This document shows positions 1 to 64,000 of a DNA stretch of 64,000 nucleotides, piece after piece. Within the stretch, counting starts at the first letter, position 1. Each line of letters opens with the position of its first letter. The stretch is from Deltaproteobacteria bacterium (GTDB lineage: Bacteria > Myxococcota_A > Polyangia > Polyangiales > JADJMO01). A model generated the notes under the pieces. The model was not told where the DNA came from. It made no database searches and was given only the letters and a program-made list of their open reading frames with translations. The DNA is taken from contig JALHOE010000025.1 in the NCBI GenBank assembly GCA_022843175.1, forward strand, positions 1 to 64,000, in the 5' to 3' direction. A program made the translations under genes and the position numbers.

Positions 1-16
1 ACGCGCGCACTCTACT

Positions 17-538
17 ATGCGCGCGATGCGGGTAGTGATCGGCGTCGGCGGAAACCTGGGCGACCGTTGGGCCAACGTCGATCGCGCGACGACGAAGCTC
101 GCGGCGCTCCCCGGGGTTCGCTCGCTCCGTCGCTCGCGGTGGTTCGAGACCGATCCGGTCGGCGGGCCCGAGCAGCCGCAGTTCCTCAACGGCGCGGTGC
201 TCCTCGAGCTCGATCGCGAGGTCCCGGTCGTCGAGCTCGTCGAGCAGCTCCTCGCGATCGAGCGAGATCTCGGCCGGGTGCGCGGGGAGGAGCGCAACGG
301 CCCACGCGTGATCGACCTCGATATCCTGTGGACCGACGGCGCGCCGTCGAGCGATCCCCGCGCAGTCGTCCCACATCCGCGCCTTGCCGAGCGCGCCTTC
401 GCGCTCGCCCCGCTCGTCGACGTGGCGCCCGATGCGCGCGATCCCCGCGGCATTTCGTATGCGGAGCACCTCGCGCGGCTCGGTACGGCGGGGATCCGCG
501 ACGCGACGCGCAAGGACGGCAAAATCGTCAGGACGTGA
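17..538 (+). CDS. folK: HPPK, 2-amino-4-hydroxy-6-hydroxymethyldihydropteridine pyrophosphokinase
   Basis: This enzyme transfers pyrophosphate from ATP to 6-hydroxymethyl-dihydropterin in cytosolic folate synthesis. The 173-residue length is normal for the family. Visible signatures are the N-terminal GGNLGDR, the PQFLNGAV strand, the RNGPRVIDLDIL block (the HPPK signature, with the metal-binding Asp pair) and PHPRLAERAFALAPL. The first ATG is used here, but a second ATG at position 26 (MRVVIGVGGN) fits the usual N-terminus equally well. The gene stops 38 bases before the giant TPR gene and may share a transcript with it. No folB or folP is visible nearby. Function is confident; start uncertain by three codons. 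Confidence 0.95.
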   Translation: MRAMRVVIGVGGNLGDRWANVDRATTKLAALPGVRSLRRSRWFETDPVGGPEQPQFLNGAVLLELDREVPVVELVEQLLAIERDLGRVRGEERNGPRVIDLDILWTDGAPSSDPRAVVPHPRLAERAFALAPLVDVAPDARDPRGISYAEHLARLGTAGIRDATRKDGKIVRT

Positions 539-576
539 GCAGGGCGATCGGGTCTATCCTCCGTTGTCCTCGCACC

Positions 577-3500
577 ATGAAGAAGCGAAGGTCCCTCCGC
601 CCCGAGGCGAGCCCGACGACGACGCCCCCGCCGTCCTCGGTCAGCGTCGCCATCGATCCGGCGCCCGCGCTCGACGCGGGTGACGCCCTCGCGCCCCTCG
701 TCGCCGCGGCGCTCGCCGCGCCCACCGACGCCGGCGCTTGGGACGCGCTCGAGGAGGCGGCGGCAGCGGCGCAGCGCCCCGAGGTCGTCGCCGACGCGCT
801 CCTCCACGTGCTGTCCGACCCGGCCACCGCCGCGGCCGACGCCACCCTGCTCGGGCAGCGAGCGGTCCGTCTCCACGACGAGTGGTTCGACACGCCCGAC
901 CGGCTGATCAAGGTCCTCGATCGCGTGCTCGCGCGCGACGCCGAGGCCGCGTGGGCGTTCGAGCGCACGGTGCTCGCGCTCACGGTCGCCGCGCGGTGGG
1001 ACGATCTGCTCGCCGCCTACGACCGAGTCCTCGCCCGCGTCGAGGACAAGGCTCGTCGCGCGCAGCTCCTCGACGAGGCGGCCCACGTCGCCAAGGACTT
1101 CGCCGGTTCGGGCGAGCGCGCGATCCAATACCTGCAGGCGCTCCTGCCGCTTCGTCCCGCGGACGCGCAGCTCGCGACGTCGCTCGAGCGCCTCCTCGAG
1201 CGGCAGGGCCGGCACCGCGATCTCATCGACCTGTGGAACGCGCGCATCGCCGTGCTCTCCCGCGACGGGCGCCTCGCGACCCGCGCGCGCGTGGCCGCCT
1301 GCTGGCTCGACAAGCTGCACCAGCCCGAAGAGGCGCTCGCGGTGTGCGAGATCCTCCTCTCCGAGGATCCGCACGACACCGCCGGCTCGAAGATCCTCGA
1401 GCGCATCGCCACCACGGAGTCGGCGTCGGCCGACGTTCGCCGCAAGTCCCTCGAGCTCCTCAAGCAGCGCTATGCGGCCGGCAAGCGGAGCGCCGACGTG
1501 GTCCGCGTGCTCGAGATCTCGCTCGACGGCGCGAGCCCTGCGCAGCAGGCCGAAATTCATAGCGAGATTATCGATCGGCTGCTCGAGCTCGGTCGCGACG
1601 ACGCGGCCCTCGAGCACTGCGCTGCGCTCGTGAAGCTGAAGCCCGCGAGCGACGAGGCCCGCGATCGGCTCCGCCAGATCGCCGAGAAGACCGGGCGCCA
1701 CGATCGCCGCGCCGCTGCGCTCGCGGCTGCTGTCGACGGCGAGGTCGACGAGCCGGTCGAGGTCGCGCTCCTCGTCGAGGCCGGCACCGTGCGCGTCGAC
1801 CTCCTCTCCGACGACGCCGGCGCCGCCGACGCGTTCGCGCGTGCGTTCGCCTCGAAGTGCTGCACCGGCCCTACGCGGCTCGAGGTGGCGCGTCGGCTCG
1901 ATGTCCTCTACGACCGCACCGGCAAGTCCGACGAGCGCCTGCTCGTCCTCGAGGCGCTCGCCGATCTCGAGGAGTCCGCCGACAAGAGCCGCGACGCGCT
2001 CGCCCGCGCCGCGTCGCTGGCCGCCGCCCGCGGCGAGACCGATCGCGCGCTCGCCGCGTGGGAGCGCCGCCTCACCGCCGATGCGTCCGACGCCGAGGCG
2101 CTCGATGCGATCGTCGAGGTGCTCCACCGCGCCGGTCGGTTCCAGGCGCTCGTCGAGGCGCTGCGCCGCCGCATCGACGCCACCGCCAACGACGCGCGCA
2201 AGCGCGCCGACCTCCTGCGCATCGCCGAGCTGCGGGAGCGCGAGCTCGACGACATCGACGGAGCGATCGAGACCATGCGCTCCATCGAGACGTCGTTCGG
2301 CGCGACCGCCGAGCTCGTCGACGGGCTCGCGCGCTTGTTCGCCGCGGCCAAGCGCTTCGACGACCTCGCGGTCCACCTCGGCGCCGCCGCCGACCGCGAG
2401 GAGGACCCGCGACGCCGAGCCGACCTCCTCGCCCGCCTCGGCGACGTGCACCGCGAGCAGCTCTCTGCGCTCGACGTCGCTTCGACCCACTATCGCGCAG
2501 CGCTCGCGGTCGAGCCGACCCACGCGGGCTCGCGCGCCGGCCTTCGGGCGATCCTCGAGCGCGCCGACGACGACCGCGTGCGCGCCGACGCCGCAGCCGC
2601 CCTCGCCGACGCGTACCGCTCGACCGACGACTGGGCCGCGCTGCTCGAGATCGTCGAGCACCGCCTCGCGGTCGCCCGCAGGGACACCGAGCGCGCCGCG
2701 GTCCTCATCGAGGCCGCGCGGCTCCACGAGCAGCGCGCGGGCGATCCGGTCGCCGCGCTCAACGCCGTCGCGCGCGCGTTCCCGCTCACTCCTTCCGACG
2801 CGTCACTCGAGGTCGAGCTGGTGCGCCTCGCCGACGCGACCACGAACTGGACGGTCGCGATCGACGCGCTCGGCGCCGGTATCGCGGCGTGCGGCGACGA
2901 CGCCCTCCGCGCCGCCACGCTGCGCGTACAGCAGGGCGCGCTCCTCGAGCACCGCGTGGGCGATCTCGCGCGCGCGCTCGACGCCTACCTGCCGGTGATC
3001 GCCGTGTTCCCCGAGAGCAGCGAGGCGACCGAGGCGGTCGTGCGCGTCGCCGGACGGGTGGGACGCTGGGAGGACGCCGCGCGCGCGCTCGCCGAATCGG
3101 CGGTCGCGCAGCGGCAGCTCGATTTCAACGCCGCGAGCACCTATGAGTGGGTCGCCGCGGAGCGAGAGGCGTGGGACGCCGCGGTCAACGCGCTCGAGTC
3201 CGCGGTCGACCGCGCCGCGGGCCTGCCGCCGGGGATCGCGCGCGAGCTCGAGGCGCAGATCGCCGCCTGGCACCGCGACCGTCGTGACGACGTGGCCCGC
3301 GCCGAGAAGGCCTACCTGCGCGCGATCGGCCACGACCCGTCGGACCCGGAGACGCTCAAGGCGCTCGCCGTGCTGCAGCGCCGCCACCCCGACGGAGCGC
3401 TGCTCGACACGCTCCTCCAGCTCGCGACCACCACCGACGACGACCTCGGCGTGCTCTTCGAGGCTGCGCAGGTGGCGCTCGAGATCACCGTCGAACGCGA

Positions 3501-6500
3501 GCGCGCGATCTCGATCCTCGAGCGCCTGCTGGTGACCGCCGCCACGCGGTGGACCCGCACTCCGCACAACCTCCCGACCCTTCCGCCCACCTCGGCGCCG
3601 GTCCGCCCGTCGCACTACCCCGGCGAGGAGTCGCGCGATCTATCGTCGGACTCGTTCAGCGCGTGGGCGCTCGACAAGCTCGTGGTGCTGTTTGTGGATG
3701 CGGGCGAGCACCAGCGCGCGGTCGACGCGTTGGTCGCCGGTGCGCGCATGCCGTTCCAGGCCCCCGCGGCGCTGTCGCTGCGGCACCGCGCGGCCGAGCT
3801 CGCGGCCGCGAACCTCGGCGATCCGCGCACCGCGATCGGCCTCTATCGCGAGATCCTCGAGGCCGTCCCCGACGATGCGCGCGCGACGGCGGCGCTGGTT
3901 CGGCTCTACGAGGCCTCGGAGCTGTGGTCGGAGCTGGCAGCGCTTCGCCGTCACGAGCTCGGCCTCGCCAAGATGCTCGACGCGCGCCTCCGCCTGCGCA
4001 TCGAGCTCGCGCGGGTGCTCGCCCGAAGCGACGACGCCGACGGCGAGCTCGAGGCGCTCAAGGCGAACCTCGAGGAGCAACCCGGCGACCGCGACACGAT
4101 CGATCTCGCGATCGAGTCGCTCGACCGTCGCGGGAAGCACGACGAGCTCACCAACCTCCTCAGCGAGCAGGCGCTCATCCTCGAGAGCGCGGGCGACAGC
4201 GCGCGCGCGGCCGAGCTGTGGGCGCGGGTCGCGCAATTCTCCGAGTCCCCGCTGGGGGACGTCGCGCGCGCGCTCGCGAGCTGGGGTCGCGTCGTCGCGC
4301 TCGGACCGACGGCCGAGGCGTACGACGCACTGGCCCGCCTGCACGCCTCCCGTCGCGAGAGCGCGGTCGCGATCGAGTGGCTCAAGAAGCGACTCGAGGC
4401 CACGGCGCCCGGCGCGCGCGGCGCGACGGTCGGCAAGCTCGCGGCCGAGCACCTCCGCGCCGGCGAACGCTCACGCGCGCTCGAGGTGTTGCGCGACGGC
4501 CTCGCCGACGAGCCCGGCGCGCGTGGCTTGCGCGAGCTCCTCGCCGCGCAGTTCCGTGAGGCGCAGGCGTGGCCTGCGCTCGCCGAGCTGTTGCGCGACG
4601 GCGCGCAGCACGAACAAGACCTCGTGGTGCGGATCGAGTGGCTCCGCGAGGCCGCCGAGATCCACGTGCGCTCGCTCGACGAGCCGAGCGCAGCGGTTCC
4701 GCTGCTCGAAGAAGCGGGCGATCTCGCCGAGAAGCTCGGGCCCACGCCGGCTGGCGGCAAGGATCGGGTGCGCCCGCTGCGGGTCGCGCTCGCCGACGCG
4801 CTCCGTCGCGCGGGTCGGCACGACGAAGCGCGCGTGATCCTCGACGGGCTCGTCGAGTGGTACGGGCGTCGTCGGCCGCCGGAGCGTGCCCGGGTGCACG
4901 TGCAGCTCGCGCACCTCGCGAGCGCCCGCGAAGACGCCGCGGAGGCGCTCGCGCAGCTCGAGCTCGCGTCCACGATGGACATGGGCAGCGCCGAGATCCT
5001 CGGTCTGCTCGGCAGCAAGGCGCGCGAGGCCGGCGACTTCACGCGCGCCGAGCGCGCCTACCGCGCCCTGTTGCTCATCGTGCGCCGCGCGGGGGCCGTG
5101 CTCGACGCGCCGATCGGCCCGAGCGAGGTCTTGTTCGAGCTCCATCGGATCGCGAGCGCCCTCGGTCAGGAGGACCGCGCCCGCGAGAACCTCGAATCCG
5201 CGTTCGAGGCCGCGAGCCAGAACGAGGCCGAGGGGCAGCGCTTCGTCCAGCTCCTGCGCGAGACCGGCAACGAGGCGTTCCTCGTGCGCGCGCTCCAGGC
5301 TCGCGTCGAGGTCGAGCAAGATCCCAACGCCGCCGCCGCCACGCTGATCGAGCTCGCCGACGTGCTCGACGGCCTCGGACGGGTCGACGAGGCCCTCCAG
5401 GCGCGACTCGACGCGCTCGCGCACGTCCCCGACTCCATCGCGCTGCACGCCGCGGTGCGCGACGTCGCGCGTCGCGCGGGCAAGCTCGAGCGCTACGAAG
5501 AGCGCCTCCGCGCCCTCGCCGAGCGCGCGAGCGAGGCGGGCGAGAGCACCGCCGCCGCGGGCTTCTTCCTCCGGCTCGGCGAGGTGCTCGAGCAGGATCT
5601 CGGCGACCTCGATCGCGCGGCCGCCGCCTACGCGCGCGCCGAGGCGACCGGTGAGCAGACCGTCGCCGTCCAGCGTGGCATCGCGCGGGTCGCGCGCACC
5701 CGCGGCGACCGCGAGGCCGAGGCCGTGGCGCTCCGACAGATCGTCCAGATCGACGAGCAAGATCCAGCGCTCCGCACCGAGGCGCTCTACCGGCTCGCCG
5801 AGCTGTGCCTCGGCAGCGAGGCGACGCGCGCCGAGGGCGCCGAGATGCTCAGCTGGGCGGTCGACCGCGACGCCCAGCTCGATCGCGCGCTCGGAATGCT
5901 CCGCGCCGTCGCGGGCGACGACGAGCGGATCGCCGAGCTGCAGGAGCGCGTTGCGCGCGCGAGCGGCGATCCCGCGCTGTTGCTCGAGGCAATCGAGCGG
6001 CTCTCGAGCGCTGCGTCCCCGTCGTTGGACATCCTTCGCGAGGGCTGCGAGCTCGCCATCAAATCGGGCGATGCCGCGCGCGCCGAGAAGCTTCTCCGCC
6101 GCACGATCGAGGTCGCGCGAGCGAGCGAGTCGATGCCCGATGCGGCGTGGGCGCTGATCGCGCTCGCCGATTTGCGGCGCGCGGCGGGCGACGCCACCAG
6201 CGCGATCGCGTTCCTCCTCGAAGCGTCCGACGCCTCCTCCGGGGACGCCTACGATCTCCGGCTGTCCGCGGCCTCGCTCGCCGCCGGGCCGGGCGACGAC
6301 CTGCCGCTCGCTGCGCGCACCTACGAGTCGCTCCTCGAGCGCGACGCCGGCGACCAGCGAGTGTGGGGGCCGCTGCTCGACGTCCTTCGCCGCCTCGGCG
6401 ATCGCGTACGCCTCGAGCGACTCATCGCCGACACCATCGAGAACGTCTTCGACGCGTCGGAGCGCAACGTGCTCCGCCTCGAGCGGGTGCGGCTGCTCCT

Positions 6501-8508
6501 CGACGGTCAGGGCCGCGAGCAGGAGGCGGCCACCTCGCTCAACGAGATCCTCGAGGACGAGCCGGACCAAGAGGGCGCGGCCACCATGCTGATGGACCTC
6601 TATCAGCGCCTCGGCCGCGACTCCGAGCTCGACGACCTCGTGCGCAACCGGCTCGCGCTCGCGCGCGATCGGGGCGATCTCCCGCGGGTGGCCGAGCTGT
6701 CGCTGCGGCTCGGCGCGCTCCTCGAGCCCAAGGGCCGCGAAGAGGCGCTCGAGGTCTACCGCGAGGCGTCCGCGCTCGTCCCCGAGGACCGCCCGTTGCT
6801 GCAGGCGCAGGTCAAGTTGCTCAAGCCCACCGACGATCCCGCGATGCGCGCCGAGACGATGGAGCGCCTGCTCGCGCTCGAGACCGGCGACGTCGCGGCC
6901 GCGATGGCGCTCGAGGTCGCCAACGTGCGCCAGACGATGAACGACGACGAGGGCGTGGTGCGCGTCCTCGAGCGCGGCTTCCGCGAGAGCCCGACGAACG
7001 AGCGACTGCGGCTGCGGCTCGAGAAGCTGCTCACCGCGCGCGAGGACTTCCTGCGGCTCGCGGACGTCTACACGCTCGACGCGCGCTCGCGCCGCGACAA
7101 GCGAGCGGCGCTCGCGCGGTTCCGCGAAGCGGCCAAGCTGCAGCTCGAGAGGCTCAACGATCCGCGTACCGCCGCGGCCGTCCTCGGCGAGGCGCGCGAG
7201 CTCGCCCCGGACGACGTCAACCTCCTCGTCGACCTGTCGCTCGCGCGTGGCGTCGCCGGCGAGTTCGATCGCGGCATCGACGAGATCACGAGCGCGCTCG
7301 AGGGCGGCAAGCACGGCGAGGCCGCGCGCGTCACCCTCTTGCGCGCCCGCTCCGAGCTGCGCCTCGGCGCCAACGACTCGGCGCGCGCGGTCGAGGACCT
7401 CGAGTCCGCCTACGCGATCGGCGGCGCCGCGGTGGCGCCCGATCTCATCGCCGCGCTCGATCGCCGCCGCACCGCCGCAGCCGCGCGCAAAGACCTCCCG
7501 GTCGAGCGAGAAGCGGTCAACCGACTGGTCGAGGTCCTGTGCGCGACCTCCGACCTCGATCGCGCCCATCAGGTCCTCGTCGATTGGATCGGACGCGATC
7601 CGGCGGACAAGGACGCGCTCCGGACGCTCGCGGCGGTCGACCACCAACGCGGCGACGACTCCGGCGTCGTCGACGCCTACCTCCGCCTGGTGCGCATCGA
7701 GCAGGGCACGCCCCAGGCCGATGCCGCGCTCGCTCTCGCCGACGCCGCCGATCGTGCCGGTCGGCAGGAGGAGGCGCGCAACGCGCTCGAGCACTCCATC
7801 CGCGACAACCCGGCCGACGACCGCCTGCGCGCGCGGCTCCGCGTGGTTTACGAGGCGGTGGGGGCATTCGGCGAGCTCGCCGCGCTCACCCTGCTCGACG
7901 CCGAGCAGGCCGAAGATCCCGGCACGAAGTTCGATCTACTCATCGCCGCGGGAGACTTGTTCCTCCGCTCGGTCGGCGAGGAGTCGAGCGCGATCGCGCC
8001 GCTCGAGCAGGCGCTCACGCTCAAGCCGTTCCACCACGAGGCCACGCTCCTGCTCGCCGACGCCTACACGCTCTCGAGCGAGATCGACCGCGCGATGGAG
8101 CTGCTCACGCCGGCGATCGAGAAGCACAAGAACCGTCGCTCGAAGGAGCTCGCCGCGCTCCAGCACCGCATGGCGCGCGCCGCCAACGCGGGCGGGGGGC
8201 GCGACGTCGAGCTGCAGTGGCTCGTCAAAGCGCTCGAGTGCGACATGCAGAATGGGCAGGTCGCGGCCGAGCTCGCCGAGGTCGCGATCGAGCTGCGCCA
8301 GTTCGAGGTCGCGCTCAAGGCGCTCAAGGCGGTGACGCTGCTCCGCACGCCCGGCCCCATGTCGCGCGCGCTCGCCACGCTGCGCCAGGGGCAGATCGCG
8401 TATCAGCAGGGCGACCCCAAGCGCGCGGTGCTGCTCGCCAAGAAGGCGCTCGCCGAGGAGCCGAGCCTCGACGAAGCCGGCGAGTTCCTCCGCGAGCTCG
8501 GCGCGTAG
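577..8508 (+). CDS. Giant tetratricopeptide-repeat protein (2643 aa)
   Basis: The protein is almost entirely alpha-helical TPR-like repeats, rich in Ala, Arg, Leu, Glu and Asp. Typical units read DPHDTAGSKILERIA, EPTHAGSRAGLRAIL or DEPDQEGAATML, at roughly 35-residue spacing. I see no signal peptide, membrane segment or enzymatic motif. The N-terminus (MKKRRSLRPEAS, then a Thr/Pro linker) precedes the first repeat near residue 50. The open frame extends further upstream, but that part is antisense-like overlap with folK, so the ATG at 577 is chosen. Large TPR arrays are protein-interaction scaffolds, and similar very long ones are common in myxobacteria. The specific role is unknown. A nested palindrome at 8543-8641 probably ends transcription. 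Confidence 0.9.
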   Translation: MKKRRSLRPEASPTTTPPPSSVSVAIDPAPALDAGDALAPLVAAALAAPTDAGAWDALEEAAAAAQRPEVVADALLHVLSDPATAAADATLLGQRAVRLHDEWFDTPDRLIKVLDRVLARDAEAAWAFERTVLALTVAARWDDLLAAYDRVLARVEDKARRAQLLDEAAHVAKDFAGSGERAIQYLQALLPLRPADAQLATSLERLLERQGRHRDLIDLWNARIAVLSRDGRLATRARVAACWLDKLHQPEEALAVCEILLSEDPHDTAGSKILERIATTESASADVRRKSLELLKQRYAAGKRSADVVRVLEISLDGASPAQQAEIHSEIIDRLLELGRDDAALEHCAALVKLKPASDEARDRLRQIAEKTGRHDRRAAALAAAVDGEVDEPVEVALLVEAGTVRVDLLSDDAGAADAFARAFASKCCTGPTRLEVARRLDVLYDRTGKSDERLLVLEALADLEESADKSRDALARAASLAAARGETDRALAAWERRLTADASDAEALDAIVEVLHRAGRFQALVEALRRRIDATANDARKRADLLRIAELRERELDDIDGAIETMRSIETSFGATAELVDGLARLFAAAKRFDDLAVHLGAAADREEDPRRRADLLARLGDVHREQLSALDVASTHYRAALAVEPTHAGSRAGLRAILERADDDRVRADAAAALADAYRSTDDWAALLEIVEHRLAVARRDTERAAVLIEAARLHEQRAGDPVAALNAVARAFPLTPSDASLEVELVRLADATTNWTVAIDALGAGIAACGDDALRAATLRVQQGALLEHRVGDLARALDAYLPVIAVFPESSEATEAVVRVAGRVGRWEDAARALAESAVAQRQLDFNAASTYEWVAAEREAWDAAVNALESAVDRAAGLPPGIARELEAQIAAWHRDRRDDVARAEKAYLRAIGHDPSDPETLKALAVLQRRHPDGALLDTLLQLATTTDDDLGVLFEAAQVALEITVERERAISILERLLVTAATRWTRTPHNLPTLPPTSAPVRPSHYPGEESRDLSSDSFSAWALDKLVVLFVDAGEHQRAVDALVAGARMPFQAPAALSLRHRAAELAAANLGDPRTAIGLYREILEAVPDDARATAALVRLYEASELWSELAALRRHELGLAKMLDARLRLRIELARVLARSDDADGELEALKANLEEQPGDRDTIDLAIESLDRRGKHDELTNLLSEQALILESAGDSARAAELWARVAQFSESPLGDVARALASWGRVVALGPTAEAYDALARLHASRRESAVAIEWLKKRLEATAPGARGATVGKLAAEHLRAGERSRALEVLRDGLADEPGARGLRELLAAQFREAQAWPALAELLRDGAQHEQDLVVRIEWLREAAEIHVRSLDEPSAAVPLLEEAGDLAEKLGPTPAGGKDRVRPLRVALADALRRAGRHDEARVILDGLVEWYGRRRPPERARVHVQLAHLASAREDAAEALAQLELASTMDMGSAEILGLLGSKAREAGDFTRAERAYRALLLIVRRAGAVLDAPIGPSEVLFELHRIASALGQEDRARENLESAFEAASQNEAEGQRFVQLLRETGNEAFLVRALQARVEVEQDPNAAAATLIELADVLDGLGRVDEALQARLDALAHVPDSIALHAAVRDVARRAGKLERYEERLRALAERASEAGESTAAAGFFLRLGEVLEQDLGDLDRAAAAYARAEATGEQTVAVQRGIARVARTRGDREAEAVALRQIVQIDEQDPALRTEALYRLAELCLGSEATRAEGAEMLSWAVDRDAQLDRALGMLRAVAGDDERIAELQERVARASGDPALLLEAIERLSSAASPSLDILREGCELAIKSGDAARAEKLLRRTIEVARASESMPDAAWALIALADLRRAAGDATSAIAFLLEASDASSGDAYDLRLSAASLAAGPGDDLPLAARTYESLLERDAGDQRVWGPLLDVLRRLGDRVRLERLIADTIENVFDASERNVLRLERVRLLLDGQGREQEAATSLNEILEDEPDQEGAATMLMDLYQRLGRDSELDDLVRNRLALARDRGDLPRVAELSLRLGALLEPKGREEALEVYREASALVPEDRPLLQAQVKLLKPTDDPAMRAETMERLLALETGDVAAAMALEVANVRQTMNDDEGVVRVLERGFRESPTNERLRLRLEKLLTAREDFLRLADVYTLDARSRRDKRAALARFREAAKLQLERLNDPRTAAAVLGEARELAPDDVNLLVDLSLARGVAGEFDRGIDEITSALEGGKHGEAARVTLLRARSELRLGANDSARAVEDLESAYAIGGAAVAPDLIAALDRRRTAAAARKDLPVEREAVNRLVEVLCATSDLDRAHQVLVDWIGRDPADKDALRTLAAVDHQRGDDSGVVDAYLRLVRIEQGTPQADAALALADAADRAGRQEEARNALEHSIRDNPADDRLRARLRVVYEAVGAFGELAALTLLDAEQAEDPGTKFDLLIAAGDLFLRSVGEESSAIAPLEQALTLKPFHHEATLLLADAYTLSSEIDRAMELLTPAIEKHKNRRSKELAALQHRMARAANAGGGRDVELQWLVKALECDMQNGQVAAELAEVAIELRQFEVALKALKAVTLLRTPGPMSRALATLRQGQIAYQQGDPKRAVLLAKKALAEEPSLDEAGEFLRELGA

Positions 8509-8542
8509 ACAGGCGCGCGCGTCGAGACAGGCGCGTCGAAAC

Positions 8543-8641
8543 AGGCGCGCGCGTCAGCGAGCGCCTAGACGCAAAAACGAGAAACGCGGACCGAAGCCCG
8601 CGTTTCTCGGCGTCTCCAGGCGCTCGCTGACGCGCGCGCCT
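8543..8641. terminator. Nested 99-nt palindrome, candidate bidirectional terminator
   Basis: The outer arms are two inverted copies (8543-8566 and 8618-8641) of a 24-nt repeat that begins AGGCGCGCGCGTCAGCGAGC. Inside them lies a 12-bp perfect hairpin (8578-8589 with 8598-8609, CGAGAAACGCGG) with an 8-nt loop. It sits between two convergent genes, which fits a terminator for both strands. There is no clear T-tract. Single copies of the outer repeat occur at 12927-12950 and 14858-14881, so this is also a dispersed REP/BIME-like repeat. Confidence 0.65.
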
Positions 8642-8660
8642 ATTGGGGAGCGCCTGTTGG

Positions 8661-9701
8661 CTATTCCTCTTCGCCGGGCGTCGCGAGCTTGCGCGACCAG
8701 AGGATCGCGTCGACGCGCTCGTTCTTGAGGCGCAGGTGCTGGCGGAGCAGGCCGGTGCGGCGGAAGCCGGCGGCCACGAAGGCGGTCGCCATCTTCACGT
8801 CGTCGGCCGGGGTGAGCGAGAACGCGCAGACGATCTCGCTCGCGAGGAGGCGCTCGCACGCCGCCTCGATCGCCGCCGTCATGAAGTTGCGCTCTTTGTC
8901 GTCGCGCGGGCCGGTGAGCACCTCGAGGAAGGCGTTGCCGTAGCAGCGCTGGATCTCGGCGCCGATCACCAGCTCGGCACCCTTGGCGGTGGCGAGGATG
9001 TCGTCGCGGGTGACGTCGCGACCGAACGACTCGAAGCCGGTGAGGGCGCGGCCCTCTTTGGTGGCGATGGCGACGCGCTTGGCGACGTCGTTCGGCTGGA
9101 GCTGCGCGAGCTTCACGGTGGGGAAGGTGCCGTTGGCGAGGAGGTCCTTCGCGATGCGGCGGGCCTGCGTCACCGTCTTCTCGGCCTGCGCGCTCGCGGC
9201 GGGGGCGGGGGCCTCCTCCTCGAGATCGGGCTCCTCGTCCTCGCTCGTGTAGACGCTGTGTCGGCCGACGCTGAAGACGCCCGACTCGGCGATGCGTGGC
9301 TTGGGGGTGTCGACCGACTTGGCGCTCGCGTCGATCGGCGGGACGACGCAGCCCATGATGAAGGCGTCGCTCCGCTTGTAGAAGCCGGGGATGTTGCCCT
9401 CGCGGACAAACCCGAGGCGAGCCCAGGTGGCGCACTCGTCGCGCTCGACGAGCACGACGACTTTTTCGATGCGCTCGCGACGCGCGATCGACTGCACGAA
9501 GAGCTTCTTTGCGGGCGAGGCGCCGGCGCGGAAGTCGATGACGCGCATCTGGCGGGAGCGCCGGTTCAAAAGCAGACACAGGGACACGACGTCGTTGCGA
9601 ACGAACACTTCCTCGAACGTCGGCCCGGGCGTGACTGCCTTGGCGGACGCGATCCCCTTCGTCGTCGTCGTGCTCAGCGGAGCACGGAGCTTCGTAGCCA
9701 T
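8661..9701 (-). CDS. Two-part acetyltransferase-like (GNAT) protein
   Basis: This 346-residue cytosolic protein appears to contain two GNAT-like halves. The N-terminal half (about residues 20-120) ends with ARLGFVREGNIPGFYKRSDAFIMG, which resembles the first half of beta-lysine acetyltransferases (AblB type). A charged Ala/Glu/Pro linker follows around residues 140-170. The C-terminal half ends FVAAGFRRTGLLRQHLRLKNERVDAILWSRKL, a pattern typical of the end of a GNAT fold. ATG 9701 (MATKLRAPLS) is preceded by GGGAGG at suitable spacing, so the longer upstream frame is not used. Substrate unknown; the fold assignment is by pattern only. It is convergent with the giant TPR gene. Confidence 0.7.
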   Translation of the reverse strand: MATKLRAPLSTTTTKGIASAKAVTPGPTFEEVFVRNDVVSLCLLLNRRSRQMRVIDFRAGASPAKKLFVQSIARRERIEKVVVLVERDECATWARLGFVREGNIPGFYKRSDAFIMGCVVPPIDASAKSVDTPKPRIAESGVFSVGRHSVYTSEDEEPDLEEEAPAPAASAQAEKTVTQARRIAKDLLANGTFPTVKLAQLQPNDVAKRVAIATKEGRALTGFESFGRDVTRDDILATAKGAELVIGAEIQRCYGNAFLEVLTGPRDDKERNFMTAAIEAACERLLASEIVCAFSLTPADDVKMATAFVAAGFRRTGLLRQHLRLKNERVDAILWSRKLATPGEEE

Positions 9702-9995
9702 CAGCGAAGACCTCCCCTCAACCCTACCCTCATGCCCCGACCCCGCTTGGCGGCGGATCCCGGGATCACCCAACTCACCGCTTGCACCACCGCGCGTGAA
9801 CCCACGCGACTGAGAACGGAGCGGGAGAAGTCCTTTCACCCATTCCGCGGCCCGTTGCAATGTTGCAATGCGTCATCCCAAACATATCGCCCCGGACGGG
9901 ATGCTTCCTACTAAAAATCAGGGGGTTACCGCGGATTCCCTCAAGCGGTTCCCGCGCATTGCGGTAATGAAAGGTGCGTCGCGTGGTTGTCCGCC
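9702..9995. other. Intergenic stretch, nothing recognised
   Basis: About 294 bases lie between the GNAT-like gene start and the end of the DHH-type gene. I see no gene, tRNA or strong hairpin. The promoter of the GNAT-like gene should lie in its left part. Confidence 0.5.
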
Positions 9996-10916
9996 TTAAC
10001 CGAGCGCGGGCGGCTCGTTCACGCCGAGCGCGCGCCACACCTCACCGAGGCGCGCGCGGGGGATCGAGACCCGCGTCGGCATGCCGCCGCTGAGGCCGAG
10101 GAGCGCGAGGAAATCGACGCCGCTGGTGAAGGGCGCGGCGAGCGAGATGCTGTCTCCGTCGACGACGACGGCGATCGTCTCGCGCTCCTGACCGAGCAGC
10201 AGGAGCAGGGTTTTGTCGTAGGTGCGCCGGCGGGTGCGGGAGACGTCGACGAACGCGACGCCGTGCGGGACCCCACGCAGGCGCTGGAAGTCGCGGGCGA
10301 GCCTGCGCGCCTCTTCTTCCTGGGCGGCGTACGCGGCGCCCGCCTCGTCGATGATCGACCACAGGCCGGGATCGGCGAGGCCCGTGGTGAGGTGGCGAAC
10401 GATGAGGCCGAACAGTCCCTCGTCGTTGGGACGTCCACGCAGCGCACGATCGAAGCGCACGCCGATCGCGCTCGGCTGGCCGATCCTCGTGTCGATCGCG
10501 CGCGCGTCGTCGTCGGCGCCCGGGTAGGGCTCGCTCCCGCCGCGCATCCACTTGGCCGCCGCGCAGAGCCCGTCGAAGTCGGTGTGGCAGCAGATGGTGT
10601 CGACCCGGCCGATCCGCTCGACCAGCTCGGGGGTGACCATCTCGGGACAGGCGCCGTGCTCGGCCTTGGTGGAGAGGACGAACCGCGGGTCCGACCGGAA
10701 GTCCTCATGACGCGCGTGGTCATGATGGTCGACCCAGGCAGCCAGGCGCGAGCCGAGGCCATCGATGAGACGCTTGGTGATCTTCTCGAACTTCTCGGTC
10801 GAGCCGTCCGTGTCGTACGCGAACGCGACGTCCAGGACGACTACGCGCCCTTGGAGCTCGCTCGCGCGCGGCAGCTTGCGTGGCGTGCCGAAGGCGAGCG
10901 CGATGGGGGAGCTCAT
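9996..10916 (-). CDS. DHH-superfamily phosphoesterase-like protein
   Basis: The protein has a DHH-type motif, AAWVDHHDHARHEDF near residue 60, preceded by RVVVLDVAFAYDTDG. A second acidic/histidine motif follows, VDTICCHTDFDGLCAAAK near residue 110. In DHH phosphoesterases such motifs bind two metal ions and cut phosphodiesters or pyrophosphates. The C-terminal part (FTSGVDFLALLGLSGGMPTRVSIPR) may be the DHHA1-like substrate-binding lobe. About 306 residues, no signal or membrane segment. The open frame begins with TTG at 10919, but ATG at 10916 is the likely start. It is divergent from the kinase gene at 10980 with only 63 bases between them, so their promoters must overlap. Substrate unknown. 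Confidence 0.72.
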   Translation of the reverse strand: MSSPIALAFGTPRKLPRASELQGRVVVLDVAFAYDTDGSTEKFEKITKRLIDGLGSRLAAWVDHHDHARHEDFRSDPRFVLSTKAEHGACPEMVTPELVERIGRVDTICCHTDFDGLCAAAKWMRGGSEPYPGADDDARAIDTRIGQPSAIGVRFDRALRGRPNDEGLFGLIVRHLTTGLADPGLWSIIDEAGAAYAAQEEEARRLARDFQRLRGVPHGVAFVDVSRTRRRTYDKTLLLLLGQERETIAVVVDGDSISLAAPFTSGVDFLALLGLSGGMPTRVSIPRARLGEVWRALGVNEPPALG

Positions 10917-10979
10917 CAAGCCGGCGGGTATATGGTCGTCGTGACCGCACCGTCAAATTGCACTACGATTCCCAACTAG

Positions 10980-12896
<1,917 letters not shown>

Positions 12897-12926
12897 CCGC
12901 GCGCCCGCCAGGCCCGCGCGCTCGAC

Positions 12927-12950
12927 AGGCGCGCGCGTCAGCGAGCGCCT
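12927..12950 (+). repeat. Dispersed 24-nt palindromic repeat, family A
   Basis: This copy begins AGGCGCGCGCGTCAGCGAGC and ends GCCT, identical to 8543-8566, to 14858-14881, and to the inverse copy at 8618-8641. It lies between the kinase stop and the mutase start. The ends (AGGCGC, GCGCCT) are self-complementary. Confidence 0.85.
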
Positions 12951-12972
12951 AAACTCCCCCCAAGGCAACCAC

Positions 12973-14712
<1,740 letters not shown>

Positions 14713-14717
14713 GCCAC

Positions 14718-14745
14718 GGGGCCGCGGGCGTGAGCCCGCGGTTGC
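14718..14745 (+). repeat. Dispersed 28-nt palindromic repeat, family B
   Basis: The copy begins GGGGCCGCGGGCGTGAGC and ends CGCGGTTGC. It starts six bases after the mutase stop codon. Related copies lie at 19300-19327 (same orientation) and 15432-15459 (opposite). The CGCG arms can pair around a GTGA core, so it may act as a transcript-end hairpin. Confidence 0.8.
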
Positions 14746-14755
14746 GCCAGAGGAC

Positions 14756-14850
14756 GCGTCTGCGTCTGCGTCCGCGTCTGCGTCTGCGTCTGCGTGTGCG
14801 TCTGGCGTTCGCGTCTGCGTCTGGCGTTCGCGTCTGCGTCGGCGTGTGGC
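14756..14850. repeat. Simple-sequence tract of GCGTCT-type hexamers
   Basis: About 95 bases are built almost wholly of GCGTCT units with variants GCGTCC, GCGTGT and GGCGTTC. It is noncoding, between two repeat-family copies. Such tracts change length by slippage; no function is evident. Confidence 0.8.
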
Positions 14851-14857
14851 GCAGGAT

Positions 14858-14881
14858 AGGCGCGCGCGTCAGCGAGCGCCT
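14858..14881 (+). repeat. Dispersed 24-nt palindromic repeat, family A
   Basis: Identical to the copies at 8543 and 12927. It lies just before the large nested inverted repeat at 14897. Confidence 0.85.
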
Positions 14882-14896
14882 GACCAGATAGGGCCT

Positions 14897-15033
14897 CTCT
14901 CGGCGGGCTCTTCGATTGTGCCGGCGTGCTCGGGTCGGTCAAGGGTTCGCGCCCTACGGGCGCCTCGTCGCGTTCGCTCCTCGCCCTTGACCGACCCTCC
15001 GCGCGCCGGCGTGGGGCGGGAGCCCGCCGAGAG
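14897..15033 (+). other. Large nested inverted repeat, possible structured RNA or cruciform
   Basis: Outer arms of 14 bp are CTCTCGGCGGGCTC (14897-14910) and its complement (15020-15033). Inside, GGTCGGTCAAGGG (14933-14945) pairs with CCCTTGACCGACC (14984-14996). A further small hairpin, GCGCCC-TAC-GGGCGC, sits at 14949-14963. The whole folds as a long interrupted stem, 33 bases before the four-helix-bundle gene. It may be a leader RNA, a regulator of that gene, or a repeat element. Confidence 0.65.
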
Positions 15034-15065
15034 CGTCTCGGCTCGGGTTTCCAAGGAGAGTCATC

Positions 15066-15383
15066 ATGTTGCGGATCTACGACGACGTCCTCGAGATCAT
15101 CCGCGCTGCCGCGCCGCTGGTTCACGAGCTCCGCAAGCGCAGCCCGAACCTCGCCGATCAAGCCGAGCGTGCGCTCAGCGCGGTGCCGTTGCGCATCGCC
15201 GAGGGCAGCTACAGCCGCGGGAAGAACCGCGCAGCGCACTACCACGGCGGCGCGGGCTCGATGCAGGAGGCGATCGGCGCCTTCGACACCGGCGCGGCGT
15301 GGGGGTGGATCGCACCGCTCGATCCCGCGCTGCGCGATCGCATGCAGCGCGCGCGGGCCGCGCTGTTCAAGAACGCGCGGTGA
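15066..15383 (+). CDS. Four-helix-bundle protein (23S rRNA intervening-sequence protein family)
   Basis: This 105-residue all-helical protein begins MLRIYDDVLEIIRAAAPLVHELRKRSPNLADQ and continues with VPLRIAEGSYSRGKNRAAHYHGGAGSMQEAIGAFDTG. That matches the S23/bIVP four-helix-bundle family in length and pattern (a conserved RIAEG segment in helix 2 and a basic surface). The start has a good GGAG ribosome site (AAGGAGAGTCATC before ATG). Members sit in rRNA intervening sequences, in diversity-generating retroelements (Avd) or alone, and probably bind nucleic acid. No reverse transcriptase or rRNA gene is present here. The upstream inverted repeat is a plausible partner. Confidence 0.8.
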   Translation: MLRIYDDVLEIIRAAAPLVHELRKRSPNLADQAERALSAVPLRIAEGSYSRGKNRAAHYHGGAGSMQEAIGAFDTGAAWGWIAPLDPALRDRMQRARAALFKNAR

Positions 15384-15431
15384 AGGAGTGGCGGGCCGGC
15401 GCTGGCAATGCAGGCCCGCATAGCTCATGGA

Positions 15432-15459
15432 GCAACCGCGCGCTCACGCGCGCGGCCCC
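15432..15459 (-). repeat. Dispersed 28-nt palindromic repeat, family B, inverted
   Basis: Reverse-complement copy of the repeat at 19300-19327. It lies four bases from the stop codon of the minus-strand membrane-protein gene, again at a transcript end. Confidence 0.8.
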
Positions 15460-15463
15460 TTCG

Positions 15464-16267
15464 TTACTGTGCGTGCTCCTTCAGCAGCGCGTTGATCTCG
15501 TCCACCTTCTGCCGGGCACGCTTCTCGGAACCGCCGTTGCCGTGGCCGGCGAGGAACACGTTACCGCCGCGCGCGAGCTCGAGCTCGACGCCGTAGGTCG
15601 GGCCCTTGCTGCCGGGATAGACGGCGACGGCGGCGCGTCGCAGATCGCCTGCGGGGATGGTGCGACGCTCGGGGCGAAGGGGGAAGTGGTGCTTGGTGAC
15701 GCGGACCTCGTCGCGCTCGAAGTCGAGCTCGAGGCGCGCGCTCTGGTTGAACAGCATCGGCATCGCGAGCAAGCCGGTGCCCATCAACAGGGCGAAGAGC
15801 GCGAGGAACGGCGCCGGCCCCTCGATCGGGATCGAGCGCTTGCCCGGCGTGCGATCGAACACCAAGCGCTCGATCGCCGCGCGCGTGCTCTCGGCCTCGG
15901 CGCGGGAGGTGGGGCGCATCAGCGCGATGCGCTGGGAGGTCTTGGTGAAGAGCACGGCGCTGTAGGTGGTGCTGTTCTTGTTGCTGTGGGAGGCGATGGT
16001 CACCGAGTGAACAGTGCCGATCGGCACCCCCTCGCGGGTGGTGATCGGGCCGTAGTGCCGCACGATGCTGCACGTGTCCTCGCTGCCGCGCTCGCACTCG
16101 AGCTCGACCGAGCGAATCGCGCCGAGCGCTTGGGAGTAGCTCACTGCCGACAGCGCGAGCACCAGCGCCGTCAACCCGAGCACCACGAGCAGGCTCAACG
16201 GACGATAGCGGACGAGGACCGTCGGTCGCGCACGCGCGCGGGTGGCTTCGCGATACGGCTTGCTCAC
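15464..16267 (-). CDS. Membrane protein of unknown function, paralogue of next gene
   Basis: The 267-residue protein has membrane helices at about residues 22-44 (LSLLVVLGLTALVLALSAVSY) and about 150-175 (FLALFALLMGTGLLAMPMLF), separated by an outer segment with two Cys (LECERGSEDTCSIV). A C-terminal domain of about 90 residues follows ([32 protein letters not shown], then YGVELELARGGNVFLAGHG), reminiscent of a PH-like fold. The GTG start at 16267 overlaps the stop of the upstream paralogue by four bases (GTGA), indicating translational coupling. The two proteins align over their whole length. Role unknown. Confidence 0.75.
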   Translation of the reverse strand: MSKPYREATRARARPTVLVRYRPLSLLVVLGLTALVLALSAVSYSQALGAIRSVELECERGSEDTCSIVRHYGPITTREGVPIGTVHSVTIASHSNKNSTTYSAVLFTKTSQRIALMRPTSRAEAESTRAAIERLVFDRTPGKRSIPIEGPAPFLALFALLMGTGLLAMPMLFNQSARLELDFERDEVRVTKHHFPLRPERRTIPAGDLRRAAVAVYPGSKGPTYGVELELARGGNVFLAGHGNGGSEKRARQKVDEINALLKEHAQ

Positions 16268-17073
16268 CGCGGCGGGTGCTCCTCGTGCAGCTTCGCGAGG
16301 TGCGCGTTGATCGCGTCGGCGGCGCGTTGATGGTGCTGCTCGCCGCCGCCGCCCTGGCTCAGGAGCTCGAGATCGGTCTCGTCGTCGAGCACCAGCGCGA
16401 CGCCGTACACGGCGGAGCCCTTGCTGCCGGGGCGGGCGGTGACCCGGGCGCGCTTGACCTCGTCGGCGCGGAGCGTGCGACGCACCGGCCGGAGCGGCCA
16501 GCGGAGCCGCGTGTAGCGGACGGCGCCGCGGTCGAAGTCGAACTCGAGGCGCGCGGAGCGGAAGAACATGAGGGAGAGCGCTGCGAGTCCCAGGCCGAGC
16601 AGGGCGAAGAACGCGCCCATCACCGGGACGGACTCGTCGATGAACAGCCGTTGGGTGCCGGGCATGCGGTCGAACACGACCTGCTCGACCGCGAGCCGCC
16701 GAGCGTCGGCGATGTGTCGCGCGGTGGCGCGCATCAGCTGGATCGTCTCGCTGCTCTTGGTGAAGAGGACGGCGGCGTAGTTGGTGGTGTTCTTCGTTTT
16801 GTGGGCGGTGATGCTCACCGAGTGGATGTTCTGGATCGGGATCGCTTGGTGGGTGGTGAGCGGCCCGTAGTGGCGGAGGACGGTGCAGGTGTGCGGGCCG
16901 CCGCGCACGCACTCGAGCTCGACCGACCGCACGTAGGTGAGCGCCTGGAAGAACGTGACCAGGGAGACGAACCCAAACAGCGCCATGAGCCCGAAGGTCG
17001 CCACGGGGCGCATCGGGCGATAGCGAAGGACGGCGGTCGGCCGCCTCGGGGCGGTGGCATCGCGATACGCCAT
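16264..17073 (-). CDS. Membrane protein of unknown function, first of a coupled paralogous pair
   Basis: Same layout as its downstream paralogue: helix 1 near residues 24-45 ([19 protein letters not shown]), an external loop with a Cys pair ([21 protein letters not shown]), helix 2 ([19 protein letters not shown]), and a C-terminal domain ([36 protein letters not shown]). Shared motifs include RHYGP(I/L)[23 protein letters not shown], (V/L)FDR.PG and PGSKG. ATG 17073 is chosen; ATG 17082 (MVAMAYRD) is an alternative. The upstream part of the long open frame is antisense to the next gene and is not used. Duplication followed by divergence is clear; function unknown. Confidence 0.75.
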
Positions 17074-17085
17074 CGCGACCATTCT

Positions 17086-17988
17086 ATGACCTACAATGCG
17101 CCGGTGACCCCCGCCGAAACGACCGCCGAGATCTTTCGTCGGGTGCTCGTGCCCGCGGTCACCGGCGGCGAGCTGATCATCGAGAAGCCGTTCGGTCGCA
17201 AGGCGGCGTTCGCAGCCACGAGCGTGTTCGGCGGCATCGAGCCCACGGCGGGCGAGGTCGCGCTCGATCAGTGGTTCGGCCCGAACGCGATGCAGCAGGG
17301 CGAAGAGGCGCTGCTCCGCCGGCTCCGGCGTCTCGCCAACGCGGACGTGACCACCATCGTCCCGCGCATCGACGGCGGCGTGGTCGTGCTCGCCGCGCTC
17401 GTCCACGATCTGGTCGCGGCCTTCCATCCCGACCTCCCCGGCGTGTTCCGGCGCGACGCGCCCGCGAAGCTGCTCGAGGCCACCGCGCAGGGCTTCGCCG
17501 AGGTGCCCGCGCCCACCACGCTGCGCGCGGCGCTGCTCCGTCACGCGTGGCTCGGCGATCTGCCACGGTTCGCGCTGGTGCGCACCGAGGTGCGGTGGTG
17601 GGTCGGCGGGCGCTCGTTCGTCGGTCGCGCGCCGCCGGCTCGGCTGCTCGCGTGGCCCGAGGTGCGGCGCGTGCGGCGCGACGCGCGCGAGGTCGAGATC
17701 CTCCGCCTGCCAGACCTGTTCAGCGACCGCGCCAACACCGCGCCGCTGATCGAGCTCCACGCGCGCGCGATGAGCGGCTTCCTCGCCGCGTCTCCGCTCA
17801 CCGACCTCGCGCTCGCGGGCCGGCTCTCGCCGCCCTTCCTCTGGACGGAGGCGATCGCGCGGCTCGTCGAGAACCCCGCCGGAGCACGGCTCTCGCGCCG
17901 CGCGATCGCGCTCGGCGAAGAGGGCGGCAAGTTCGCGCGCGAGGTCATCGCGTCCGTGGCGGGAGACGCCGCCCGCGCGCTTTCGTGA
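17086..17988 (+). CDS. Uncharacterised protein, 300 aa
   Basis: I do not recognise this protein. It is soluble-looking, Arg/Ala-rich, with no signal peptide or membrane helix. Segments that may be useful for searches are [42 protein letters not shown] and [26 protein letters not shown]. It starts 12 bases from the divergent membrane-protein gene, so control regions overlap. It ends 14 bases before the cyclophilin gene, suggesting an operon with it and the following lipoprotein. Confidence 0.7.
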
Positions 17989-18002
17989 TACCAACGCTCC
18001 CC

Positions 18003-18605
18003 ATGAGCGAGCCGCAATTCCCGTCGATCGACGTCTCCGGTGAGGGTCAGCTGTACGCGCGTCTACACACGACGCAGGGCAACATCGTCGTGCGCCTGCA
18101 CGAGGACAAGGCGCCCAAAACGGTCGCCAACTTCGTCGCGCTCGCGGCCGGGAAGATCGACTGGGTCGATCCGGTCACGCGCAAGAGCGGCACCGGCACG
18201 CCGATGTTCGACGGCGTCAAATTCCACCGCGTCATCCCGGGGTTCATGATCCAGTGCGGCGATCCGCGCTCGAAGCACCCCGCCTCGGCCGACAACCGCT
18301 GGGGCACCGGCGGCCCCGGCTATCGCTTCGCCGACGAGTTCCACCCCGACCTCAAGCACGACGCCGCGGGCGTGATGTCGATGGCCAACTCGGGCCCCGG
18401 CACCAACGGCTCGCAGTGGTTCATCACCGAGGGCCCCACGCCGCACCTCGACCGCCGTCACTCGGTGTTCGGCAAGGTCATCGCGGGCCTCGACATCGTG
18501 AAGAAGATCGCCAACGTCCCCCGCGGCGCGAGCGACAAGCCCAACGAGGACGTCGTGCTCCAGCGCGTCGAGCTGTTCCGCTCCACGGCGGCGCCCACGT
18601 CCTGA
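18003..18605 (+). CDS. Cyclophilin-type peptidyl-prolyl cis-trans isomerase
   Basis: The protein catalyses cis-trans isomerisation of Xaa-Pro bonds. The 200-residue sequence shows the cyclophilin core: [46 protein letters not shown] (catalytic Arg in FHRV), [42 protein letters not shown], and [14 protein letters not shown]. The substrate-site FxxFHR and GSQWFIT elements are intact. There is no signal peptide, so it should be cytosolic. The start ATG 18003 is the first in frame. Its stop overlaps the start of the lipoprotein gene (TGATG). Confidence 0.95.
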
Positions 18606-19294
18606 TGCGTGTCGTCGTCGCGGTGATGCTGGTCGCGTGCGGCGGCGCGGTGCAGAAGCCGCCGCCGCCCCCGGCCAAGCCCGTGCCCGCCGCCGTCACC
18701 GACGATCGCTCCGGCTTCGCGCAGGCCGATTTCGGCGTCGTCCGCAGCGATCGGTTCGGCCTCTCGTTCCCGCTGCCGGACCGGGCCACATGGCAAGTCG
18801 TCGATCGCGACGATCAGAACGGCGGCTGGGTCGTCGCGACGCACGCGGCCACGCGCACGGTCGTCCGCGCGCGTCGCTACGCGGAGACGACGCTCGTCGG
18901 TCGCAAGGAGTGCGAGATGCGCGCGACGCTCGTCGGCGCGCTCCCCAAAGCCGAGGCGATCGAGGACGGCCACTACACCACGCTCGTCGACGAGCCGCTC
19001 CACCGCCCCAAGGGCTGGGACGGTCGGCGCTGGGTCGCGTTCGAGCCGCGCAGCGGCGGCAAGCTCGCCGGCCACGTGGTCCTCACCTCCGGCCGCGCGC
19101 ACTCGTGCCTGATCTTGCAGGTGACGACGGAGGTGAAGAGCGACACCGACTCCGAGGCCCTGGCCGACCGCCTCGAGCTCTTCTCCTCCCGCACCGTCGG
19201 CGGCGTCACGGTCGACACGGCCAAGGAGCCGGATCCGATCATGCCGGCGCCGCCCCCCAAGGGAACGGTCTCGCCGGGGCCGATCGGCCCGTAA
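18605..19294 (+). CDS. Lipoprotein of unknown function
   Basis: The start ([14 protein letters not shown]) is a short lipoprotein signal peptide with the modified Cys at residue 12, followed by a Pro-rich linker (KPPPPPAKPVPA). The mature part (about residues 40-200) is a compact domain beginning FGVVRSDRFGLSFPLPDRATWQVVDRDDQNGGWVVATH, a pattern seen in small outer-membrane or periplasmic lipoproteins of unknown role in Myxococcota. It is translationally coupled to the cyclophilin gene. A family-B repeat follows its stop codon and may end the transcript. Confidence 0.8.
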   Translation: MRVVVAVMLVACGGAVQKPPPPPAKPVPAAVTDDRSGFAQADFGVVRSDRFGLSFPLPDRATWQVVDRDDQNGGWVVATHAATRTVVRARRYAETTLVGRKECEMRATLVGALPKAEAIEDGHYTTLVDEPLHRPKGWDGRRWVAFEPRSGGKLAGHVVLTSGRAHSCLILQVTTEVKSDTDSEALADRLELFSSRTVGGVTVDTAKEPDPIMPAPPPKGTVSPGPIGP

Positions 19295-19299
19295 AAGAA

Positions 19300-19327
19300 G
19301 GGGCCGCGCGCGTGAGCGCGCGGTTGC
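19300..19327 (+). repeat. Dispersed 28-nt palindromic repeat, family B
   Basis: Copy beginning GGGGCCGCGCGCGTGAGC, five bases after the lipoprotein stop codon. All three copies of this family sit at the 3' ends of genes, which fits a terminator-like hairpin. Confidence 0.8.
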
Positions 19328-19348
19328 ACGTACGACCCCGAACGGGTC

Positions 19349-19377
19349 TTGCGTGATCGAACCGCCAAGGCTAGGGT
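19349..19377 (+). promoter_or_regulatory. Possible sigma-70 promoter of the tRNA gene
   Basis: TTGCGT (19349-19354) and TAGGGT (19372-19377) are separated by 17 bases, 37 bases upstream of the tRNA start. The match is modest. Confidence 0.35.
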
Positions 19378-19414
19378 GCGCGCCCCTTCAAGCTCTCATC
19401 GAGCGCGGGGGGTT

Positions 19415-19494
<80 letters not shown>

Positions 19495-19873
19495 TTCCGG
19501 TAGCGGGAAGCTCTCGGAACCTGTCGGCTTTTTGTGACCCCGCAGGCTTGGTGGTCGTCGCGGCGGATCGGACGTTGGGTGTCGTTTTCGGCGCCATGGT
19601 GACCTCGTTTGCTTGCGTTTGCTTGCGCAGGATGACCCCGATTGCGTCGCCGCGCAACGACCCGTGAACGCCGACCGCGACTGCGCACGAGGCATGTGCG
19701 CCGCGTCGCGGCCATGAAGCCTTGAGGATCGACGCGATGTCGCGCACGGCGACCGGAAATGAAGAACGGGAACCATCGCCGCGATGTCGTCGCTTGGCCT
19801 CGTCACGTCTCGGCGCGGACTCCGAGCCTGCTCGGACGACGGCGACGCATTCGTACCGCGGAGGAGGTCGGCG
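19495..19873. other. Left end of island with arm-type repeats, no gene
   Basis: Tandem GTTTGCTTGC copies lie at 19607-19616 and 19617-19626. They match the pair near the right end (59481-59500) and one at 59720-59729. A minus-strand ATG just beside them (start of MAPKTTPNVRSAATT) opens a frame that crosses the core into the integrase frame once the island is circular. Otherwise I see no gene between 19495 and the E1 stop at 19874. Confidence 0.7.
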
Positions 19874-21226
19874 TCAGATGGCAACGAAGCCCGGATTGAG
19901 GCGGGAGAAGTCGCCTCGATGCGGCACGGCGGTTCGATGTTCGACCGCTTGGAGGTCGAGATCGATGACCTGATGAAGTGGACCCTGGTGGAGCAGCCGG
20001 AGAGTCTCCGCGATCGCGAGCGAGGCCGCGACCGCGCCCACGAACGGGGCGCCGACCGCCTTGCCCGCGAGCAGGGTCACGCCGCATTGATCGAGTGAAC
20101 CGTCGCATAGCATCTTCTTGTACGCGTCCCGCTCCCCAACGCCGTGATCCTGGCGGTCTTGCCCGTGACTCCAGAGGTCGGCGGCGGACCGAGCGCCGGG
20201 CAACGTGTGAAGCCGCATCGCTCGAAAATCTTGATGGCCGCGACCGAGTCCGGCCTCGACGATGAAATCGAAACCGACGCGGTCGAGCGCCTGTCGTCCC
20301 AGCGCGTTGTCGAGACCGCAGAGGGCGATCCGCGGCTCCTGCGGTTGGCGTCGGAGCTGGTCGTCGAAGAGACGTTCGTGAATCGCGGTCGCGAATCCGC
20401 GCCGCTCCGCCCACGCAGCCATTGCGCGCGTCTTCTTCGTACCAACGAGATCTGCCGACGTGAGGATCGACGTGCTCTCCGTCGACGGCGTGATGTCATC
20501 GACGTCTTGCAGGACGAGCGAAAGAGCCCCGTCGCCTGGATATGAAAGAAGCGATAGCGTCCAGAGATACGCTTGGCCCAGATGTCCGAGACCGATGAGC
20601 CAGAGGCGAGACGGCAGATAGCGCACGCTCGGGCCGTCGCTTTCGGGCGCGAGCCAGTTGACAGTCGGCGCAGGATTCCAGAGGGAGAGCCCGACTGCTC
20701 GCCGCCCGGCGCGAGGTTCCGCTCCGCGAGCGTGGAGAAATGCTTCGTTGACCGCGATGCCGGCTGCGAGCACGGCGGAGATGGCGGTCGCACCGGTCGC
20801 AGAGCAAACAGGGTCGGCCGCACAGACGATGCCGCCCCGCCAGCCATCCACAATCGTTCGAATGTGAAAGGCCGATGCCGGAGCGACGGGAGGCCCACCG
20901 ATCGAGATCACCGGAAGGCCGCCGCTCGGCTCGGCGAGCTTGCCGCCGAGCGCGAAGACGGCGTCGCGTAACGTCGCTCCGAGCGGCGCCGGGACGAGGA
21001 GCGGGACGTCGAGGTCGCCGGAGACGAACACGCCGCCGTGAAACACGCGGCGTCCGAGCGCGACCGCCGTGAGAAGAGTAGCCTGATGCGCGCAGTCGCT
21101 CGCCTCTCGCGCGCCGATGGAAAGGGCGAGGCGAAACTCGCGAAACATTGCTTCGGCTTCGGCCACCGAGGAGGCGGCGCCGGAGTCGAGCGCTTCTTTC
21201 ACGAGTCGGTGCAGTCGGTCGTGCAT
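19874..21226 (-). CDS. E1-like ubiquitin-activating (ThiF-fold) protein, BilD-like
   Basis: The C-terminal half is a ThiF/E1 adenylation domain. It has a nucleotide-binding RLWLIGLGHLGQAYL (GLGHLG 212-217), a ribose-binding acidic strand (LQDVDDITPSTESTS, 240-253) followed by VGTKKTR, then CGLDNALGRQALDRVGFDFIVEAGLG (303-328). Cys381 in DQCGVTLLAGKAVGAPFVG is the best candidate for the thioester cysteine. The N-terminal 200 residues are a separate domain. E1 enzymes adenylate the ubiquitin-like C-terminus and pass it to E2. It is the last gene of the order Ubl, E2, JAB, E1, matching BIL anti-phage operons. The start is 15 bases after the JAB stop. Function by family and context; not proven here. 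Confidence 0.85.
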   Translation of the reverse strand: MHDRLHRLVKEALDSGAASSVAEAEAMFREFRLALSIGAREASDCAHQATLLTAVALGRRVFHGGVFVSGDLDVPLLVPAPLGATLRDAVFALGGKLAEPSGGLPVISIGGPPVAPASAFHIRTIVDGWRGGIVCAADPVCSATGATAISAVLAAGIAVNEAFLHARGAEPRAGRRAVGLSLWNPAPTVNWLAPESDGPSVRYLPSRLWLIGLGHLGQAYLWTLSLLSYPGDGALSLVLQDVDDITPSTESTSILTSADLVGTKKTRAMAAWAERRGFATAIHERLFDDQLRRQPQEPRIALCGLDNALGRQALDRVGFDFIVEAGLGRGHQDFRAMRLHTLPGARSAADLWSHGQDRQDHGVGERDAYKKMLCDGSLDQCGVTLLAGKAVGAPFVGAVAASLAIAETLRLLHQGPLHQVIDLDLQAVEHRTAVPHRGDFSRLNPGFVAI

Positions 21227-21241
21227 GGCGATGCTCCAGTG

Positions 21242-21760
21242 TCAGAGTCCGATATGAAAAAACGATTTGCGGCGCTCGAGCGGCACCGACCGCCATGTCT
21301 TCGCTCCCTCGTACCGAAAGATGCCGAGCGATGACCGTCGTACGGCTCCTGCCGCGAAGTTCGGAACGATGATCGCGATGTGACCTTTCGTGGACACCAT
21401 GGGGTTCGCCCGATCGGACGAGCTCTGGTCGGCCGCACCCGGGTGCGTATGGACGTCGGCCACGACCTCGAGCTCCCGCGCGCGGCATTGCTCCCATAGC
21501 TCCCCGAAGTATCGGCCGTCGATGTGGACGATGCCGCTGTCGAGCGAGTGCGGATCGAGCTCGTCGTAGAGGACGAACGTCGAGACACGCGCGCGGCCAT
21601 CGCGGCGTTTTCCGAGAAGAAACGCGCCACTCTCTCGCGAACATCGACGTCCGCTACGCCGTAGCCCCGCGAGCAGACGATGCCAGGTGACCCACGACAT
21701 CGACAGCTCATGCTGCGGAGACAAGAGGCGGGAGATAATCGTGCGAATGGAGAAGTTCAT
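21242..21760 (-). CDS. JAB/JAMM deubiquitinase-like metalloprotease, BilC-like
   Basis: JAMM residues are complete: Glu43 ([11 protein letters not shown]), His104-x-His106 in [12 protein letters not shown], then Ser113-x-x-Asp116. These chelate zinc in MPN+ peptidases, which trim or remove ubiquitin-like proteins. Length 172 residues from ATG 21760, which has GGAG seven bases upstream and overlaps the E2 gene by 53 bases. An alternative ATG at 21700 ([10 protein letters not shown]) lies seven bases after the E2 stop and would give 152 residues. In BIL systems this protein processes the ubiquitin-like precursor. No signal peptide; cytosolic. Confidence 0.87.
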
Positions 21761-22178
21761 GAACGAGCTCCAGGTACTGGGCGATGCCGTCGTGCGGCCG
21801 CCAGATCTTCGAAGGCATTTCGGTCCGCCAGTTCTCGTGACCGACGATCGCTTCCCGATCGCAGGGAAGGTAGAGGGCCGTCCCGGCCTTCCACTCCGGG
21901 CGAAAGACAGCGCCGAGCCGGCCTCCTTTGCTTCGCGGCCACCGGTCGAATGGGAGGACCGTGTTGCCGCCGCGATCCCACGGTCCCGCCGTGGGCGGTG
22001 CGGCAGGAAAGTCGGTGCAGTCGAATCGAAGGACGTGTCCACGCTCGTCCTTCGCGATGATGCCGATGAAGACGTGTGGCCACTCGATCGCGATGAGCTT
22101 CCAGCGACCGTCGACTTCGCCGAGGCGAAACCCCGGGCTCGCGACATCGGCGCGCAGCGCTCGCTCGTCCGGGCCCAC
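21708..22178 (-). CDS. E2-like ubiquitin-conjugating protein, BilB-like
   Basis: The 156-residue protein has the bacterial E2-like pattern [15 protein letters not shown] (about 54-68), then [24 protein letters not shown] (87-110) and [36 protein letters not shown] (113-148). Cys106 in YLPCDR is the probable thioester cysteine, and the downstream helix matches the tail of short prokaryotic E2s. The GTG start lies one base after the stop of the ubiquitin-like gene, so the genes are coupled. The family carries the ubiquitin-like protein from E1 to a target. The target is unknown; in studied BIL systems a phage structural protein is modified. Confidence 0.83.
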
Positions 22179-22179
22179 C

Positions 22180-22680
22180 TCAGACGTCTCCGTTCACTCG
22201 CTCGTCCGGAACGAGATCGAAGTGCACATGACATTCGGGGCACTTCGCGAGCGCGCCGAGGTGAGTGCCGGGAGACGGACGGTCCTTCGTTCCCGCGATC
22301 TGGAGCATGAGCTCACTCGCGTCCTCGGGCGAGATCCCGAGCTTGTCCGCAGCCCACTTCTTGACGCGTGCGACGGTCGCTCCGGGTGCGAACTGGTGCT
22401 CCGCGTTTCGACCGTTGTACGACACCGTTGTGCGGATCCGACGGCAACGGTGCACGTGCACCTTGATGTTCCCGCGAGAGGCGTGAGCGTCGACCGGGTG
22501 GTCGTCGTGCGACGCTTCATCGAGCTCCTCGACAAAGATCAGGACGCCAGCGTCGAGGCCGTGCTTCGTGCACACCAGCGCTTTCAGCACCGCGAACGTC
22601 GAGCCGGAATCCAGCTGGAGGTGTTCCACTTCGCGACTCTGCTCGCGCTGATAGAAAACGTTGATCTTTTCCATGCTCAT
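22180..22680 (-). CDS. Tandem ubiquitin-like (beta-grasp) protein, BilA/ISG15-like
   Basis: Two beta-grasp units are visible in 166 residues. The first is about 4-79 ([10 protein letters not shown], then [21 protein letters not shown], then [10 protein letters not shown]). The second is about 83-157 ([33 protein letters not shown], then [11 protein letters not shown]). This ISG15-like doubling is the hallmark of the BIL modifier. The C-terminus is [10 protein letters not shown] with no diglycine; a single Gly164 could become the conjugating end after JAB trimming, but that is inference. ATG 22680 is used; ATG 22674 (MEKINVFY) is an alternative with GAGG upstream. First gene of the four-gene module. 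Confidence 0.85.
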
Positions 22681-22785
22681 TGCCCTCGGGCGGGGGCGAG
22701 CGCCGGCACCGCGCCGGAGGTCGAGCCGCCTATGCGAACTCAATCGACCGACCGAGATGAAAGCGGAAAAGCTCCGCGACGATTC

Positions 22786-23580
22786 TCACTCGAGAGTGAT
22801 CGAACCCGCGGGGAGGGCGGGGCAGTAGAAGAAGTGCGGGCACCGAGGACACACCACCGCGTCGGCATTGGCAGGAAACCGTCCCGCCTCGATGTCGGTG
22901 AGGAACTGCTCGCTCTTGACCTTGCGCGTCGCGATCATCGAGGCGGACATGGCGACAGAGTCGACCGCCGGACCGTCCGTCAGATGGACCGCCTCGACCT
23001 GCGCGGTCTGGCCGAAGTGCTCTCGGCCGACGAGGAGATAGAGAGCGTATTCCAGATGACGACCGTACTCGTCCGAGCGCTTCTTCCCGGTCCGAATTCG
23101 TCGCAAGACGACTTTTCCGTCGGGAAGGGTCGCCAGCTCGTCCGGTTCGACGACGATCCGACCGTTCGAAAGAGAGAGAGCCAGAGGCGGCGCCGGACGG
23201 AACCGGCGGTCGGCGCCGCTGGCGAAGAGCGAGCGCACGAGCGAGTCCGCGATGCGGCGGTAGTCGGCGCTGAACGCGTGATCGGCCGGGCCCTGCGCGA
23301 CCCAGATTTCCTCGAACCTGGCCGTAGTCTCCGCGAATGACGGCGTTCGTTGCTCACGCGCGTTCGCGAGCCACTCAATGAGGCGATGCAGACAATCGTG
23401 TGTACGCGAGAATGCGGTCGGCTTCTTTCCACCACTGAGGCCGAGCACGTGCGTATATAAGTATCGTCGCGGACACTTTTCATACGTCTCGAGCTGGGCG
23501 CTCGATGTGGACCAACCGTCCTTCGGTGTCCACGGGACCGCGCGCGTGCGATTGACCCCTGCGGGCAATGGCATGGTCAC
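22786..23580 (-). CDS. Detached C-terminal RecB/AddB-like nuclease domain
   Basis: The 264-residue open frame starts with GTG 23580 (an ATG lies at 23574), but these are internal codons of the original fusion. The entry motif SSAQLETYEKCPRRYLYTHVLGL and the C-terminal CPRCPHFFYC supply four cysteines in the pattern of the iron-sulfur clasp of AddB and Cas4 nucleases. The central region EPDELATLPDGKVVLRRIRTGKK corresponds to the PD-(D/E)XK core, but the usual Asp-x-Lys triad reads RIRTGK. It may be a degenerate nuclease used for DNA binding. It ends 105 bases before the ubiquitin-like gene. Expression after the IS insertion is uncertain. Confidence 0.75.
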   Translation of the reverse strand: MTMPLPAGVNRTRAVPWTPKDGWSTSSAQLETYEKCPRRYLYTHVLGLSGGKKPTAFSRTHDCLHRLIEWLANAREQRTPSFAETTARFEEIWVAQGPADHAFSADYRRIADSLVRSLFASGADRRFRPAPPLALSLSNGRIVVEPDELATLPDGKVVLRRIRTGKKRSDEYGRHLEYALYLLVGREHFGQTAQVEAVHLTDGPAVDSVAMSASMIATRKVKSEQFLTDIEAGRFPANADAVVCPRCPHFFYCPALPAGSITLE

Positions 23581-23622
23581 CGGATTCTCAATCTCGCGCG
23601 CGGTATCGGCTAGCCATTCTAG

Positions 23623-24921
23623 CAGGCTGCTGAAAAACCGGCTTCAGGGGATCGACACGTCGATCGCGACGTGATCTATCTCTTTCATGCGCGGCGAAAA
23701 CCCGAAGCAGTCGTCGATGGTGATGCTGATCTCGCCGGAGTCTCGGGTGCCCGCCACCCACCCGCTCCGTGCGATCAAGAAGCTCGCGGACGAGGCGCTT
23801 CGCGAGCTGTCGCCGACGTTCGACAAGATGTACTCAGCGGTCGGCCGGCCTTCGATCCCGCCGGAGCGGCTCCTGAAGTCGATGCTGTTGATGGCCCTGT
23901 ACACGGTGCGTAGCGAGCGCCTGTTCTGCGAGCAGCTCGACTACAACCTCTTGTTCCGCTGGTTCCTCGACATGGACATGGTCGAAGGCAGCTTCGTGCC
24001 CACGGTCTTCACCCACAACCGCGACCGGTTGCTCGCACACGATGTGGCGCGGGAGTTCCTGCTCGCGATCGTCGCGAAGGCCCGCAAGGCGAAGCTCATG
24101 AGCCATGAGCACTTCACCGTCGACGGCACGCTGATCGAATCGTGGGCGTCGCTCAAGAGCTTCAAGAAGAAGGACGACGACGACAGCACTCCGCCCGACG
24201 ATCCCGGCAACCCGTCGGTCGACTTCCACGGCGAGAAACGCAGCAACGAGACCCACGAATCGAAGACCGATCCCGATGCGAAGCTCGCGCGGAAAGGGAA
24301 CGGCAAGGAGGCGAAGCTCTCCTATTCGGCGCACGCACTGATGGAGAACCGCAACGGCCTGATCGTCGACCTGCAAGTCGACGTCGCCGACGGGCGCGCC
24401 GAGCGTCGGAACGCGCTCGAGATGCTCGATAACAACCTCGTCGGCGGGCGACGGATCTCGCTCGGCGCAGACAAGGGCTACGACACGCGCGAGTTTGTCG
24501 CCGAGTGTCGCGCGCGGAACGTCACACCTCACGTCGCGCAGAACATCACCACCAACCGCGGATCCATGATCGACGGGCGAACGAGCAGGTCGCCGGCCTA
24601 CGCGATCAGCCAACGCGTGCGCAAACGCGTCGAAGAGATCTTCGGTTGGATGAAGACGGTCGGTGGCTTCCGAAAGACGAGGTACGTCGGACTCGGCGCG
24701 AACCAGCTTGCCGCGTACATGATCGCCGCGGCCTACAACTTACTCAGGGTCTCGAGGCTCACGGAGGGCGCGGCATGAGCCGCGAACCCGGGCGCCGCGC
24801 CCGAAACGCGGCAACGCCGCCGAGCCGGCGGTGAAGAAGACGCTGATTCCCATTCGCGACGAGGCGCCTTGATCGCGAAAGGTCGGATCAGGCGCGTAAG
24901 CGGGGGTTCTTCAGCAGCCTG
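23623..24921 (+). mobile_element. IS5-type insertion sequence with CTAG target duplication
   Basis: Terminal inverted repeats are CAGGCTGCTGAAAAACC (23623-23639) and the complement of 24905-24921 (one mismatch). The flanks carry 4-bp direct repeats CTAG at 23619-23622 and 24922-24925; YTAR duplications are typical of the IS5 group. Length 1299 bp with one transposase. It is inserted inside the helicase-nuclease gene. Confidence 0.93.
23687..24778 (+). CDS. IS5-family DDE transposase
   Basis: The 363-residue transposase has an N-terminal DUF772-like helical region (RPSIPPERLLKSMLLMALYTVRSERLFCEQL, about residues 45-75). The DDE core shows Asp in HFTVDGTLIESWASL (about 145), Asp in LGADKGYDTREF (about 265) and Glu in RVEEIFGWMKTVGG (about 320). 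A Lys/Asp-rich insert lies between the first two. The frame is intact, so the element may still move. Start ATG 23687 (MRGENPKQ) lies 64 bases inside the left repeat. Confidence 0.92.
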   Translation: MRGENPKQSSMVMLISPESRVPATHPLRAIKKLADEALRELSPTFDKMYSAVGRPSIPPERLLKSMLLMALYTVRSERLFCEQLDYNLLFRWFLDMDMVEGSFVPTVFTHNRDRLLAHDVAREFLLAIVAKARKAKLMSHEHFTVDGTLIESWASLKSFKKKDDDDSTPPDDPGNPSVDFHGEKRSNETHESKTDPDAKLARKGNGKEAKLSYSAHALMENRNGLIVDLQVDVADGRAERRNALEMLDNNLVGGRRISLGADKGYDTREFVAECRARNVTPHVAQNITTNRGSMIDGRTSRSPAYAISQRVRKRVEEIFGWMKTVGGFRKTRYVGLGANQLAAYMIAAAYNLLRVSRLTEGAA

Positions 24922-27490
24922 CTAGGAAAGGCGATGCATTTCGCCGTTTGCCATTTCGCTGTTTGCTGAACAGATGCAGGCGCAGATGGCTCCGCGCGCG
25001 AGAGAGAGACACGAAGAAGAGACATTGCTCTTCGTGCTCTGCGTCGTCGAGGGAAGCTCCGTCGATGAGCCCGATGGGCGGCGGGCAACGCTCTCCGCGC
25101 TTCGACGTGGGAAAGCCGTTCACGGTGAGACCAGGAATGTGAACGGCCTCGAACTCGAGCCCCTTGCTGCCGTGTACGGTCATCAGTCGCACGGCGTTCA
25201 GCTCGAGCGCGCCCACAGGCACTTGCCGCAGATCGCGCTCCTCCGCGAGCAGGACGAGCTGGCGCACCCGGTCCAAGAGTCTGGAGATCGGCGGGCCGCC
25301 GAGCCCCGGGAGGCGCTCGCGCGCGAAGTTCAGAAACTGCCAGATCGCGATGCCGCGCATGCGGTCGCGGGCCGTCAATCCGCGCGCAAGGTCGCGCACG
25401 ATCTCTGTCCGATCGAGCAAATACGTCGTGAGGTATTCCCACGGGCTGTCCGACGAGCTTGCGCCCTCCAGATCGGCCTCGAGCCTGCGCAAGGCGTTCG
25501 CGACGGCTTCCGGCAGACCACTCTGGCGGCTCACGGACCTCAGGCCCGCGAGCGGCTTGAGATCGAGCTCGCGCACCCGACGAAGAATCGTGTGCGTGTC
25601 TTGCGCCGAGATCCCGTATCGGGTCATCGCGCCCACGCGAACGAGAGCATCTGCGAAGCGGTCGACCGCGATACTGAGCAGCGAAAGGAGATCGCGCACT
25701 TCTTCGCGTTCGAAGAGGCTGCCGAGGTGCAAGACGGGGATTCCCCGGGCTTCGAGCTCCTCGGCGATCTCGTTCAGGCGTCCGTTTGAGCGGCAAAGAA
25801 CGGCCTGGTCTCTCAACGCTACTCCGTTGCGCTCGAGCTCGCGAACGCTCGCGGCGATGCCGGCCGCTTCGTCGTCCGGCGTCTCGTATCGCCGGATCTC
25901 GGGCATGCCGGAGCCTGTGCCGCGAACCGCCGAGAGTGCCAGGGGCAACATACCGCGCGAGGCGCCCATTCTCGGCGCGACCCCGACGAACGCATCGACG
26001 ATCTGCGATGTCGATCGATAGTTGACCGATAGTCGATCGATGACGGCGGATTCGTAATCGGTGGAGAAGAGCGGCATGTTCGCCGAAGACGCGCCACGGA
26101 ATCGATAGATCGACTGGCGGGCGTCACCGACGACCCATAGCCGCCGTCCGTTTCCCGATAGCGCTCTCAGTAATCGTCCACTCGCACGGTTGACGTCCTG
26201 AAACTCGTCCACCAGCACGTGACGGTGTCGCATCCGAAGCGCGGTCCTTACCTTTTCGTCGGCTTTGAGTAGCAGCGTCGGTCGCATGACGAGATCACCG
26301 AAGTCGATGGCACCACGATCGCGCAGCGCCCTTTCATAGAGCTCGTAGACGGACGCGACCTCCAGACACTTTTCGGCTGCAGTGCGCGCGGCCTCGTCCG
26401 TCGCGTTACGAAGCATCTCCTGCGCCAGCGACCGATACATATCGGGCCCTGCCATCTCGTCCTTGGCGCGCGAGATCGCTGCGACGATCTCGCGCAACTC
26501 CATCGCCGGATCCCACAAATTGCGATAGTGAGTAAGCGGGAGGGTCGGCAGGATTTCTTCGAGCACCGCGATTGCGTCGCTCCGGTCGAAGAGCACGGGA
26601 TCCGGGGGAAGGTCGAGCCGATCGTGATAGCGACGAACGAGATCGAGACCGAGTGCGTGAAACGTACCGATCCAAACCCGTGCTGCCGCGTCCGGCACCG
26701 CATCCGCGATGCGCTCGGCGAGCTCACCAGCGGCGCGGTTCGAGAATGTGACGACGAGGATCGCGCGCGGATCGGCGCCCTCAGACACGAGCGAGCGAAT
26801 CCGCGCGACGAGTGTACGGGTCTTGCCCGTGCCAGGACCGGCTTGCAGTTGAAATGGCGCGTCGCCATGCGAAACCGCCCGCAGCTGTGACCTATCGAGC
26901 TCCAGCGTGCCCTTGCCGGGCTTCGGAGCCGACGGCGTGGGCGTGGGCAGAAGGAGCGCATCGAGAATCTGCTGTCTCACGAGATCGAGGGGCAGCGACG
27001 TCTCTTCGGCGATTGCGCGCGCGCCTTGACCCTCGTCCAGGAAGAGTCGGCGCGCCCTGCTGCGAGGTAACAGCAGCTCGCGTGCGAACACATTGGCCTC
27101 CAGCTCGCGACGTTCTCGCGCGCCGTAGTCCTCGACGCGCTGCAGACCGACAGGTGCGGCCTCGATCGAGCGTGTCGCGTCGATGTCGCTGGAGCTGCAC
27201 GAGCTAGGAGCGCCGTGTTCCGAGGCGTGCCCGAGCTCGTGCGCGATTAGCAGCGCGCGATCCGTCGGGCTGCCCCCCGACTCGACGCAGACCAGACCGC
27301 TCTGGTCATCGAAGAACGCGCGGGCGCCCTGAAGCGCGACGTCGCCCGCGGGCACGACGGCGAGCTCGAGGTCCAACTGCCGCAACGCTGCTTCCGTGAG
27401 CGCGGCAGGATTCGAAGGGTTCGCGCCTCCGGCGACTGCCCCGTCGTGTAGGGCGGCGGCCTGCTCGCGAATGCGATCGAACGAGCTCAT
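24911..27490 (-). CDS. ImmA/IrrE metallopeptidase fused to UvrD/Rep-like helicase (truncated)
   Basis: Residues 1 to about 170 form an ImmA/IrrE-like zinc peptidase: HELGH (84-88) and a downstream ELEANVFARELLLPR helix. From about 200 on lies a full SF1 helicase: AGPGTGKTRT (Walker A), VVTFSNRAAGEL, VLVDEFQDVNRA (motif II), VVGDARQSIYRFRGA (motif III), VNYRSTSQIVDAF (IV), VRLMTVHGSKGLEFEAVHIPG (V) and FFVSLSRARSHL (VI). The last residues (LAGC) and the stop come from the IS end. ImmA-type peptidases usually cut a repressor to switch on a mobile element or a damage response. The fusion to a helicase suggests sensing and action in one protein. The gene follows the small partner gene by four bases. 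Confidence 0.88.
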   Translation of the reverse strand: MSSFDRIREQAAALHDGAVAGGANPSNPAALTEAALRQLDLELAVVPAGDVALQGARAFFDDQSGLVCVESGGSPTDRALLIAHELGHASEHGAPSSCSSSDIDATRSIEAAPVGLQRVEDYGARERRELEANVFARELLLPRSRARRLFLDEGQGARAIAEETSLPLDLVRQQILDALLLPTPTPSAPKPGKGTLELDRSQLRAVSHGDAPFQLQAGPGTGKTRTLVARIRSLVSEGADPRAILVVTFSNRAAGELAERIADAVPDAAARVWIGTFHALGLDLVRRYHDRLDLPPDPVLFDRSDAIAVLEEILPTLPLTHYRNLWDPAMELREIVAAISRAKDEMAGPDMYRSLAQEMLRNATDEAARTAAEKCLEVASVYELYERALRDRGAIDFGDLVMRPTLLLKADEKVRTALRMRHRHVLVDEFQDVNRASGRLLRALSGNGRRLWVVGDARQSIYRFRGASSANMPLFSTDYESAVIDRLSVNYRSTSQIVDAFVGVAPRMGASRGMLPLALSAVRGTGSGMPEIRRYETPDDEAAGIAASVRELERNGVALRDQAVLCRSNGRLNEIAEELEARGIPVLHLGSLFEREEVRDLLSLLSIAVDRFADALVRVGAMTRYGISAQDTHTILRRVRELDLKPLAGLRSVSRQSGLPEAVANALRRLEADLEGASSSDSPWEYLTTYLLDRTEIVRDLARGLTARDRMRGIAIWQFLNFARERLPGLGGPPISRLLDRVRQLVLLAEERDLRQVPVGALELNAVRLMTVHGSKGLEFEAVHIPGLTVNGFPTSKRGERCPPPIGLIDGASLDDAEHEEQCLFFVSLSRARSHLRLHLFSKQRNGKRRNASPFLAGC

Positions 27491-27494
27491 GGTT

Positions 27495-28109
27495 TCACAG
27501 TTTCAACAGAAACTCTTGCTGACTTTCGCTCAACTCGGAGCTGCGGACGGCATCCGCAAAACTCTGCTGCTGTCCGATCACGGGCTTGTCATCCGACTTG
27601 TATAGCCGTTTTGTCATTTCCGGGCTGCCTCCGAAGTAGCTCGCGAGCACCTCGACCGGCACGTTCATCTTCTCCGAAAGATGCCTGTGAAAGCCACTTG
27701 GGATGGTGTTCGGATCGACCTGTCGATCGCGAAGCTTGTTGAGAAAGAGGGTGTTCGCAGGGATGGACGCGGCCAAGGCTCGAAATTGCTTTCGGTCGAG
27801 GCCGCCGAACGGATTGTGCGCAGCCGGGGAAACCTTGGAGGCTTCGCGATCGATCTCGAAGAGCCGATTTTGAAAAGCGCTCATCGCGCGTGCGACATCC
27901 GGCGTGATGGTCTCTTCCTCCGGTCCGGCGGGCTCCTCGTCGGCGCCGCGAAGCGCATCGAGGGCGAGGTCGATCGCATACTCCGTCAGCGTTGCTGCAT
28001 GTTGTGGATAACGTCTGGTGAGCTCCTCCAGGAGCTCGGCATCGGGCACAGCTTTCGCCAACGAGAGCGCGTAGAGCGCGTCCCGAAGCGAGGTGGGATC
28101 TCCGGTCAT
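27495..28109 (-). CDS. Small partner protein of sigma factor and ImmA-helicase, unknown fold
   Basis: The 204-residue soluble protein is not one I recognise. The N-terminal part is helical (SLRDALYALSLAKAVPDAELLEELTRRYPQHAATL). The C-terminal part (RALAASIPANTLFLNKLRDRQVDPNTIPSGFHRHLSEKMNVPVEVLASYFGG) looks like a helix-turn-helix or anti-sigma-type helix bundle. ATG 28109 has a strong AAGGAGGAG site and overlaps the sigma stop (ATGA), so it is translated with the sigma factor. ImmA-type peptidases are normally encoded next to their substrate, and this gene is directly upstream of one. I infer it may be an anti-sigma factor or repressor cleaved by it. Confidence 0.75.
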   Translation of the reverse strand: MTGDPTSLRDALYALSLAKAVPDAELLEELTRRYPQHAATLTEYAIDLALDALRGADEEPAGPEEETITPDVARAMSAFQNRLFEIDREASKVSPAAHNPFGGLDRKQFRALAASIPANTLFLNKLRDRQVDPNTIPSGFHRHLSEKMNVPVEVLASYFGGSPEMTKRLYKSDDKPVIGQQQSFADAVRSSELSESQQEFLLKL

Positions 28110-28945
28110 TTCTCCTCCTTCAAAAGATCCTTGAGTTTGGCATTCGCTGCGCGCAAGCGGTTGCGAATGGTGCGGCCTGCGACGCTGCAGCGCTTTGCCA
28201 CTGTTTCTTCGTCCGGGTCCTTCGACGCCACCGGGAGGCCGCACGCGTACCTGAGGACAACGGCCGCGCGCTCGTCATCGGGAAGAGACTCGACCGCATT
28301 TGCGATGCGCCTGCGTTCGACCTCGTGCTCGTGCGTGGGCTCGGAGCGGTACACTTCATGAACACGCGCGAGACACTCCTCGTCCGTCGTGTCGCCGTCG
28401 CCGTCTTCCTCAGAGGGTTGCGGCACGGGGGCCAGCCGCTTCGCCTCGCGTGTCGCGCGCCGAACAGCGCTGATGCGGAGGAAGCTAAACGCGCGCAAGA
28501 ACTGACACTCGTAGAAGTCGAGCTCGCTCCCCGCGTCTTGTGCGAGGTCTTCGGCGAAGAGACACGCGAGCTTCGCGAGGATCTCCTCCCGTAGCTGCGC
28601 CGCGTCGAACGGCGCGTCATCGGATATCTTCTGCTGCAGGATCTGCCTGCAGCGCATGAGCAGCGGACCGAGCAGCAAGGATGTCGCACGCTGGTCTCGG
28701 CGGCGAACCGCAGCTCGCGCGAAGTGCACGAGCACCTCGAGCGGTAGGAGGTCGCCGTTCGCCGTCGATCTCCGAGAGCATCGAAGAATGTCTTCGATCG
28801 ACTTTCCGGAAAATTCCCCGATCTTGCTCTCGATCGCCGGCGGGCGCCGATAGGGCGTACCGTTCCGATCGAGCTTGGTTAGTCGCTGGGTCAAATCGGC
28901 CTCGCGTTTCGTAGGGGCGCCCGAGCCGCCTCTTCCGATCGTCAT
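28106..28945 (-). CDS. ECF-like RNA polymerase sigma factor
   Basis: The C-terminal 70 residues match sigma region 4: IANAVESLPDDERAAVVLRYACGLPVA, then DEETVAKRCSVAGRTIRNRLRAANAKLKDLLKEEK, a helix-turn-helix for the -35 element. The N-terminal and middle portion (about 30-190) is helical and may contain a divergent region 2 (DLAQDAGSELDFYECQFLRAFSFLRISAVRRATREAKRLAP). An acidic linker (SEEDGDGDTTDEE) joins the two. ATG 28945 (MTIGRGGSG) gives 279 residues; later starts are possible. It is first in the minus-strand block leading to the helicase and ubiquitin-like genes and may drive them and itself. Confidence 0.78.
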   Translation of the reverse strand: MTIGRGGSGAPTKREADLTQRLTKLDRNGTPYRRPPAIESKIGEFSGKSIEDILRCSRRSTANGDLLPLEVLVHFARAAVRRRDQRATSLLLGPLLMRCRQILQQKISDDAPFDAAQLREEILAKLACLFAEDLAQDAGSELDFYECQFLRAFSFLRISAVRRATREAKRLAPVPQPSEEDGDGDTTDEECLARVHEVYRSEPTHEHEVERRRIANAVESLPDDERAAVVLRYACGLPVASKDPDEETVAKRCSVAGRTIRNRLRAANAKLKDLLKEEK

Positions 28946-29021
28946 CGTCCGAGCGCCGCAAAAGCGGAAAGGAAATCGACCGAGGCCTAGATTGCTCGAA
29001 ATTCCACGGGTAGTCTCGTCG
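28946..29021. promoter_or_regulatory. Divergent control region between sigma factor and kinase
   Basis: This stretch of 76 bases separates the two divergent starts and must hold both promoters. It is somewhat A/T-richer than the surroundings (AAAAGCGGAAAGGAAATC). I cannot name a box with confidence. Confidence 0.45.
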
Positions 29022-30722
29022 ATGTGGGACGACGTGAGCGGCGGCGCTAGCAACGCGGGATTGCTCGATACCTTCGGGTGGATCGGCGGGACGATTGCCG
29101 ATCGCTACCGCATCGAGTCTGTCGCCGGCGCCGGCGGCTACAGCACCGTGTACCGCGCGTTCGACGAACGCCTTCAGCGGCCGGTTGCAGTTAAATGTCT
29201 GGAGTGCCGCCGGAACGCGTCGATCGATTCCTTCCGTGTCGAGGCACAGCGTCTCTATGACCTCGGCGCGCGCGCCGAGGGAGTCGTGCACGTTCTCGAC
29301 TTCGGTGAGGCGACGTCTCCGGCTGGAGTCTGGACGCCGTACATCGCGCTTGAGTGGCTCGACGGCGAGACCCTGCGCTCACGTCTCGATCAGCATGGCG
29401 CCATGCACCTCGACGACGCAATCGAGCTGCTGGGGACCGCGGCGCGCTCGCTCGAAGCGGTCCATGCCGCGGGGATCGTCCACCGCGATCTCAAGCCCGA
29501 GAATCTGTTTCTCGTTGCCGGGGGCCGGATCAAGCTCCTCGACTTCGGTGTCGCGAAGACGCTCGCGGAGGGGGCGTCGACGAATCTGCACGTGGCCACG
29601 ACCGGTGCGCCGGCGAGCGCGACGTGGGAGTACGCCGCACCCGAACAATTCGACAAGTCGATCGGTGCGACGGGCCCGTGGACGGACGTCCATGCTCTCG
29701 CGCTGATCTTGATCGAGATGGCGACCGGACGCCGTGCCTACTCCAGCCGGACGTGGCCCGAGCTCGCGGCCGAGGCTACGAGTGCGGTTCGACCCGCGCT
29801 CGCCGGTGCGTCACCTGGGGTTCAGCGCGCACTCGCCGAAGCGCTCGCAAAGGACACCCGAGCGAGATTTCAATCGGTGCGCGCGTTCTGGGACGCGTTG
29901 ACCATTGCGACGAAGCGTCCGCCGATTGCTGCGAGCGAGGACGTAGCTCCGCGCACGCGAACGCCAGAGCTGCTGCCAGTCGCGGCGCCAGCGACAACAA
30001 CGGGTCCGCAGACATGGGGACCACCGCCGTCTGCTGTTGCCGCTGCTGCAACCGCGCCGGCGCTCCGACCAGCAGCTGCGTCGTCCCGCCGGACCCGCGT
30101 GATTGTGGCGGGAGCACTGGTCGCTCTGGTCGCCGCGACTCTCTCGGTGCGTTCGCTCACCCGTTCGCGACCAGGCACCATCGCTGTCCCAGCGGGAGCC
30201 GTGAAGGGGGTCGGCACGATCGCCGCCTTCGAGGTCGGGAAGCTCGAGGACGAAGCGACCTTCATGGACGCGATGCGCGCGTGCCTCGCTCGGGAGCAAG
30301 CGGTGTGTACCGAGACGCAGTGGAACGCCGCGTGCGCGGTGGAGCCGGCGATAGCGGCCGACGCGGCGTGGACCGCGACGTATGGGCCGGACAATCGCCT
30401 CTTGGTCGCCGGGGGCGACTCATGCAAGTCGCGAGCGCCTGCGCGCGGCATCGAAACGCACCGCTATCGGTGCTGTACGCGGGCAGTCGCCATCGACGGG
30501 GCGAACGCTTCCACTGCGAGGCGGGTGCTCGCATACGAGCGCGCCGGGAACGCACAGGATGCCGATGCGCTCGCGGACCTCTTCGCCTCGTCTATCGATC
30601 GCTACCACTTCCTGCCAATAAGGAAGGACGTGCCGGTAACCAGGCAGAAGTGCGATCCGCAGCGGCCGACTGGTTCAAGAAGTTCCCAGACCAGTGGGGC
30701 TTTTATGAGCGCTGCACGGTGA
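29022..30722 (+). CDS. Ser/Thr protein kinase, membrane-anchored, with frameshifted end
   Basis: The kinase domain spans about residues 25-290: AGAGGYSTVY (35-44), Lys58, HRDLKPEN (154-161), DFG (174-176), then TWEYAAPEQFDKSIG. One membrane helix (VIVAGALVALVAATLSV) follows a Pro/Ala/Thr-rich linker. The outer domain is Cys-containing (ACLAREQAVCTETQWNAACA, ETHRYRCCTRAV) and then begins a SnoaL-like tail. Near 30659 the frame shifts: CDPQRPTG replaces an expected CDPQ-AADWFKKF, and the true tail continues one base out of frame to 30868. A one-base deletion (or a sequencing error) explains it. ATG 29022 is chosen because upstream sequence overlaps the sigma gene. Confidence 0.85.
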   Translation: MWDDVSGGASNAGLLDTFGWIGGTIADRYRIESVAGAGGYSTVYRAFDERLQRPVAVKCLECRRNASIDSFRVEAQRLYDLGARAEGVVHVLDFGEATSPAGVWTPYIALEWLDGETLRSRLDQHGAMHLDDAIELLGTAARSLEAVHAAGIVHRDLKPENLFLVAGGRIKLLDFGVAKTLAEGASTNLHVATTGAPASATWEYAAPEQFDKSIGATGPWTDVHALALILIEMATGRRAYSSRTWPELAAEATSAVRPALAGASPGVQRALAEALAKDTRARFQSVRAFWDALTIATKRPPIAASEDVAPRTRTPELLPVAAPATTTGPQTWGPPPSAVAAAATAPALRPAAASSRRTRVIVAGALVALVAATLSVRSLTRSRPGTIAVPAGAVKGVGTIAAFEVGKLEDEATFMDAMRACLAREQAVCTETQWNAACAVEPAIAADAAWTATYGPDNRLLVAGGDSCKSRAPARGIETHRYRCCTRAVAIDGANASTARRVLAYERAGNAQDADALADLFASSIDRYHFLPIRKDVPVTRQKCDPQRPTGSRSSQTSGAFMSAAR

Positions 30723-30868
30723 TGCATGAAAGCGACGTCGCAGTCGAATGCCGCACCATTGCGGGCCGGGCCGGAAAGGCTGTTGCCGCCGATACCTTTA
30801 TGCGGTGGCGCGATGGGAAACTTGTCTACGTGAGCGACAAGGCCGTCCGCCCCTTCGGTGACCCCTGA
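30660..30868 (+). pseudogene. Out-of-frame C-terminal end of the kinase outer domain
   Basis: This frame reads AADWFKKFPDQWGFYERCTVMHESDVAVECRT, then FMRWRDGKLVYVSDKAVRPFGDP, a natural continuation of the preceding ALADLFASSIDRYHFLPIRKD segment (a SnoaL/NTF2-like fold). It has no start codon of its own. Confidence 0.75.
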
Positions 30869-30908
30869 CTGAGGTGCCGGCACCGAAGCCAGAAGGTACG
30901 CTCACACC

Positions 30909-32231
30909 GTGACACGTAGCGGGACCGCAGACATGCCCGAGCCTTCGCGTCCGCCCGTGAGCGGCGGGCGCGAAGCTCTGGTCGTCGTCTTTCCGTCGCT
31001 CGCGGTGATTCCCGTCCCTGCGCACGCGCAGACGGTCGGCAGAAACTGGCTTCGAGCCCACAAGGTCGAGGACCAGTACACGTCCTCCAATCACATTGCT
31101 TTCGAGCGGCGCGGCGAAACGTTGCGGGCGATCGATCGCGGCTCGAGAGTGGGCACGTGGGTGAACGGGCAACGTCTCGCCGCAGAGACGCCGCGTGAGC
31201 TCGGCGATGGTGACGTCGTGCGGATTGCCGGTACGGTCCTCGTCTATCGCGCCAGGTTCACCGGCAGCGAGCGACCCAGCGCACCGCTCGGGCGCATGCA
31301 CAGTCCCTTCGGCCTCCGAACGTTCGCGGAGCGTGTGGCGCGTCTGGGCCCGGCCATGAACAACATCATGATCGAGGGAGAGACCGGCACCGGGAAGGAG
31401 CTGGCCGCCGAGTACATCAGAGATGCGCGTCGCGCGCGGCTACCGTTCGGGAAGGTCAACATGGCGGCCATCCCCGCCGCGACGATCGAGTCCTACCTGT
31501 TCGGCCACGCACGCGGTGCGTTCACGGGCGCCGACACGGCAAAACCTGGGCTATTCGTTGATAACGACGGAGGAACGGTCTTCCTGGACGAGTTCGGCGA
31601 GAGCTCTCCGGACATGCAGGCGAAGCTTCTCAGGTTCCTACAAGACCGAGAGATCCAGCCCGTCGGTGGCAAGCCACGAACCGTGGACCTAATGGTGATC
31701 GCGGGGACCAACCGCGCGCTTGATGCCGATGCTCGGAACGGAACGTTCCGGTACGACCTCTTGATGAGGTTCGCCACCGCCCGCTTGCAGCTCCCACCGC
31801 TTCGCGAACGGCGCGAGGACATCATCGAGATCGCGCAAGCCACACTTGCCGAGCTCGGCGACCCCATCGACCTTCGTCGCCACTCCGAGGCTCAGGCGAT
31901 CGAGCAATTGCTGCTCTACCGATGGGATGGGAACGGGCGCGAGTTGCAGGGCAAGCTGGTCGATGTCCTCCAGCGCACAGAAGGCGAAGAGAAGCGTTTG
32001 CCCCACTGGGCGGTGACCGCTGCCCTTGCTCCGAAAGTCGCGGGCGCGGCCAACGACCAACCGCGCGCGTCATCGAGCCGTGCCGATTACACGCGCGAGC
32101 AGGTCGTGGACGCTCTGGGACGAAGCAACGGAAATCAAACGAAGGCCGCGAAGATGCTCTCACTCAGCAGGCCTCAGTTGCTTCGCTTGATGAAGAAGCA
32201 CCGGGTTGCGGGTAGCTCGACGGAGGACTGA
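30909..32231 (+). CDS. FHA-domain sigma-54-dependent transcription activator
   Basis: The N-terminal FHA domain (about 30-115; VGRNWLRAHKVEDQYTSSNHIAFERRG) binds phosphothreonine. The AAA+ domain has Walker A GETGTGKE (157-164), the sigma-54 contact loop GAFTGA (203-208) and Walker B VFLDEF (224-229), followed by an Arg-finger region LRERREDI. The C-terminal Fis helix-turn-helix (NGNQTKAAKMLSLSRPQLLRLMKKHRV) is present. It opens sigma-54 promoters in response to protein phosphorylation. The kinase just upstream is the natural partner. GTG 30909 is used; ATG 30933 is an alternative. Its targets could be elsewhere, as I see no clear -24/-12 box nearby. Confidence 0.92.
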   Translation: MTRSGTADMPEPSRPPVSGGREALVVVFPSLAVIPVPAHAQTVGRNWLRAHKVEDQYTSSNHIAFERRGETLRAIDRGSRVGTWVNGQRLAAETPRELGDGDVVRIAGTVLVYRARFTGSERPSAPLGRMHSPFGLRTFAERVARLGPAMNNIMIEGETGTGKELAAEYIRDARRARLPFGKVNMAAIPAATIESYLFGHARGAFTGADTAKPGLFVDNDGGTVFLDEFGESSPDMQAKLLRFLQDREIQPVGGKPRTVDLMVIAGTNRALDADARNGTFRYDLLMRFATARLQLPPLRERREDIIEIAQATLAELGDPIDLRRHSEAQAIEQLLLYRWDGNGRELQGKLVDVLQRTEGEEKRLPHWAVTAALAPKVAGAANDQPRASSSRADYTREQVVDALGRSNGNQTKAAKMLSLSRPQLLRLMKKHRVAGSSTED

Positions 32232-32411
32232 CCGCGGCTGCCGCGTGCGCGGCGAACGGGACACGACCCAGCGTCGGACGCACGACGGGCAGTTCCGCGC
32301 GCCGTCGCGGGCTCCGCAACAGTAGAAGCAGAGTGGCCGCGAGCAAGAGCGGCACGAGGTGTCTGCCGCCTCGAACCCGCAGGTCCTGCACCACGTTTCA
32401 GCGGCTGACAT
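32160..32411 (-). CDS. Small Cys-rich zinc-finger-like protein
   Basis: The 83-residue protein starts MSAAETWCRTCGFEAADTSCRSCSRPLCFYCCG and continues NCPSCVRRW. Ten cysteines within the first 45 residues suggest two zinc knuckles (B-box or treble-clef type), followed by a basic tail. The start overlaps the stop of the DUF1399 gene by 14 bases, indicating coupling. The end overlaps the convergent sigma-54 activator gene by 72 bases. The coding call rests on the dense CxxC pattern and the coupling. Confidence 0.6.
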   Translation of the reverse strand: MSAAETWCRTCGFEAADTSCRSCSRPLCFYCCGARDGARNCPSCVRRWVVSRSPRTRQPRSVLRRATRNPVLLHQAKQLRPAE

Positions 32412-32880
32412 GAGACACCTCCAAACCAGACGCCGACTTGCACGCGCGCTTGCAGTAGCTCTTGCAGCGATGCCAGCAGTTCACGTCGCCCGTGTACGGC
32501 TCGCTGTACGTCTCCCGCCACAGGGCAGCGGTTTCGGCGAACACCTGCGTGAGGATGGGGGCCTCGCACACGTCGTGGCCGAAGCCACCGTCATGATCGA
32601 GGATGCACCCGAAGAGGTGCATGCAGTCCTCGAAGTACGCGCGGGGGTGCAGCATGTGGACGTGCCACATCAAGTCGATGTCGCGAGTCGGGGCGAGTGC
32701 GCGGCCGGGATGGCGCGCTGCGAGCAGCAAGAACTTTCGGTAACGCTCGTCGGCGGCTGCGAGCTCGACGTCGGTGAGCATCGACGAGTAGTCGTCGGAA
32801 CGTCGGACGGCTCGAACGAGATCGACGCTCACGATTTCGTCTTCGGCGCACTTCACGGATTGGTTGGTCGCGATGGTCAT
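32398..32880 (-). CDS. DUF1399 / glycine-rich-domain-like (GRDP) protein
   Basis: The 160-residue protein carries the diagnostic DIDLMWHVHMLHPRAYFEDCMHLFG (about 87-111) of the GRDP/DUF1399 family, preceded by ERYRKFLLLAARHPGRALAPTRD and followed by ETAALWRETYSEPY. A Cys/His cluster (VNCWHRCKSYCKRACKSA) ends the protein. ATG 32880 has a clear AGGAGG site. The biochemical role of the family is not settled; bacterial members are often in conflict or accessory regions. It is divergent from the DUF2130-Wadjet genes, with the palindrome cluster between them. Confidence 0.78.
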   Translation of the reverse strand: MTIATNQSVKCAEDEIVSVDLVRAVRRSDDYSSMLTDVELAAADERYRKFLLLAARHPGRALAPTRDIDLMWHVHMLHPRAYFEDCMHLFGCILDHDGGFGHDVCEAPILTQVFAETAALWRETYSEPYTGDVNCWHRCKSYCKRACKSASGLEVSHVSR

Positions 32881-33011
32881 GGATGCCTCCTGGCGAACGA
32901 GGGGGATTGCCAGGGCCGTGCCGAGCTCGGACGCGCCGGCGAGTCCTCGGGGAAGTGACCGATCGCTGGGATTTGCTTGAGAACCGACGGTGATCGCGGC
33001 TGATCGGGATC

Positions 33012-33171
33012 TGATCGCGATCACATCGCGATCAGCCGCGTGAGGCGTCGGTCGGTGATCGCGATCAGGTCGCGATCACTCCGACCAGCGACGCGACTCA
33101 GGTCTGCAGCTTCGTCGCTTGGCGAAGTGTTCCGCGCAGATCGCGATCAGATCGCGATCAGATCGCGATCA
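33012..33171. repeat. Cluster of GATCGCGATCA palindromes
   Basis: At least seven copies of the core TCGCGATCA occur: 33012-33023, 33025-33034, 33056-33067, 33069-33078, and three perfect tandem 11-mers at 33139-33149, 33150-33160 and 33161-33171. The unit is itself palindromic. The 11-bp period places sites on one helix face. The cluster lies in the 410-base gene-free gap (32881-33290) between the divergent DUF1399 and DUF2130 genes, fitting an operator array or a centromere-like site. Confidence 0.8.
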
Positions 33172-33290
33172 CCTCGGAGGCCGTTGCATCACTGCGAAAC
33201 TGCAGGCGATCGCTCGTCTTCCTCGGTCGGCACGGTCGTCGCAATCCGTGGCATCACCGACGCACCACCACGCGTCGTCAGGAGCCCACG

Positions 33291-35111
33291 ATGAGCAAGA
33301 CGACCAAGAATGCGATCACCGATCTCGCGAGCGGCGACTCGATCACCTGCCCGCGCTGCAGCCACTCCTTCGAACCCTCGACGGTGTTGCGCACCCGCAT
33401 CACCTCCGAGCTGCAGAAGCAGTTCGACACGAACCTGGCTCGGGCACTCGCGAAGAAGGACGCGCAGTACGACGCGGCGGTCAAGGAGAAGGAGGACGAG
33501 CTCGCGCGCGCGACGAAGGATCGCGCCAAGTTGCTGGCAGAGAAGCGCACGCTCCAGGAGATCGCGAAGACGCAGGCCGCCGAGGTAGAGAGTCGCGTCA
33601 CCGCGGAAGCCGAGAGGGTGCGGCTCGCCACCGAGAAGCAGATTCGTGACCTTCTCGGTCGGGAGAACCGTGTGGCACTCGCCGCGAAGGAGGCGGAGAT
33701 CGCCGACACGCGGGCCAAGCTCCTCGAAGCAGGAAGGCAGGAAGCCGCGTTCTTGCGAAAGAGCCGGGCGCTCGACGAAGAACGGCGATCCCTGGAGCTG
33801 ACGCTCGAGAAGACGCTCGCTGCGGAGCGCGATGCGATGCGCCGACAGATCGAGGCACAGACGGAGGAGAGGTTCGCTCTCAAAGCCGTCGAGGCCGGTC
33901 GAGCCAAAGAAACTGAGCTCGCCGACGTCCAGGCGCGGCTGGCGCGCGCGACCGAGCTCGAGATCGAGCTCCGGAAGCGTGCGGGTGAGCTGGAGGATGC
34001 GCAGCGCAGAGCCGCGGCAGAGACGCTTCGACTCGTCCAGGAGGAGGGACGGAATGCGCGGCTCGAGATCGAGAAGGAGGCGACCTCCGCACGATCGATT
34101 CTCGAGGTGGAGCACCGGCTGCGCATCGAGCAAGCGACGGCCACGATCAAGGAGCTCCAGCAGAAGCTCGCTCAAGGCTCGCAACAGACGCAGGGGGAAG
34201 CCCAGGAGATCGCCTTGCGCGATGTCATCGAGCAGGCCTTTCGCCACGACGTCGTCACCGATGTCGCGATCGGCGCCGAAGGCGCCGACCTCGTTCAAGC
34301 GATTCACGACGACGACGGCCGAGCGGTCGCGAGCATCCTCTGGGAGAGCAAACGAACGAAGAAGTGGTCGGACACATGGCTCGCGAAGGTCCGCGACGAC
34401 ATGCGCGAGGCCGGCGCCGCGTGCGCGATCCTTGTGACGCAAGCGATGCCGCCGCGCATGGCGTCGTTCGGTGAGCGCGAGGGCGTCTGGATTTGCTCGC
34501 TGTCGGAGGCGGCTGGTCTCGCGACAGTCTTGCGTCACGGACTGCTCGAGGTCGCACTCGCGCGCCGCGCCGCCACCGGGCACTCGGAGAAAACACACCT
34601 CCTCTACGCCTACGTTACTGGCCCCGAGTTCAGGTCGAAGATGTCCGGCGCCGTCGACGTCTTCCGCGAGATGCAGGGCGACCTCCTTCGCGAGCAGCGA
34701 TCCCTCCGTTCGTCGTGGAGGAAACGCGAGTGGCAGATTCAACGAGCAGCCACGAACGTGATGGGTTTCTACGGCGATGTGCGCGGGATCGCCGGACGTG
34801 AGCTCGCCCCTATCGAGGAGCTCGAGCTGCCCGAGCCGAGCGTCCGCGCACTCGAACCTGGTGTGCAAGGCGAGGCGAACGCCGAGCTCGTCGAGCTCCT
34901 CTACGACCTGATCCCAGCCACCGGTAGCATCGGGAACGGCGCGCTCTCAGAACGATTCCGCGAGGAGGCGGCCGATCGGTTCGGTCTAGACCTCGCCGAC
35001 GCGGACTATGAACAGTGCCGCGTGGTCCTCCTCACCGCTGGTCGCATCAGCAAGGGGCGTGGTCGTGGCGGCTCGGTGTTCCGCTGCGCCTCTGCCGAGG
35101 CGGCAGAATGA
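33291..35111 (+). CDS. DUF2130 coiled-coil protein with nuclease-like domain
   Basis: The 606-residue protein begins with a zinc-ribbon-like CPRCSHSFEPS (about 20). A long coiled coil follows (about 35-300: KEKEDELARATKDRAKLLAEKRTLQEIAK and similar). The DUF2130 core (about 310-420) has AIGAEGADLVQAIHD and ILWESKRTKKWSDTWLAKVRDDM. The E-S-K in a strand after an acidic pair resembles a PD-(D/E)XK active site. The family is found in phages and mobile islands and is thought to be a DNase, but activity is not established. ATG 33291 follows a GGAG site. It is immediately upstream of the Wadjet genes and may be part of the same transcript. Confidence 0.85.
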   Translation: MSKTTKNAITDLASGDSITCPRCSHSFEPSTVLRTRITSELQKQFDTNLARALAKKDAQYDAAVKEKEDELARATKDRAKLLAEKRTLQEIAKTQAAEVESRVTAEAERVRLATEKQIRDLLGRENRVALAAKEAEIADTRAKLLEAGRQEAAFLRKSRALDEERRSLELTLEKTLAAERDAMRRQIEAQTEERFALKAVEAGRAKETELADVQARLARATELEIELRKRAGELEDAQRRAAAETLRLVQEEGRNARLEIEKEATSARSILEVEHRLRIEQATATIKELQQKLAQGSQQTQGEAQEIALRDVIEQAFRHDVVTDVAIGAEGADLVQAIHDDDGRAVASILWESKRTKKWSDTWLAKVRDDMREAGAACAILVTQAMPPRMASFGEREGVWICSLSEAAGLATVLRHGLLEVALARRAATGHSEKTHLLYAYVTGPEFRSKMSGAVDVFREMQGDLLREQRSLRSSWRKREWQIQRAATNVMGFYGDVRGIAGRELAPIEELELPEPSVRALEPGVQGEANAELVELLYDLIPATGSIGNGALSERFREEAADRFGLDLADADYEQCRVVLLTAGRISKGRGRGGSVFRCASAEAAE

Positions 35112-35350
35112 GCGCGCCGTACCAAGTGGTCTGCCTGTCGGCGGGGATGCTCACGCCAAAGAAGTCCGACCTCCCACTCGCGCGCCAGCATCTCTATCTG
35201 AACTACGGCCCCCTCGGCCTCGCCAGCGTGTTGCGCAGCGAGGGACACGAGTTCATGTCCCCGTGCAACTATTTCGACCTCAAGGCGTTCAGCTACCTGC
35301 CGCGAGGCACGTCCTGGGATCCGAGCGACGCTGCAGCGAGGAACCCGTGA
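35108..35350 (+). pseudogene. N-terminal fragment resembling a B12-binding/radical-SAM protein
   Basis: The short frame (MSAPYQVVCLSAGMLTPKKS, then YLNYGPLGLASVLRSEGHEFMSPCNYFDLKAF) overlaps the DUF2130 stop (ATGA). The GPLGLASVLRSEGHE segment is like the start of cobalamin-binding radical SAM proteins, but nothing follows after 80 residues. It looks like a remnant left by deletion before jetA. It could also be a small standalone protein. Confidence 0.45.
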
Positions 35351-35430
35351 CCCCGCAATCCGGCCTGGTTCCCGACGGACATTCTTTGTCCGCGGTGTTT
35401 GCGGCGGTCTCGTTGCGGCGTCCATCATCG

Positions 35431-36888
35431 ATGGTGATGGACTACGCCACGCTCGATTCGCTTCGCCGCACTCACCCCGCGTGGCGCCTCCTCTCCGCAG
35501 AGCACGCACCTCTAGTCGTGAGCTTCCTCCACCACAGCTTCATACGGCCCAACGTCCGCACGCTGACCGAACCGGAGCTGACCTCCCTGCTCGAGGACCA
35601 CCTCTTCCATCTGCGCGAGAAGTTGGGGCAGACGGCATTCCCGCGGACTGCGCGCGACTACTTGGAGACGTGGTCGAACGACGCCCACGGTTGGCTGCGC
35701 CGCTACTACCCGCCCGACGGCGACGAGGCCTCGTTCGACCTCACGCCGACGACGGAGCGGGCGATCGACTGGCTCGTGTCGCTGAGGCAACGCGAGTTCG
35801 TCGGAACCGAATCGAAGCTCATGACCGTCTTCGAGCTGCTCCGCCAGATCACGGACGGGACCGAGCCCAATGCGGATGTCCGCATCACCGAGCTCGAGAA
35901 GCGACGTGCCCAGCTCGACGAGGACATCGCCCGGCTGCGCGGCGGGCGCGTTGACGTCATGGACGATACCCAGATCAAGGATCGCTTCCTCCAGCTTGCG
36001 ACGACCGCGCGTGGCCTGCTTTCGGACTTCCGCGAAGTCGAACAGAACTTCCGCACCCTCGATCGCGACGTTCGCGAGCACATCGCCACGTGGGAGGGCG
36101 CCAAGGGCGATCTGCTCGAGGAAGTTTTCGGCGAACGCGACGCTATCAACGACTCCGATCAGGGCAAGAGCTTCCGCGCCTTCTGGGACCTGCTGATGTC
36201 GGCGACGAGACAGGAGCAGCTCACCGCGATGCTCGAGCGGGTCTTCTCGCTCGACGCGGTTCGCGCTCTCGAGCCGGACCGCCGTCTGCTGCGGATCCAC
36301 TACGACTGGCTACAGGCCGGCGAGGTCACCCAACGGACGGTCGCCCGCGTTTCTCAGCAGCTGCGACGGTACCTCGACGATCAGACCTGGCTCGAGAACC
36401 GGCGAATCATTCGTCTCCTCCGAGACGTCGAGCACCACGCCCTCGCGATCCGATCGTCACCGCCTGAGGGGGCCTTCATGGAGCTCGATGACTCGGCCCC
36501 CGAGCTCGTGCTGCCCATGGAGCGACCGCTCTTCTCGCCAGCGCACCGCTCGAAGATCACCGAGCAAGTGGTCGTTGAGGGCGACGAGCACGTGACGGCC
36601 GACGCGCTCTTCGACCAGGTCTACGTCGATCGGGCTGCCCTGCTCTCGCGGATACGTCGGCTCCTGCAGACGCGCTCGCAGGTGACGCTGGTCGACGTCA
36701 TCCACGCCAACCCACTCGAGTTGGGCCTCGCCGAGCTCGTCTCCTACCTCGCACTCGCCGCCGACGACCGAAGCGCGGTGATCGACGACCGCGAACCGAC
36801 CTTCGTGGAATGGGTCGACGCAACCAACACCATGCGACGGGCGAAGATGCCGCGCGTGATCTTCACCCGCGGAGCAAGCACATCATGA
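35431..36888 (+). CDS. jetA: Wadjet protein JetA (DUF3375)
   Basis: JetA is the kleisin-like subunit of the Wadjet complex, which recognises and cuts closed circular plasmid DNA. The 485-residue sequence has the DUF3375 start (YATLDSLRRTHPAWRLLSAEHAPLVVSFLHHSFI), the middle helices (SKLMTVFELLRQI, then LRRYLDDQTWLENRRIIRLLRDVEH) and the winged-helix end (LLQTRSQVTLVDVIHANPLELGLAELVSYLALA). The start at ATG 35431 follows an upstream remnant and has only a weak ribosome site; ATG 35437 is also possible. Its stop overlaps jetB (ATGA). Confidence 0.93.
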   Translation: MVMDYATLDSLRRTHPAWRLLSAEHAPLVVSFLHHSFIRPNVRTLTEPELTSLLEDHLFHLREKLGQTAFPRTARDYLETWSNDAHGWLRRYYPPDGDEASFDLTPTTERAIDWLVSLRQREFVGTESKLMTVFELLRQITDGTEPNADVRITELEKRRAQLDEDIARLRGGRVDVMDDTQIKDRFLQLATTARGLLSDFREVEQNFRTLDRDVREHIATWEGAKGDLLEEVFGERDAINDSDQGKSFRAFWDLLMSATRQEQLTAMLERVFSLDAVRALEPDRRLLRIHYDWLQAGEVTQRTVARVSQQLRRYLDDQTWLENRRIIRLLRDVEHHALAIRSSPPEGAFMELDDSAPELVLPMERPLFSPAHRSKITEQVVVEGDEHVTADALFDQVYVDRAALLSRIRRLLQTRSQVTLVDVIHANPLELGLAELVSYLALAADDRSAVIDDREPTFVEWVDATNTMRRAKMPRVIFTRGASTS

Positions 36889-37484
36889 GTACTCATCGTC
36901 CCGATCTCTCACAGGTCCTCGTCTCGCTGATGAAGGGCGTCACCTATCGCGAGAACGACGAGCTGCTCTGGCACTCGCTCGTCGAGCTCCAGGCGCGCGT
37001 GCGCGATCACGTGGGCCTGCTCGGGCTTGATCTCGATCTCGACGAGGCGGAAGGGTACGCGTTCCTCCGCCAGCGTCCGATGACCGACGACGCGCCCGCG
37101 GTGCCGCGTTTGATACCGCGTCGGCCGCTCAGCTATCCCGTGAGTCTTCTCCTTGCACTCTTGCGCAAGAAGCTCGCGGAGTTCGACGCCACGAGCGGCG
37201 ACTCGCGGCTCGTGATGTCGCGCCGCGAGATCGTCGACATGGTCCGGTTGTTTCTGCCCGACACGGGCAACGAAGCGAAGCTCGTCGATCGCGTCGATGC
37301 GCAGATCAACAAGATCGTCGATCTGGGTTTCCTTCGTCCGCTCGGTGTGGCGGGCGAGCAGGTCGAGGTGAATCGCATCCTCAAAGCATTCGTCGACGCT
37401 CAGTGGTTGCACGAGTTCGAGACGAGACTCGCTGCATATCGAAATCACGCGACTGCAGAGACGGGGGAGGGACAGGCGTCATGA
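36885..37484 (+). CDS. jetB: Wadjet protein JetB (DUF4194)
   Basis: JetB is the MukE-like winged-helix subunit that binds JetA. The 199-residue sequence has the DUF4194 segments HSLVELQARVRDHVGLLGLDLDLDEAEGYAFLRQR, YPVSLLLALLRKKLAEFD, MSRREIVDMVRLFLPDTGNEAKLVDRVDAQINKIVDLGFL and EVNRILKAFVDAQWL. ATG 36885 overlaps the jetA stop by four bases and its own stop overlaps jetC, so the set is tightly coupled. Confidence 0.93.
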   Translation: MSTHRPDLSQVLVSLMKGVTYRENDELLWHSLVELQARVRDHVGLLGLDLDLDEAEGYAFLRQRPMTDDAPAVPRLIPRRPLSYPVSLLLALLRKKLAEFDATSGDSRLVMSRREIVDMVRLFLPDTGNEAKLVDRVDAQINKIVDLGFLRPLGVAGEQVEVNRILKAFVDAQWLHEFETRLAAYRNHATAETGEGQAS

Positions 37485-40400
37485 CCACTGAGATCCACAA
37501 CGACCGCGCCGGGTTCCGACTCCAACGCCTCGAGGTGCTCAACTGGGGCACGTTTGACAAGCACGTCTGGGCAATCGAGCCCGGCGGCGACAACCTCTTG
37601 CTCACCGGGGACATCGGATCGGGCAAGTCGACGATCGTCGATGCGATCACGACGCTGCTCGTCCCACCCCAACGCCTCGCATACAACAGGGCTGCCGGCG
37701 CCGAGGCCCGCGAGCGAACCCTCAAGTCCTACGTGCTGGGTTACTACAAGTCAGAGCGCGGTGACCCGACCCTCGGGGCGCGTCCCGTCGCGCTTCGCGA
37801 GCCCGGCACATACTCCGTGGTTCTCGCGCGCTTCGTCAACGAAGGCTTCGAGCAGACGGTGACGCTGGCGCAGGTGTTCTGGATGAAGGATCCAGCCGCC
37901 CCTCCCGCTCGCATGTTCATCATCGCGGACCGCGAGCTCACCATCGCCGAGCACTTCGCCGGCTTCGGATCGGACATTGCCGAGCTGCGAAAGAGGCTGC
38001 GAAGACTCGATGGCGTCGCACCGCCCGAGGACTCATTCCCGCCGTACGCCTCGGCCCTCCGCCGCCGGTTCGGTATAGAGAACGAGCAGGCGCTCGATCT
38101 CTTCCACCAGACGGTGTCGATGAAGTCGATCGGGAACCTGACCGACTTCGTTCGGCAGCACATGTTGCAGCCGTTTGCGATCGGCCCTCGGATCGACGCG
38201 CTGACCGGCCACTTCGTCGATCTCAACCGCGCGCACGAGCTCGTGCTCAAAGCCAAGGGCCAGATCGCTGCGCTGTCCCCCCTCGTCGCCGACTGCGACC
38301 GTCACGCCGACTTGGTCGCGACCTCCGACAAGCTGCGGGCGTGTCGCGATGCGCTCCGATCATGGTTTGCACACGAGAAGTCCAAGCTCCTCGACGATGC
38401 GCTCCGCGAGCTCGAAGCGCAGCTGGCCAAGGTTTCAGACGCGCTCGAAGCAGTCGAGGCGCAGCAGAGGACCGCGGCGCAGCGCCGCGACGACCTGAAG
38501 CTCGCAATCGCCGAGAACGGCGGGGACCGGATCGCACGCATCGAGCGCGAAGTCGGCGAAAAGCGCGAGCACCTCGAGAACAGGCAATCGAACGCTCGGC
38601 GCTACGCGGCTCTTGCCATCGCCGCGGGCGTCCCCGACGCCTGCGATGCGGAGACGTTCATCGCCAACCGCCGTGCGTGTGAGACCGAGAGCGAAGGTGT
38701 TCGCACGCAGGAGGCGGAGACCCAGAACGCGATCACCGAGGCATCCGTCGAGCTGCGCACGCTGCGTGGCCAGCACGAGCTGCTGTCGACCGAGCTCGCG
38801 TCGCTCCGAACCCGTCGGTCGAACATTCCCGCCCGGATTCTCATGTTGCGCGAGAAACTGTGCGATGCGCTCGCTCTCGACGAGGCGGCCTTGCCCTTCG
38901 CCGGTGAGCTCCTTCAGGTGCGCGACGACGAGCGCGAGTGGGAGGGGGCGATCGAACGTGTGATGCACGGCTTCGGGCTCTCGCTCCTGGTGCCCGATGC
39001 CCACTACGGCGCGGTGGCCAAGTGGGTCGACGGAACCCACCTCGGCGAACGACTCGTGTACTACCGTGTTCGGCCGGTGCGTGCTGTAGAGCCGCACACG
39101 CTGCACGACGACTCGCTCGTCACCAAGCTCGCAATCAAGGACTGCCCCTTCTACAGCTGGCTCGAAGGCGAGATTGCACGTCGGTTCGACTACGCATGCT
39201 GCGACACTCTCGAGCAGTTCCGTCGCGAGCAGCGGGGTATCACCCGTGCGGGCCAGGTGAAGGGCCGCGACCACCACGAGAAGGATGATCGCCACCGCAT
39301 CGACGATCGGGCGCGCTACGTGCTCGGCTGGTCCAACGCAGCGAAAATTGAGGCTCTGTCGAAGCATGCCCGCGCGCTCGAGATCCAGACCCAGCAGCGG
39401 GGGGACGCCATCGCCGCGCTGCTGACGAAGCAGGGGGAGCTGAAGACTCGGCTCGGCAAGCTCGAGCAGATCGCCGTCGGTTTCGAGAGCTTCCGTGCGC
39501 TCGATTGGAAGCCGCTCGCGGTCGAGATCGCGGCGTTGCGAGCGGAGCATCGACGCCTCACTACGGAGTCCGACAAGCTGCGCGTCCTCAACGAGGAGCT
39601 GACGGAGCTCGAGGCCCAGATGAGCGAAGGCGCGAAGCGCCTCCAGAATTTGTCGAACAAGCAAGGCGGCCTGCAGGGCGACGAGAAGAAGTTCCGCCGC
39701 GACAGGGAGGCATGCGCGACGTTGATGGAGACCACGCCGGAACACGTCCGGCGCGATCACTTCCCGCTGGTCGCCGAACGAGTGAACGAGATCGCTGGTA
39801 CCGCGCCACTGGCGCTCGCATCCTGCGTGGCGACGGAGGTGAGTGTCCGCGACGCGATCGTGAAGCGGCTCGACAGCGACGGGAAGACGATCGGGAAGCT
39901 CGCCGAGAAGATCGTCGAGGCCATGAAGGGATACAACGGCGCCCACCCGCAGGAGACGCGCGACGTCGACGCCAGTGTGGACTCGGCCAACGAGTATCGA
40001 GGGATGCTCGCCCGCCTCCAGGGCGACGACCTGCCGCGATTCGAGGCGAAGTTCAAGGAGCTCCTCAACGAGAACACGATTCGCGAGGTCGCCAACTTCC
40101 AGTCCCAGCTTCATCAAGAGCGAGAGAAGATCAAAGAGCGGATCGAGACCATCAACCGCTCGCTTCGTGACATCGACTACAACCCTGGCCGCTACATCGA
40201 GCTCGAGCCTTCGCCCGACCCCGATCAGGAGATCCGCGATTTTCAGCATGACCTCCGCGCGTGCACGGAAGGAGCGCTCACCGGCTCAGATGACGAGGCC
40301 TACTCCGAGGCGAAGTTCCTCCACGTGAAGCGCATCATCGAGCGCTTCCGGGGACGCGAGGGCTTCACCGAGATCGATCAGCGCTGGACACGCAAGGTCA

Positions 40401-40843
40401 CCGACGTCCGCAACTGGTTCGCGTTCTCGGCCTCCGAGAGGTGGCGTGAAGATGGCCGGGAGCACGAGCACTACACGGACTCTGGCGGAAAGTCCGGAGG
40501 TCAGAAGGAGAAGCTCGCGTACACCGTACTCGCCGCGAGCCTCGCGTATCAGTTCGGCCTCGACTGGGGGACGGGCCGGTCGCGCACCTTCCGGTTCGTC
40601 GTCATCGACGAGGCCTTCGGGCGCAGCGCGGATCCGTCGACGCGCTACGGGCTCGAGCTGTTCGCGCGCTTGCGGCTGCAGCTCCTCATCGTGACCCCGC
40701 TCCAGAAGATTCATGTGATCGAACCGCACGTCGCCGGCGTCGGCTTCGTCCACAACGAAGACGGACGGCGATCGATCGTGCGCAACCTCTCGATCGAGGA
40801 ATACAAGACTGAGCGCGACGCGCGGGCGGCGCGGAGCGCGTGA
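37481..40843 (+). CDS. jetC: Wadjet SMC-like ATPase JetC
   Basis: JetC is the MukB/SMC-like motor that extrudes DNA loops. Near the N-terminus is RLEVLNWGTFDKHVW and Walker A GDIGSGKST (about 43-51). Two long coiled-coil arms (about 280-470 and 630-900) flank a hinge-like globular region (about 490-610; RVMHGFGLSLLVPDAHYGAVAKWVDGTHLGERLVYYRV). The C-terminal head has the signature SGGKSGGQKEKLAYTVLAASLAYQFGL and Walker B FRFVVIDEAFGRSAD. Length 1120 residues, normal for the family. It overlaps jetB and jetD by four bases each. Confidence 0.95.
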   Translation: MTTEIHNDRAGFRLQRLEVLNWGTFDKHVWAIEPGGDNLLLTGDIGSGKSTIVDAITTLLVPPQRLAYNRAAGAEARERTLKSYVLGYYKSERGDPTLGARPVALREPGTYSVVLARFVNEGFEQTVTLAQVFWMKDPAAPPARMFIIADRELTIAEHFAGFGSDIAELRKRLRRLDGVAPPEDSFPPYASALRRRFGIENEQALDLFHQTVSMKSIGNLTDFVRQHMLQPFAIGPRIDALTGHFVDLNRAHELVLKAKGQIAALSPLVADCDRHADLVATSDKLRACRDALRSWFAHEKSKLLDDALRELEAQLAKVSDALEAVEAQQRTAAQRRDDLKLAIAENGGDRIARIEREVGEKREHLENRQSNARRYAALAIAAGVPDACDAETFIANRRACETESEGVRTQEAETQNAITEASVELRTLRGQHELLSTELASLRTRRSNIPARILMLREKLCDALALDEAALPFAGELLQVRDDEREWEGAIERVMHGFGLSLLVPDAHYGAVAKWVDGTHLGERLVYYRVRPVRAVEPHTLHDDSLVTKLAIKDCPFYSWLEGEIARRFDYACCDTLEQFRREQRGITRAGQVKGRDHHEKDDRHRIDDRARYVLGWSNAAKIEALSKHARALEIQTQQRGDAIAALLTKQGELKTRLGKLEQIAVGFESFRALDWKPLAVEIAALRAEHRRLTTESDKLRVLNEELTELEAQMSEGAKRLQNLSNKQGGLQGDEKKFRRDREACATLMETTPEHVRRDHFPLVAERVNEIAGTAPLALASCVATEVSVRDAIVKRLDSDGKTIGKLAEKIVEAMKGYNGAHPQETRDVDASVDSANEYRGMLARLQGDDLPRFEAKFKELLNENTIREVANFQSQLHQEREKIKERIETINRSLRDIDYNPGRYIELEPSPDPDQEIRDFQHDLRACTEGALTGSDDEAYSEAKFLHVKRIIERFRGREGFTEIDQRWTRKVTDVRNWFAFSASERWREDGREHEHYTDSGGKSGGQKEKLAYTVLAASLAYQFGLDWGTGRSRTFRFVVIDEAFGRSADPSTRYGLELFARLRLQLLIVTPLQKIHVIEPHVAGVGFVHNEDGRRSIVRNLSIEEYKTERDARAARSA

Positions 40844-42054
40844 CGGAATGGACCGCGCCCGCGGACGTCTCCGCGCAGCTGCAACGGTTGTGGGATAAGG
40901 GCAAGCTTCTCGCGGCGCGCCTCGAGAACGCGTCATTGTTTCCGCTGCCGGTCCGGATAAAGGGGCCCGACCGTCGTGCTCTGTCCAACCGGTTCGGCGA
41001 GGTGCAGAATTGGATTCGCACACTCGACGAGTCCAGTCGTGTGAAGCGTGGCTTTGGCTACGACCTTGCCTGGACCGAGATCTCGCATCGTCAGCTTGGC
41101 GCCAACCGCGTGCCGACCGCGATCGTCGTGCCGACGGAGGCCGACGCCCTGCAGCTGATCGGGAAGCGCCGTGCGGCGGAGCGGTTCGACACGGCAGTGG
41201 CGGCGACGCTCGCCGCGGTTCCGCAACTTCGCTCGTGGATCGCCCGGAGGCCCATGCAGCTACTCGAAAACCTCGAGGCCTGGGACCGCATCATCGCCGT
41301 GGTTGCATGGCTGCGCGACCATCCCCGTCCCGGTATCTACCTTCGTCAGGTGGACGTGCCGGGGGTCGACACGAAGTTTATCGAGTCGCGCCGCGGTCTC
41401 TTCGCCGAGCTCCTCGACGCGGCGCTGCCGGAGGATGTGGTTGATGCCGGCGGGTCCTCCTTCGAGGCTCGGTACGGGTTCCGGACCAAGCCGACGATGA
41501 TCAGGTTGCGCATCCTCGATGGTGATTGTTCTGTCGCCGGGCTGACCGATCTCTCTATTTCGCTCGACCAGCTTGCCGCCCACGAACTTCTACCGCGACG
41601 GGTGTTCATTACCGAGAACGAGATCAATGGACTCGCGTTTCCCGCGTTGCGGGACGCGATGGTGGTCTTCGGTCTCGGCTACGGGCTCGATCGACTCGCC
41701 GAGATTCCGTGGCTCCGTAGCAAGGACATCGTCTACTGGGGTGACATCGACACGCATGGCTATGCGATGCTGAACCAATTGCGCGCGTACTTCCCGGCCA
41801 CACGGTCTGTGCTGATGGATCGGGACACCCTGCTGGCGCACCGTGGCTCGTGGGTGGAAGAGCCGCGGCAGCACCCTGGTCCGCTCCGCAGGCTGACGCC
41901 GGACGAGGTGCAGGTCTTCAACGAGTTGATCGACGATCGATTGGGTCCGCGCGTCCGCCTGGAGCAAGAGCGCGTTGGGTATTCGCGTGTGGCGGCCGCC
42001 CTCGCGCAGGTCAGCGCGCGCGCTGCTGCTCACGTGCGTGACGGCGATCGGTAG
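40840..42054 (+). CDS. jetD: Wadjet nuclease JetD (DUF3322-DUF2220, TOPRIM)
   Basis: JetD is the topoisomerase-like nuclease that cleaves the extruded plasmid. The N-terminal DUF3322 part is about 1-190. The DUF2220 TOPRIM core has Glu in RRVFITENEINGLAFP (about 255-265) and the acidic DxD in KDIVYWGDIDTHGYAMLNQLRAY (about 295-310), all intact. The GTG start (GTGA with the jetC stop) fits the coupling of the operon. With all four subunits complete this is a functional-looking type I Wadjet. Confidence 0.94.
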   Translation: MTEWTAPADVSAQLQRLWDKGKLLAARLENASLFPLPVRIKGPDRRALSNRFGEVQNWIRTLDESSRVKRGFGYDLAWTEISHRQLGANRVPTAIVVPTEADALQLIGKRRAAERFDTAVAATLAAVPQLRSWIARRPMQLLENLEAWDRIIAVVAWLRDHPRPGIYLRQVDVPGVDTKFIESRRGLFAELLDAALPEDVVDAGGSSFEARYGFRTKPTMIRLRILDGDCSVAGLTDLSISLDQLAAHELLPRRVFITENEINGLAFPALRDAMVVFGLGYGLDRLAEIPWLRSKDIVYWGDIDTHGYAMLNQLRAYFPATRSVLMDRDTLLAHRGSWVEEPRQHPGPLRRLTPDEVQVFNELIDDRLGPRVRLEQERVGYSRVAAALAQVSARAAAHVRDGDR

Positions 42055-42162
42055 CGCTGCTTGTGATGCCAAGGTATCGCTGTCTGGAGGACCCGCTCCC
42101 CGCTCGACACCGCTGACGCGCGCGCTAGAATTTTCTGGGTGCTTCCTGTGGATTCGAGCGCG

Positions 42163-43389
42163 ATGCATACGATGCGAGTACTGCTCGCGTACTCAAGCGC
42201 GCGGGCGCGCGTACGCGCCCTCGGCGCGGTCATGCCGCACCTCGCGTCCATCGGATTCGCTCGCACCGCGAAGGACCGAGCGATTGCGGTCGGTTTGCTG
42301 TTCGCGATCGCCCACCGATTCGAGCGCGCGATCGGCGACGCGTTCCACGAGCCCGCGCCATCGGCCGCGCGCACGCCGGCGGAGGCCGTCGCGATGTTCC
42401 GGTTGCGTTCGTTCTCGCGGCGCGATCATGAGCGTTGCCTCTGGGAGTGCTTCCTCGCCGAGCTTCGTGGCGAGGTTCCCCCCGGCAGCTACTGTCGGCA
42501 GCGCGAGTGGCTCGGTCCGTTGATGAACTCTGTCTCGCTCTCGACCTTCGAATGGGTCGAGAGCGCACCCGTCGGCGAACGACGCGCGTTCTACCGACTC
42601 CTCGGCGAGCAACACGCCGCATTCGAGCGCGCTCGCGTGAGCCGACCGAACGACAGCCTCTCGACGACGGAGCGCCACGTGCACCGCGCCATCGGCGATG
42701 CATTCGATCACGTGACGCGGAGGGCGATGCGTTTCTTGCGCAGTCGTCCGCTCGTCCCCCGGCGCGGTCGCGCCGGTCGAACCGCGCGTCGTGCCGTGCC
42801 GCGCCAGCGGCGCGTTCGTGCTGGCGTGGCTGTTCGCGCGGGCCCGCCGAAGGGCGACGAGCCCCCATCTTCCGACGACGACCCAGATCCATCCCGGGCG
42901 CGCGGACCACCGGCGACGCAATCGTTCCTCTCTGAACGAATGCGTGCGCTGGCGGATCGCGCGGTCGCGTCTCGCGACCCGGTCCGACCAGTTCGGCGCA
43001 CCGCGCCCTCCGCGTGGTGCGCGATCGACGTTGGTTGGTCTCGTTGGGTCGAGGTGTATCGAATGGCCGAAGGACGCTCTACCGATCGCGCCTCGGAGGT
43101 CTTCCTCTCCGTGCCCGAGGTCGCGGCGGAACTCGGTGTCTCACGTCGTCTGGTCATCGGCTGGATCGACGCGGGCAAGTTGGCCGCGATCGAGGGCGTT
43201 GGGCGAGGTCGGGGTCTGCGGATCTCTCGCCGTGCGCTCGATGAATTCATCGCCGCGCGTGCGGTCGGTCGCATGCGGTCCGCGGTCCGCGCGCGGGAGC
43301 GGAGGTCGGCGGTGACGCGCTCCTCGGCGACCGGGTTCACCGGCGTCCGCGACGCGATCGACGAATTGCTCGGAGGGCGCCGCCGATGA
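42163..43389 (+). CDS. Protein with C-terminal excisionase-type helix-turn-helix
   Basis: The continuous frame of about 408 residues has two parts. The first (MRVLLAYSSARARVRALGAV, then AERVARFLR-like helices around YRLLGEQHAAFERARVS) is unrecognised. The second is a MerR/excisionase helix-turn-helix: VFLSVPEVAAELGVSRRLVIGWIDAGKLAAIEGVGRGRGLRISRRALDEFIAARA (about 325-375). An Arg/Pro-rich linker joins them. The start is uncertain (GTG 42139, ATG 42163, ATG 42172); the helix-turn-helix could also be made alone from ATG 43064. The stop overlaps the integrase start (ATGA), suggesting a recombination directionality or regulatory factor for that integrase. Confidence 0.65.
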   Translation: MHTMRVLLAYSSARARVRALGAVMPHLASIGFARTAKDRAIAVGLLFAIAHRFERAIGDAFHEPAPSAARTPAEAVAMFRLRSFSRRDHERCLWECFLAELRGEVPPGSYCRQREWLGPLMNSVSLSTFEWVESAPVGERRAFYRLLGEQHAAFERARVSRPNDSLSTTERHVHRAIGDAFDHVTRRAMRFLRSRPLVPRRGRAGRTARRAVPRQRRVRAGVAVRAGPPKGDEPPSSDDDPDPSRARGPPATQSFLSERMRALADRAVASRDPVRPVRRTAPSAWCAIDVGWSRWVEVYRMAEGRSTDRASEVFLSVPEVAAELGVSRRLVIGWIDAGKLAAIEGVGRGRGLRISRRALDEFIAARAVGRMRSAVRARERRSAVTRSSATGFTGVRDAIDELLGGRRR

Positions 43390-44582
43390 CGCGGAAGAAG
43401 AGGGCACCGAGGGGTGAGGTCGGCCTCGTGCTCACGCGCGCAGGCACATGGGGGATTCGTTGGGGCCGCCGACTCGCGCGTGAACGGGGAGTGTCGCCGA
43501 TCGAAGCCACTGGTCATCGCGATCGCGCGAAGGCGGCGCGAGTCCTCGAGCATCGACTCGCCGAAGTCCTCGGCGACGGCTCGGTTGTCAGCGCGGAGCC
43601 GATGACGATCCACGAGCTCATCGCGGGGTGCCTACGCGCGTACAAAGCCGGGCTGCTGCCGGGACGCACGCCGCGCGATTCCACCGTCCAGCTCGGGATC
43701 GATCTGCTCCTTGGTGCGCGTCGCGGCCTCCAAGCTTTCGCCAACGGGCTGAACCTGAACGACACTTCGCGATTCGACGAGGTCTTCGTCATGCGCTGGC
43801 TCGAACTGCGCGCCCGTCTCGATCGTGCGGACACCGTCCGCGCGTGCAAGGGCTTCGCCGTGAAGCTCGCGTCGTTTGGGAAACGCTCGGGTGTGATCCC
43901 GCCGGAGACGGAGATCGCGATCCGCAAGCTTCGCGTGCCGCCCGCCGCGCGTGGCCGCGCGCGCACCGACGGCGTGCCCAGCGACGAGGAGCTTGATCTG
44001 ATCCTCGCCGAGTTGCGTCCGCGCCGCCGTGATGGAGCCCCGTACGATCACGTCGCAGAGCTGCAGCTTCGGCTCGGGCTCCGGCCCTCGGAGGTCGTCG
44101 CCGTCACCGAGGACTGGCTCGACGAGGAGGCGGGCTGTGTCAGGGTTCGCGCGTCCGATTCGTTCCAGCCGAAGGATGGTGAGGAGCGAGATATCGACGG
44201 CGTCGACTCGGCGACGTTCGCGCTCGCGCGGCACGTGATCGCGTTGAAGCGCACGTACAAGTTCTCCTCGTCTGCCTACAAGCAAGCATTCCGCCGCGCT
44301 TGCCGGCGGCTTGCTGCGCGTGGCAATGCCTGGCGGTACCGCAGCAAACGCCAGGCGCTGCGCGCCGCTCACGCGACGGTCAGTCGCCGCCGCGGGGTGC
44401 CGCTCTCCACGGTTGCGATCCGGTTGGGGCACTCCAGCGAGCGCACCACGGAGCGCAGCTACCTCGGCGTCCAGCGCGGTCAGGCGCCCAACCCATTTGA
44501 GGGCGTACCGGTTCGAACGCTTTGCACCGACCAAACCTCGCCTACTCGGCCGCGTCGCGGCGATCGGGGAACCGACCGATGA
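43386..44582 (+). CDS. Tyrosine recombinase (integrase), second copy in island
   Basis: The 398-residue integrase has Arg233 (LGLRPSE), a box-II Arg326 (RQALRAAHATVS), His349 (LGHSS) and nucleophile Tyr359 (ERSYLG). The usual first His of the HxLR box is Gln323. It aligns along its length with the integrase at the right end (shared WGIRWGRRLA/LGIRWGRALA, LRPRRR..PY.HVAELQLRLGLR.SEV, VDSATFALAR.VIA, PLS.VA.RLGH.SERTTER.YLG). It lies between two helix-turn-helix genes with four-base overlaps at both ends. No second att core is visible beside it, so it may be a relic of an older nested element or a regulator-type recombinase. Confidence 0.88.
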   Translation: MTRKKRAPRGEVGLVLTRAGTWGIRWGRRLARERGVSPIEATGHRDRAKAARVLEHRLAEVLGDGSVVSAEPMTIHELIAGCLRAYKAGLLPGRTPRDSTVQLGIDLLLGARRGLQAFANGLNLNDTSRFDEVFVMRWLELRARLDRADTVRACKGFAVKLASFGKRSGVIPPETEIAIRKLRVPPAARGRARTDGVPSDEELDLILAELRPRRRDGAPYDHVAELQLRLGLRPSEVVAVTEDWLDEEAGCVRVRASDSFQPKDGEERDIDGVDSATFALARHVIALKRTYKFSSSAYKQAFRRACRRLAARGNAWRYRSKRQALRAAHATVSRRRGVPLSTVAIRLGHSSERTTERSYLGVQRGQAPNPFEGVPVRTLCTDQTSPTRPRRGDRGTDR

Positions 44583-45181
44583 AGCGCGACGACGAAATGT
44601 CGAGAGCAGAGGCAGCGGAGTATCTCGGCATCACCAAGAAGACGGTCATCTACCACGAGGGCCAAAAGTCGCTGCACCCGCGATTCGACGAGGACGAGAA
44701 GCAGTGGCTGCACACGCGGGCGGAGATCGAGGCGTTCGCGCAGCGTCCGCACATTCGCGCGAAGCAACGCGGTCGCGTTGGCGAGGGACGCACCGACGCT
44801 CAAGATGAGCTCGACTTGGAGATCTTCCGTCGCCTCGATCGCGGCGAGGATGGCGTCGCGATCGCGATCGGTCTGAACGTTGCCCCGCGGCGCGTGGCGG
44901 AGACCGTGGCGCTGTTCGCGAGCATGCGCGAGCGACGCGGGGTCGAGGCGTCTGCGCTCGCCGTCGACGAGGTGAACGGCGACGTTCCAAGCGAGACGCG
45001 CACCTCGGACGAGGCGGCGATTCCGCCGACCAGCTGGACAGCGGTCATCGCCGCGGCCGACGCCTATGACCCTGCTGACCCAGATTCTTCAGATGGTGCG
45101 TGGCTGGTTGGACCGCCTTCTGCACGCCCGACACCACGTGGGGGAGGGACTCGCGGGTCGCTCTCCCCGGATGATGCCTGA
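44579..45181 (+). CDS. MerR/HTH_17-type helix-turn-helix protein
   Basis: The 200-residue protein begins MKRDDEMSRAEAAEYLGITKKTVIYHEGQKSLHPRFDEDEKQWLHTRAEIEAFAQRPH, a winged helix-turn-helix as in excisionase/MerR-like proteins. A middle helical region follows (ELDLEIFRRLDRGEDGVAIAIGLNVAPRRVAETVALFASMRERRG), then an acidic and Pro/Gly-rich tail. ATG 44579 overlaps the integrase stop. It probably regulates the integrase operon or recombination direction. Confidence 0.72.
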   Translation: MKRDDEMSRAEAAEYLGITKKTVIYHEGQKSLHPRFDEDEKQWLHTRAEIEAFAQRPHIRAKQRGRVGEGRTDAQDELDLEIFRRLDRGEDGVAIAIGLNVAPRRVAETVALFASMRERRGVEASALAVDEVNGDVPSETRTSDEAAIPPTSWTAVIAAADAYDPADPDSSDGAWLVGPPSARPTPRGGGTRGSLSPDDA

Positions 45182-45523
45182 TGTCGCAGATCGCGGTGGT
45201 GGCGCCCTCGCGTCTGGCGGCTGCACGCGACCGTGCCGACGCACTGGTAGGTCGGAGAGCGGGAGGGTAGGGCTGGACCCGCCTGTATGCAGGACTCGTC
45301 GGAGCATCCCCGACGGGACGGCGTCGGCGATGCTGCCACAGTGATACCGGTCGAATCCGGCTTCCGAGAAGTCAGTCGGCCTGCACCCTCCCGCATGCCG
45401 GCGGTCGCAAAGCATCGGCGCGGGGCTCGGCGGCGGTGCATTTCTCCAATCCGCGGCGTCTTCGGAGAAGCCCCCGCACGCCGCAGGGTGCGGGTATGCC
45501 GCCTCCCAATGCCGCTCGGTCCC
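45181..45523. other. Gap with tiny coupled ORF (45181-45270), otherwise no gene
   Basis: An ATG at 45181 overlaps the preceding stop (TGATG) and encodes 29 residues (MSQIAVVAPSRLAAARDRAD...). It may be the beginning of a lost gene. The rest up to the kinase stop at 45524 shows no convincing gene. Confidence 0.4.
45473..45494. terminator. Hairpin between convergent genes
   Basis: CCCGCAC (45473-45479) pairs with GTGCGGG (45488-45494) around an 8-base loop, between the plus-strand HTH gene and the minus-strand kinase gene. There is no T-run, so termination is plausible but unproven. Confidence 0.4.
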
Positions 45524-46837
45524 TCAACCCGGCGAATCGGGAATCGTCGGTCCGGCAGACTTCGGAGTCTTTGGCAGCGACTTCGGCTTCTTCACCGTCG
45601 CCGAAGGTGTTGCCGGCTTGCCGATAGGGGGATCGGCCAGCTCTTCGATCGCACCGACTTCCGGACCGGCGTCTCCCGCTTGTGAGGGTGCGGGAACTGC
45701 GGCGGAGGGTAGTGAGCTGCTCGAGACAGGGGGCGCGGCAGAAGTGCGCCCCGGCATCGCCGGATCGGGAGCTTCCGATCGATGCGTCGCGATGAGCACG
45801 AGCCCCACCGACGTCACCACCACCGCGAGCGCGGCCACGATCGTGATGACACGACGGCGCACCTGCCCGCTCACGAGCGCGGGCGCCTCGGCCGATGAGC
45901 GCAAGAGCGCAGTCGTGGATGTTGCGGATGGTCCCTGCGTGGGGAGGGCCGCTGGCGCCGCTGGCATCGATACCGGCGGTGTCCGGAGAGGCTCGGTCCC
46001 CAGCAAACTCTCGAGCTCTTCGATGAGCTGACTGGCGTCGGGTCGCCTTGCGACTTCACGCTCGAGACAGCGTGCAACGAGCTCATCGAGACGAGGGTCA
46101 ACCCCAGCGACGTGGTTTGCGAGCCGAGGTACTTGCCCGTGAAGAACCTCGGCGACCGCCGCGTACGCGGTGTCGCCGACGAAGGCCACACGACCTGCGA
46201 CCAACTCGAACACGAGCGCACCGAAGCTCCACACGTCGCTGCGCGCATCGAGCCCAGAGGCGCCGCGAGCTTGCTCGGGGCTCATGTACGCCGGCGAGCC
46301 GATGACGCTTCCCGTGACCGTCGCGAGAGAAGGATCCGCGACGAGCACCTTGCTCACGCCGAAGTCGAGCACCTTCACCACCGCCGCCGGATCGTCCGGC
46401 TCGCGATGGAGGAAGACGTTTGCGGGCTTGAGGTCACGATGCACGACACCCGCTGCGTGCGCGGCCGCGAGAGCTCGGGCGATCTGAAGCGCGACGACGA
46501 TCGCCTGCTGCGGCGCGAGCGGGCCCTCGCGGCGCAGTCGCTGCTCCAAGGTTTCGCCTCGCAACAGTTGCATCACGAGGAACGGGTCACCTTCGTCGGT
46601 CTGGCCAACGTCGTAGATCTCAACGACATTCCGATGCTGGATGCGCCCGCATGCGCGGGCCTCGCGCAGCATGCGCGCTCGGAGCTCGTGCCCCCCCACC
46701 GCACCTTGCGGGATGAGCTTGAGGGCCACGACGCGGTCGGTGAAGACGTTCGTCGCGGCCCAGACCACGCCCATCGCACCGGCACCCAGGCGTCTGAGAA
46801 GCCGGTAGCGGCCGGCGATCGTCGATCCGCTCTCCAC
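45524..46837 (-). CDS. Membrane-anchored Ser/Thr protein kinase
   Basis: Kinase domain about 9-275: LGAGAMGVVW (17-26), Lys40, HRDLKPAN (133-140), DFG (158-160) and GSPAYMSPEQARG. A Pro/Ala/Thr linker leads to a membrane helix (about 335-357, VITIVAALAVVVTSVGLVLI), then only a short Ala/Pro/Ser/Lys-rich outer tail of about 80 residues. There is no obvious sensor domain. The GTG start at 46837 is ten bases from the palindromic motif shared with the other kinase operon at 51378. Downstream of it is only the convergent HTH gene. Confidence 0.9.
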   Translation of the reverse strand: MESGSTIAGRYRLLRRLGAGAMGVVWAATNVFTDRVVALKLIPQGAVGGHELRARMLREARACGRIQHRNVVEIYDVGQTDEGDPFLVMQLLRGETLEQRLRREGPLAPQQAIVVALQIARALAAAHAAGVVHRDLKPANVFLHREPDDPAAVVKVLDFGVSKVLVADPSLATVTGSVIGSPAYMSPEQARGASGLDARSDVWSFGALVFELVAGRVAFVGDTAYAAVAEVLHGQVPRLANHVAGVDPRLDELVARCLEREVARRPDASQLIEELESLLGTEPLRTPPVSMPAAPAALPTQGPSATSTTALLRSSAEAPALVSGQVRRRVITIVAALAVVVTSVGLVLIATHRSEAPDPAMPGRTSAAPPVSSSSLPSAAVPAPSQAGDAGPEVGAIEELADPPIGKPATPSATVKKPKSLPKTPKSAGPTIPDSPG

Positions 46838-46847
46838 CTCAGGCTAA

Positions 46848-46862
46848 CTTAGCTCATGAGCT
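46848..46862. promoter_or_regulatory. Operator candidate CTTAGCTCATGAGCT, copy 1
   Basis: The 15-base sequence contains the perfect palindrome AGCTCATGAGCT and is identical to 51378-51392. Both copies lie in short intergenic gaps directly upstream of minus-strand kinase genes. The second copy also lies beside a XRE/S24 regulator gene, which is the likely binder. Confidence 0.6.
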
Positions 46863-46882
46863 TCGTAACGGTGAGAGCAGCG

Positions 46883-47845
46883 TCAGAAGCTGCCCGATAC
46901 GGCGATGCCGAACAGACTCTGTGTGACGAGCGGATGGGCGCGGGCGGTCCGAGCTGATCGGGCTGACGTCAGGTCGTAGATCAGCCAGGCGGCGCCGCCG
47001 ACTGCCAGGATCCCGCCGCCAATCAAGAGCGCGTTCCCCGTGTTGATCTTGCCCGCGCCCGACGGCTCGCTCACACCTTTGCAGACGAGCTCGTCGCCAG
47101 AGGAGGCCCGGCACTTGTCCTTGCGAGCATCCTCCTCGGCGGCGCCAGACTGACGAACGACGAGACCGATACCGGTGGTGACCAAGCCGACGCCGCCGAT
47201 GACGAGGGGCAACCACGGAACTGCGGCAGCACCCGGCTCGGGATGCGGCAGATCGGCTCGAGGGCCCGCCGTGAGGGTCACGTCCACGATCCTGCGGTCG
47301 CCTGCCACGAGCTCGAGATGCTGATCGACACGAGCCGCGCCATCGCCTTCCACGGTGAGGGCGTGCTCACCCGGATCAACGCGGATATCCGTCCATGGCT
47401 TCGGGAGATCTGATCCGTCGAGAGACACCTGTACCTTCGTCGCCGAGCCGGCCACGCGCACGGTGATGCGCGGCAGCGCGGCGTCCACGCGCGCGATCGC
47501 AGCCTCGGCCACACTGCGGTCATCCGCGAGCTTGGCTGCGACCGCATCGCTCGCCGCGCGCGCGTAGGCCTCGCGCGCTGCGATGAGGTGGCCTTGCTTC
47601 TCTTCGACCACGCCGAGCGCGATGAGCGCTTTCGGGGCCGATCGGATCGCGATGACTGCTCGAAACTTCTGCGCGGCTGCCGAGTACTTTCCAGCCGCGG
47701 CGAGCGCGCGTCCCTCCTCGAAGAGCTTGGTCCGGTCACCCTCGGTGTCTGCGTGCGATGCGACCGGCCACCATGTCGTCAGCGCGACGGGCATCGCCAG
47801 GCTCGCGATCAGAGGCCACGCGCGCGCACGAGGGTAGATGGTCAC
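46883..47845 (-). CDS. Exported TPR/PEGA-type membrane protein
   Basis: The GTG start at 47845 overlaps the upstream lipoprotein stop (GTGA). An N-terminal signal peptide (about 1-32, WPLIASLAMPVALTTWW, cleavage after SHA) is followed by a TPR-like helical part (EEGRALAAAGKYSAAAQKFRAVIAIRSAPKALIALGVVEEKQG). A PEGA-like beta domain follows (VQVSLDGSDLPKPWTDIRVDPGEHALTVEGDGAA), then two C-terminal membrane helices (LPLVIGGVGLVTTGIGLVV and LLIGGGILAVGGAAWLIYDL). This layout recurs in myxobacterial outer-envelope proteins encoded with kinases. Role unknown. Confidence 0.83.
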   Translation of the reverse strand: MTIYPRARAWPLIASLAMPVALTTWWPVASHADTEGDRTKLFEEGRALAAAGKYSAAAQKFRAVIAIRSAPKALIALGVVEEKQGHLIAAREAYARAASDAVAAKLADDRSVAEAAIARVDAALPRITVRVAGSATKVQVSLDGSDLPKPWTDIRVDPGEHALTVEGDGAARVDQHLELVAGDRRIVDVTLTAGPRADLPHPEPGAAAVPWLPLVIGGVGLVTTGIGLVVRQSGAAEEDARKDKCRASSGDELVCKGVSEPSGAGKINTGNALLIGGGILAVGGAAWLIYDLTSARSARTARAHPLVTQSLFGIAVSGSF

Positions 47846-48432
47846 GGAGCACAGACTCCGTGTGGCTTCGTGCATGGACCGTCGATCGACTCGATGCACT
47901 TGCCCGAAGGGCACTCGGAGTGCTGCGTGCAGTACTGCTTTGGACACGCGAGTGAGGGATTCTGACAGACCGCACCGCCGGACTTGCCGCAGCAGATCCA
48001 AGTGGACGGACAATCAACCTTCTCTTCGCACTCCCATCGACCGTCGACGAAGCAGCTCCCACCGCTCGCCACCCATCCGCCCATCCATGGGCAGCAATTT
48101 GCCCCACCATCGAAAGGGGCCGCCCGCGTTCCGTTGCAATCAATCGATCCCGGCGTCGACGTGAACGGGCCGCCCGTGTCCGGTGTCGTGCCGGTGTCGG
48201 CGAACCCACTATCGGATGGCTCCGTGGAGTCGCGTTGGCTGTCGACGTGGGCGGTGGCGCCGTCCTCTTGCTCGCCTGCGTCGCCTACCATCGCGTCGAC
48301 CGCAGTCGTCTCGCTTATCGTGGCGGCATCGCTGGGGTCAATCGTCGTGAAGCTCGCCGGGCAGCCAAGCGGAACGAGAACTGCCGCCGTGAACGCGAAC
48401 CCCACCACGACTCTCGTCTGGGGTGCGTACAT
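47842..48432 (-). CDS. Cys-rich lipoprotein
   Basis: The start MYAPQTRVVVGFAFTAAVLVPLGC is a lipoprotein signal with the modified Cys at 24. A low-complexity Asp/Thr/Ser/Gly linker follows (SDSGFADTGTTPDTGGPFT). Then comes a Cys-rich module with about 12 cysteines (NCCPWMGGWVASGGSCFVDGRWECEEKVDCPSTWICCGKSG, then CPKQYCTQHSECPSGKC). ATG 48432 overlaps the stop of the upstream gene (ATGA). Such modules are typical of Myxococcota surface lipoproteins; the ligand is unknown. Confidence 0.8.
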   Translation of the reverse strand: MYAPQTRVVVGFAFTAAVLVPLGCPASFTTIDPSDAATISETTAVDAMVGDAGEQEDGATAHVDSQRDSTEPSDSGFADTGTTPDTGGPFTSTPGSIDCNGTRAAPFDGGANCCPWMGGWVASGGSCFVDGRWECEEKVDCPSTWICCGKSGGAVCQNPSLACPKQYCTQHSECPSGKCIESIDGPCTKPHGVCAP

Positions 48433-49334
48433 CACTCGAAGCTCAGTTGAAGGCGGAAGCCCGACGCCGAGGTTGGTCCGTACCATGCCGTCACCGTCGT
48501 GAACGGCTTGGGACCTGCCGACAGTTGCCACTTCTTGTTGGCCGGGGTGCTCGGGCTCGCGGTTGGCGAATAGTCGGCCGCCGGGGGCGCTGGATTCTTG
48601 CCGAGCGCTGCGATCGTTGCCGGTGTCACGACGAACGGTGTGCCGTCGAGATTCAGCGACGCGGTCGCGTTGCTGATGGTGACGCCGGTCTTATAGGGAC
48701 CGGCAACCGCGTTCGAGTACAGCAAGACGATCTCGCCGGCGCTGTTCTTCGGATGACCCGCGAAGGTCCCGAGGCAATTCGTGCGATGGCACTCGCGCGG
48801 CCCCGTGTAGACGGCGAAGGTGTCGTCCGCTGCGAGTATCTGGAGCGCGGCCGGATCGAAGCGCACGCGGGAAAACTGGGCGCGGAGCTCTGCGCACTCC
48901 AAGCACCCGCGGGCGGTCGAGTGGTTCCAGTCGGACGTTGTCGTGAGGTTGAGATACTCCGTCGGCGACGCGGTCGACATCCCGCGGCAGTACACCGTGA
49001 ACGGCTTGCGAGGGCCCGCGCCGTCGATATCGATCTCGTAGTCGCCGTCGGCTGACTTCCCTGCGAGGTCGTGAACCTCCTTGCACGTTCGACAACCAGC
49101 GGCGCAGCCGGAGGGAGCGACGACGTCGGAAGCTGTGTCGATCGACACCGCGGAGTCCACCGGCGGGGTGCCGACGTCGCTGTCGACCAAACTCGCATCA
49201 ACCTCCGCGTCGTTGGTGACACTGGTGGAATCGGTCGCTCCGTCGTTCGCTTCCCCTTGCGCCTCGACGAAATCAGCCGGGCAGCCCGTGAGTAGAAGGA
49301 ACAGCGAGGTTGGCCAGAGGTTCGCCATCGTCAT
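48432..49334 (-). CDS. Lipoprotein with GON-like domain
   Basis: The signal peptide MTMANLWPTSLFLLLTGC has its lipidation Cys at 18, followed by an acidic Ser/Thr linker (to about residue 75). The outer domain begins CAAGCRTCKEVHDLAGKSADGDYEIDIDGAGPRKPFTVYCRGMSTASPTEYLNLTTTSDWNHS and resembles the GON domain of animal ADAMTS proteases (DGxYxI, VYCxxM, PxEYLxL, WNxS). The rest contains a conserved TFAVYTGPRECHRTNCLGTFAGHP. It is the second gene of the kinase operon, seven bases after the kinase stop. Domain call by pattern only. Confidence 0.75.
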   Translation of the reverse strand: MTMANLWPTSLFLLLTGCPADFVEAQGEANDGATDSTSVTNDAEVDASLVDSDVGTPPVDSAVSIDTASDVVAPSGCAAGCRTCKEVHDLAGKSADGDYEIDIDGAGPRKPFTVYCRGMSTASPTEYLNLTTTSDWNHSTARGCLECAELRAQFSRVRFDPAALQILAADDTFAVYTGPRECHRTNCLGTFAGHPKNSAGEIVLLYSNAVAGPYKTGVTISNATASLNLDGTPFVVTPATIAALGKNPAPPAADYSPTASPSTPANKKWQLSAGPKPFTTVTAWYGPTSASGFRLQLSFE

Positions 49335-49341
49335 GATCGCC

Positions 49342-51339
49342 TCACGACTTCAGCCACGAGCGCGGCGCGCTCTCGATGAACGTGCCATCTGCGCCGAGCG
49401 CGCGAACGACCTCACCGTCGGTGTGCAGTGACACGACAGGCGCCGTCAGTCGTTCGTCCTTCCAGAGTGCCCGCCATCGAGCATCCGAGCCGACACCGAC
49501 TCGCGAGTAGATCCGCCCCGCGGTCGCGACCCACGCTCGGCCGGCCGGGTCGATCGCCGAGGCCGAGAGATCAACGTCCGCGCCCACGCGATCGTGACCG
49601 ACGCTCCCCTCTTCGAGCCACACCACAGTCCCCGCGGCACCCGCGGCGACGCCGAACCCGATGTCGGGACGAGCGGCGCACGTGAGCATTGCTCGGACGG
49701 GCGGCGCGTCTAGCAACTCGAGCTTCCACTCGAGCGGCAAGTAGCGTGCGGTGAACCCTGGTCCCTCGATGAGGCGCCCACACACGAGCCACGTCGCGTC
49801 GGCGAGGCGCGATAGCCCCATGACGTGTGCGATTCCGCGAAGGGGCATCGCCTTCAACCACCGGCGAGCAATCATCGCGTGCAGCGTGGGCTCGCCGGTT
49901 CGTGAGACCGTCAATGCGACGGCGATGTCCTCCAGGTCGCCGCTGAACCGCTCGATGCTTTGCGCATCGGCGATTTGAACCGTCTCGCTCGCGCCGTCGC
50001 GCGTAACCGTTGCGACGCGACCCTCGTCGCCGCCGACCAACCATCGCTCCGGCGCGATCCGCTCGACGAAACGAATCGCGGACTCGGGGAACCCGTCGAC
50101 GTGGAGGTCGACCCATTCGCTTCCGGTCCATGCTGACAGACCCCGATTCGTCGCGGCCACGCATCGGCCATCCGGCTCCCACGCCACGCTGCGAACGACA
50201 AAGTCGCTCATCGGCTCGCAGCGCACCACCCACTGGAGCGAGTCGACGCGCGTCTGCTCGTAGTCCGGGGTTGTGGTGTGCGCCGCCCGCGGCGATGGTC
50301 CCAGGCGACGCGCCTCGTCGCGGAGCCAGGGGATGATCTCGTCGGCGAATTCGTCGACCGACTGCGGCCGCTCGGCGGGGGAGGGGGACGTCGCACGCGC
50401 GAGCGCACGATCGAGCGCGGCGCAGAGACCAAGCCGGCCGCGGAGATCGGGGTCGAGCGCCGGGCAGTCCAAGAGCGATCGACGACGCGCGCTCCGGATT
50501 GCGCGAAGTGCCGTCGTCGGATCGTCGTGAGGAAACAGATCCTCGCCGGTGATCACAAAGAAGACGATGCAGGCCAGCGCGAACACGTCGGTCCACGGAC
50601 CGATTGCGCTCGCATCGAGTCCCGCGAGCTCCGGCGGCGCGTACCCAGGAGTCCCCATCGCGTGTGGGCCGAACGTCGCCACCATGCCGGCCGGTCGAGC
50701 GATTCCGAAGTCGGCGACCTTGCACACCTCCTCCTCGCCGAAGCCGCAGCACAGGACGTTGTCCGGCTTCATGTCGCGGTGGATCACACCCACCTCGTGG
50801 ACCGCCGCGAGACCGCGCGCGACGGCGCGGATTGCGTTGCCGGCGCGTACTCGATCGAAGGCGAAGGAGGTGTTCCGGATGGCGGAGTCGACTCGCGCTC
50901 GAAGGGTCGTTCCCTCCGCGCCTCCGCGCACATGCTCGAGTGCCAACCACGGGAGGCCGACCTCGCTGCCCTCGAAGCGGACCGAGACAATCCCGGTGTC
51001 GAACAACCGAACGACGTAGGGCGTCGGGGGCACACGCTCGTTCAGACGGCCGAGCGCGACAGCCTCTTTGCGTACGATCAGCTCCGCGGTGTGGCCGCTC
51101 GCGCGAGCGATCGACGGACGGATGATCTTGACGACCGTCGGTGTCTTGCCGGCGGCGGCGATGCGCATCGCGTAGAACGCGATAGCCATTCCGCCCTCTC
51201 CGAGCTGCTGCCCGAGACGATACGAGACACCGTGGTGCAGCTCGGAAGCGAGGTCGAGGCGCGTCAGCGCGCGCAGGGAGTCATCGACCTCGTGCGAAGG
51301 GGGCCGAGGATCCAACGGCGCGCGCTCGTACGTCCCCAC
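49342..51339 (-). CDS. Ser/Thr protein kinase with C-terminal beta-propeller-like region
   Basis: The N-terminal kinase domain (about 38-345) shows LGEGGMAIAFYA (46-57), VVKIIRP Lys, HRDMKPDN with VADFGIA, and GTPGYAPPELAG. There is no membrane helix. The C-terminal 300 residues are repeated beta units of about 40-45 residues (VRSVAWEPDGRCVAATNRGLSAWTGSEWVDL, FVERIAPERWLVGGDEGRVATVTRDG, LSASAIDPAGRAWVATAGRIYSRVG), as in WD/two-component-sensor propellers. The protein is probably cytosolic. The GTG start is 38 bases from the palindromic motif at 51378. It heads a four-gene operon with the two lipoproteins and the PEGA-type protein. Confidence 0.88.
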   Translation of the reverse strand: MGTYERAPLDPRPPSHEVDDSLRALTRLDLASELHHGVSYRLGQQLGEGGMAIAFYAMRIAAAGKTPTVVKIIRPSIARASGHTAELIVRKEAVALGRLNERVPPTPYVVRLFDTGIVSVRFEGSEVGLPWLALEHVRGGAEGTTLRARVDSAIRNTSFAFDRVRAGNAIRAVARGLAAVHEVGVIHRDMKPDNVLCCGFGEEEVCKVADFGIARPAGMVATFGPHAMGTPGYAPPELAGLDASAIGPWTDVFALACIVFFVITGEDLFPHDDPTTALRAIRSARRRSLLDCPALDPDLRGRLGLCAALDRALARATSPSPAERPQSVDEFADEIIPWLRDEARRLGPSPRAAHTTTPDYEQTRVDSLQWVVRCEPMSDFVVRSVAWEPDGRCVAATNRGLSAWTGSEWVDLHVDGFPESAIRFVERIAPERWLVGGDEGRVATVTRDGASETVQIADAQSIERFSGDLEDIAVALTVSRTGEPTLHAMIARRWLKAMPLRGIAHVMGLSRLADATWLVCGRLIEGPGFTARYLPLEWKLELLDAPPVRAMLTCAARPDIGFGVAAGAAGTVVWLEEGSVGHDRVGADVDLSASAIDPAGRAWVATAGRIYSRVGVGSDARWRALWKDERLTAPVVSLHTDGEVVRALGADGTFIESAPRSWLKS

Positions 51340-51377
51340 CCGTGACCTCGCGGAAGGCTTCTCGAAACGCGAAGAAG

Positions 51378-51392
51378 CTTAGCTCATGAGCT
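51378..51392. promoter_or_regulatory. Operator candidate CTTAGCTCATGAGCT, copy 2
   Basis: Identical to 46848-46862. It lies in the 92-base gap between the divergent kinase operon and the XRE/S24 regulator gene, where it could control both. Confidence 0.65.
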
Positions 51393-51431
51393 GTGTAGAT
51401 CAAAGCGGCCTTCCCCTACGACGGCCGGAGT

Positions 51432-52181
51432 TTGCCGGGTCGTTCCTCGCCGTTCACCCACGGGCGCTCCGAAGCGTTCGAACGCCGCGGACACCCTGCG
51501 CAGCTGCGCGCCGAGAAGGCAAGGCTCGCGGGCAACGTGCGTGAGCTGCGCTCGCTCCGAGGATGGACGCAACAGGAGTTGGCCGAGGCCGCGGGTCTAC
51601 ATCCCGTTCACATCAGCCGGATCGAGCTCGGAATCGCCAACGCCGCGTTGCCGACGCTCGTGGCGATCGCGTTGGCGCTGAACGTCCAAGTGCACGCGCT
51701 GTTCGGGCTTCGCCGGGGTGCGGAGGACGAGCAACCGTTTCGCTCGTCCACCGCACCCGACGCGATTCCCTTGTACGATCTGAGGGTCGCTGCTGGATCC
51801 TTCGGAGCTGGTCAGTCGGTGGAGGCGATCGACGAGGTCGTCCCGCGCAGCGGCATAGCCACGCGGCCGGGCATGTTCATCGCGAAGGTGAGTGGCGAGT
51901 CGATGGAACCGCTGATCCCGGATGGTGCGTACTGCTTGTTCGCGCCCGTGAAGGGACGGCCGCCTGCGGGGCGTATCGTGCTCGCCCAGCTGCGCGGCGT
52001 CGAAGATCCCGATACCGGCGGTGCCTATTCAGTGAAGCGCCTGAAAATGGCGTCGCGTCGGCCGCCGAGGCTCGTGCCGGAGAACCCCGCGTTCGAGGAA
52101 ATCGTCGTGCGGCGTTCGGATGACCTGCGGGTGATCGCTGAGGTGGTGGCGGTCCTCGGCGTGCGGCGGGTTCGCCGCTGA
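51432..52181 (+). CDS. XRE-family repressor with LexA-like S24 autopeptidase domain
   Basis: The N-terminal helix-turn-helix is RLAGNVRELRSLRGWTQQELAEAAGLHPVHISRIELGIANAALPTLVAIALAL (about 33-85). The C-terminal S24 domain has the nucleophile Ser in FIAKVSGESMEPLIPDGAYCLF (about 155-175) and the catalytic Lys in AYSVKRLKM (about 200). Such repressors cut themselves when RecA filaments or another signal appear. The frame opens with TTG 51432; the first GTG is 51537, inside the DNA-binding domain, so TTG or an unseen start is likely. Its position beside the palindrome suggests it represses the kinase operon and itself. Confidence 0.88.
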   Translation: MPGRSSPFTHGRSEAFERRGHPAQLRAEKARLAGNVRELRSLRGWTQQELAEAAGLHPVHISRIELGIANAALPTLVAIALALNVQVHALFGLRRGAEDEQPFRSSTAPDAIPLYDLRVAAGSFGAGQSVEAIDEVVPRSGIATRPGMFIAKVSGESMEPLIPDGAYCLFAPVKGRPPAGRIVLAQLRGVEDPDTGGAYSVKRLKMASRRPPRLVPENPAFEEIVVRRSDDLRVIAEVVAVLGVRRVRR

Positions 52182-52266
52182 CTCCTTGCACGGCCGGCGA
52201 TACCGCCCGATCGCTGCGAGCGCTTCCACGGGCACGCGCGGGCTTGATCGTGCCGGTCGACCGCCG

Positions 52267-52599
52267 ATGATGCGAGTCATGGCTCGACCGATGGCGAAGA
52301 CGATGCTCGGTCGGATTACTCGCGACGACGTCGAAGCCGCGCTCGACACGATTCGGAAAGCTGGCGCGCCCGCGCGTCGCCGTTCGACCAAGTTTTGCCT
52401 CGTCGTCAACCTGCTGCACTATCCCCCCAGGTACGTGATGCAGCTCGCCGCGCGCCAGGCGCGGCGTCGAGCGGGCCATTCTCGAGAGTACTCGGGTGCC
52501 GCGAACCGTCTGCTGGACGCGCTGGGCTACGACGTCGTTGTGTGCGGATGCGGTGGCGAGGGCACCTTCGCCATCAGCAATCCGCCCGGTATCGTGTAG
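52267..52599 (+). CDS. Small protein resembling the ScoMcrA N-terminal head domain
   Basis: About 110 residues: RITRDDVEAALDTIRKAGAPARRRSTKFCLVVNLLHYPPRYVMQLAARQARRRAGHSREYSGAANRLLDALGYDVVVCG. The pattern (helix, short basic loop, beta strand, hYPPKyV helix, EFSGG-like turn, LGY-I-V) matches the head domain found at the N-terminus of ScoMcrA-type restriction nucleases. Here it stands alone without a nuclease. ATG 52267 is used; ATGs at 52279 and 52291 also fit. It follows the repressor gene by 85 bases. It may be a DNA-binding or toxin-antitoxin-type remnant. Confidence 0.62.
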   Translation: MMRVMARPMAKTMLGRITRDDVEAALDTIRKAGAPARRRSTKFCLVVNLLHYPPRYVMQLAARQARRRAGHSREYSGAANRLLDALGYDVVVCGCGGEGTFAISNPPGIV

Positions 52600-52646
52600 T
52601 CGCGGCCAGCCGAGCACGTCGCCCGTTTCATTGGTATCATCGGCTG

Positions 52647-53153
52647 GTGCGACGCGCTATTTGCTTTGCGCTCGTTGCGGTCGCATGCGGTGGCCGCGTC
52701 GCGCATGACGAAGCCGACGTCGACGCGAGGCCCACGGTCCGCGATACGTCGGCGTCCGAAGATCTCGCTTGGCCTGACTCGGTCGAAGTCTCGGACTTTG
52801 CGTGGGATGCCGTTGACACCGATGGCGCCACGACCCCTGACGTGCCGGACTCGCGCGATTGGGACGCCGCGTGGAGCGTCGGTGAATTCGCGGGGGTCTT
52901 TCAGTGGAAAGGTGACCGTCGAGAGTTTCAGTCGGGCTTCTTCTGTATGTGGTCGTCCGAACCCTGGTGGCTTGTGCCGGAGGCAGCGGGGTTCGAGGCG
53001 AAGTACCGATCCACGGCCCCAACGGGTGAGCGTGTCTTCATCAAGTTCGAGGGGGCGTTGTCACCAAGGGGCGGTTACGGCGATGGCGCGGCCTATCCGC
53101 GCGAGATCGTGATGACACGACTTATTTCGATGGCGATCCTGACGCCATGCTGA
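52647..53153 (+). CDS. Small lipoprotein
   Basis: GTG start and lipoprotein signal (VRRAICFALVAVACGG, Cys at 14), then an acidic linker (DVDARPTVRDTSASEDLAWPDSVEV). A mature region with AGVFQWKGDRREFQSGFFCMWSSEPWWLV follows, and the protein ends at residue 168. No family recognised. It may be shortened at its end. Confidence 0.65.
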   Translation: MRRAICFALVAVACGGRVAHDEADVDARPTVRDTSASEDLAWPDSVEVSDFAWDAVDTDGATTPDVPDSRDWDAAWSVGEFAGVFQWKGDRREFQSGFFCMWSSEPWWLVPEAAGFEAKYRSTAPTGERVFIKFEGALSPRGGYGDGAAYPREIVMTRLISMAILTPC

Positions 53154-53286
53154 TTCTCGCGCGTGATGCGTCCTTGCTAAGTGGCGAACACTCTTTCGCT
53201 TTTCCATTGTCGGTGAAAACTGGTTGCGCTTCGCGGGGGCGTTGGTAGGTTTGCGCGACCCTGCGACCCAGGGTGAGGGGGCAACA

Positions 53287-56082
53287 ATGCATCGAAAGAC
53301 GCGCGCGGTTGCGGTTTGTCTCGTGACCATCGCAGCATGCCGCAGCGGTAACCGCGATTCCGATCCGGTCGCGGCGTCGCAGCAGCAGGTCGCCGTCGAG
53401 ACACCGTCGCCGGCAGTTGACCCTGCGTCCGCTGAGGACTCGCTCGCCGCCACGTTTCGGGCGGCCGGCGCATGCGACGACTGCCGCGTGCTTCGGTCCT
53501 CAGCGCTCGTGCTCGCCGAGACGGGGGTGACGGGGCGCTCCGCAAAACTGATGCGCCGCGATGGCTCCGTCTTCTCAGTGACGCTGTCGTCATCGGGGTC
53601 GCCTCTCGATGAGAAGAAGATCCTCGACGACGAACGCGCGGCGCGGTCGAAATACGGCAAGTTCGAGCCCCGGCTTCAGAAATGGCTTGCGTCGGCCGCA
53701 GACGCCGACGAGGCGTGGGTGTGGATCAGGGTCCCGTTCACGATCGAGGTCGCGGACCGGGTGGGGCTTGACCCGACACGCAAGAAGAAGCTTGAGGCGC
53801 GGGTTTCTGACGAAATCAGTCGCGCGACGAAACCGGTCCGCGAGTGGCTCGCCTCGACGGCCGGAAATCCGATGCGTGCGGATGAGGGCGGCCCAATCCT
53901 GCGCGCGAAGCTGAAAGCGAAGCTGATTCGCGCGCTCGAAAAAGTTCCTTCGGTCGCCGAAATTGGAACTGATGGATTTCCCGGCCGGGCGAACGGCGAC
54001 GCGGGGGGATTGTCCGCATGGAATGATACTTTGGGTCTGCCAATCGCGCACCGACTGAGTCGCGGTGCGTTGCAGGCTGTATGTGTGAAAGAACAGACGA
54101 AGCCGGACGACAGCACGAATTTGAACGTCGTGCTGCCTTTCGCGAACCCGAGTGGGACGCCGGACCTGCATACGCGGCTTGCCGCAGGACTCATCTCGAA
54201 CAACACGACAACCGCGTTTAGCTCGGTTGCGCCGGATGCCAGCCTCTATATCGCAAACTTTGGCGGGTTCACCGGTACCGGCGGAATCAACGATTGGTGC
54301 CGCCAACGCCAGGCGAGCACACTCAGCTACAGTTGGTCAGTCGATGCGCTGGGAGCCGGGACTGCAAGCGGAATCGATGCGGCGCACGATTGGTTGGCTG
54401 TGCACACCCCGTGGATGCTCGTCGTCGCGTCCGCGGGTACGATCAACCCGACAACTCCCGCCGCCGACACTGTAGCAAATAAGGGCTACAACGGCCTCGT
54501 CGTCGGTGGCGTTGACGACAAGATCACAGCCGACATTACCGACGACACGGTCGCAACGAACGTGGGTTGGCGCAACCCCGCCACGTCGTGGTGGACCGAC
54601 TACGAGCTGCCGCACGTCGTGGCGCCATCAAACGGTACCACTGTTGTTGGCGGTTCCATCAATGGTCCAAGCGCTGCGACCGCGATGGTTGCGGGCGTCT
54701 CCGCTTTGCTCGGCGCTGGCTACGGCACTCTCAACTCGTGGCCAGAGACAAAACGAGCCATCATTATCGCAACTGCGACGGGGCGCGCAGGCGCACCCGC
54801 GATGACGTTTGCCGGTGGAAGCGTCGACCGAAAAGTTGGCGCGGGGGAGGTCGATGCGGCTGCGGCTGTTTCCCTCGGCATCGGGCGGTGGGATGTTAGC
54901 GCTGGAAACGTGTCTTCCGAGAGCGGCCACGTTGGTCGAACAATATATCACTCAGCCGGTTTCGATAGCGTAGGAATTTACCACGCTAGCGATTTTGGTT
55001 CGGACGGCTATCTCACGAGAAAGTGGAAGACAAAGGCCACACGTAACGGGCGCTTGCGCGTCGTGATGACCTGGGACGCGATGACTTTTTCGTGCACCGA
55101 CCCGACGAACTGCTCCAGCGTCACTCTCGATACTGATCTCGATTTGTATCTGTGGAAAAAGTCACCCGGCGATACCAGCTGGACCCCAACCGGGCCAGTG
55201 TTTTACTACTCGTCAAGTTATCGCGGGTCGTGGGAGATGGTCGATGTGCCCGTGTCGAAGGATGAAGAGTACCTCATCGCGCCGTATCGATACTCATGGC
55301 AAAGTTCGGCGTCAGGTACCTACCTCGGCCTTGCTTGGTATCAATATCAACTGCCTGCCGGCACCGCTTGTTCGACCAATCTAGAATGTGCATCGCAGTC
55401 GTGTAGCGGCGGCCTCTGCACTTGCGTTGACAGCACGTGGTGTCGCGACGGAAAGACATGCAGCCTTGGGGCATGCAAGACCTGCGGTGGCGTCGGCCAG
55501 CCGTGCTGTGACGGAACGACTGCACCTGGCTGTGCGCCAAAAGCATCGTGCTCCGCGGGCACGTGTGTGTCGTGTCCCGGCTGCAATCCTGCTCTCACCG
55601 TCCTTCCCGCGAAGTCGTCGTTTACTCTCAGCGAGCCCGTTGTGCTGCGTGCGTATCTACCCAATGCGTCGACGACAGCATGTGGGTTGAGCGACGATCC
55701 GCGCGGGGTCCTGACTATCGAATCACTTACGAGGGACGGCACGACGTTCGTCGTACCATCGAGCTTGAGCCAGTCGCGGCTCGGCTCCGGATTCGCGGGC
55801 TATGTATCCGGCCATGTCGTCTCAACGCCAGCCGTCACTTGGCGGGAGTTGCCCTGGCGTAGCGAGGCTCTCTCGCCCACGGCTTCGCTGCAGGCGCTTC
55901 CGAGTACCACGTCGTCCGCATCGGACAACGGCGTGACCGCGAAGTTTTCCGTAGGGACGCCGGGAACGTATCAGGCAACGGTCCGCTACGTACCGCCGGA
56001 CTTCCTCCCGACAGCGTCGCTGCCGCGGTGCGCGGTGTCTTCGCAGACGGCAACTGTGTCGTTCACCGTGGTGGGAGGCTGA
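53287..56082 (+). CDS. Subtilase-like (S8) lipoprotein with Cys-rich and C-terminal beta domains
   Basis: Signal MHRKTRAVAVCLVTIAAC has its lipidation Cys at 18. A prodomain-like region precedes a subtilisin-type core: His in TPDLHTRLAAGLISNN, then SLYIANFGG and LSYSW strands, VVASAGTINP, and the Ser motif GPSAATAMVAGVSALLGAGYG. The catalytic Asp motif (VAVIDTG) reads NVVLPFANP, so the triad looks incomplete. After a jelly-roll-like domain (VMTWDAMTFSCTDPTNCSSVTLDTDLDLYLW) comes a Cys-rich stretch (CSTNLECASQSCSGGLCTC and following) and a beta-sandwich end. Base composition is visibly less GC-rich than in neighbouring genes. Secreted and membrane-tethered; may be a pseudo-protease. Confidence 0.8.
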   Translation: MHRKTRAVAVCLVTIAACRSGNRDSDPVAASQQQVAVETPSPAVDPASAEDSLAATFRAAGACDDCRVLRSSALVLAETGVTGRSAKLMRRDGSVFSVTLSSSGSPLDEKKILDDERAARSKYGKFEPRLQKWLASAADADEAWVWIRVPFTIEVADRVGLDPTRKKKLEARVSDEISRATKPVREWLASTAGNPMRADEGGPILRAKLKAKLIRALEKVPSVAEIGTDGFPGRANGDAGGLSAWNDTLGLPIAHRLSRGALQAVCVKEQTKPDDSTNLNVVLPFANPSGTPDLHTRLAAGLISNNTTTAFSSVAPDASLYIANFGGFTGTGGINDWCRQRQASTLSYSWSVDALGAGTASGIDAAHDWLAVHTPWMLVVASAGTINPTTPAADTVANKGYNGLVVGGVDDKITADITDDTVATNVGWRNPATSWWTDYELPHVVAPSNGTTVVGGSINGPSAATAMVAGVSALLGAGYGTLNSWPETKRAIIIATATGRAGAPAMTFAGGSVDRKVGAGEVDAAAAVSLGIGRWDVSAGNVSSESGHVGRTIYHSAGFDSVGIYHASDFGSDGYLTRKWKTKATRNGRLRVVMTWDAMTFSCTDPTNCSSVTLDTDLDLYLWKKSPGDTSWTPTGPVFYYSSSYRGSWEMVDVPVSKDEEYLIAPYRYSWQSSASGTYLGLAWYQYQLPAGTACSTNLECASQSCSGGLCTCVDSTWCRDGKTCSLGACKTCGGVGQPCCDGTTAPGCAPKASCSAGTCVSCPGCNPALTVLPAKSSFTLSEPVVLRAYLPNASTTACGLSDDPRGVLTIESLTRDGTTFVVPSSLSQSRLGSGFAGYVSGHVVSTPAVTWRELPWRSEALSPTASLQALPSTTSSASDNGVTAKFSVGTPGTYQATVRYVPPDFLPTASLPRCAVSSQTATVSFTVVGG

Positions 56083-56084
56083 TC

Positions 56085-58259
56085 GTGAACTACCGAACCA
56101 CATTCATCGCCCTCAGCACCTGCGTCGCGGTCGACCTCGCGGCGTCGCAAGCCGGTGCCGTAGTCAAGCTGGATGATGCCCATACAACGGGCCCGGTAAC
56201 GCCGATGTACGAGAAGTGTAAGAAGTCGTTCGCTGATGTGGGGCTCGGGGGCCTCTTGGCGACGCTGGAAGGAGACGCGTCGCATACGATAAAGATTCGA
56301 TCCTCCGGCGGCAATCAAACGAACACCGCAGACGACGAAAAGGCTCAAAACGGTACGGGCACAGACTCAGAAATATTTTGGACGCCGTACCCACCGGCGA
56401 GTAGAGCCGTCGGCAATTGTCCAGAGGACGCGTGCGCGTCGCTCTATCACGAGCTGACCCATGCTCTGAACGCATCGAAAGGCGAAGACTACGCCGGAGC
56501 TTGTAGCCCCAAATATCCCATCGAGACTCGCGAGGCGGAGGCGACGCGAGCCGAGAATCTTTATCGGTCGAAGTTTGCGGGAATGTGTATCCGCAGCGAC
56601 TACGACTACGTCAAAACTGACGGAGGGAGCACTCCGATCAAGATTCCCTATCCCAGATACCCCGGCGACATGATTCCAGCTGGTGAAGTGTCGACTACGT
56701 GTGCAAAGACGCCGGTCGTAAAGAAGAGTGCCAGTTGCACAGGTATTCCGACGCCATCCGGCTGCTCGGTTGCGACGGTGGGCGGAGGTGGTGCCTGCCC
56801 CGAGCCCACAGATTGCCCGCTCGGTGGCGGAGCACGAACGGACCCACACCAATTCACTTACGATCAGCTCGAGTACGCGTTCCACGCGACAGGCGACTTC
56901 ATCTTCTCGCGCTCAACGGTCGACAACCTCGAGATTCAGGCTCGACTGGCACCGCCGTGGCCGGATGACAACATCACTGCGGTAACCGCCATCGCGGCTC
57001 GCGTCGGCGCCGACGTCGTCGAGATCTACGGACAGTGGTCGTTTTCGCCCACCGTAAAGATCAACGGCGGTGCAGCGACTCTCGCGATCGGAACGCTCAG
57101 CCTGCCGGGGGGCGGCGGCGTCATCAGCACGCGCGATGATGGGTCACTCGAAGTCCGGTGGGCCGATGGATCCGATCTCTTTGTGCAGCCTTTCGGTGTC
57201 TACGGCCTCAACGTCGTGATGAAGCCACACAAGAGCCGGAAGACGAAGCTCGAGGGCCTTCTTGGCAACTACGATGGTAACCCCAACAATGACCTCGTAA
57301 CCCGTGGCACGACAACGCCGCTGTCGAATCCGCCAACCTTCGCGCAACTCTATCCAACATTCGCGAACAGCTGGAGGCCGACAACTTCTTTGTTTACGAC
57401 GACACCGTCGTCTTCCACCGTGCCGAGCACCGCTCCGCCGGTTATCACGGCAACTTCGTCTGCTGCGGGCGCCTCGGGAAACGCGACTTGCGCCTTGGCT
57501 GGGGTGACCGATGCGACACTCCTGTCCCAATGTACTTACGACGTCGCCCGCACCGGTCAATCGGGTATGGCGGCGGGGATGAGCGCCCTTCAGCGCACGG
57601 CCCTTCAGCGCATCACCTTAACGACGGCCGGTGCGGCCGGTTTGAGCTTCCTCGGCATCGCCGGACAGCGTCTCTTTATCGATGTGCCCTCTACGACGTT
57701 TCCTGATAGCTGCACGGCCATTCGTGTTTACGATCCATCAGGAACGCGTATCGACCCCGTTGGTGCGGGCCTTACGTCGAGCGGCTGCATCGTGGGGGGC
57801 CATGGCTATTGGGATACGACGACGCTCCCCGTCACGGGGACTTATACACTGAAGTTGAACGAGGGAATGTCGACGATTGGCCAGGCCGACGTTGCATTCT
57901 TCAACCCGATCGATCAGACGTCGGCGATCGTCATCGATGGTGCACAGGTGACCGGAATTGTCGCGACGCCCGGTGCCGCCCACCGCCTCACCTTCTCGGG
58001 AACGGGTGGCGACACGATCAGGATCGACGGCACGAGTAATCTGCCGGTCGAGGGGTGCGGTGTATTCCGCTTGCTGGATGCTGCAGGCGCCGAGGCCTTC
58101 CCCGGTTACTCAGGCTGCATTTATAGCGGAACCGCCGTTTTCAACAACGGTGGTACGACGAGCGATCCGCTGACGCTCCCTGCTACCGGTGCCTACTCGA
58201 TTGTCGTGGATCCCGACGGTCCACCGGTCGGGGTCGTGAAGCTCTCCGTTCATCACTGA
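56085..58259 (+). CDS. Secreted HELTH-motif peptidase-like protein with vWD domain
   Basis: A signal peptide (TTFIALSTCVAVDLAASQAGA) is followed by a zinc-peptidase-like segment ASLYHELTHALNASKGEDYAG with a downstream IETREAEATRAENLYR, as in M91/NleD-like peptidases. A von Willebrand factor D domain follows (RTDPHQFTYDQLEYAFHATGDFIFSRS to LEGLLGNYDGNPNNDLVTRG). After a Thr/Ser linker come C-terminal beta domains (about 500-724). The GTG start at 56085 follows the subtilase stop by two bases, so both are one operon. Exported; a substrate or prey role is possible but unproven. Confidence 0.8.
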   Translation: MNYRTTFIALSTCVAVDLAASQAGAVVKLDDAHTTGPVTPMYEKCKKSFADVGLGGLLATLEGDASHTIKIRSSGGNQTNTADDEKAQNGTGTDSEIFWTPYPPASRAVGNCPEDACASLYHELTHALNASKGEDYAGACSPKYPIETREAEATRAENLYRSKFAGMCIRSDYDYVKTDGGSTPIKIPYPRYPGDMIPAGEVSTTCAKTPVVKKSASCTGIPTPSGCSVATVGGGGACPEPTDCPLGGGARTDPHQFTYDQLEYAFHATGDFIFSRSTVDNLEIQARLAPPWPDDNITAVTAIAARVGADVVEIYGQWSFSPTVKINGGAATLAIGTLSLPGGGGVISTRDDGSLEVRWADGSDLFVQPFGVYGLNVVMKPHKSRKTKLEGLLGNYDGNPNNDLVTRGTTTPLSNPPTFAQLYPTFANSWRPTTSLFTTTPSSSTVPSTAPPVITATSSAAGASGNATCALAGVTDATLLSQCTYDVARTGQSGMAAGMSALQRTALQRITLTTAGAAGLSFLGIAGQRLFIDVPSTTFPDSCTAIRVYDPSGTRIDPVGAGLTSSGCIVGGHGYWDTTTLPVTGTYTLKLNEGMSTIGQADVAFFNPIDQTSAIVIDGAQVTGIVATPGAAHRLTFSGTGGDTIRIDGTSNLPVEGCGVFRLLDAAGAEAFPGYSGCIYSGTAVFNNGGTTSDPLTLPATGAYSIVVDPDGPPVGVVKLSVHH

Positions 58260-58329
58260 TCGGGCAGTTGCTATGCATTCTCGAGCTCGCGGGGTGCCGG
58301 TCGGCGGTCGGAGGCGGCGCCCTCGCCTC

Positions 58330-59829
58330 TCAGGTGGTAGAGAGCCGCGGGACCTGGGCGAAGGGTGAGACCTGTTGTTGTGCGGTCGGCCCGAGGTAGT
58401 GCCGCTCCGTCGTTCGCTCACTTGCGTGACCGAGGCGTAGCGCGACGATCGACAGCGGCACGCCGGCGATCCTCGACGCCGTCGCATACGCCGCGCGGAG
58501 CGCATGTGTCTTTCGCGAGAATGGCCAGGGCGTCCCCGCTGTCGCGAGTCGTTGACAGGCGCGGTCGAACGCCTCGCGGTACGCGGACACCGTCAGCCGG
58601 TTCCTCGCCTTGATCGCGATGACCTCGCGCGCGAGCGCGAACGTCGCCGTATCGACGCCGTCGATCACCCGCGCCTGGTGCGTCTTGGTTTCGAAGTCGT
58701 CGTCAGAGGGCACGCGTACCTGCCCGCGCTTCTCGTCGAGCCACCGCGCGTCGAGCGCGATCACTTCGCTCCTCCTCAGCCCAAGCCGAAACTGCAGTTC
58801 GGCGACGCGGTGGTACGGAAGCCCAACGCGCCGACGGGGCCTCATTGCACCGAGGAGCATGCGGATGGTATTAATGTCCGCGACACCCTCGGTCCGCGTG
58901 TGGCGCGGCGCGCGCGCTGCCGTCGGTGCACGCAGCTCGCGCACGTCGTCACGCACCTCCGTCGGAACATGCCGCCGCGCGGCCGCGAATTCCACCAGAC
59001 GACGGGCAGCGATCAAACGTAGACGAAGCGTCTCTCGACTGGCGCGCCGCGCCTCGTGTTCGAGCCAACGCCGCACGAGGATCGCGTCGACCTTCGTCGA
59101 GACGGTGCGCTGCGTCGCATGCGCGAACCCGATGAGTCCCCCGCGCTTCCCGCACAGGAGCGCGCGGTAGAGCGAGACCGTGCTCCTGGTCGGTGCGCGG
59201 CCGGGAAGCTCGCCCGCGGCGAACGCTTCGAGAAAGTCCTCAACCAGCTTCTCGATGGTCACCGCCGTGACGGGCAGCGCGTTCGCGTGCGCGGACCCGA
59301 GCGACGCGTACACCTCCACGCGCCGCCTCTCCAGCACGGCACGCGCGGCACGCTCATCCGCGGTGCCCGTCGATTCGATCGCCGCGATGCCTGCGCGAGT
59401 CGCGAGCGCTCGTCCCCACCGGATCCCAAGGAGCCCGGACCGGAGCCAGACCAGCCCGACGTCCCCGCGCCGAGCCCTCCGTTTGCTTGCGTTTGCTTGC
59501 GCGGGCTGTGTCGCGCTTAGGCTCGCCCTGTTTTTCTCGCGCGAAACCGCTCCGTCACCTTCACTGGGGGTCAAGGGGTCGCTGGTTCGAATCCAGTCGC
59601 CCCGACTGGCTCGGAGGAGAAATCCTTCGAGCTTTTCGGCTTTTGTTGGCCCCTGAAGTGTCGGCGGTCGTCGCGGCGGACCGGCCGTTGAGTGCCGTTC
59701 GGTGCGCCATGGTGACCTCGTTTGCTTGCGATTGCTTGCGAAGGATGAACGCGGCGGCGGCTGGCCGCAAGGTGGCGTCGCGCCACATCGAGCTGGACCT
59801 CGATTCTCAGCGAACCTCGCATTGCCCAT
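58330..59829 (-). CDS. Tyrosine recombinase (integrase) of the tRNA-Pro island
   Basis: The catalytic domain has LGLRRSE (Arg), KTHALRAAYAT (His and Arg), LGHASERTTE (His) and RHYLG (Tyr). It is paralogous to the integrase at 43386. The homologous start region is about KRRARRGDVGLVWLRSG (codon 59482), yet no start codon lies there. The frame stays open through the arm repeats and the attR core (GDWIRTSDPLTPS) to an ATG at 59829, outside the island. In the excised circle the same frame would begin at an ATG at the left end (MAPKTTPNV, about 19597). The true start is therefore unresolved. It ends 70 bases after the vWD gene (convergent). Confidence 0.85.
   Translation of the reverse strand: MGNARFAENRGPARCGATPPCGQPPPRSSFASNRKQTRSPWRTERHSTAGPPRRPPTLQGPTKAEKLEGFLLRASRGDWIRTSDPLTPSEGDGAVSREKNRASLSATQPAQANASKRRARRGDVGLVWLRSGLLGIRWGRALATRAGIAAIESTGTADERAARAVLERRRVEVYASLGSAHANALPVTAVTIEKLVEDFLEAFAAGELPGRAPTRSTVSLYRALLCGKRGGLIGFAHATQRTVSTKVDAILVRRWLEHEARRASRETLRLRLIAARRLVEFAAARRHVPTEVRDDVRELRAPTAARAPRHTRTEGVADINTIRMLLGAMRPRRRVGLPYHRVAELQFRLGLRRSEVIALDARWLDEKRGQVRVPSDDDFETKTHQARVIDGVDTATFALAREVIAIKARNRLTVSAYREAFDRACQRLATAGTPWPFSRKTHALRAAYATASRIAGVPLSIVALRLGHASERTTERHYLGPTAQQQVSPFAQVPRLSTT
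59481..59500. repeat. Arm-type integrase repeat pair at right end
   Basis: Two tandem GTTTGCTTGC units, 62 bases left of the attR core. The same pair lies 112 bases right of the attL core. This layout (core flanked by repeated arm sites on both sides in the circle) is typical of attP of lambda-type integrases. Confidence 0.7.
59563..59609 (+). repeat. attR core (47-bp direct repeat of tRNA-Pro 3' part)
   Basis: Identical to 19448-19494. The 5' half of the tRNA is absent, so this is not a functional tRNA gene. Confidence 0.95.
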
Positions 59830-60059
59830 GTCGGTTCAGAGGCGGGGCGTGCCCTTGCGAGTGCTGGGGATCGCCACCGCAAGGCGCCGCAGGCACGTAG
59901 GCGGTCAGCTCGTCTCACGCATGGAGCTGGGTCGCGGTTGCTGTAACCGTGGTTCGCTGCCTTCACCCCCGCTGCAGTAGTATTCACGGGGTCGGGGCAG
60001 GCAGCTGCGGCGTCGGCAGATCTAGCCAGCCTGCGGGCGCGCCAACGTGAGGAGGGCGG
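59610..60059. other. Left end of second element, no gene
   Basis: Arm-like repeats lie at 59720-59729 (GTTTGCTTGC) and 59730-59739 (one change). The region up to the helicase start contains no convincing gene; the helicase promoter should lie in 59900-60040. Confidence 0.6.
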
Positions 60060-63000
60060 ATGCCATTCGAGGTGGGGCAGCGCGTTCGATTGCGCAGGAA
60101 CGCGGGGGAGGTCGGGCACGTCGTACGCATCGCGCAGGTGCGAGGTTCGACAGAGGCTTGGTACAAGGTGCGCTTCGGCGGCGGCGAGAGTTCCGTCCCA
60201 GAGTCGGGTCTCGCGGCGGACTCCCTCCCAGCTAGCCCGCGTGACCAGCTCATCCAGGGGCACCTCTCGGGCCCCGACGAGCTGCGCGTCCACTTGACCG
60301 GGCTGCGCCTGCAGGAGCGCAACTTGACGGACCAGTTGCGTAGCCTCCGTGCGGCGCGCCTCCAGCACTTGCCCTACCAGTACAAGCCACTCCTGAAGCT
60401 CCTCGAATCGGAGCACCGCCGCATCCTCATCGCCGATGAGGTCGGTCTCGGAAAAACCATCGAGGCCGGCCTCATCATCTCCGAGCTGCGTGCTCGCCAG
60501 GATCTGCGCCGGGTGCTCATCGTCGTGCCGGCGAACCTCCTTACCAAGTGGCAGCGGGAGCTGCGCGAGCGGTTCGACCAAGACTTCGAGATTCGCGACA
60601 GTCGGTGGCTGCGTGACGTCCTGCTTGCTCCCGCGACCGACGGCACGCCGCCAGCCTTCCAGTCGATTTGCTCCATAGAGGCGCTTCGTTCTTTCGGCGG
60701 AGCGATCGAGTCGGTTCAGCCAGTGACCGATCTCGTAGTGGTCGATGAGGCGCACCGCCTGCGGAATGAGTCGACCAACAGCTATCGGGCCGTGCGTGCG
60801 CTGTCGGAGGCGGCGGACGCAGTCGTCTTGTGCAGCGCGACACCGATTCAGACTAGCGCTCGAGACCTGCACAACCTCATGCGCGTGATGCTCGGGGAGG
60901 AGGCTGGGACTCCATCGGATTTCGATCGAGACCTTGAGCGGAATCGCCCGCTTGTCCGCGCGATCGGGACCGTGGCGCGCACCCCCGATGTCCGTGCGAT
61001 CCGGGCGGCCCTGCGCGATGTCATGGGTGTAATTGCGCCCGAGCGAAAGATTGATCGCGAGATCGTCGAGGCTGAACTCGCCGCACTCGAAGGGATTCAG
61101 CAACTGACACCTATGCGCCGTGCGGAACTCCTCTCGGTCCTCCAGCGGCTCAACGTGTTCGGTAGCGTTCTGACGCGCACCCGAAAGCGGGACGTCATGC
61201 CGAACCGTCCTGAGCGTAAGGCTTCCGTCATCGACGTGGAATTCACCCGATCAGAACTCGCGCTCTATCGCGAGGTGGTGGCCGTTGCCCGCAACACTGT
61301 TGCTCGCTACGGTCCCCAATCCGGCTCCTCCCTCGCGATGATCATGCGTGCGCGGCAGGCGGCAAGTTGCCTCGCGGCGTTCCGTGCCGAAATGCTCAGC
61401 GGTGCGCCACCCGACCCGAACGACCTCGCCGAGGTCCAAGACGAGATGGATCTGGAGGACGCGGAGAGTAACGCTGACGAGGATCCGGCCGAAGTGCTGC
61501 GTCAGAGTGCCCGCAGGCACGCTCTTCCCAGCGACTCGAAACTCGATGCGGTCCTCGCGTTCCTCGACGAACTGAGCGCGGAATCGAACCCGAAGGCGGT
61601 GCTGTTCTCGACGTTCCGCGGAACGATCGGTTACCTGTCCCGGAAATTGACCGAGGGCGGGATTGTCCATGTGACGATGTCAGGTGAGATTGCTGATCGG
61701 CACGAACGCGATGCGCGTATCCGCATCTTCCGCGATAACCCTGCTTGCCGAGTGCTCCTGACGACGGAGGTCGGTGGCGAAGGCATTGATCTCCAGTTCT
61801 GCGATACCTTGATTAACTATGATCTCCCCTGGAACCCGATGGTGGTCGAGCAGCGTATCGGCCGCCTCGATCGCCTCGGTCAGGCATCGCCTATCATTCG
61901 CATCGCCAACGTGCGCGTCGCCGACACCATCGAGGCGCGAATTCTTGACCGACTCTACGATCGCATCGAGATCTTCCGTGACTCGGTCGGTCCGCTGGAG
62001 GCGATCCTCGGCGATCAGGCGCAGAAGTTAGCGCTCGAGTTGTTTCGTCTCGACGAAGGGGAACTCGAGGGAAGGCTCAACGATAGCGCGATGGCAATCG
62101 AGAACGCCCGCCTCGCGGCAGAGCGGCTGGCTAACGACGCAGCGCAGCTTCTCGGAGATGACGTGTACTACGAGCAGCGCCTCGCCGAGATCGAGGAGCG
62201 CCAAGGGAACATCGCAAACGACCTGCTCGCCTTCGTTCGCGCGTTCCTGGGAAAACACTTTTCGCACGCCCAGCTGGTCGAGGGGAAGAGCGCGGGCATG
62301 GTACGGCTGACGGCCGACTCGGGCCTCCTCGCCTGGTTGCAGAAGCACGCGAACACCGAGGCCATGCGCACGTTCACTCATCGGTACGCGCGTTCGACCG
62401 AAGGTCTTGCGGTTACGTTCGCGCAGACCGTCGCCGAGGCACGCCCGGACCTCGACTTCTTCACCTCCACCCACCCGCTCGTCCAGGCGTTCGCCCGCGA
62501 AACGTTTCAACGCCCAGGGGAGGAGCGAGCCTTCGCCTTCTCGGTGCGGCTCCCGGGCTCCGAGCTCGATCCGCTGACGCCCGCAGACCACTTGATCCTG
62601 CTCGTCGCAATCCATGAGATCACGGGCATCCGTCCACGGCGCGAGGTGGCATCATCGGCGATCGAGATCCCGTCGGCGAACCTGCTGACTTGGGAAGCGG
62701 CCGACAAGCTGCTTCTCACAGCGCTGCGCGGACGGTTCACCGCCGCATCGCCGCCTGCCCCCGCGACACTCGAGGTTGCCTTCGACGCCTGCGATGAAGA
62801 TCTCGCCGCGCGGCTCGGAGAGCGCGCAGGGGTACTGCGCGGCGAGAACGAGCTCTTCGTCCAGCGACGCATTGCGAACCTAGAACTCTGGTTCCGCCGC
62901 CGCATTCGCTTCTTCGACTCGCTCGCGACTAGTCATTCCGACGAGCGCGTCCGCAAGATGAACGCGGGCCGCGCGGCGGTGGAGAAGGCCCGACTCGTCG

Positions 63001-63083
63001 AAAAGATCGCCGAAGCGCGTTCGCGCGACGTCGATGTCGCATCAACCGTGCACGCCGTCGTTGTGATCGAGAGACAGACGTAA
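60060..63083 (+). CDS. SNF2-type DNA translocase/helicase (RapA/DrmD-like)
   Basis: A small beta domain at the N-terminus (FEVGQRVRLRRNAGEVGHVVRIAQV, about 3-55) precedes SNF2 motifs: I DEVGLGKTIEAGL (about 126-138), Ia VLIVVPANLLTKWQREL, II VVVDEAHRLRN, III LCSATPIQ, IV LFSTFRGTIGYL, V TEVGGEGIDLQFCDTLINYDLPWNP and VI QRIGRLDRLGQ. The C-terminal 400 residues (helical, then RIANLELWFRRRIRFFDSLA) are like RapA-class partners. 1007 residues, with an AGGAGGG site before ATG 60060. DISARM class 1 has a similar SNF2 protein, but no other DISARM gene is seen. It is followed 15 bases later by an Hsp70-like gene. Confidence 0.9.
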   Translation: MPFEVGQRVRLRRNAGEVGHVVRIAQVRGSTEAWYKVRFGGGESSVPESGLAADSLPASPRDQLIQGHLSGPDELRVHLTGLRLQERNLTDQLRSLRAARLQHLPYQYKPLLKLLESEHRRILIADEVGLGKTIEAGLIISELRARQDLRRVLIVVPANLLTKWQRELRERFDQDFEIRDSRWLRDVLLAPATDGTPPAFQSICSIEALRSFGGAIESVQPVTDLVVVDEAHRLRNESTNSYRAVRALSEAADAVVLCSATPIQTSARDLHNLMRVMLGEEAGTPSDFDRDLERNRPLVRAIGTVARTPDVRAIRAALRDVMGVIAPERKIDREIVEAELAALEGIQQLTPMRRAELLSVLQRLNVFGSVLTRTRKRDVMPNRPERKASVIDVEFTRSELALYREVVAVARNTVARYGPQSGSSLAMIMRARQAASCLAAFRAEMLSGAPPDPNDLAEVQDEMDLEDAESNADEDPAEVLRQSARRHALPSDSKLDAVLAFLDELSAESNPKAVLFSTFRGTIGYLSRKLTEGGIVHVTMSGEIADRHERDARIRIFRDNPACRVLLTTEVGGEGIDLQFCDTLINYDLPWNPMVVEQRIGRLDRLGQASPIIRIANVRVADTIEARILDRLYDRIEIFRDSVGPLEAILGDQAQKLALELFRLDEGELEGRLNDSAMAIENARLAAERLANDAAQLLGDDVYYEQRLAEIEERQGNIANDLLAFVRAFLGKHFSHAQLVEGKSAGMVRLTADSGLLAWLQKHANTEAMRTFTHRYARSTEGLAVTFAQTVAEARPDLDFFTSTHPLVQAFARETFQRPGEERAFAFSVRLPGSELDPLTPADHLILLVAIHEITGIRPRREVASSAIEIPSANLLTWEAADKLLLTALRGRFTAASPPAPATLEVAFDACDEDLAARLGERAGVLRGENELFVQRRIANLELWFRRRIRFFDSLATSHSDERVRKMNAGRAAVEKARLVEKIAEARSRDVDVASTVHAVVVIERQT

Positions 63084-63098
63084 CGAAGGAGCCGAAGC

Positions 63099-64000
63099 AT
63101 GAGCACGTTCATCGTAGGGATCGATTTCGGAACCGCGTGGACCAAGGCTGCCGTACGCGAATTGGCGGGTCCCAGTGCGAAGCCCGAGCCGGTAGTGCTC
63201 AACGAAAATGCAACCGGCGCGGCGAAGTACCTACTGAGCTCGCAGTCCCGCGACTGGGACAGCAAGGATCCTCCGAAGGTGAAGCTTCTCGAAGACTCCT
63301 CGCTGGCGATGAACGTGGAGACCGCCGCGCTTCAGGAAGCTGTCCAGGCCACCGTCGCCGCTCTGCGTGCTGCGGTGCGCCACGTGGAGACGACGAGGGG
63401 CGGGAGTCACGACTTCCTGCTTCAGATGGGATACCCCGCGGCGCACGACGTCCCGCTCGAAGTCGTCCAGGCACGCTACGAACTGATCGCCGAGGAGGCG
63501 TGTCGGCTCGTCTCAACCGCCCACAGCGTCGCGCACAGCAAGGCGGACCTAGACGAGCGCACGGCTGCGCTCGTCTATCTCGCCAGGGCGAACTTCGAAC
63601 TTCACAGCGAACCAATCTTCATCTTCGACGGCGGTGGCTTCACAACACATGCGAGCATTGTGCGGTGGCGCTCGACACTCGCTGGCTATGAGCCGGGGAC
63701 GTTGCTCCTCGGCGCCCAGACCGTTAAGCACGGTGTCATCGGAATCGTGTCTCAAATTTCGGCGATGCTCGACACGATCTCCTCGGCCCCGAAGACATCC
63801 AGCTACGCCGTGTCGGTCATGGACGAAGTGATGGCCGGGTTCCTGCGCGCTGCGGAAGCCTCGCCTCTGACAATCGATCATCCGCGCGAAGAACTCGTGC
63901 CGCACGTGCTTGCACAGACAGTTTGGAAACGCCTTCAGATCAACGACCTGGACCGACCCAAGTGCGTGCGCTCCGTCCTCGCGGCTTTCGGCGAGTACAG
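63099..64000 (+). CDS. Hsp70/actin-fold (ASKHA) ATPase, partial
   Basis: The start MSTFIVGIDFGTAWTKAAVREL is the phosphate-1 motif of the Hsp70/actin ATPase fold. The phosphate-2 strand is EPIFIFDGGGFTTHASIV (about 170-187). Between them TLRAAVRHVETTRGG, then FLLQMGYPAAHDVPLE, correspond to the interdomain region. The sequence runs off the window after about 300 residues, so the substrate domain is unseen. Directly downstream of the SNF2 gene and probably co-transcribed. Divergent Hsp70-like proteins paired with helicases occur in defence islands, but I cannot name this system. Confidence 0.82.
   Translation, partial: MSTFIVGIDFGTAWTKAAVRELAGPSAKPEPVVLNENATGAAKYLLSSQSRDWDSKDPPKVKLLEDSSLAMNVETAALQEAVQATVAALRAAVRHVETTRGGSHDFLLQMGYPAAHDVPLEVVQARYELIAEEACRLVSTAHSVAHSKADLDERTAALVYLARANFELHSEPIFIFDGGGFTTHASIVRWRSTLAGYEPGTLLLGAQTVKHGVIGIVSQISAMLDTISSAPKTSSYAVSVMDEVMAGFLRAAEASPLTIDHPREELVPHVLAQTVWKRLQINDLDRPKCVRSVLAAFGEY

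Follow-up and report, generated by a model that had tools for sequence, protein, structure and literature searches.

When, and by what signal, bacteria turn on their ubiquitin-like defences is an open question. The locus analyzed here lies in a stretch of 64,000 nucleotides (the window) from a 9.75-Mb genome, and in it a bilABCD operon is preceded by genes for a sigma factor, its partner protein and a protease-helicase. We asked whether these three upstream genes control the conjugation genes, and by what mechanism they might do so.

Composition of the seven-gene block

The seven coding units share the minus strand and follow the order sigma factor, partner, M78-UvrD-PD-(D/E)XK protein, bilA, bilB, bilC and bilD (Table 1). 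PADLOC models matched BilA, BilB, BilC and BilD over nearly their full length (E values from 1e-56 to 1e-167), in agreement with the sequence-only reading that the last four genes are the Bil set in Bil order. The Pfam domains of the block (Prok-JAB, PDDEXK_1, UvrD, Peptidase_M78 and sigma-70 region 4) and the PADLOC matches likewise bore out the earlier domain assignments, nuclease activity of the PD-(D/E)XK domain excepted. Alignments revealed a conserved glycine near the C-terminus of BilA, followed by a variable tail, and an invariant Cys106 in BilB. Searches of solved-structure sequences with BilA, BilB, BilD and the PD-(D/E)XK part gave no useful match. The most likely bilA start is 22674 (alternative 22680), which leaves a helicase–bilA gap of 105–111 nt; relatives have a similar gap. 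Judged from its gene content, the block is a BilABCD conjugation operon with its own sigma, partner and protease-helicase genes, and its target may be phage. The Bil island adjoins a tRNA-Pro gene and a mobile element.

Table 1. Positions of the genes, predicted promoters and insertion sequence within the window.
Feature	Position	Strand	Details
Predicted sigma-gene promoter	28944..28970	-	-35 TTTCCGCTTT, 13-nt spacer, -10 CGAT
ECF-type sigma factor	28106..28894	-	262 aa, TTG start; Sigma70_r4_2 E=1.4e-5; NCBIfam ECF-like
Partner, proposed anti-sigma and M78 substrate	27495..28109	-	204 aa; overlaps sigma stop by 4 nt
M78(ImmA)-UvrD gene, 5' part	24911..27490	-	859-aa ORF ending inside the insertion sequence; Peptidase_M78 6.6e-9; UvrD-helicase 1.3e-62
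Insertion sequence, IS5-type	23619..24925	+	1.3 kb; 21-nt terminal inverted repeats; CTAG duplicated on both sides
DDE transposase	23687..24778	+	Inside the insertion sequence
Same gene, 3' part: inactivated PD-(D/E)XK domain (by alignment)	22786..23622	-	PDDEXK_1 4.3e-15; four Fe-S-type cysteines
Predicted bilABCD promoter	22743..22769	-	-35 and -10 identical to sigma promoter
bilA, double ubiquitin-like protein	22180..22674	-	PADLOC BilA 3.4e-56, 162/162 positions; alignment
bilB, E2-like (DUF7665)	21708..22178	-	PADLOC BilB 8.1e-59; DUF7665 3e-66; alignment
bilC, JAB/JAMM peptidase	21242..21700	-	PADLOC BilC 2.3e-62; Prok-JAB 1.4e-7
bilD, E1-like	19874..21226	-	PADLOC BilD 1.3e-167; alignment

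The third gene had been described as an intact ImmA/IrrE-UvrD-PD-(D/E)XK fusion. Instead, the M78-UvrD and PD-(D/E)XK parts are one gene cut in two by an insertion sequence with a CTAG duplication, which that description overlooked. When the insertion sequence was excised in silico to give the empty site, the frame was intact and encoded a protein of 1133 aa that was colinear with its relatives (61% identity to that of the Rhizobium locus L032). No other full copy of the element was found in the genome. Because the plus-strand transposase gene sits within the third gene, the claim of seven minus-strand genes in a row was correct as to the genes and their order and not strictly so as to their continuity. 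The insertion probably impairs the switch in this genome.

Sigma factor, paired promoters and partner protein

The structural model of the sigma factor (pLDDT 90) resembled ECF sigma factors, with region 4 aligning at Z 9.7 and an rmsd of 1.0 over 62 residues. Comparison with the whole-length ECF factors sigma E, L and H gave Z values of 8–9.6; the rmsd was large owing to a different placement of the domains, and the first 48 residues were barely covered. The region 2 and region 4 folds of an ECF sigma factor are present in the predicted structure. The sigma-family profile also matched other sigma-like genes of this genome. The start previously assigned to the sigma gene, ATG 28945, is very probably wrong, since it falls inside the -10 element of the conserved promoter and homologues align to the TTG at 28894.

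The motif TTTCCGCTTT-N13-CGAT had exactly two matches in the whole genome, one before the sigma gene and one before bilA; within the window, these two matches compared with none in shuffles. Among related loci, TTCCG[GAC] was present in 67 of 72 helicase–bilA gaps and in 63 of 68 regions upstream of sigma, and the full motif was present in 52 of the 72 gaps and 44 of the 68 upstream regions, versus about 1 in shuffles. The promoters of one locus were more alike than those of different loci (0 of 2000 permutations) and co-varied by lineage. A 5.3-Mb Rhizobacter genome contained another variant of the motif, also with exactly two matches. The motif was not found in Bil loci without a sigma factor. 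Since the motif precedes both transcription units, has only two genomic matches, co-varies with lineage and is absent without sigma, bilABCD very probably depends on this sigma factor for its transcription. Thus, the earlier proposal that sigma switches on the conjugation module gains backing, at the sequence level, from paired and lineage-matched promoters. Most multiubiquitin-type loci (see below) have the motif at the effector promoter only, so feedback is not general.

No sigma-70 promoters were found in the locus by a promoter scan. A strong terminator between the two halves of the block had been named as evidence against coupling; a terminator scan returned a weak hairpin at 22777–22763. 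This candidate was rejected as a separator, and is no argument against coupling, because no more such matches turned up than chance would give, and the 3' arm of the hairpin shares nucleotides with the bilA promoter's -35 element.

The partner had no family match in Pfam or NCBIfam, and Foldseek by itself gave no significant match for its model (pLDDT 87.5). With VIA-align, residues 96–166 resembled lambda-repressor-like HTH proteins (NGO0477, Z 6.5; DdrO, Z 4.7). This modest match, at a best Z of 6.5, suggests an XRE/DdrO-like fold, the typical type of M78 substrate. This middle region was poorly conserved across partners. The order of the genes, their overlap and their co-inheritance would fit a role of the partner as an anti-sigma factor; a 4-nt overlap with the sigma gene is the usual sigma/anti-sigma arrangement. 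Another possibility is that the partner is an XRE-fold repressor or co-regulator acting at the promoters, such that M78 cleavage would lift repression and sigma would merely be needed for transcription. We consider this unlikely. The modeled resemblance to DdrO and the 434 repressor, and the use of HTH proteins with M78 by other Bil loci, are consistent with a repressor, but the weakly conserved HTH region and the overlap with sigma argue against one, as does the finding that inspection by eye showed no conserved palindrome that might serve as an operator next to the -35 and -10 elements.

Recurrence of the gene set and the M78-helicase protein

The neighborhood survey, with BilD as the query, covered 66 BilD loci having enough upstream DNA. 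The sigma, partner and M78-UvrD genes lay directly upstream, in this order, in 62 of them (L091 was judged by eye); one other locus had sigma and partner only, and three had an M78 gene, mostly plus an HTH gene. The outcome that the sequence-only reading had set against its own proposal, Bil loci never carrying the trio, was therefore not what we found. In an independent plasmid search with the window's BilD as the sole query, the trio was present in 17 of 18 records at no less than 42% identity, and the remaining record had sigma and partner only; these calls were made via annotation, partner matches or locus reading, with near-identical records not each opened. Distances among the sigma, partner and helicase proteins tracked BilD distances (Mantel r 0.95–0.97, 0 of 1000 permutations). 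In a reverse survey of plasmid loci and 398 genomes, every intact partner locus opened led into BilABCD or multiubiquitin-ThiF-DUF6527 genes, and the M78-helicase gene of intact loci was always accompanied by a ubiquitin-like (Ubl) module. Loci L015 and L062 retain sigma, partner and both promoters with no M78-helicase gene nearby, so release there would need another protease or mechanism.

Hosts of the trio include Alpha-, Beta- and Gammaproteobacteria, Planctomycetes, Chloroflexi, Acidobacteria and Cyanobacteria, and trio-Ubl loci occur on conjugative plasmids, where other genes of defence type lie nearby. A search of viral contigs for relatives gave one weak partial match (L010) and otherwise none. 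Because the seven-gene set and its matched promoter pair recur across many bacteria, the operon looks alarm-triggered and would be inducible. The alarm could instead be a general one, with the trio a stress-response unit and Bil-type modules serving mainly in the response to damage rather than against phage, as related Bub operons are also under DNA-damage controllers without shown phage protection (PMC13373217). The PADLOC Bil matches of all four genes and the carriage on conjugative plasmids near defence-type genes count against this reading, which we rate as somewhat less likely still than a repressor role for the partner.

The M78 HExxH motif (HELGH in the window), its third ligand Glu and the UvrD helicase motifs were invariant in 78 of 78 proteins, as expected of an M78 (ImmA/IrrE/CapP) peptidase fused to a helicase, and all 78 kept the four Fe-S-type cysteines of the PD-(D/E)XK domain. 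In contrast, [DE]xK was found in none of the 78 at the nuclease-core position, which was set by alignment with no solved relative found. The strict [DE]xK expression gave no match on nearby AddB-like nucleases, the positive control, so the dead-nuclease claim leans wholly on the family alignment. By that alignment the nuclease core is lost across the family, and the C-terminal domain should no longer be called a nuclease. With every family member retaining the M78 and helicase motifs and none the nuclease core, the protein looks like a sensor-protease rather than a DNA-degrading effector. DNA as the proposed signal engaged by the helicase, and the putative cleavage of the partner by the M78 domain, are both well motivated.

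Matches of the UvrD part to PADLOC models such as GajB and RTasHel would fit a DNA-attacking effector, in which case the locus would comprise two defence systems under one sigma factor. This is improbable given the missing [DE]xK, the invariant M78 site and the constant company of a Ubl module in intact loci. That the three upstream genes are chance neighbors in a defence island, as the neighboring tRNA-Pro gene and mobile element might suggest, is refuted for practical purposes by their co-occurrence in 62 of 66 loci, the correlated distances and the promoters in common.

Proposed circuit and related controllers

ssDNA activates PprI and CapP, two M78 proteases that cut DdrO and CapH, respectively (PMC10904395). 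In our model of an inducible Bil (ISG15-like conjugation) system under a dedicated sigma switch, the partner would keep the sigma factor inactive at rest. The SF1 (UvrD-type) helicase would engage damaged or invading DNA, with the PD-(D/E)XK domain, its nuclease core lost, probably just binding DNA. This engagement would activate the fused M78 metallopeptidase, which would cut the partner in or near either its DdrO-like HTH region or the conserved YKxxxKP tail at its C-terminus. Freed sigma would then act at the two matched promoters to transcribe bilABCD and, as positive feedback, the operon that encodes it, and BilA would be conjugated to targets. We regard this series of steps, as a whole, as quite probable. 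The parts with sequence support are the co-inheritance of the seven genes, the promoter pair with its lineage-matched changes, the conserved motifs of the M78 and helicase domains and of the Bil active sites, and loss of the nuclease core.

The window shares with Bil the Ubl, E2, JAB and E1 genes in the same order and adds the sigma/partner/M78-UvrD control unit and the dedicated promoter pair. A second class of more distant Bil loci, overlooked by the earlier reading, has HTH and M78 genes instead of the trio, e.g. in Paraburkholderia caffeinilytica CF1. CapH+CapP of CBASS and other immune operons similarly places an M78 protease and an HTH-fold protein upstream, with DNA-damage logic. However, CapH+CapP combines a standalone M78 with a repressor that is cleaved and has no sigma factor, whereas the window has sigma and partner, its M78 is fused to UvrD with a dead nuclease domain, and release of sigma is proposed. 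IrrE/PprI-DdrO of Deinococcus also pairs an M78 peptidase with a protein whose fold the partner model resembles; unlike the window, it lacks both a sigma factor and a helicase fusion. CapK+CapS (EMBO J 2026, PMC13373217), ssDNA-responsive controllers upstream of Bub, Bil and CBASS operons, are a kinase and a STAS-domain repressor unrelated to the window's proteins. The multiubiquitin-ThiF-DUF6527 modules that follow the same trio correspond to 6e-type operons (polyubiquitin-like protein, E1 with an N-terminal domain, zinc protein), whose conjugation proteins differ from those of Bil; a word search of the text on these operons found no sigma factor or helicase named (Iyer 2006, PMC1779556). The controllers named in the literature examined were CapW, CapH+CapP and CapK+CapS, with no sigma factor among them. 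No description of the trio was found in the literature searched, and an earlier account may exist elsewhere.

On balance we favor, with rather less confidence than the circuit itself, a new class of immune controller in which an XRE-fold partner silences a sigma factor and a metalloprotease within a dead-nuclease DNA helicase frees it. This would be the standard switch of two Ubl-conjugation families, often on conjugative plasmids, and would make them DNA-triggered rather than constitutive. For the timing and trigger of bacterial ubiquitin-like defence, the locus offers a concrete circuit, common to Bil and multiubiquitin-type systems, made up of a single sigma factor, a pair of promoters, a candidate anti-sigma substrate and a protease-helicase that would serve as the sensor. 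It also suggests that assays limited to bilABCD would not capture the native control of these genes.

Locus content and the insertion in the sensor gene

The minus-strand genes follow the order sigma factor, partner, M78(ImmA)-UvrD-PD-(D/E)XK gene, Ubl, E2, JAB and E1. PADLOC matches identify the conjugation part as a member of the Bil family, and Pfam matches in the upstream genes are to M78, UvrD, PDDEXK_1 and sigma region 4. Thus the order and domains of all seven genes given by the sequence-only reading held, but an IS5-type element inside the third gene had been overlooked. The Bil block has a lower GC fraction (~0.65) than the DNA on its left (0.70-0.75), and such a drop next to the tRNA-Pro gene is what a tRNA-associated island would show. 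The PD-T4-6 match of the neighboring kinase may reflect its kinase domain alone.

Features of the Bil locus and its surroundings
Feature	Position	Strand	Details
tRNA-Pro (ggg)	19415-19491		383 nt from bilD stop
IS5-type element	23619-24925	plus (transposase)	within third gene; 21-nt inverted repeats, CTAG on both sides
BilA (Ubl)		minus	PADLOC E 3e-56
BilB (E2)		minus	PADLOC E 8e-59
BilC (JAB)		minus	PADLOC E 2e-62
BilD (E1)		minus	PADLOC E 1e-167
Ser/Thr protein kinase	28875-30722		divergent from sigma gene; PADLOC PD-T4-6 models match

Without the element, the third gene is in frame, encodes 1133 aa and is colinear with its relatives. The genome contains no second full copy of the element. 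Although the M78 domain and helicase motifs remain and the bilA promoter is untouched, the insertion detaches the C-terminal domain, and the switch would probably be impaired in this genome. The helicase gene or its surroundings were damaged time and again among relative loci, with split ORFs in L061 and L127, and L122 carries an IS256 between sigma and partner. Sensor loss may be recurrent.

Association of the trio with Bil

A BilD alignment scan of one genome per species (84,980 species) yielded 80 loci, and the trio was counted in the 66 of them where the sequence extended 7 kb or more upstream of BilD. Profiles placed sigma, partner and M78-UvrD directly upstream of BilD in 61, and a further locus (L091), whose sigma and partner genes are divergent, was recognised by eye. 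The resulting 62 of 66 bear out the earlier proposal that the three upstream genes are tied to Bil. Among the exceptions, L062 has sigma and partner without the helicase, and L036, L043 and L099 have an M78 gene beside bilA, HTH-fused in two. Both L015 and L062 combine sigma, partner, both matched promoters and bilABCD without the M78-helicase, so sigma release there would need something else.

Because the BilD alignment drew partly on plasmids found via the partner, the plasmid search was repeated with the window BilD alone. At 42% identity or above, 17 of 18 records carried the trio (near-identical records were not opened singly), the other being a Cupriavidus plasmid that carries just sigma and partner. 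Opened records at ~30-36% identity had HTH and M78, or a disrupted-looking locus, unlike a Bradyrhizobium japonicum plasmid (L117; BilD 30%), in which the trio is present. This distant BilD lies under a trio whose partner was also matched by the multiubiquitin-type query, which suggests that the control unit is exchanged between systems. In two distant Bil loci (L116, L120), HTH and M78 are accompanied by a gene bearing an exonuclease-domain annotation. From these sequence surveys we assign the trio to one large Bil clade; M78 is the component shared by almost all Bil loci that were examined.

Partner searches covered plasmids and 398 genomes of one phylum. Opened intact loci led into a ubiquitin-like conjugation module, either BilABCD or multiubiquitin-ThiF-DUF6527, and no intact trio was seen in front of a different type of effector. 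Two opened loci without a conjugation module were both broken: L018 has a helicase fragment at the record's start and IS21 genes at the far end of the circular record, and L019 has IS66 genes directly after the helicase. Pairwise distances tracked those of BilD (Mantel r 0.948 for sigma, 0.960 for partner and 0.972 for helicase; 0/1000 permutations). Six plasmid trio loci (L013, L014, L117, L122, L127, L144) adjoin a DNA repair (SbcD-like) exonuclease paired with an ATPase of either the SMC/AAA or the large DUF3320 type.

Matched promoters

The sigma, partner and helicase genes either overlap or are separated by a few nt, and the helicase-bilA gap is ~100-110 nt in most loci. TTCCG[GAC] occurs in 67 of 72 such gaps and in 63 of the 68 sigma upstream regions; requiring a correctly spaced CGA[TC][TC] -10 element as well leaves 52 and 44, respectively, compared with ~1 in dinucleotide shuffles. 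The two promoters of one locus resemble each other more than promoters across loci (mean 16.8 vs 14.3; 0/2000 permutations), a comparison that leaves some shared ancestry in. Variation by lineage is obvious on visual inspection: many Alphaproteobacteria have CTTTCCGGGTT/CGATC, Burkholderiales-type loci have TTCCGATTT/GCGACT, and L097, L098 and L101 have CATCTCGGTT. Both window promoters read TTTCCGCTTT-N13-CGAT, a pattern that the 9.75-Mb genome contains exactly twice. Similarly, a search of the 5.3-Mb L077 genome with the Burkholderiales variant gave exactly two matches, both at the Bil locus, while three genomes with the other variant at their loci gave none; the alphaproteobacterial variant had one further match in one genome. 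The motif is absent from the three loci without a sigma factor. Multiubiquitin-type loci have a related motif, mostly before effector genes only.

Protein models and a proposed switch

The sigma model (pLDDT 90) resembles ECF factors, most closely over region 4 (Z 9.7, rmsd 1.0, 62 residues). In the partner model (pLDDT 87.5), an N-terminal helical bundle is followed by an HTH-like domain (residues 96-166), and the C-terminal tail is conserved. Z-scores for the HTH-like domain are modest: 6.5 for NGO0477, 4.3 for the 434 repressor and 4.7 for DdrO, which is known to be targeted by PprI, an ssDNA-activated M78 protease (PMC10904395). Across 78 relatives of the sensor, the M78 HExxH, its third ligand, the helicase motifs and four Fe-S-type cysteines in the C-terminal domain are invariant or nearly so. 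In the alignment, the nuclease core has [DE]xK in 0 of 78 and RR(V/I)RTG in most, so the C-terminal domain is expected to bind DNA without cutting it.

A word search of the 2006 description of polyubiquitin-like operons (PMC1779556) found neither sigma factor nor helicase named; the literature covered did not describe the trio, although an earlier account elsewhere may exist. In the mechanism we propose, the helicase would engage DNA and activate M78, which would cut the partner; released sigma would then fire both promoters, leading to BilA conjugation. Sigma very probably drives the bil genes, and the partner is likely a negative regulator. Its cleavage by M78 is a slightly less firm proposal, and DNA is our favored candidate for the signal, by a narrower measure still.
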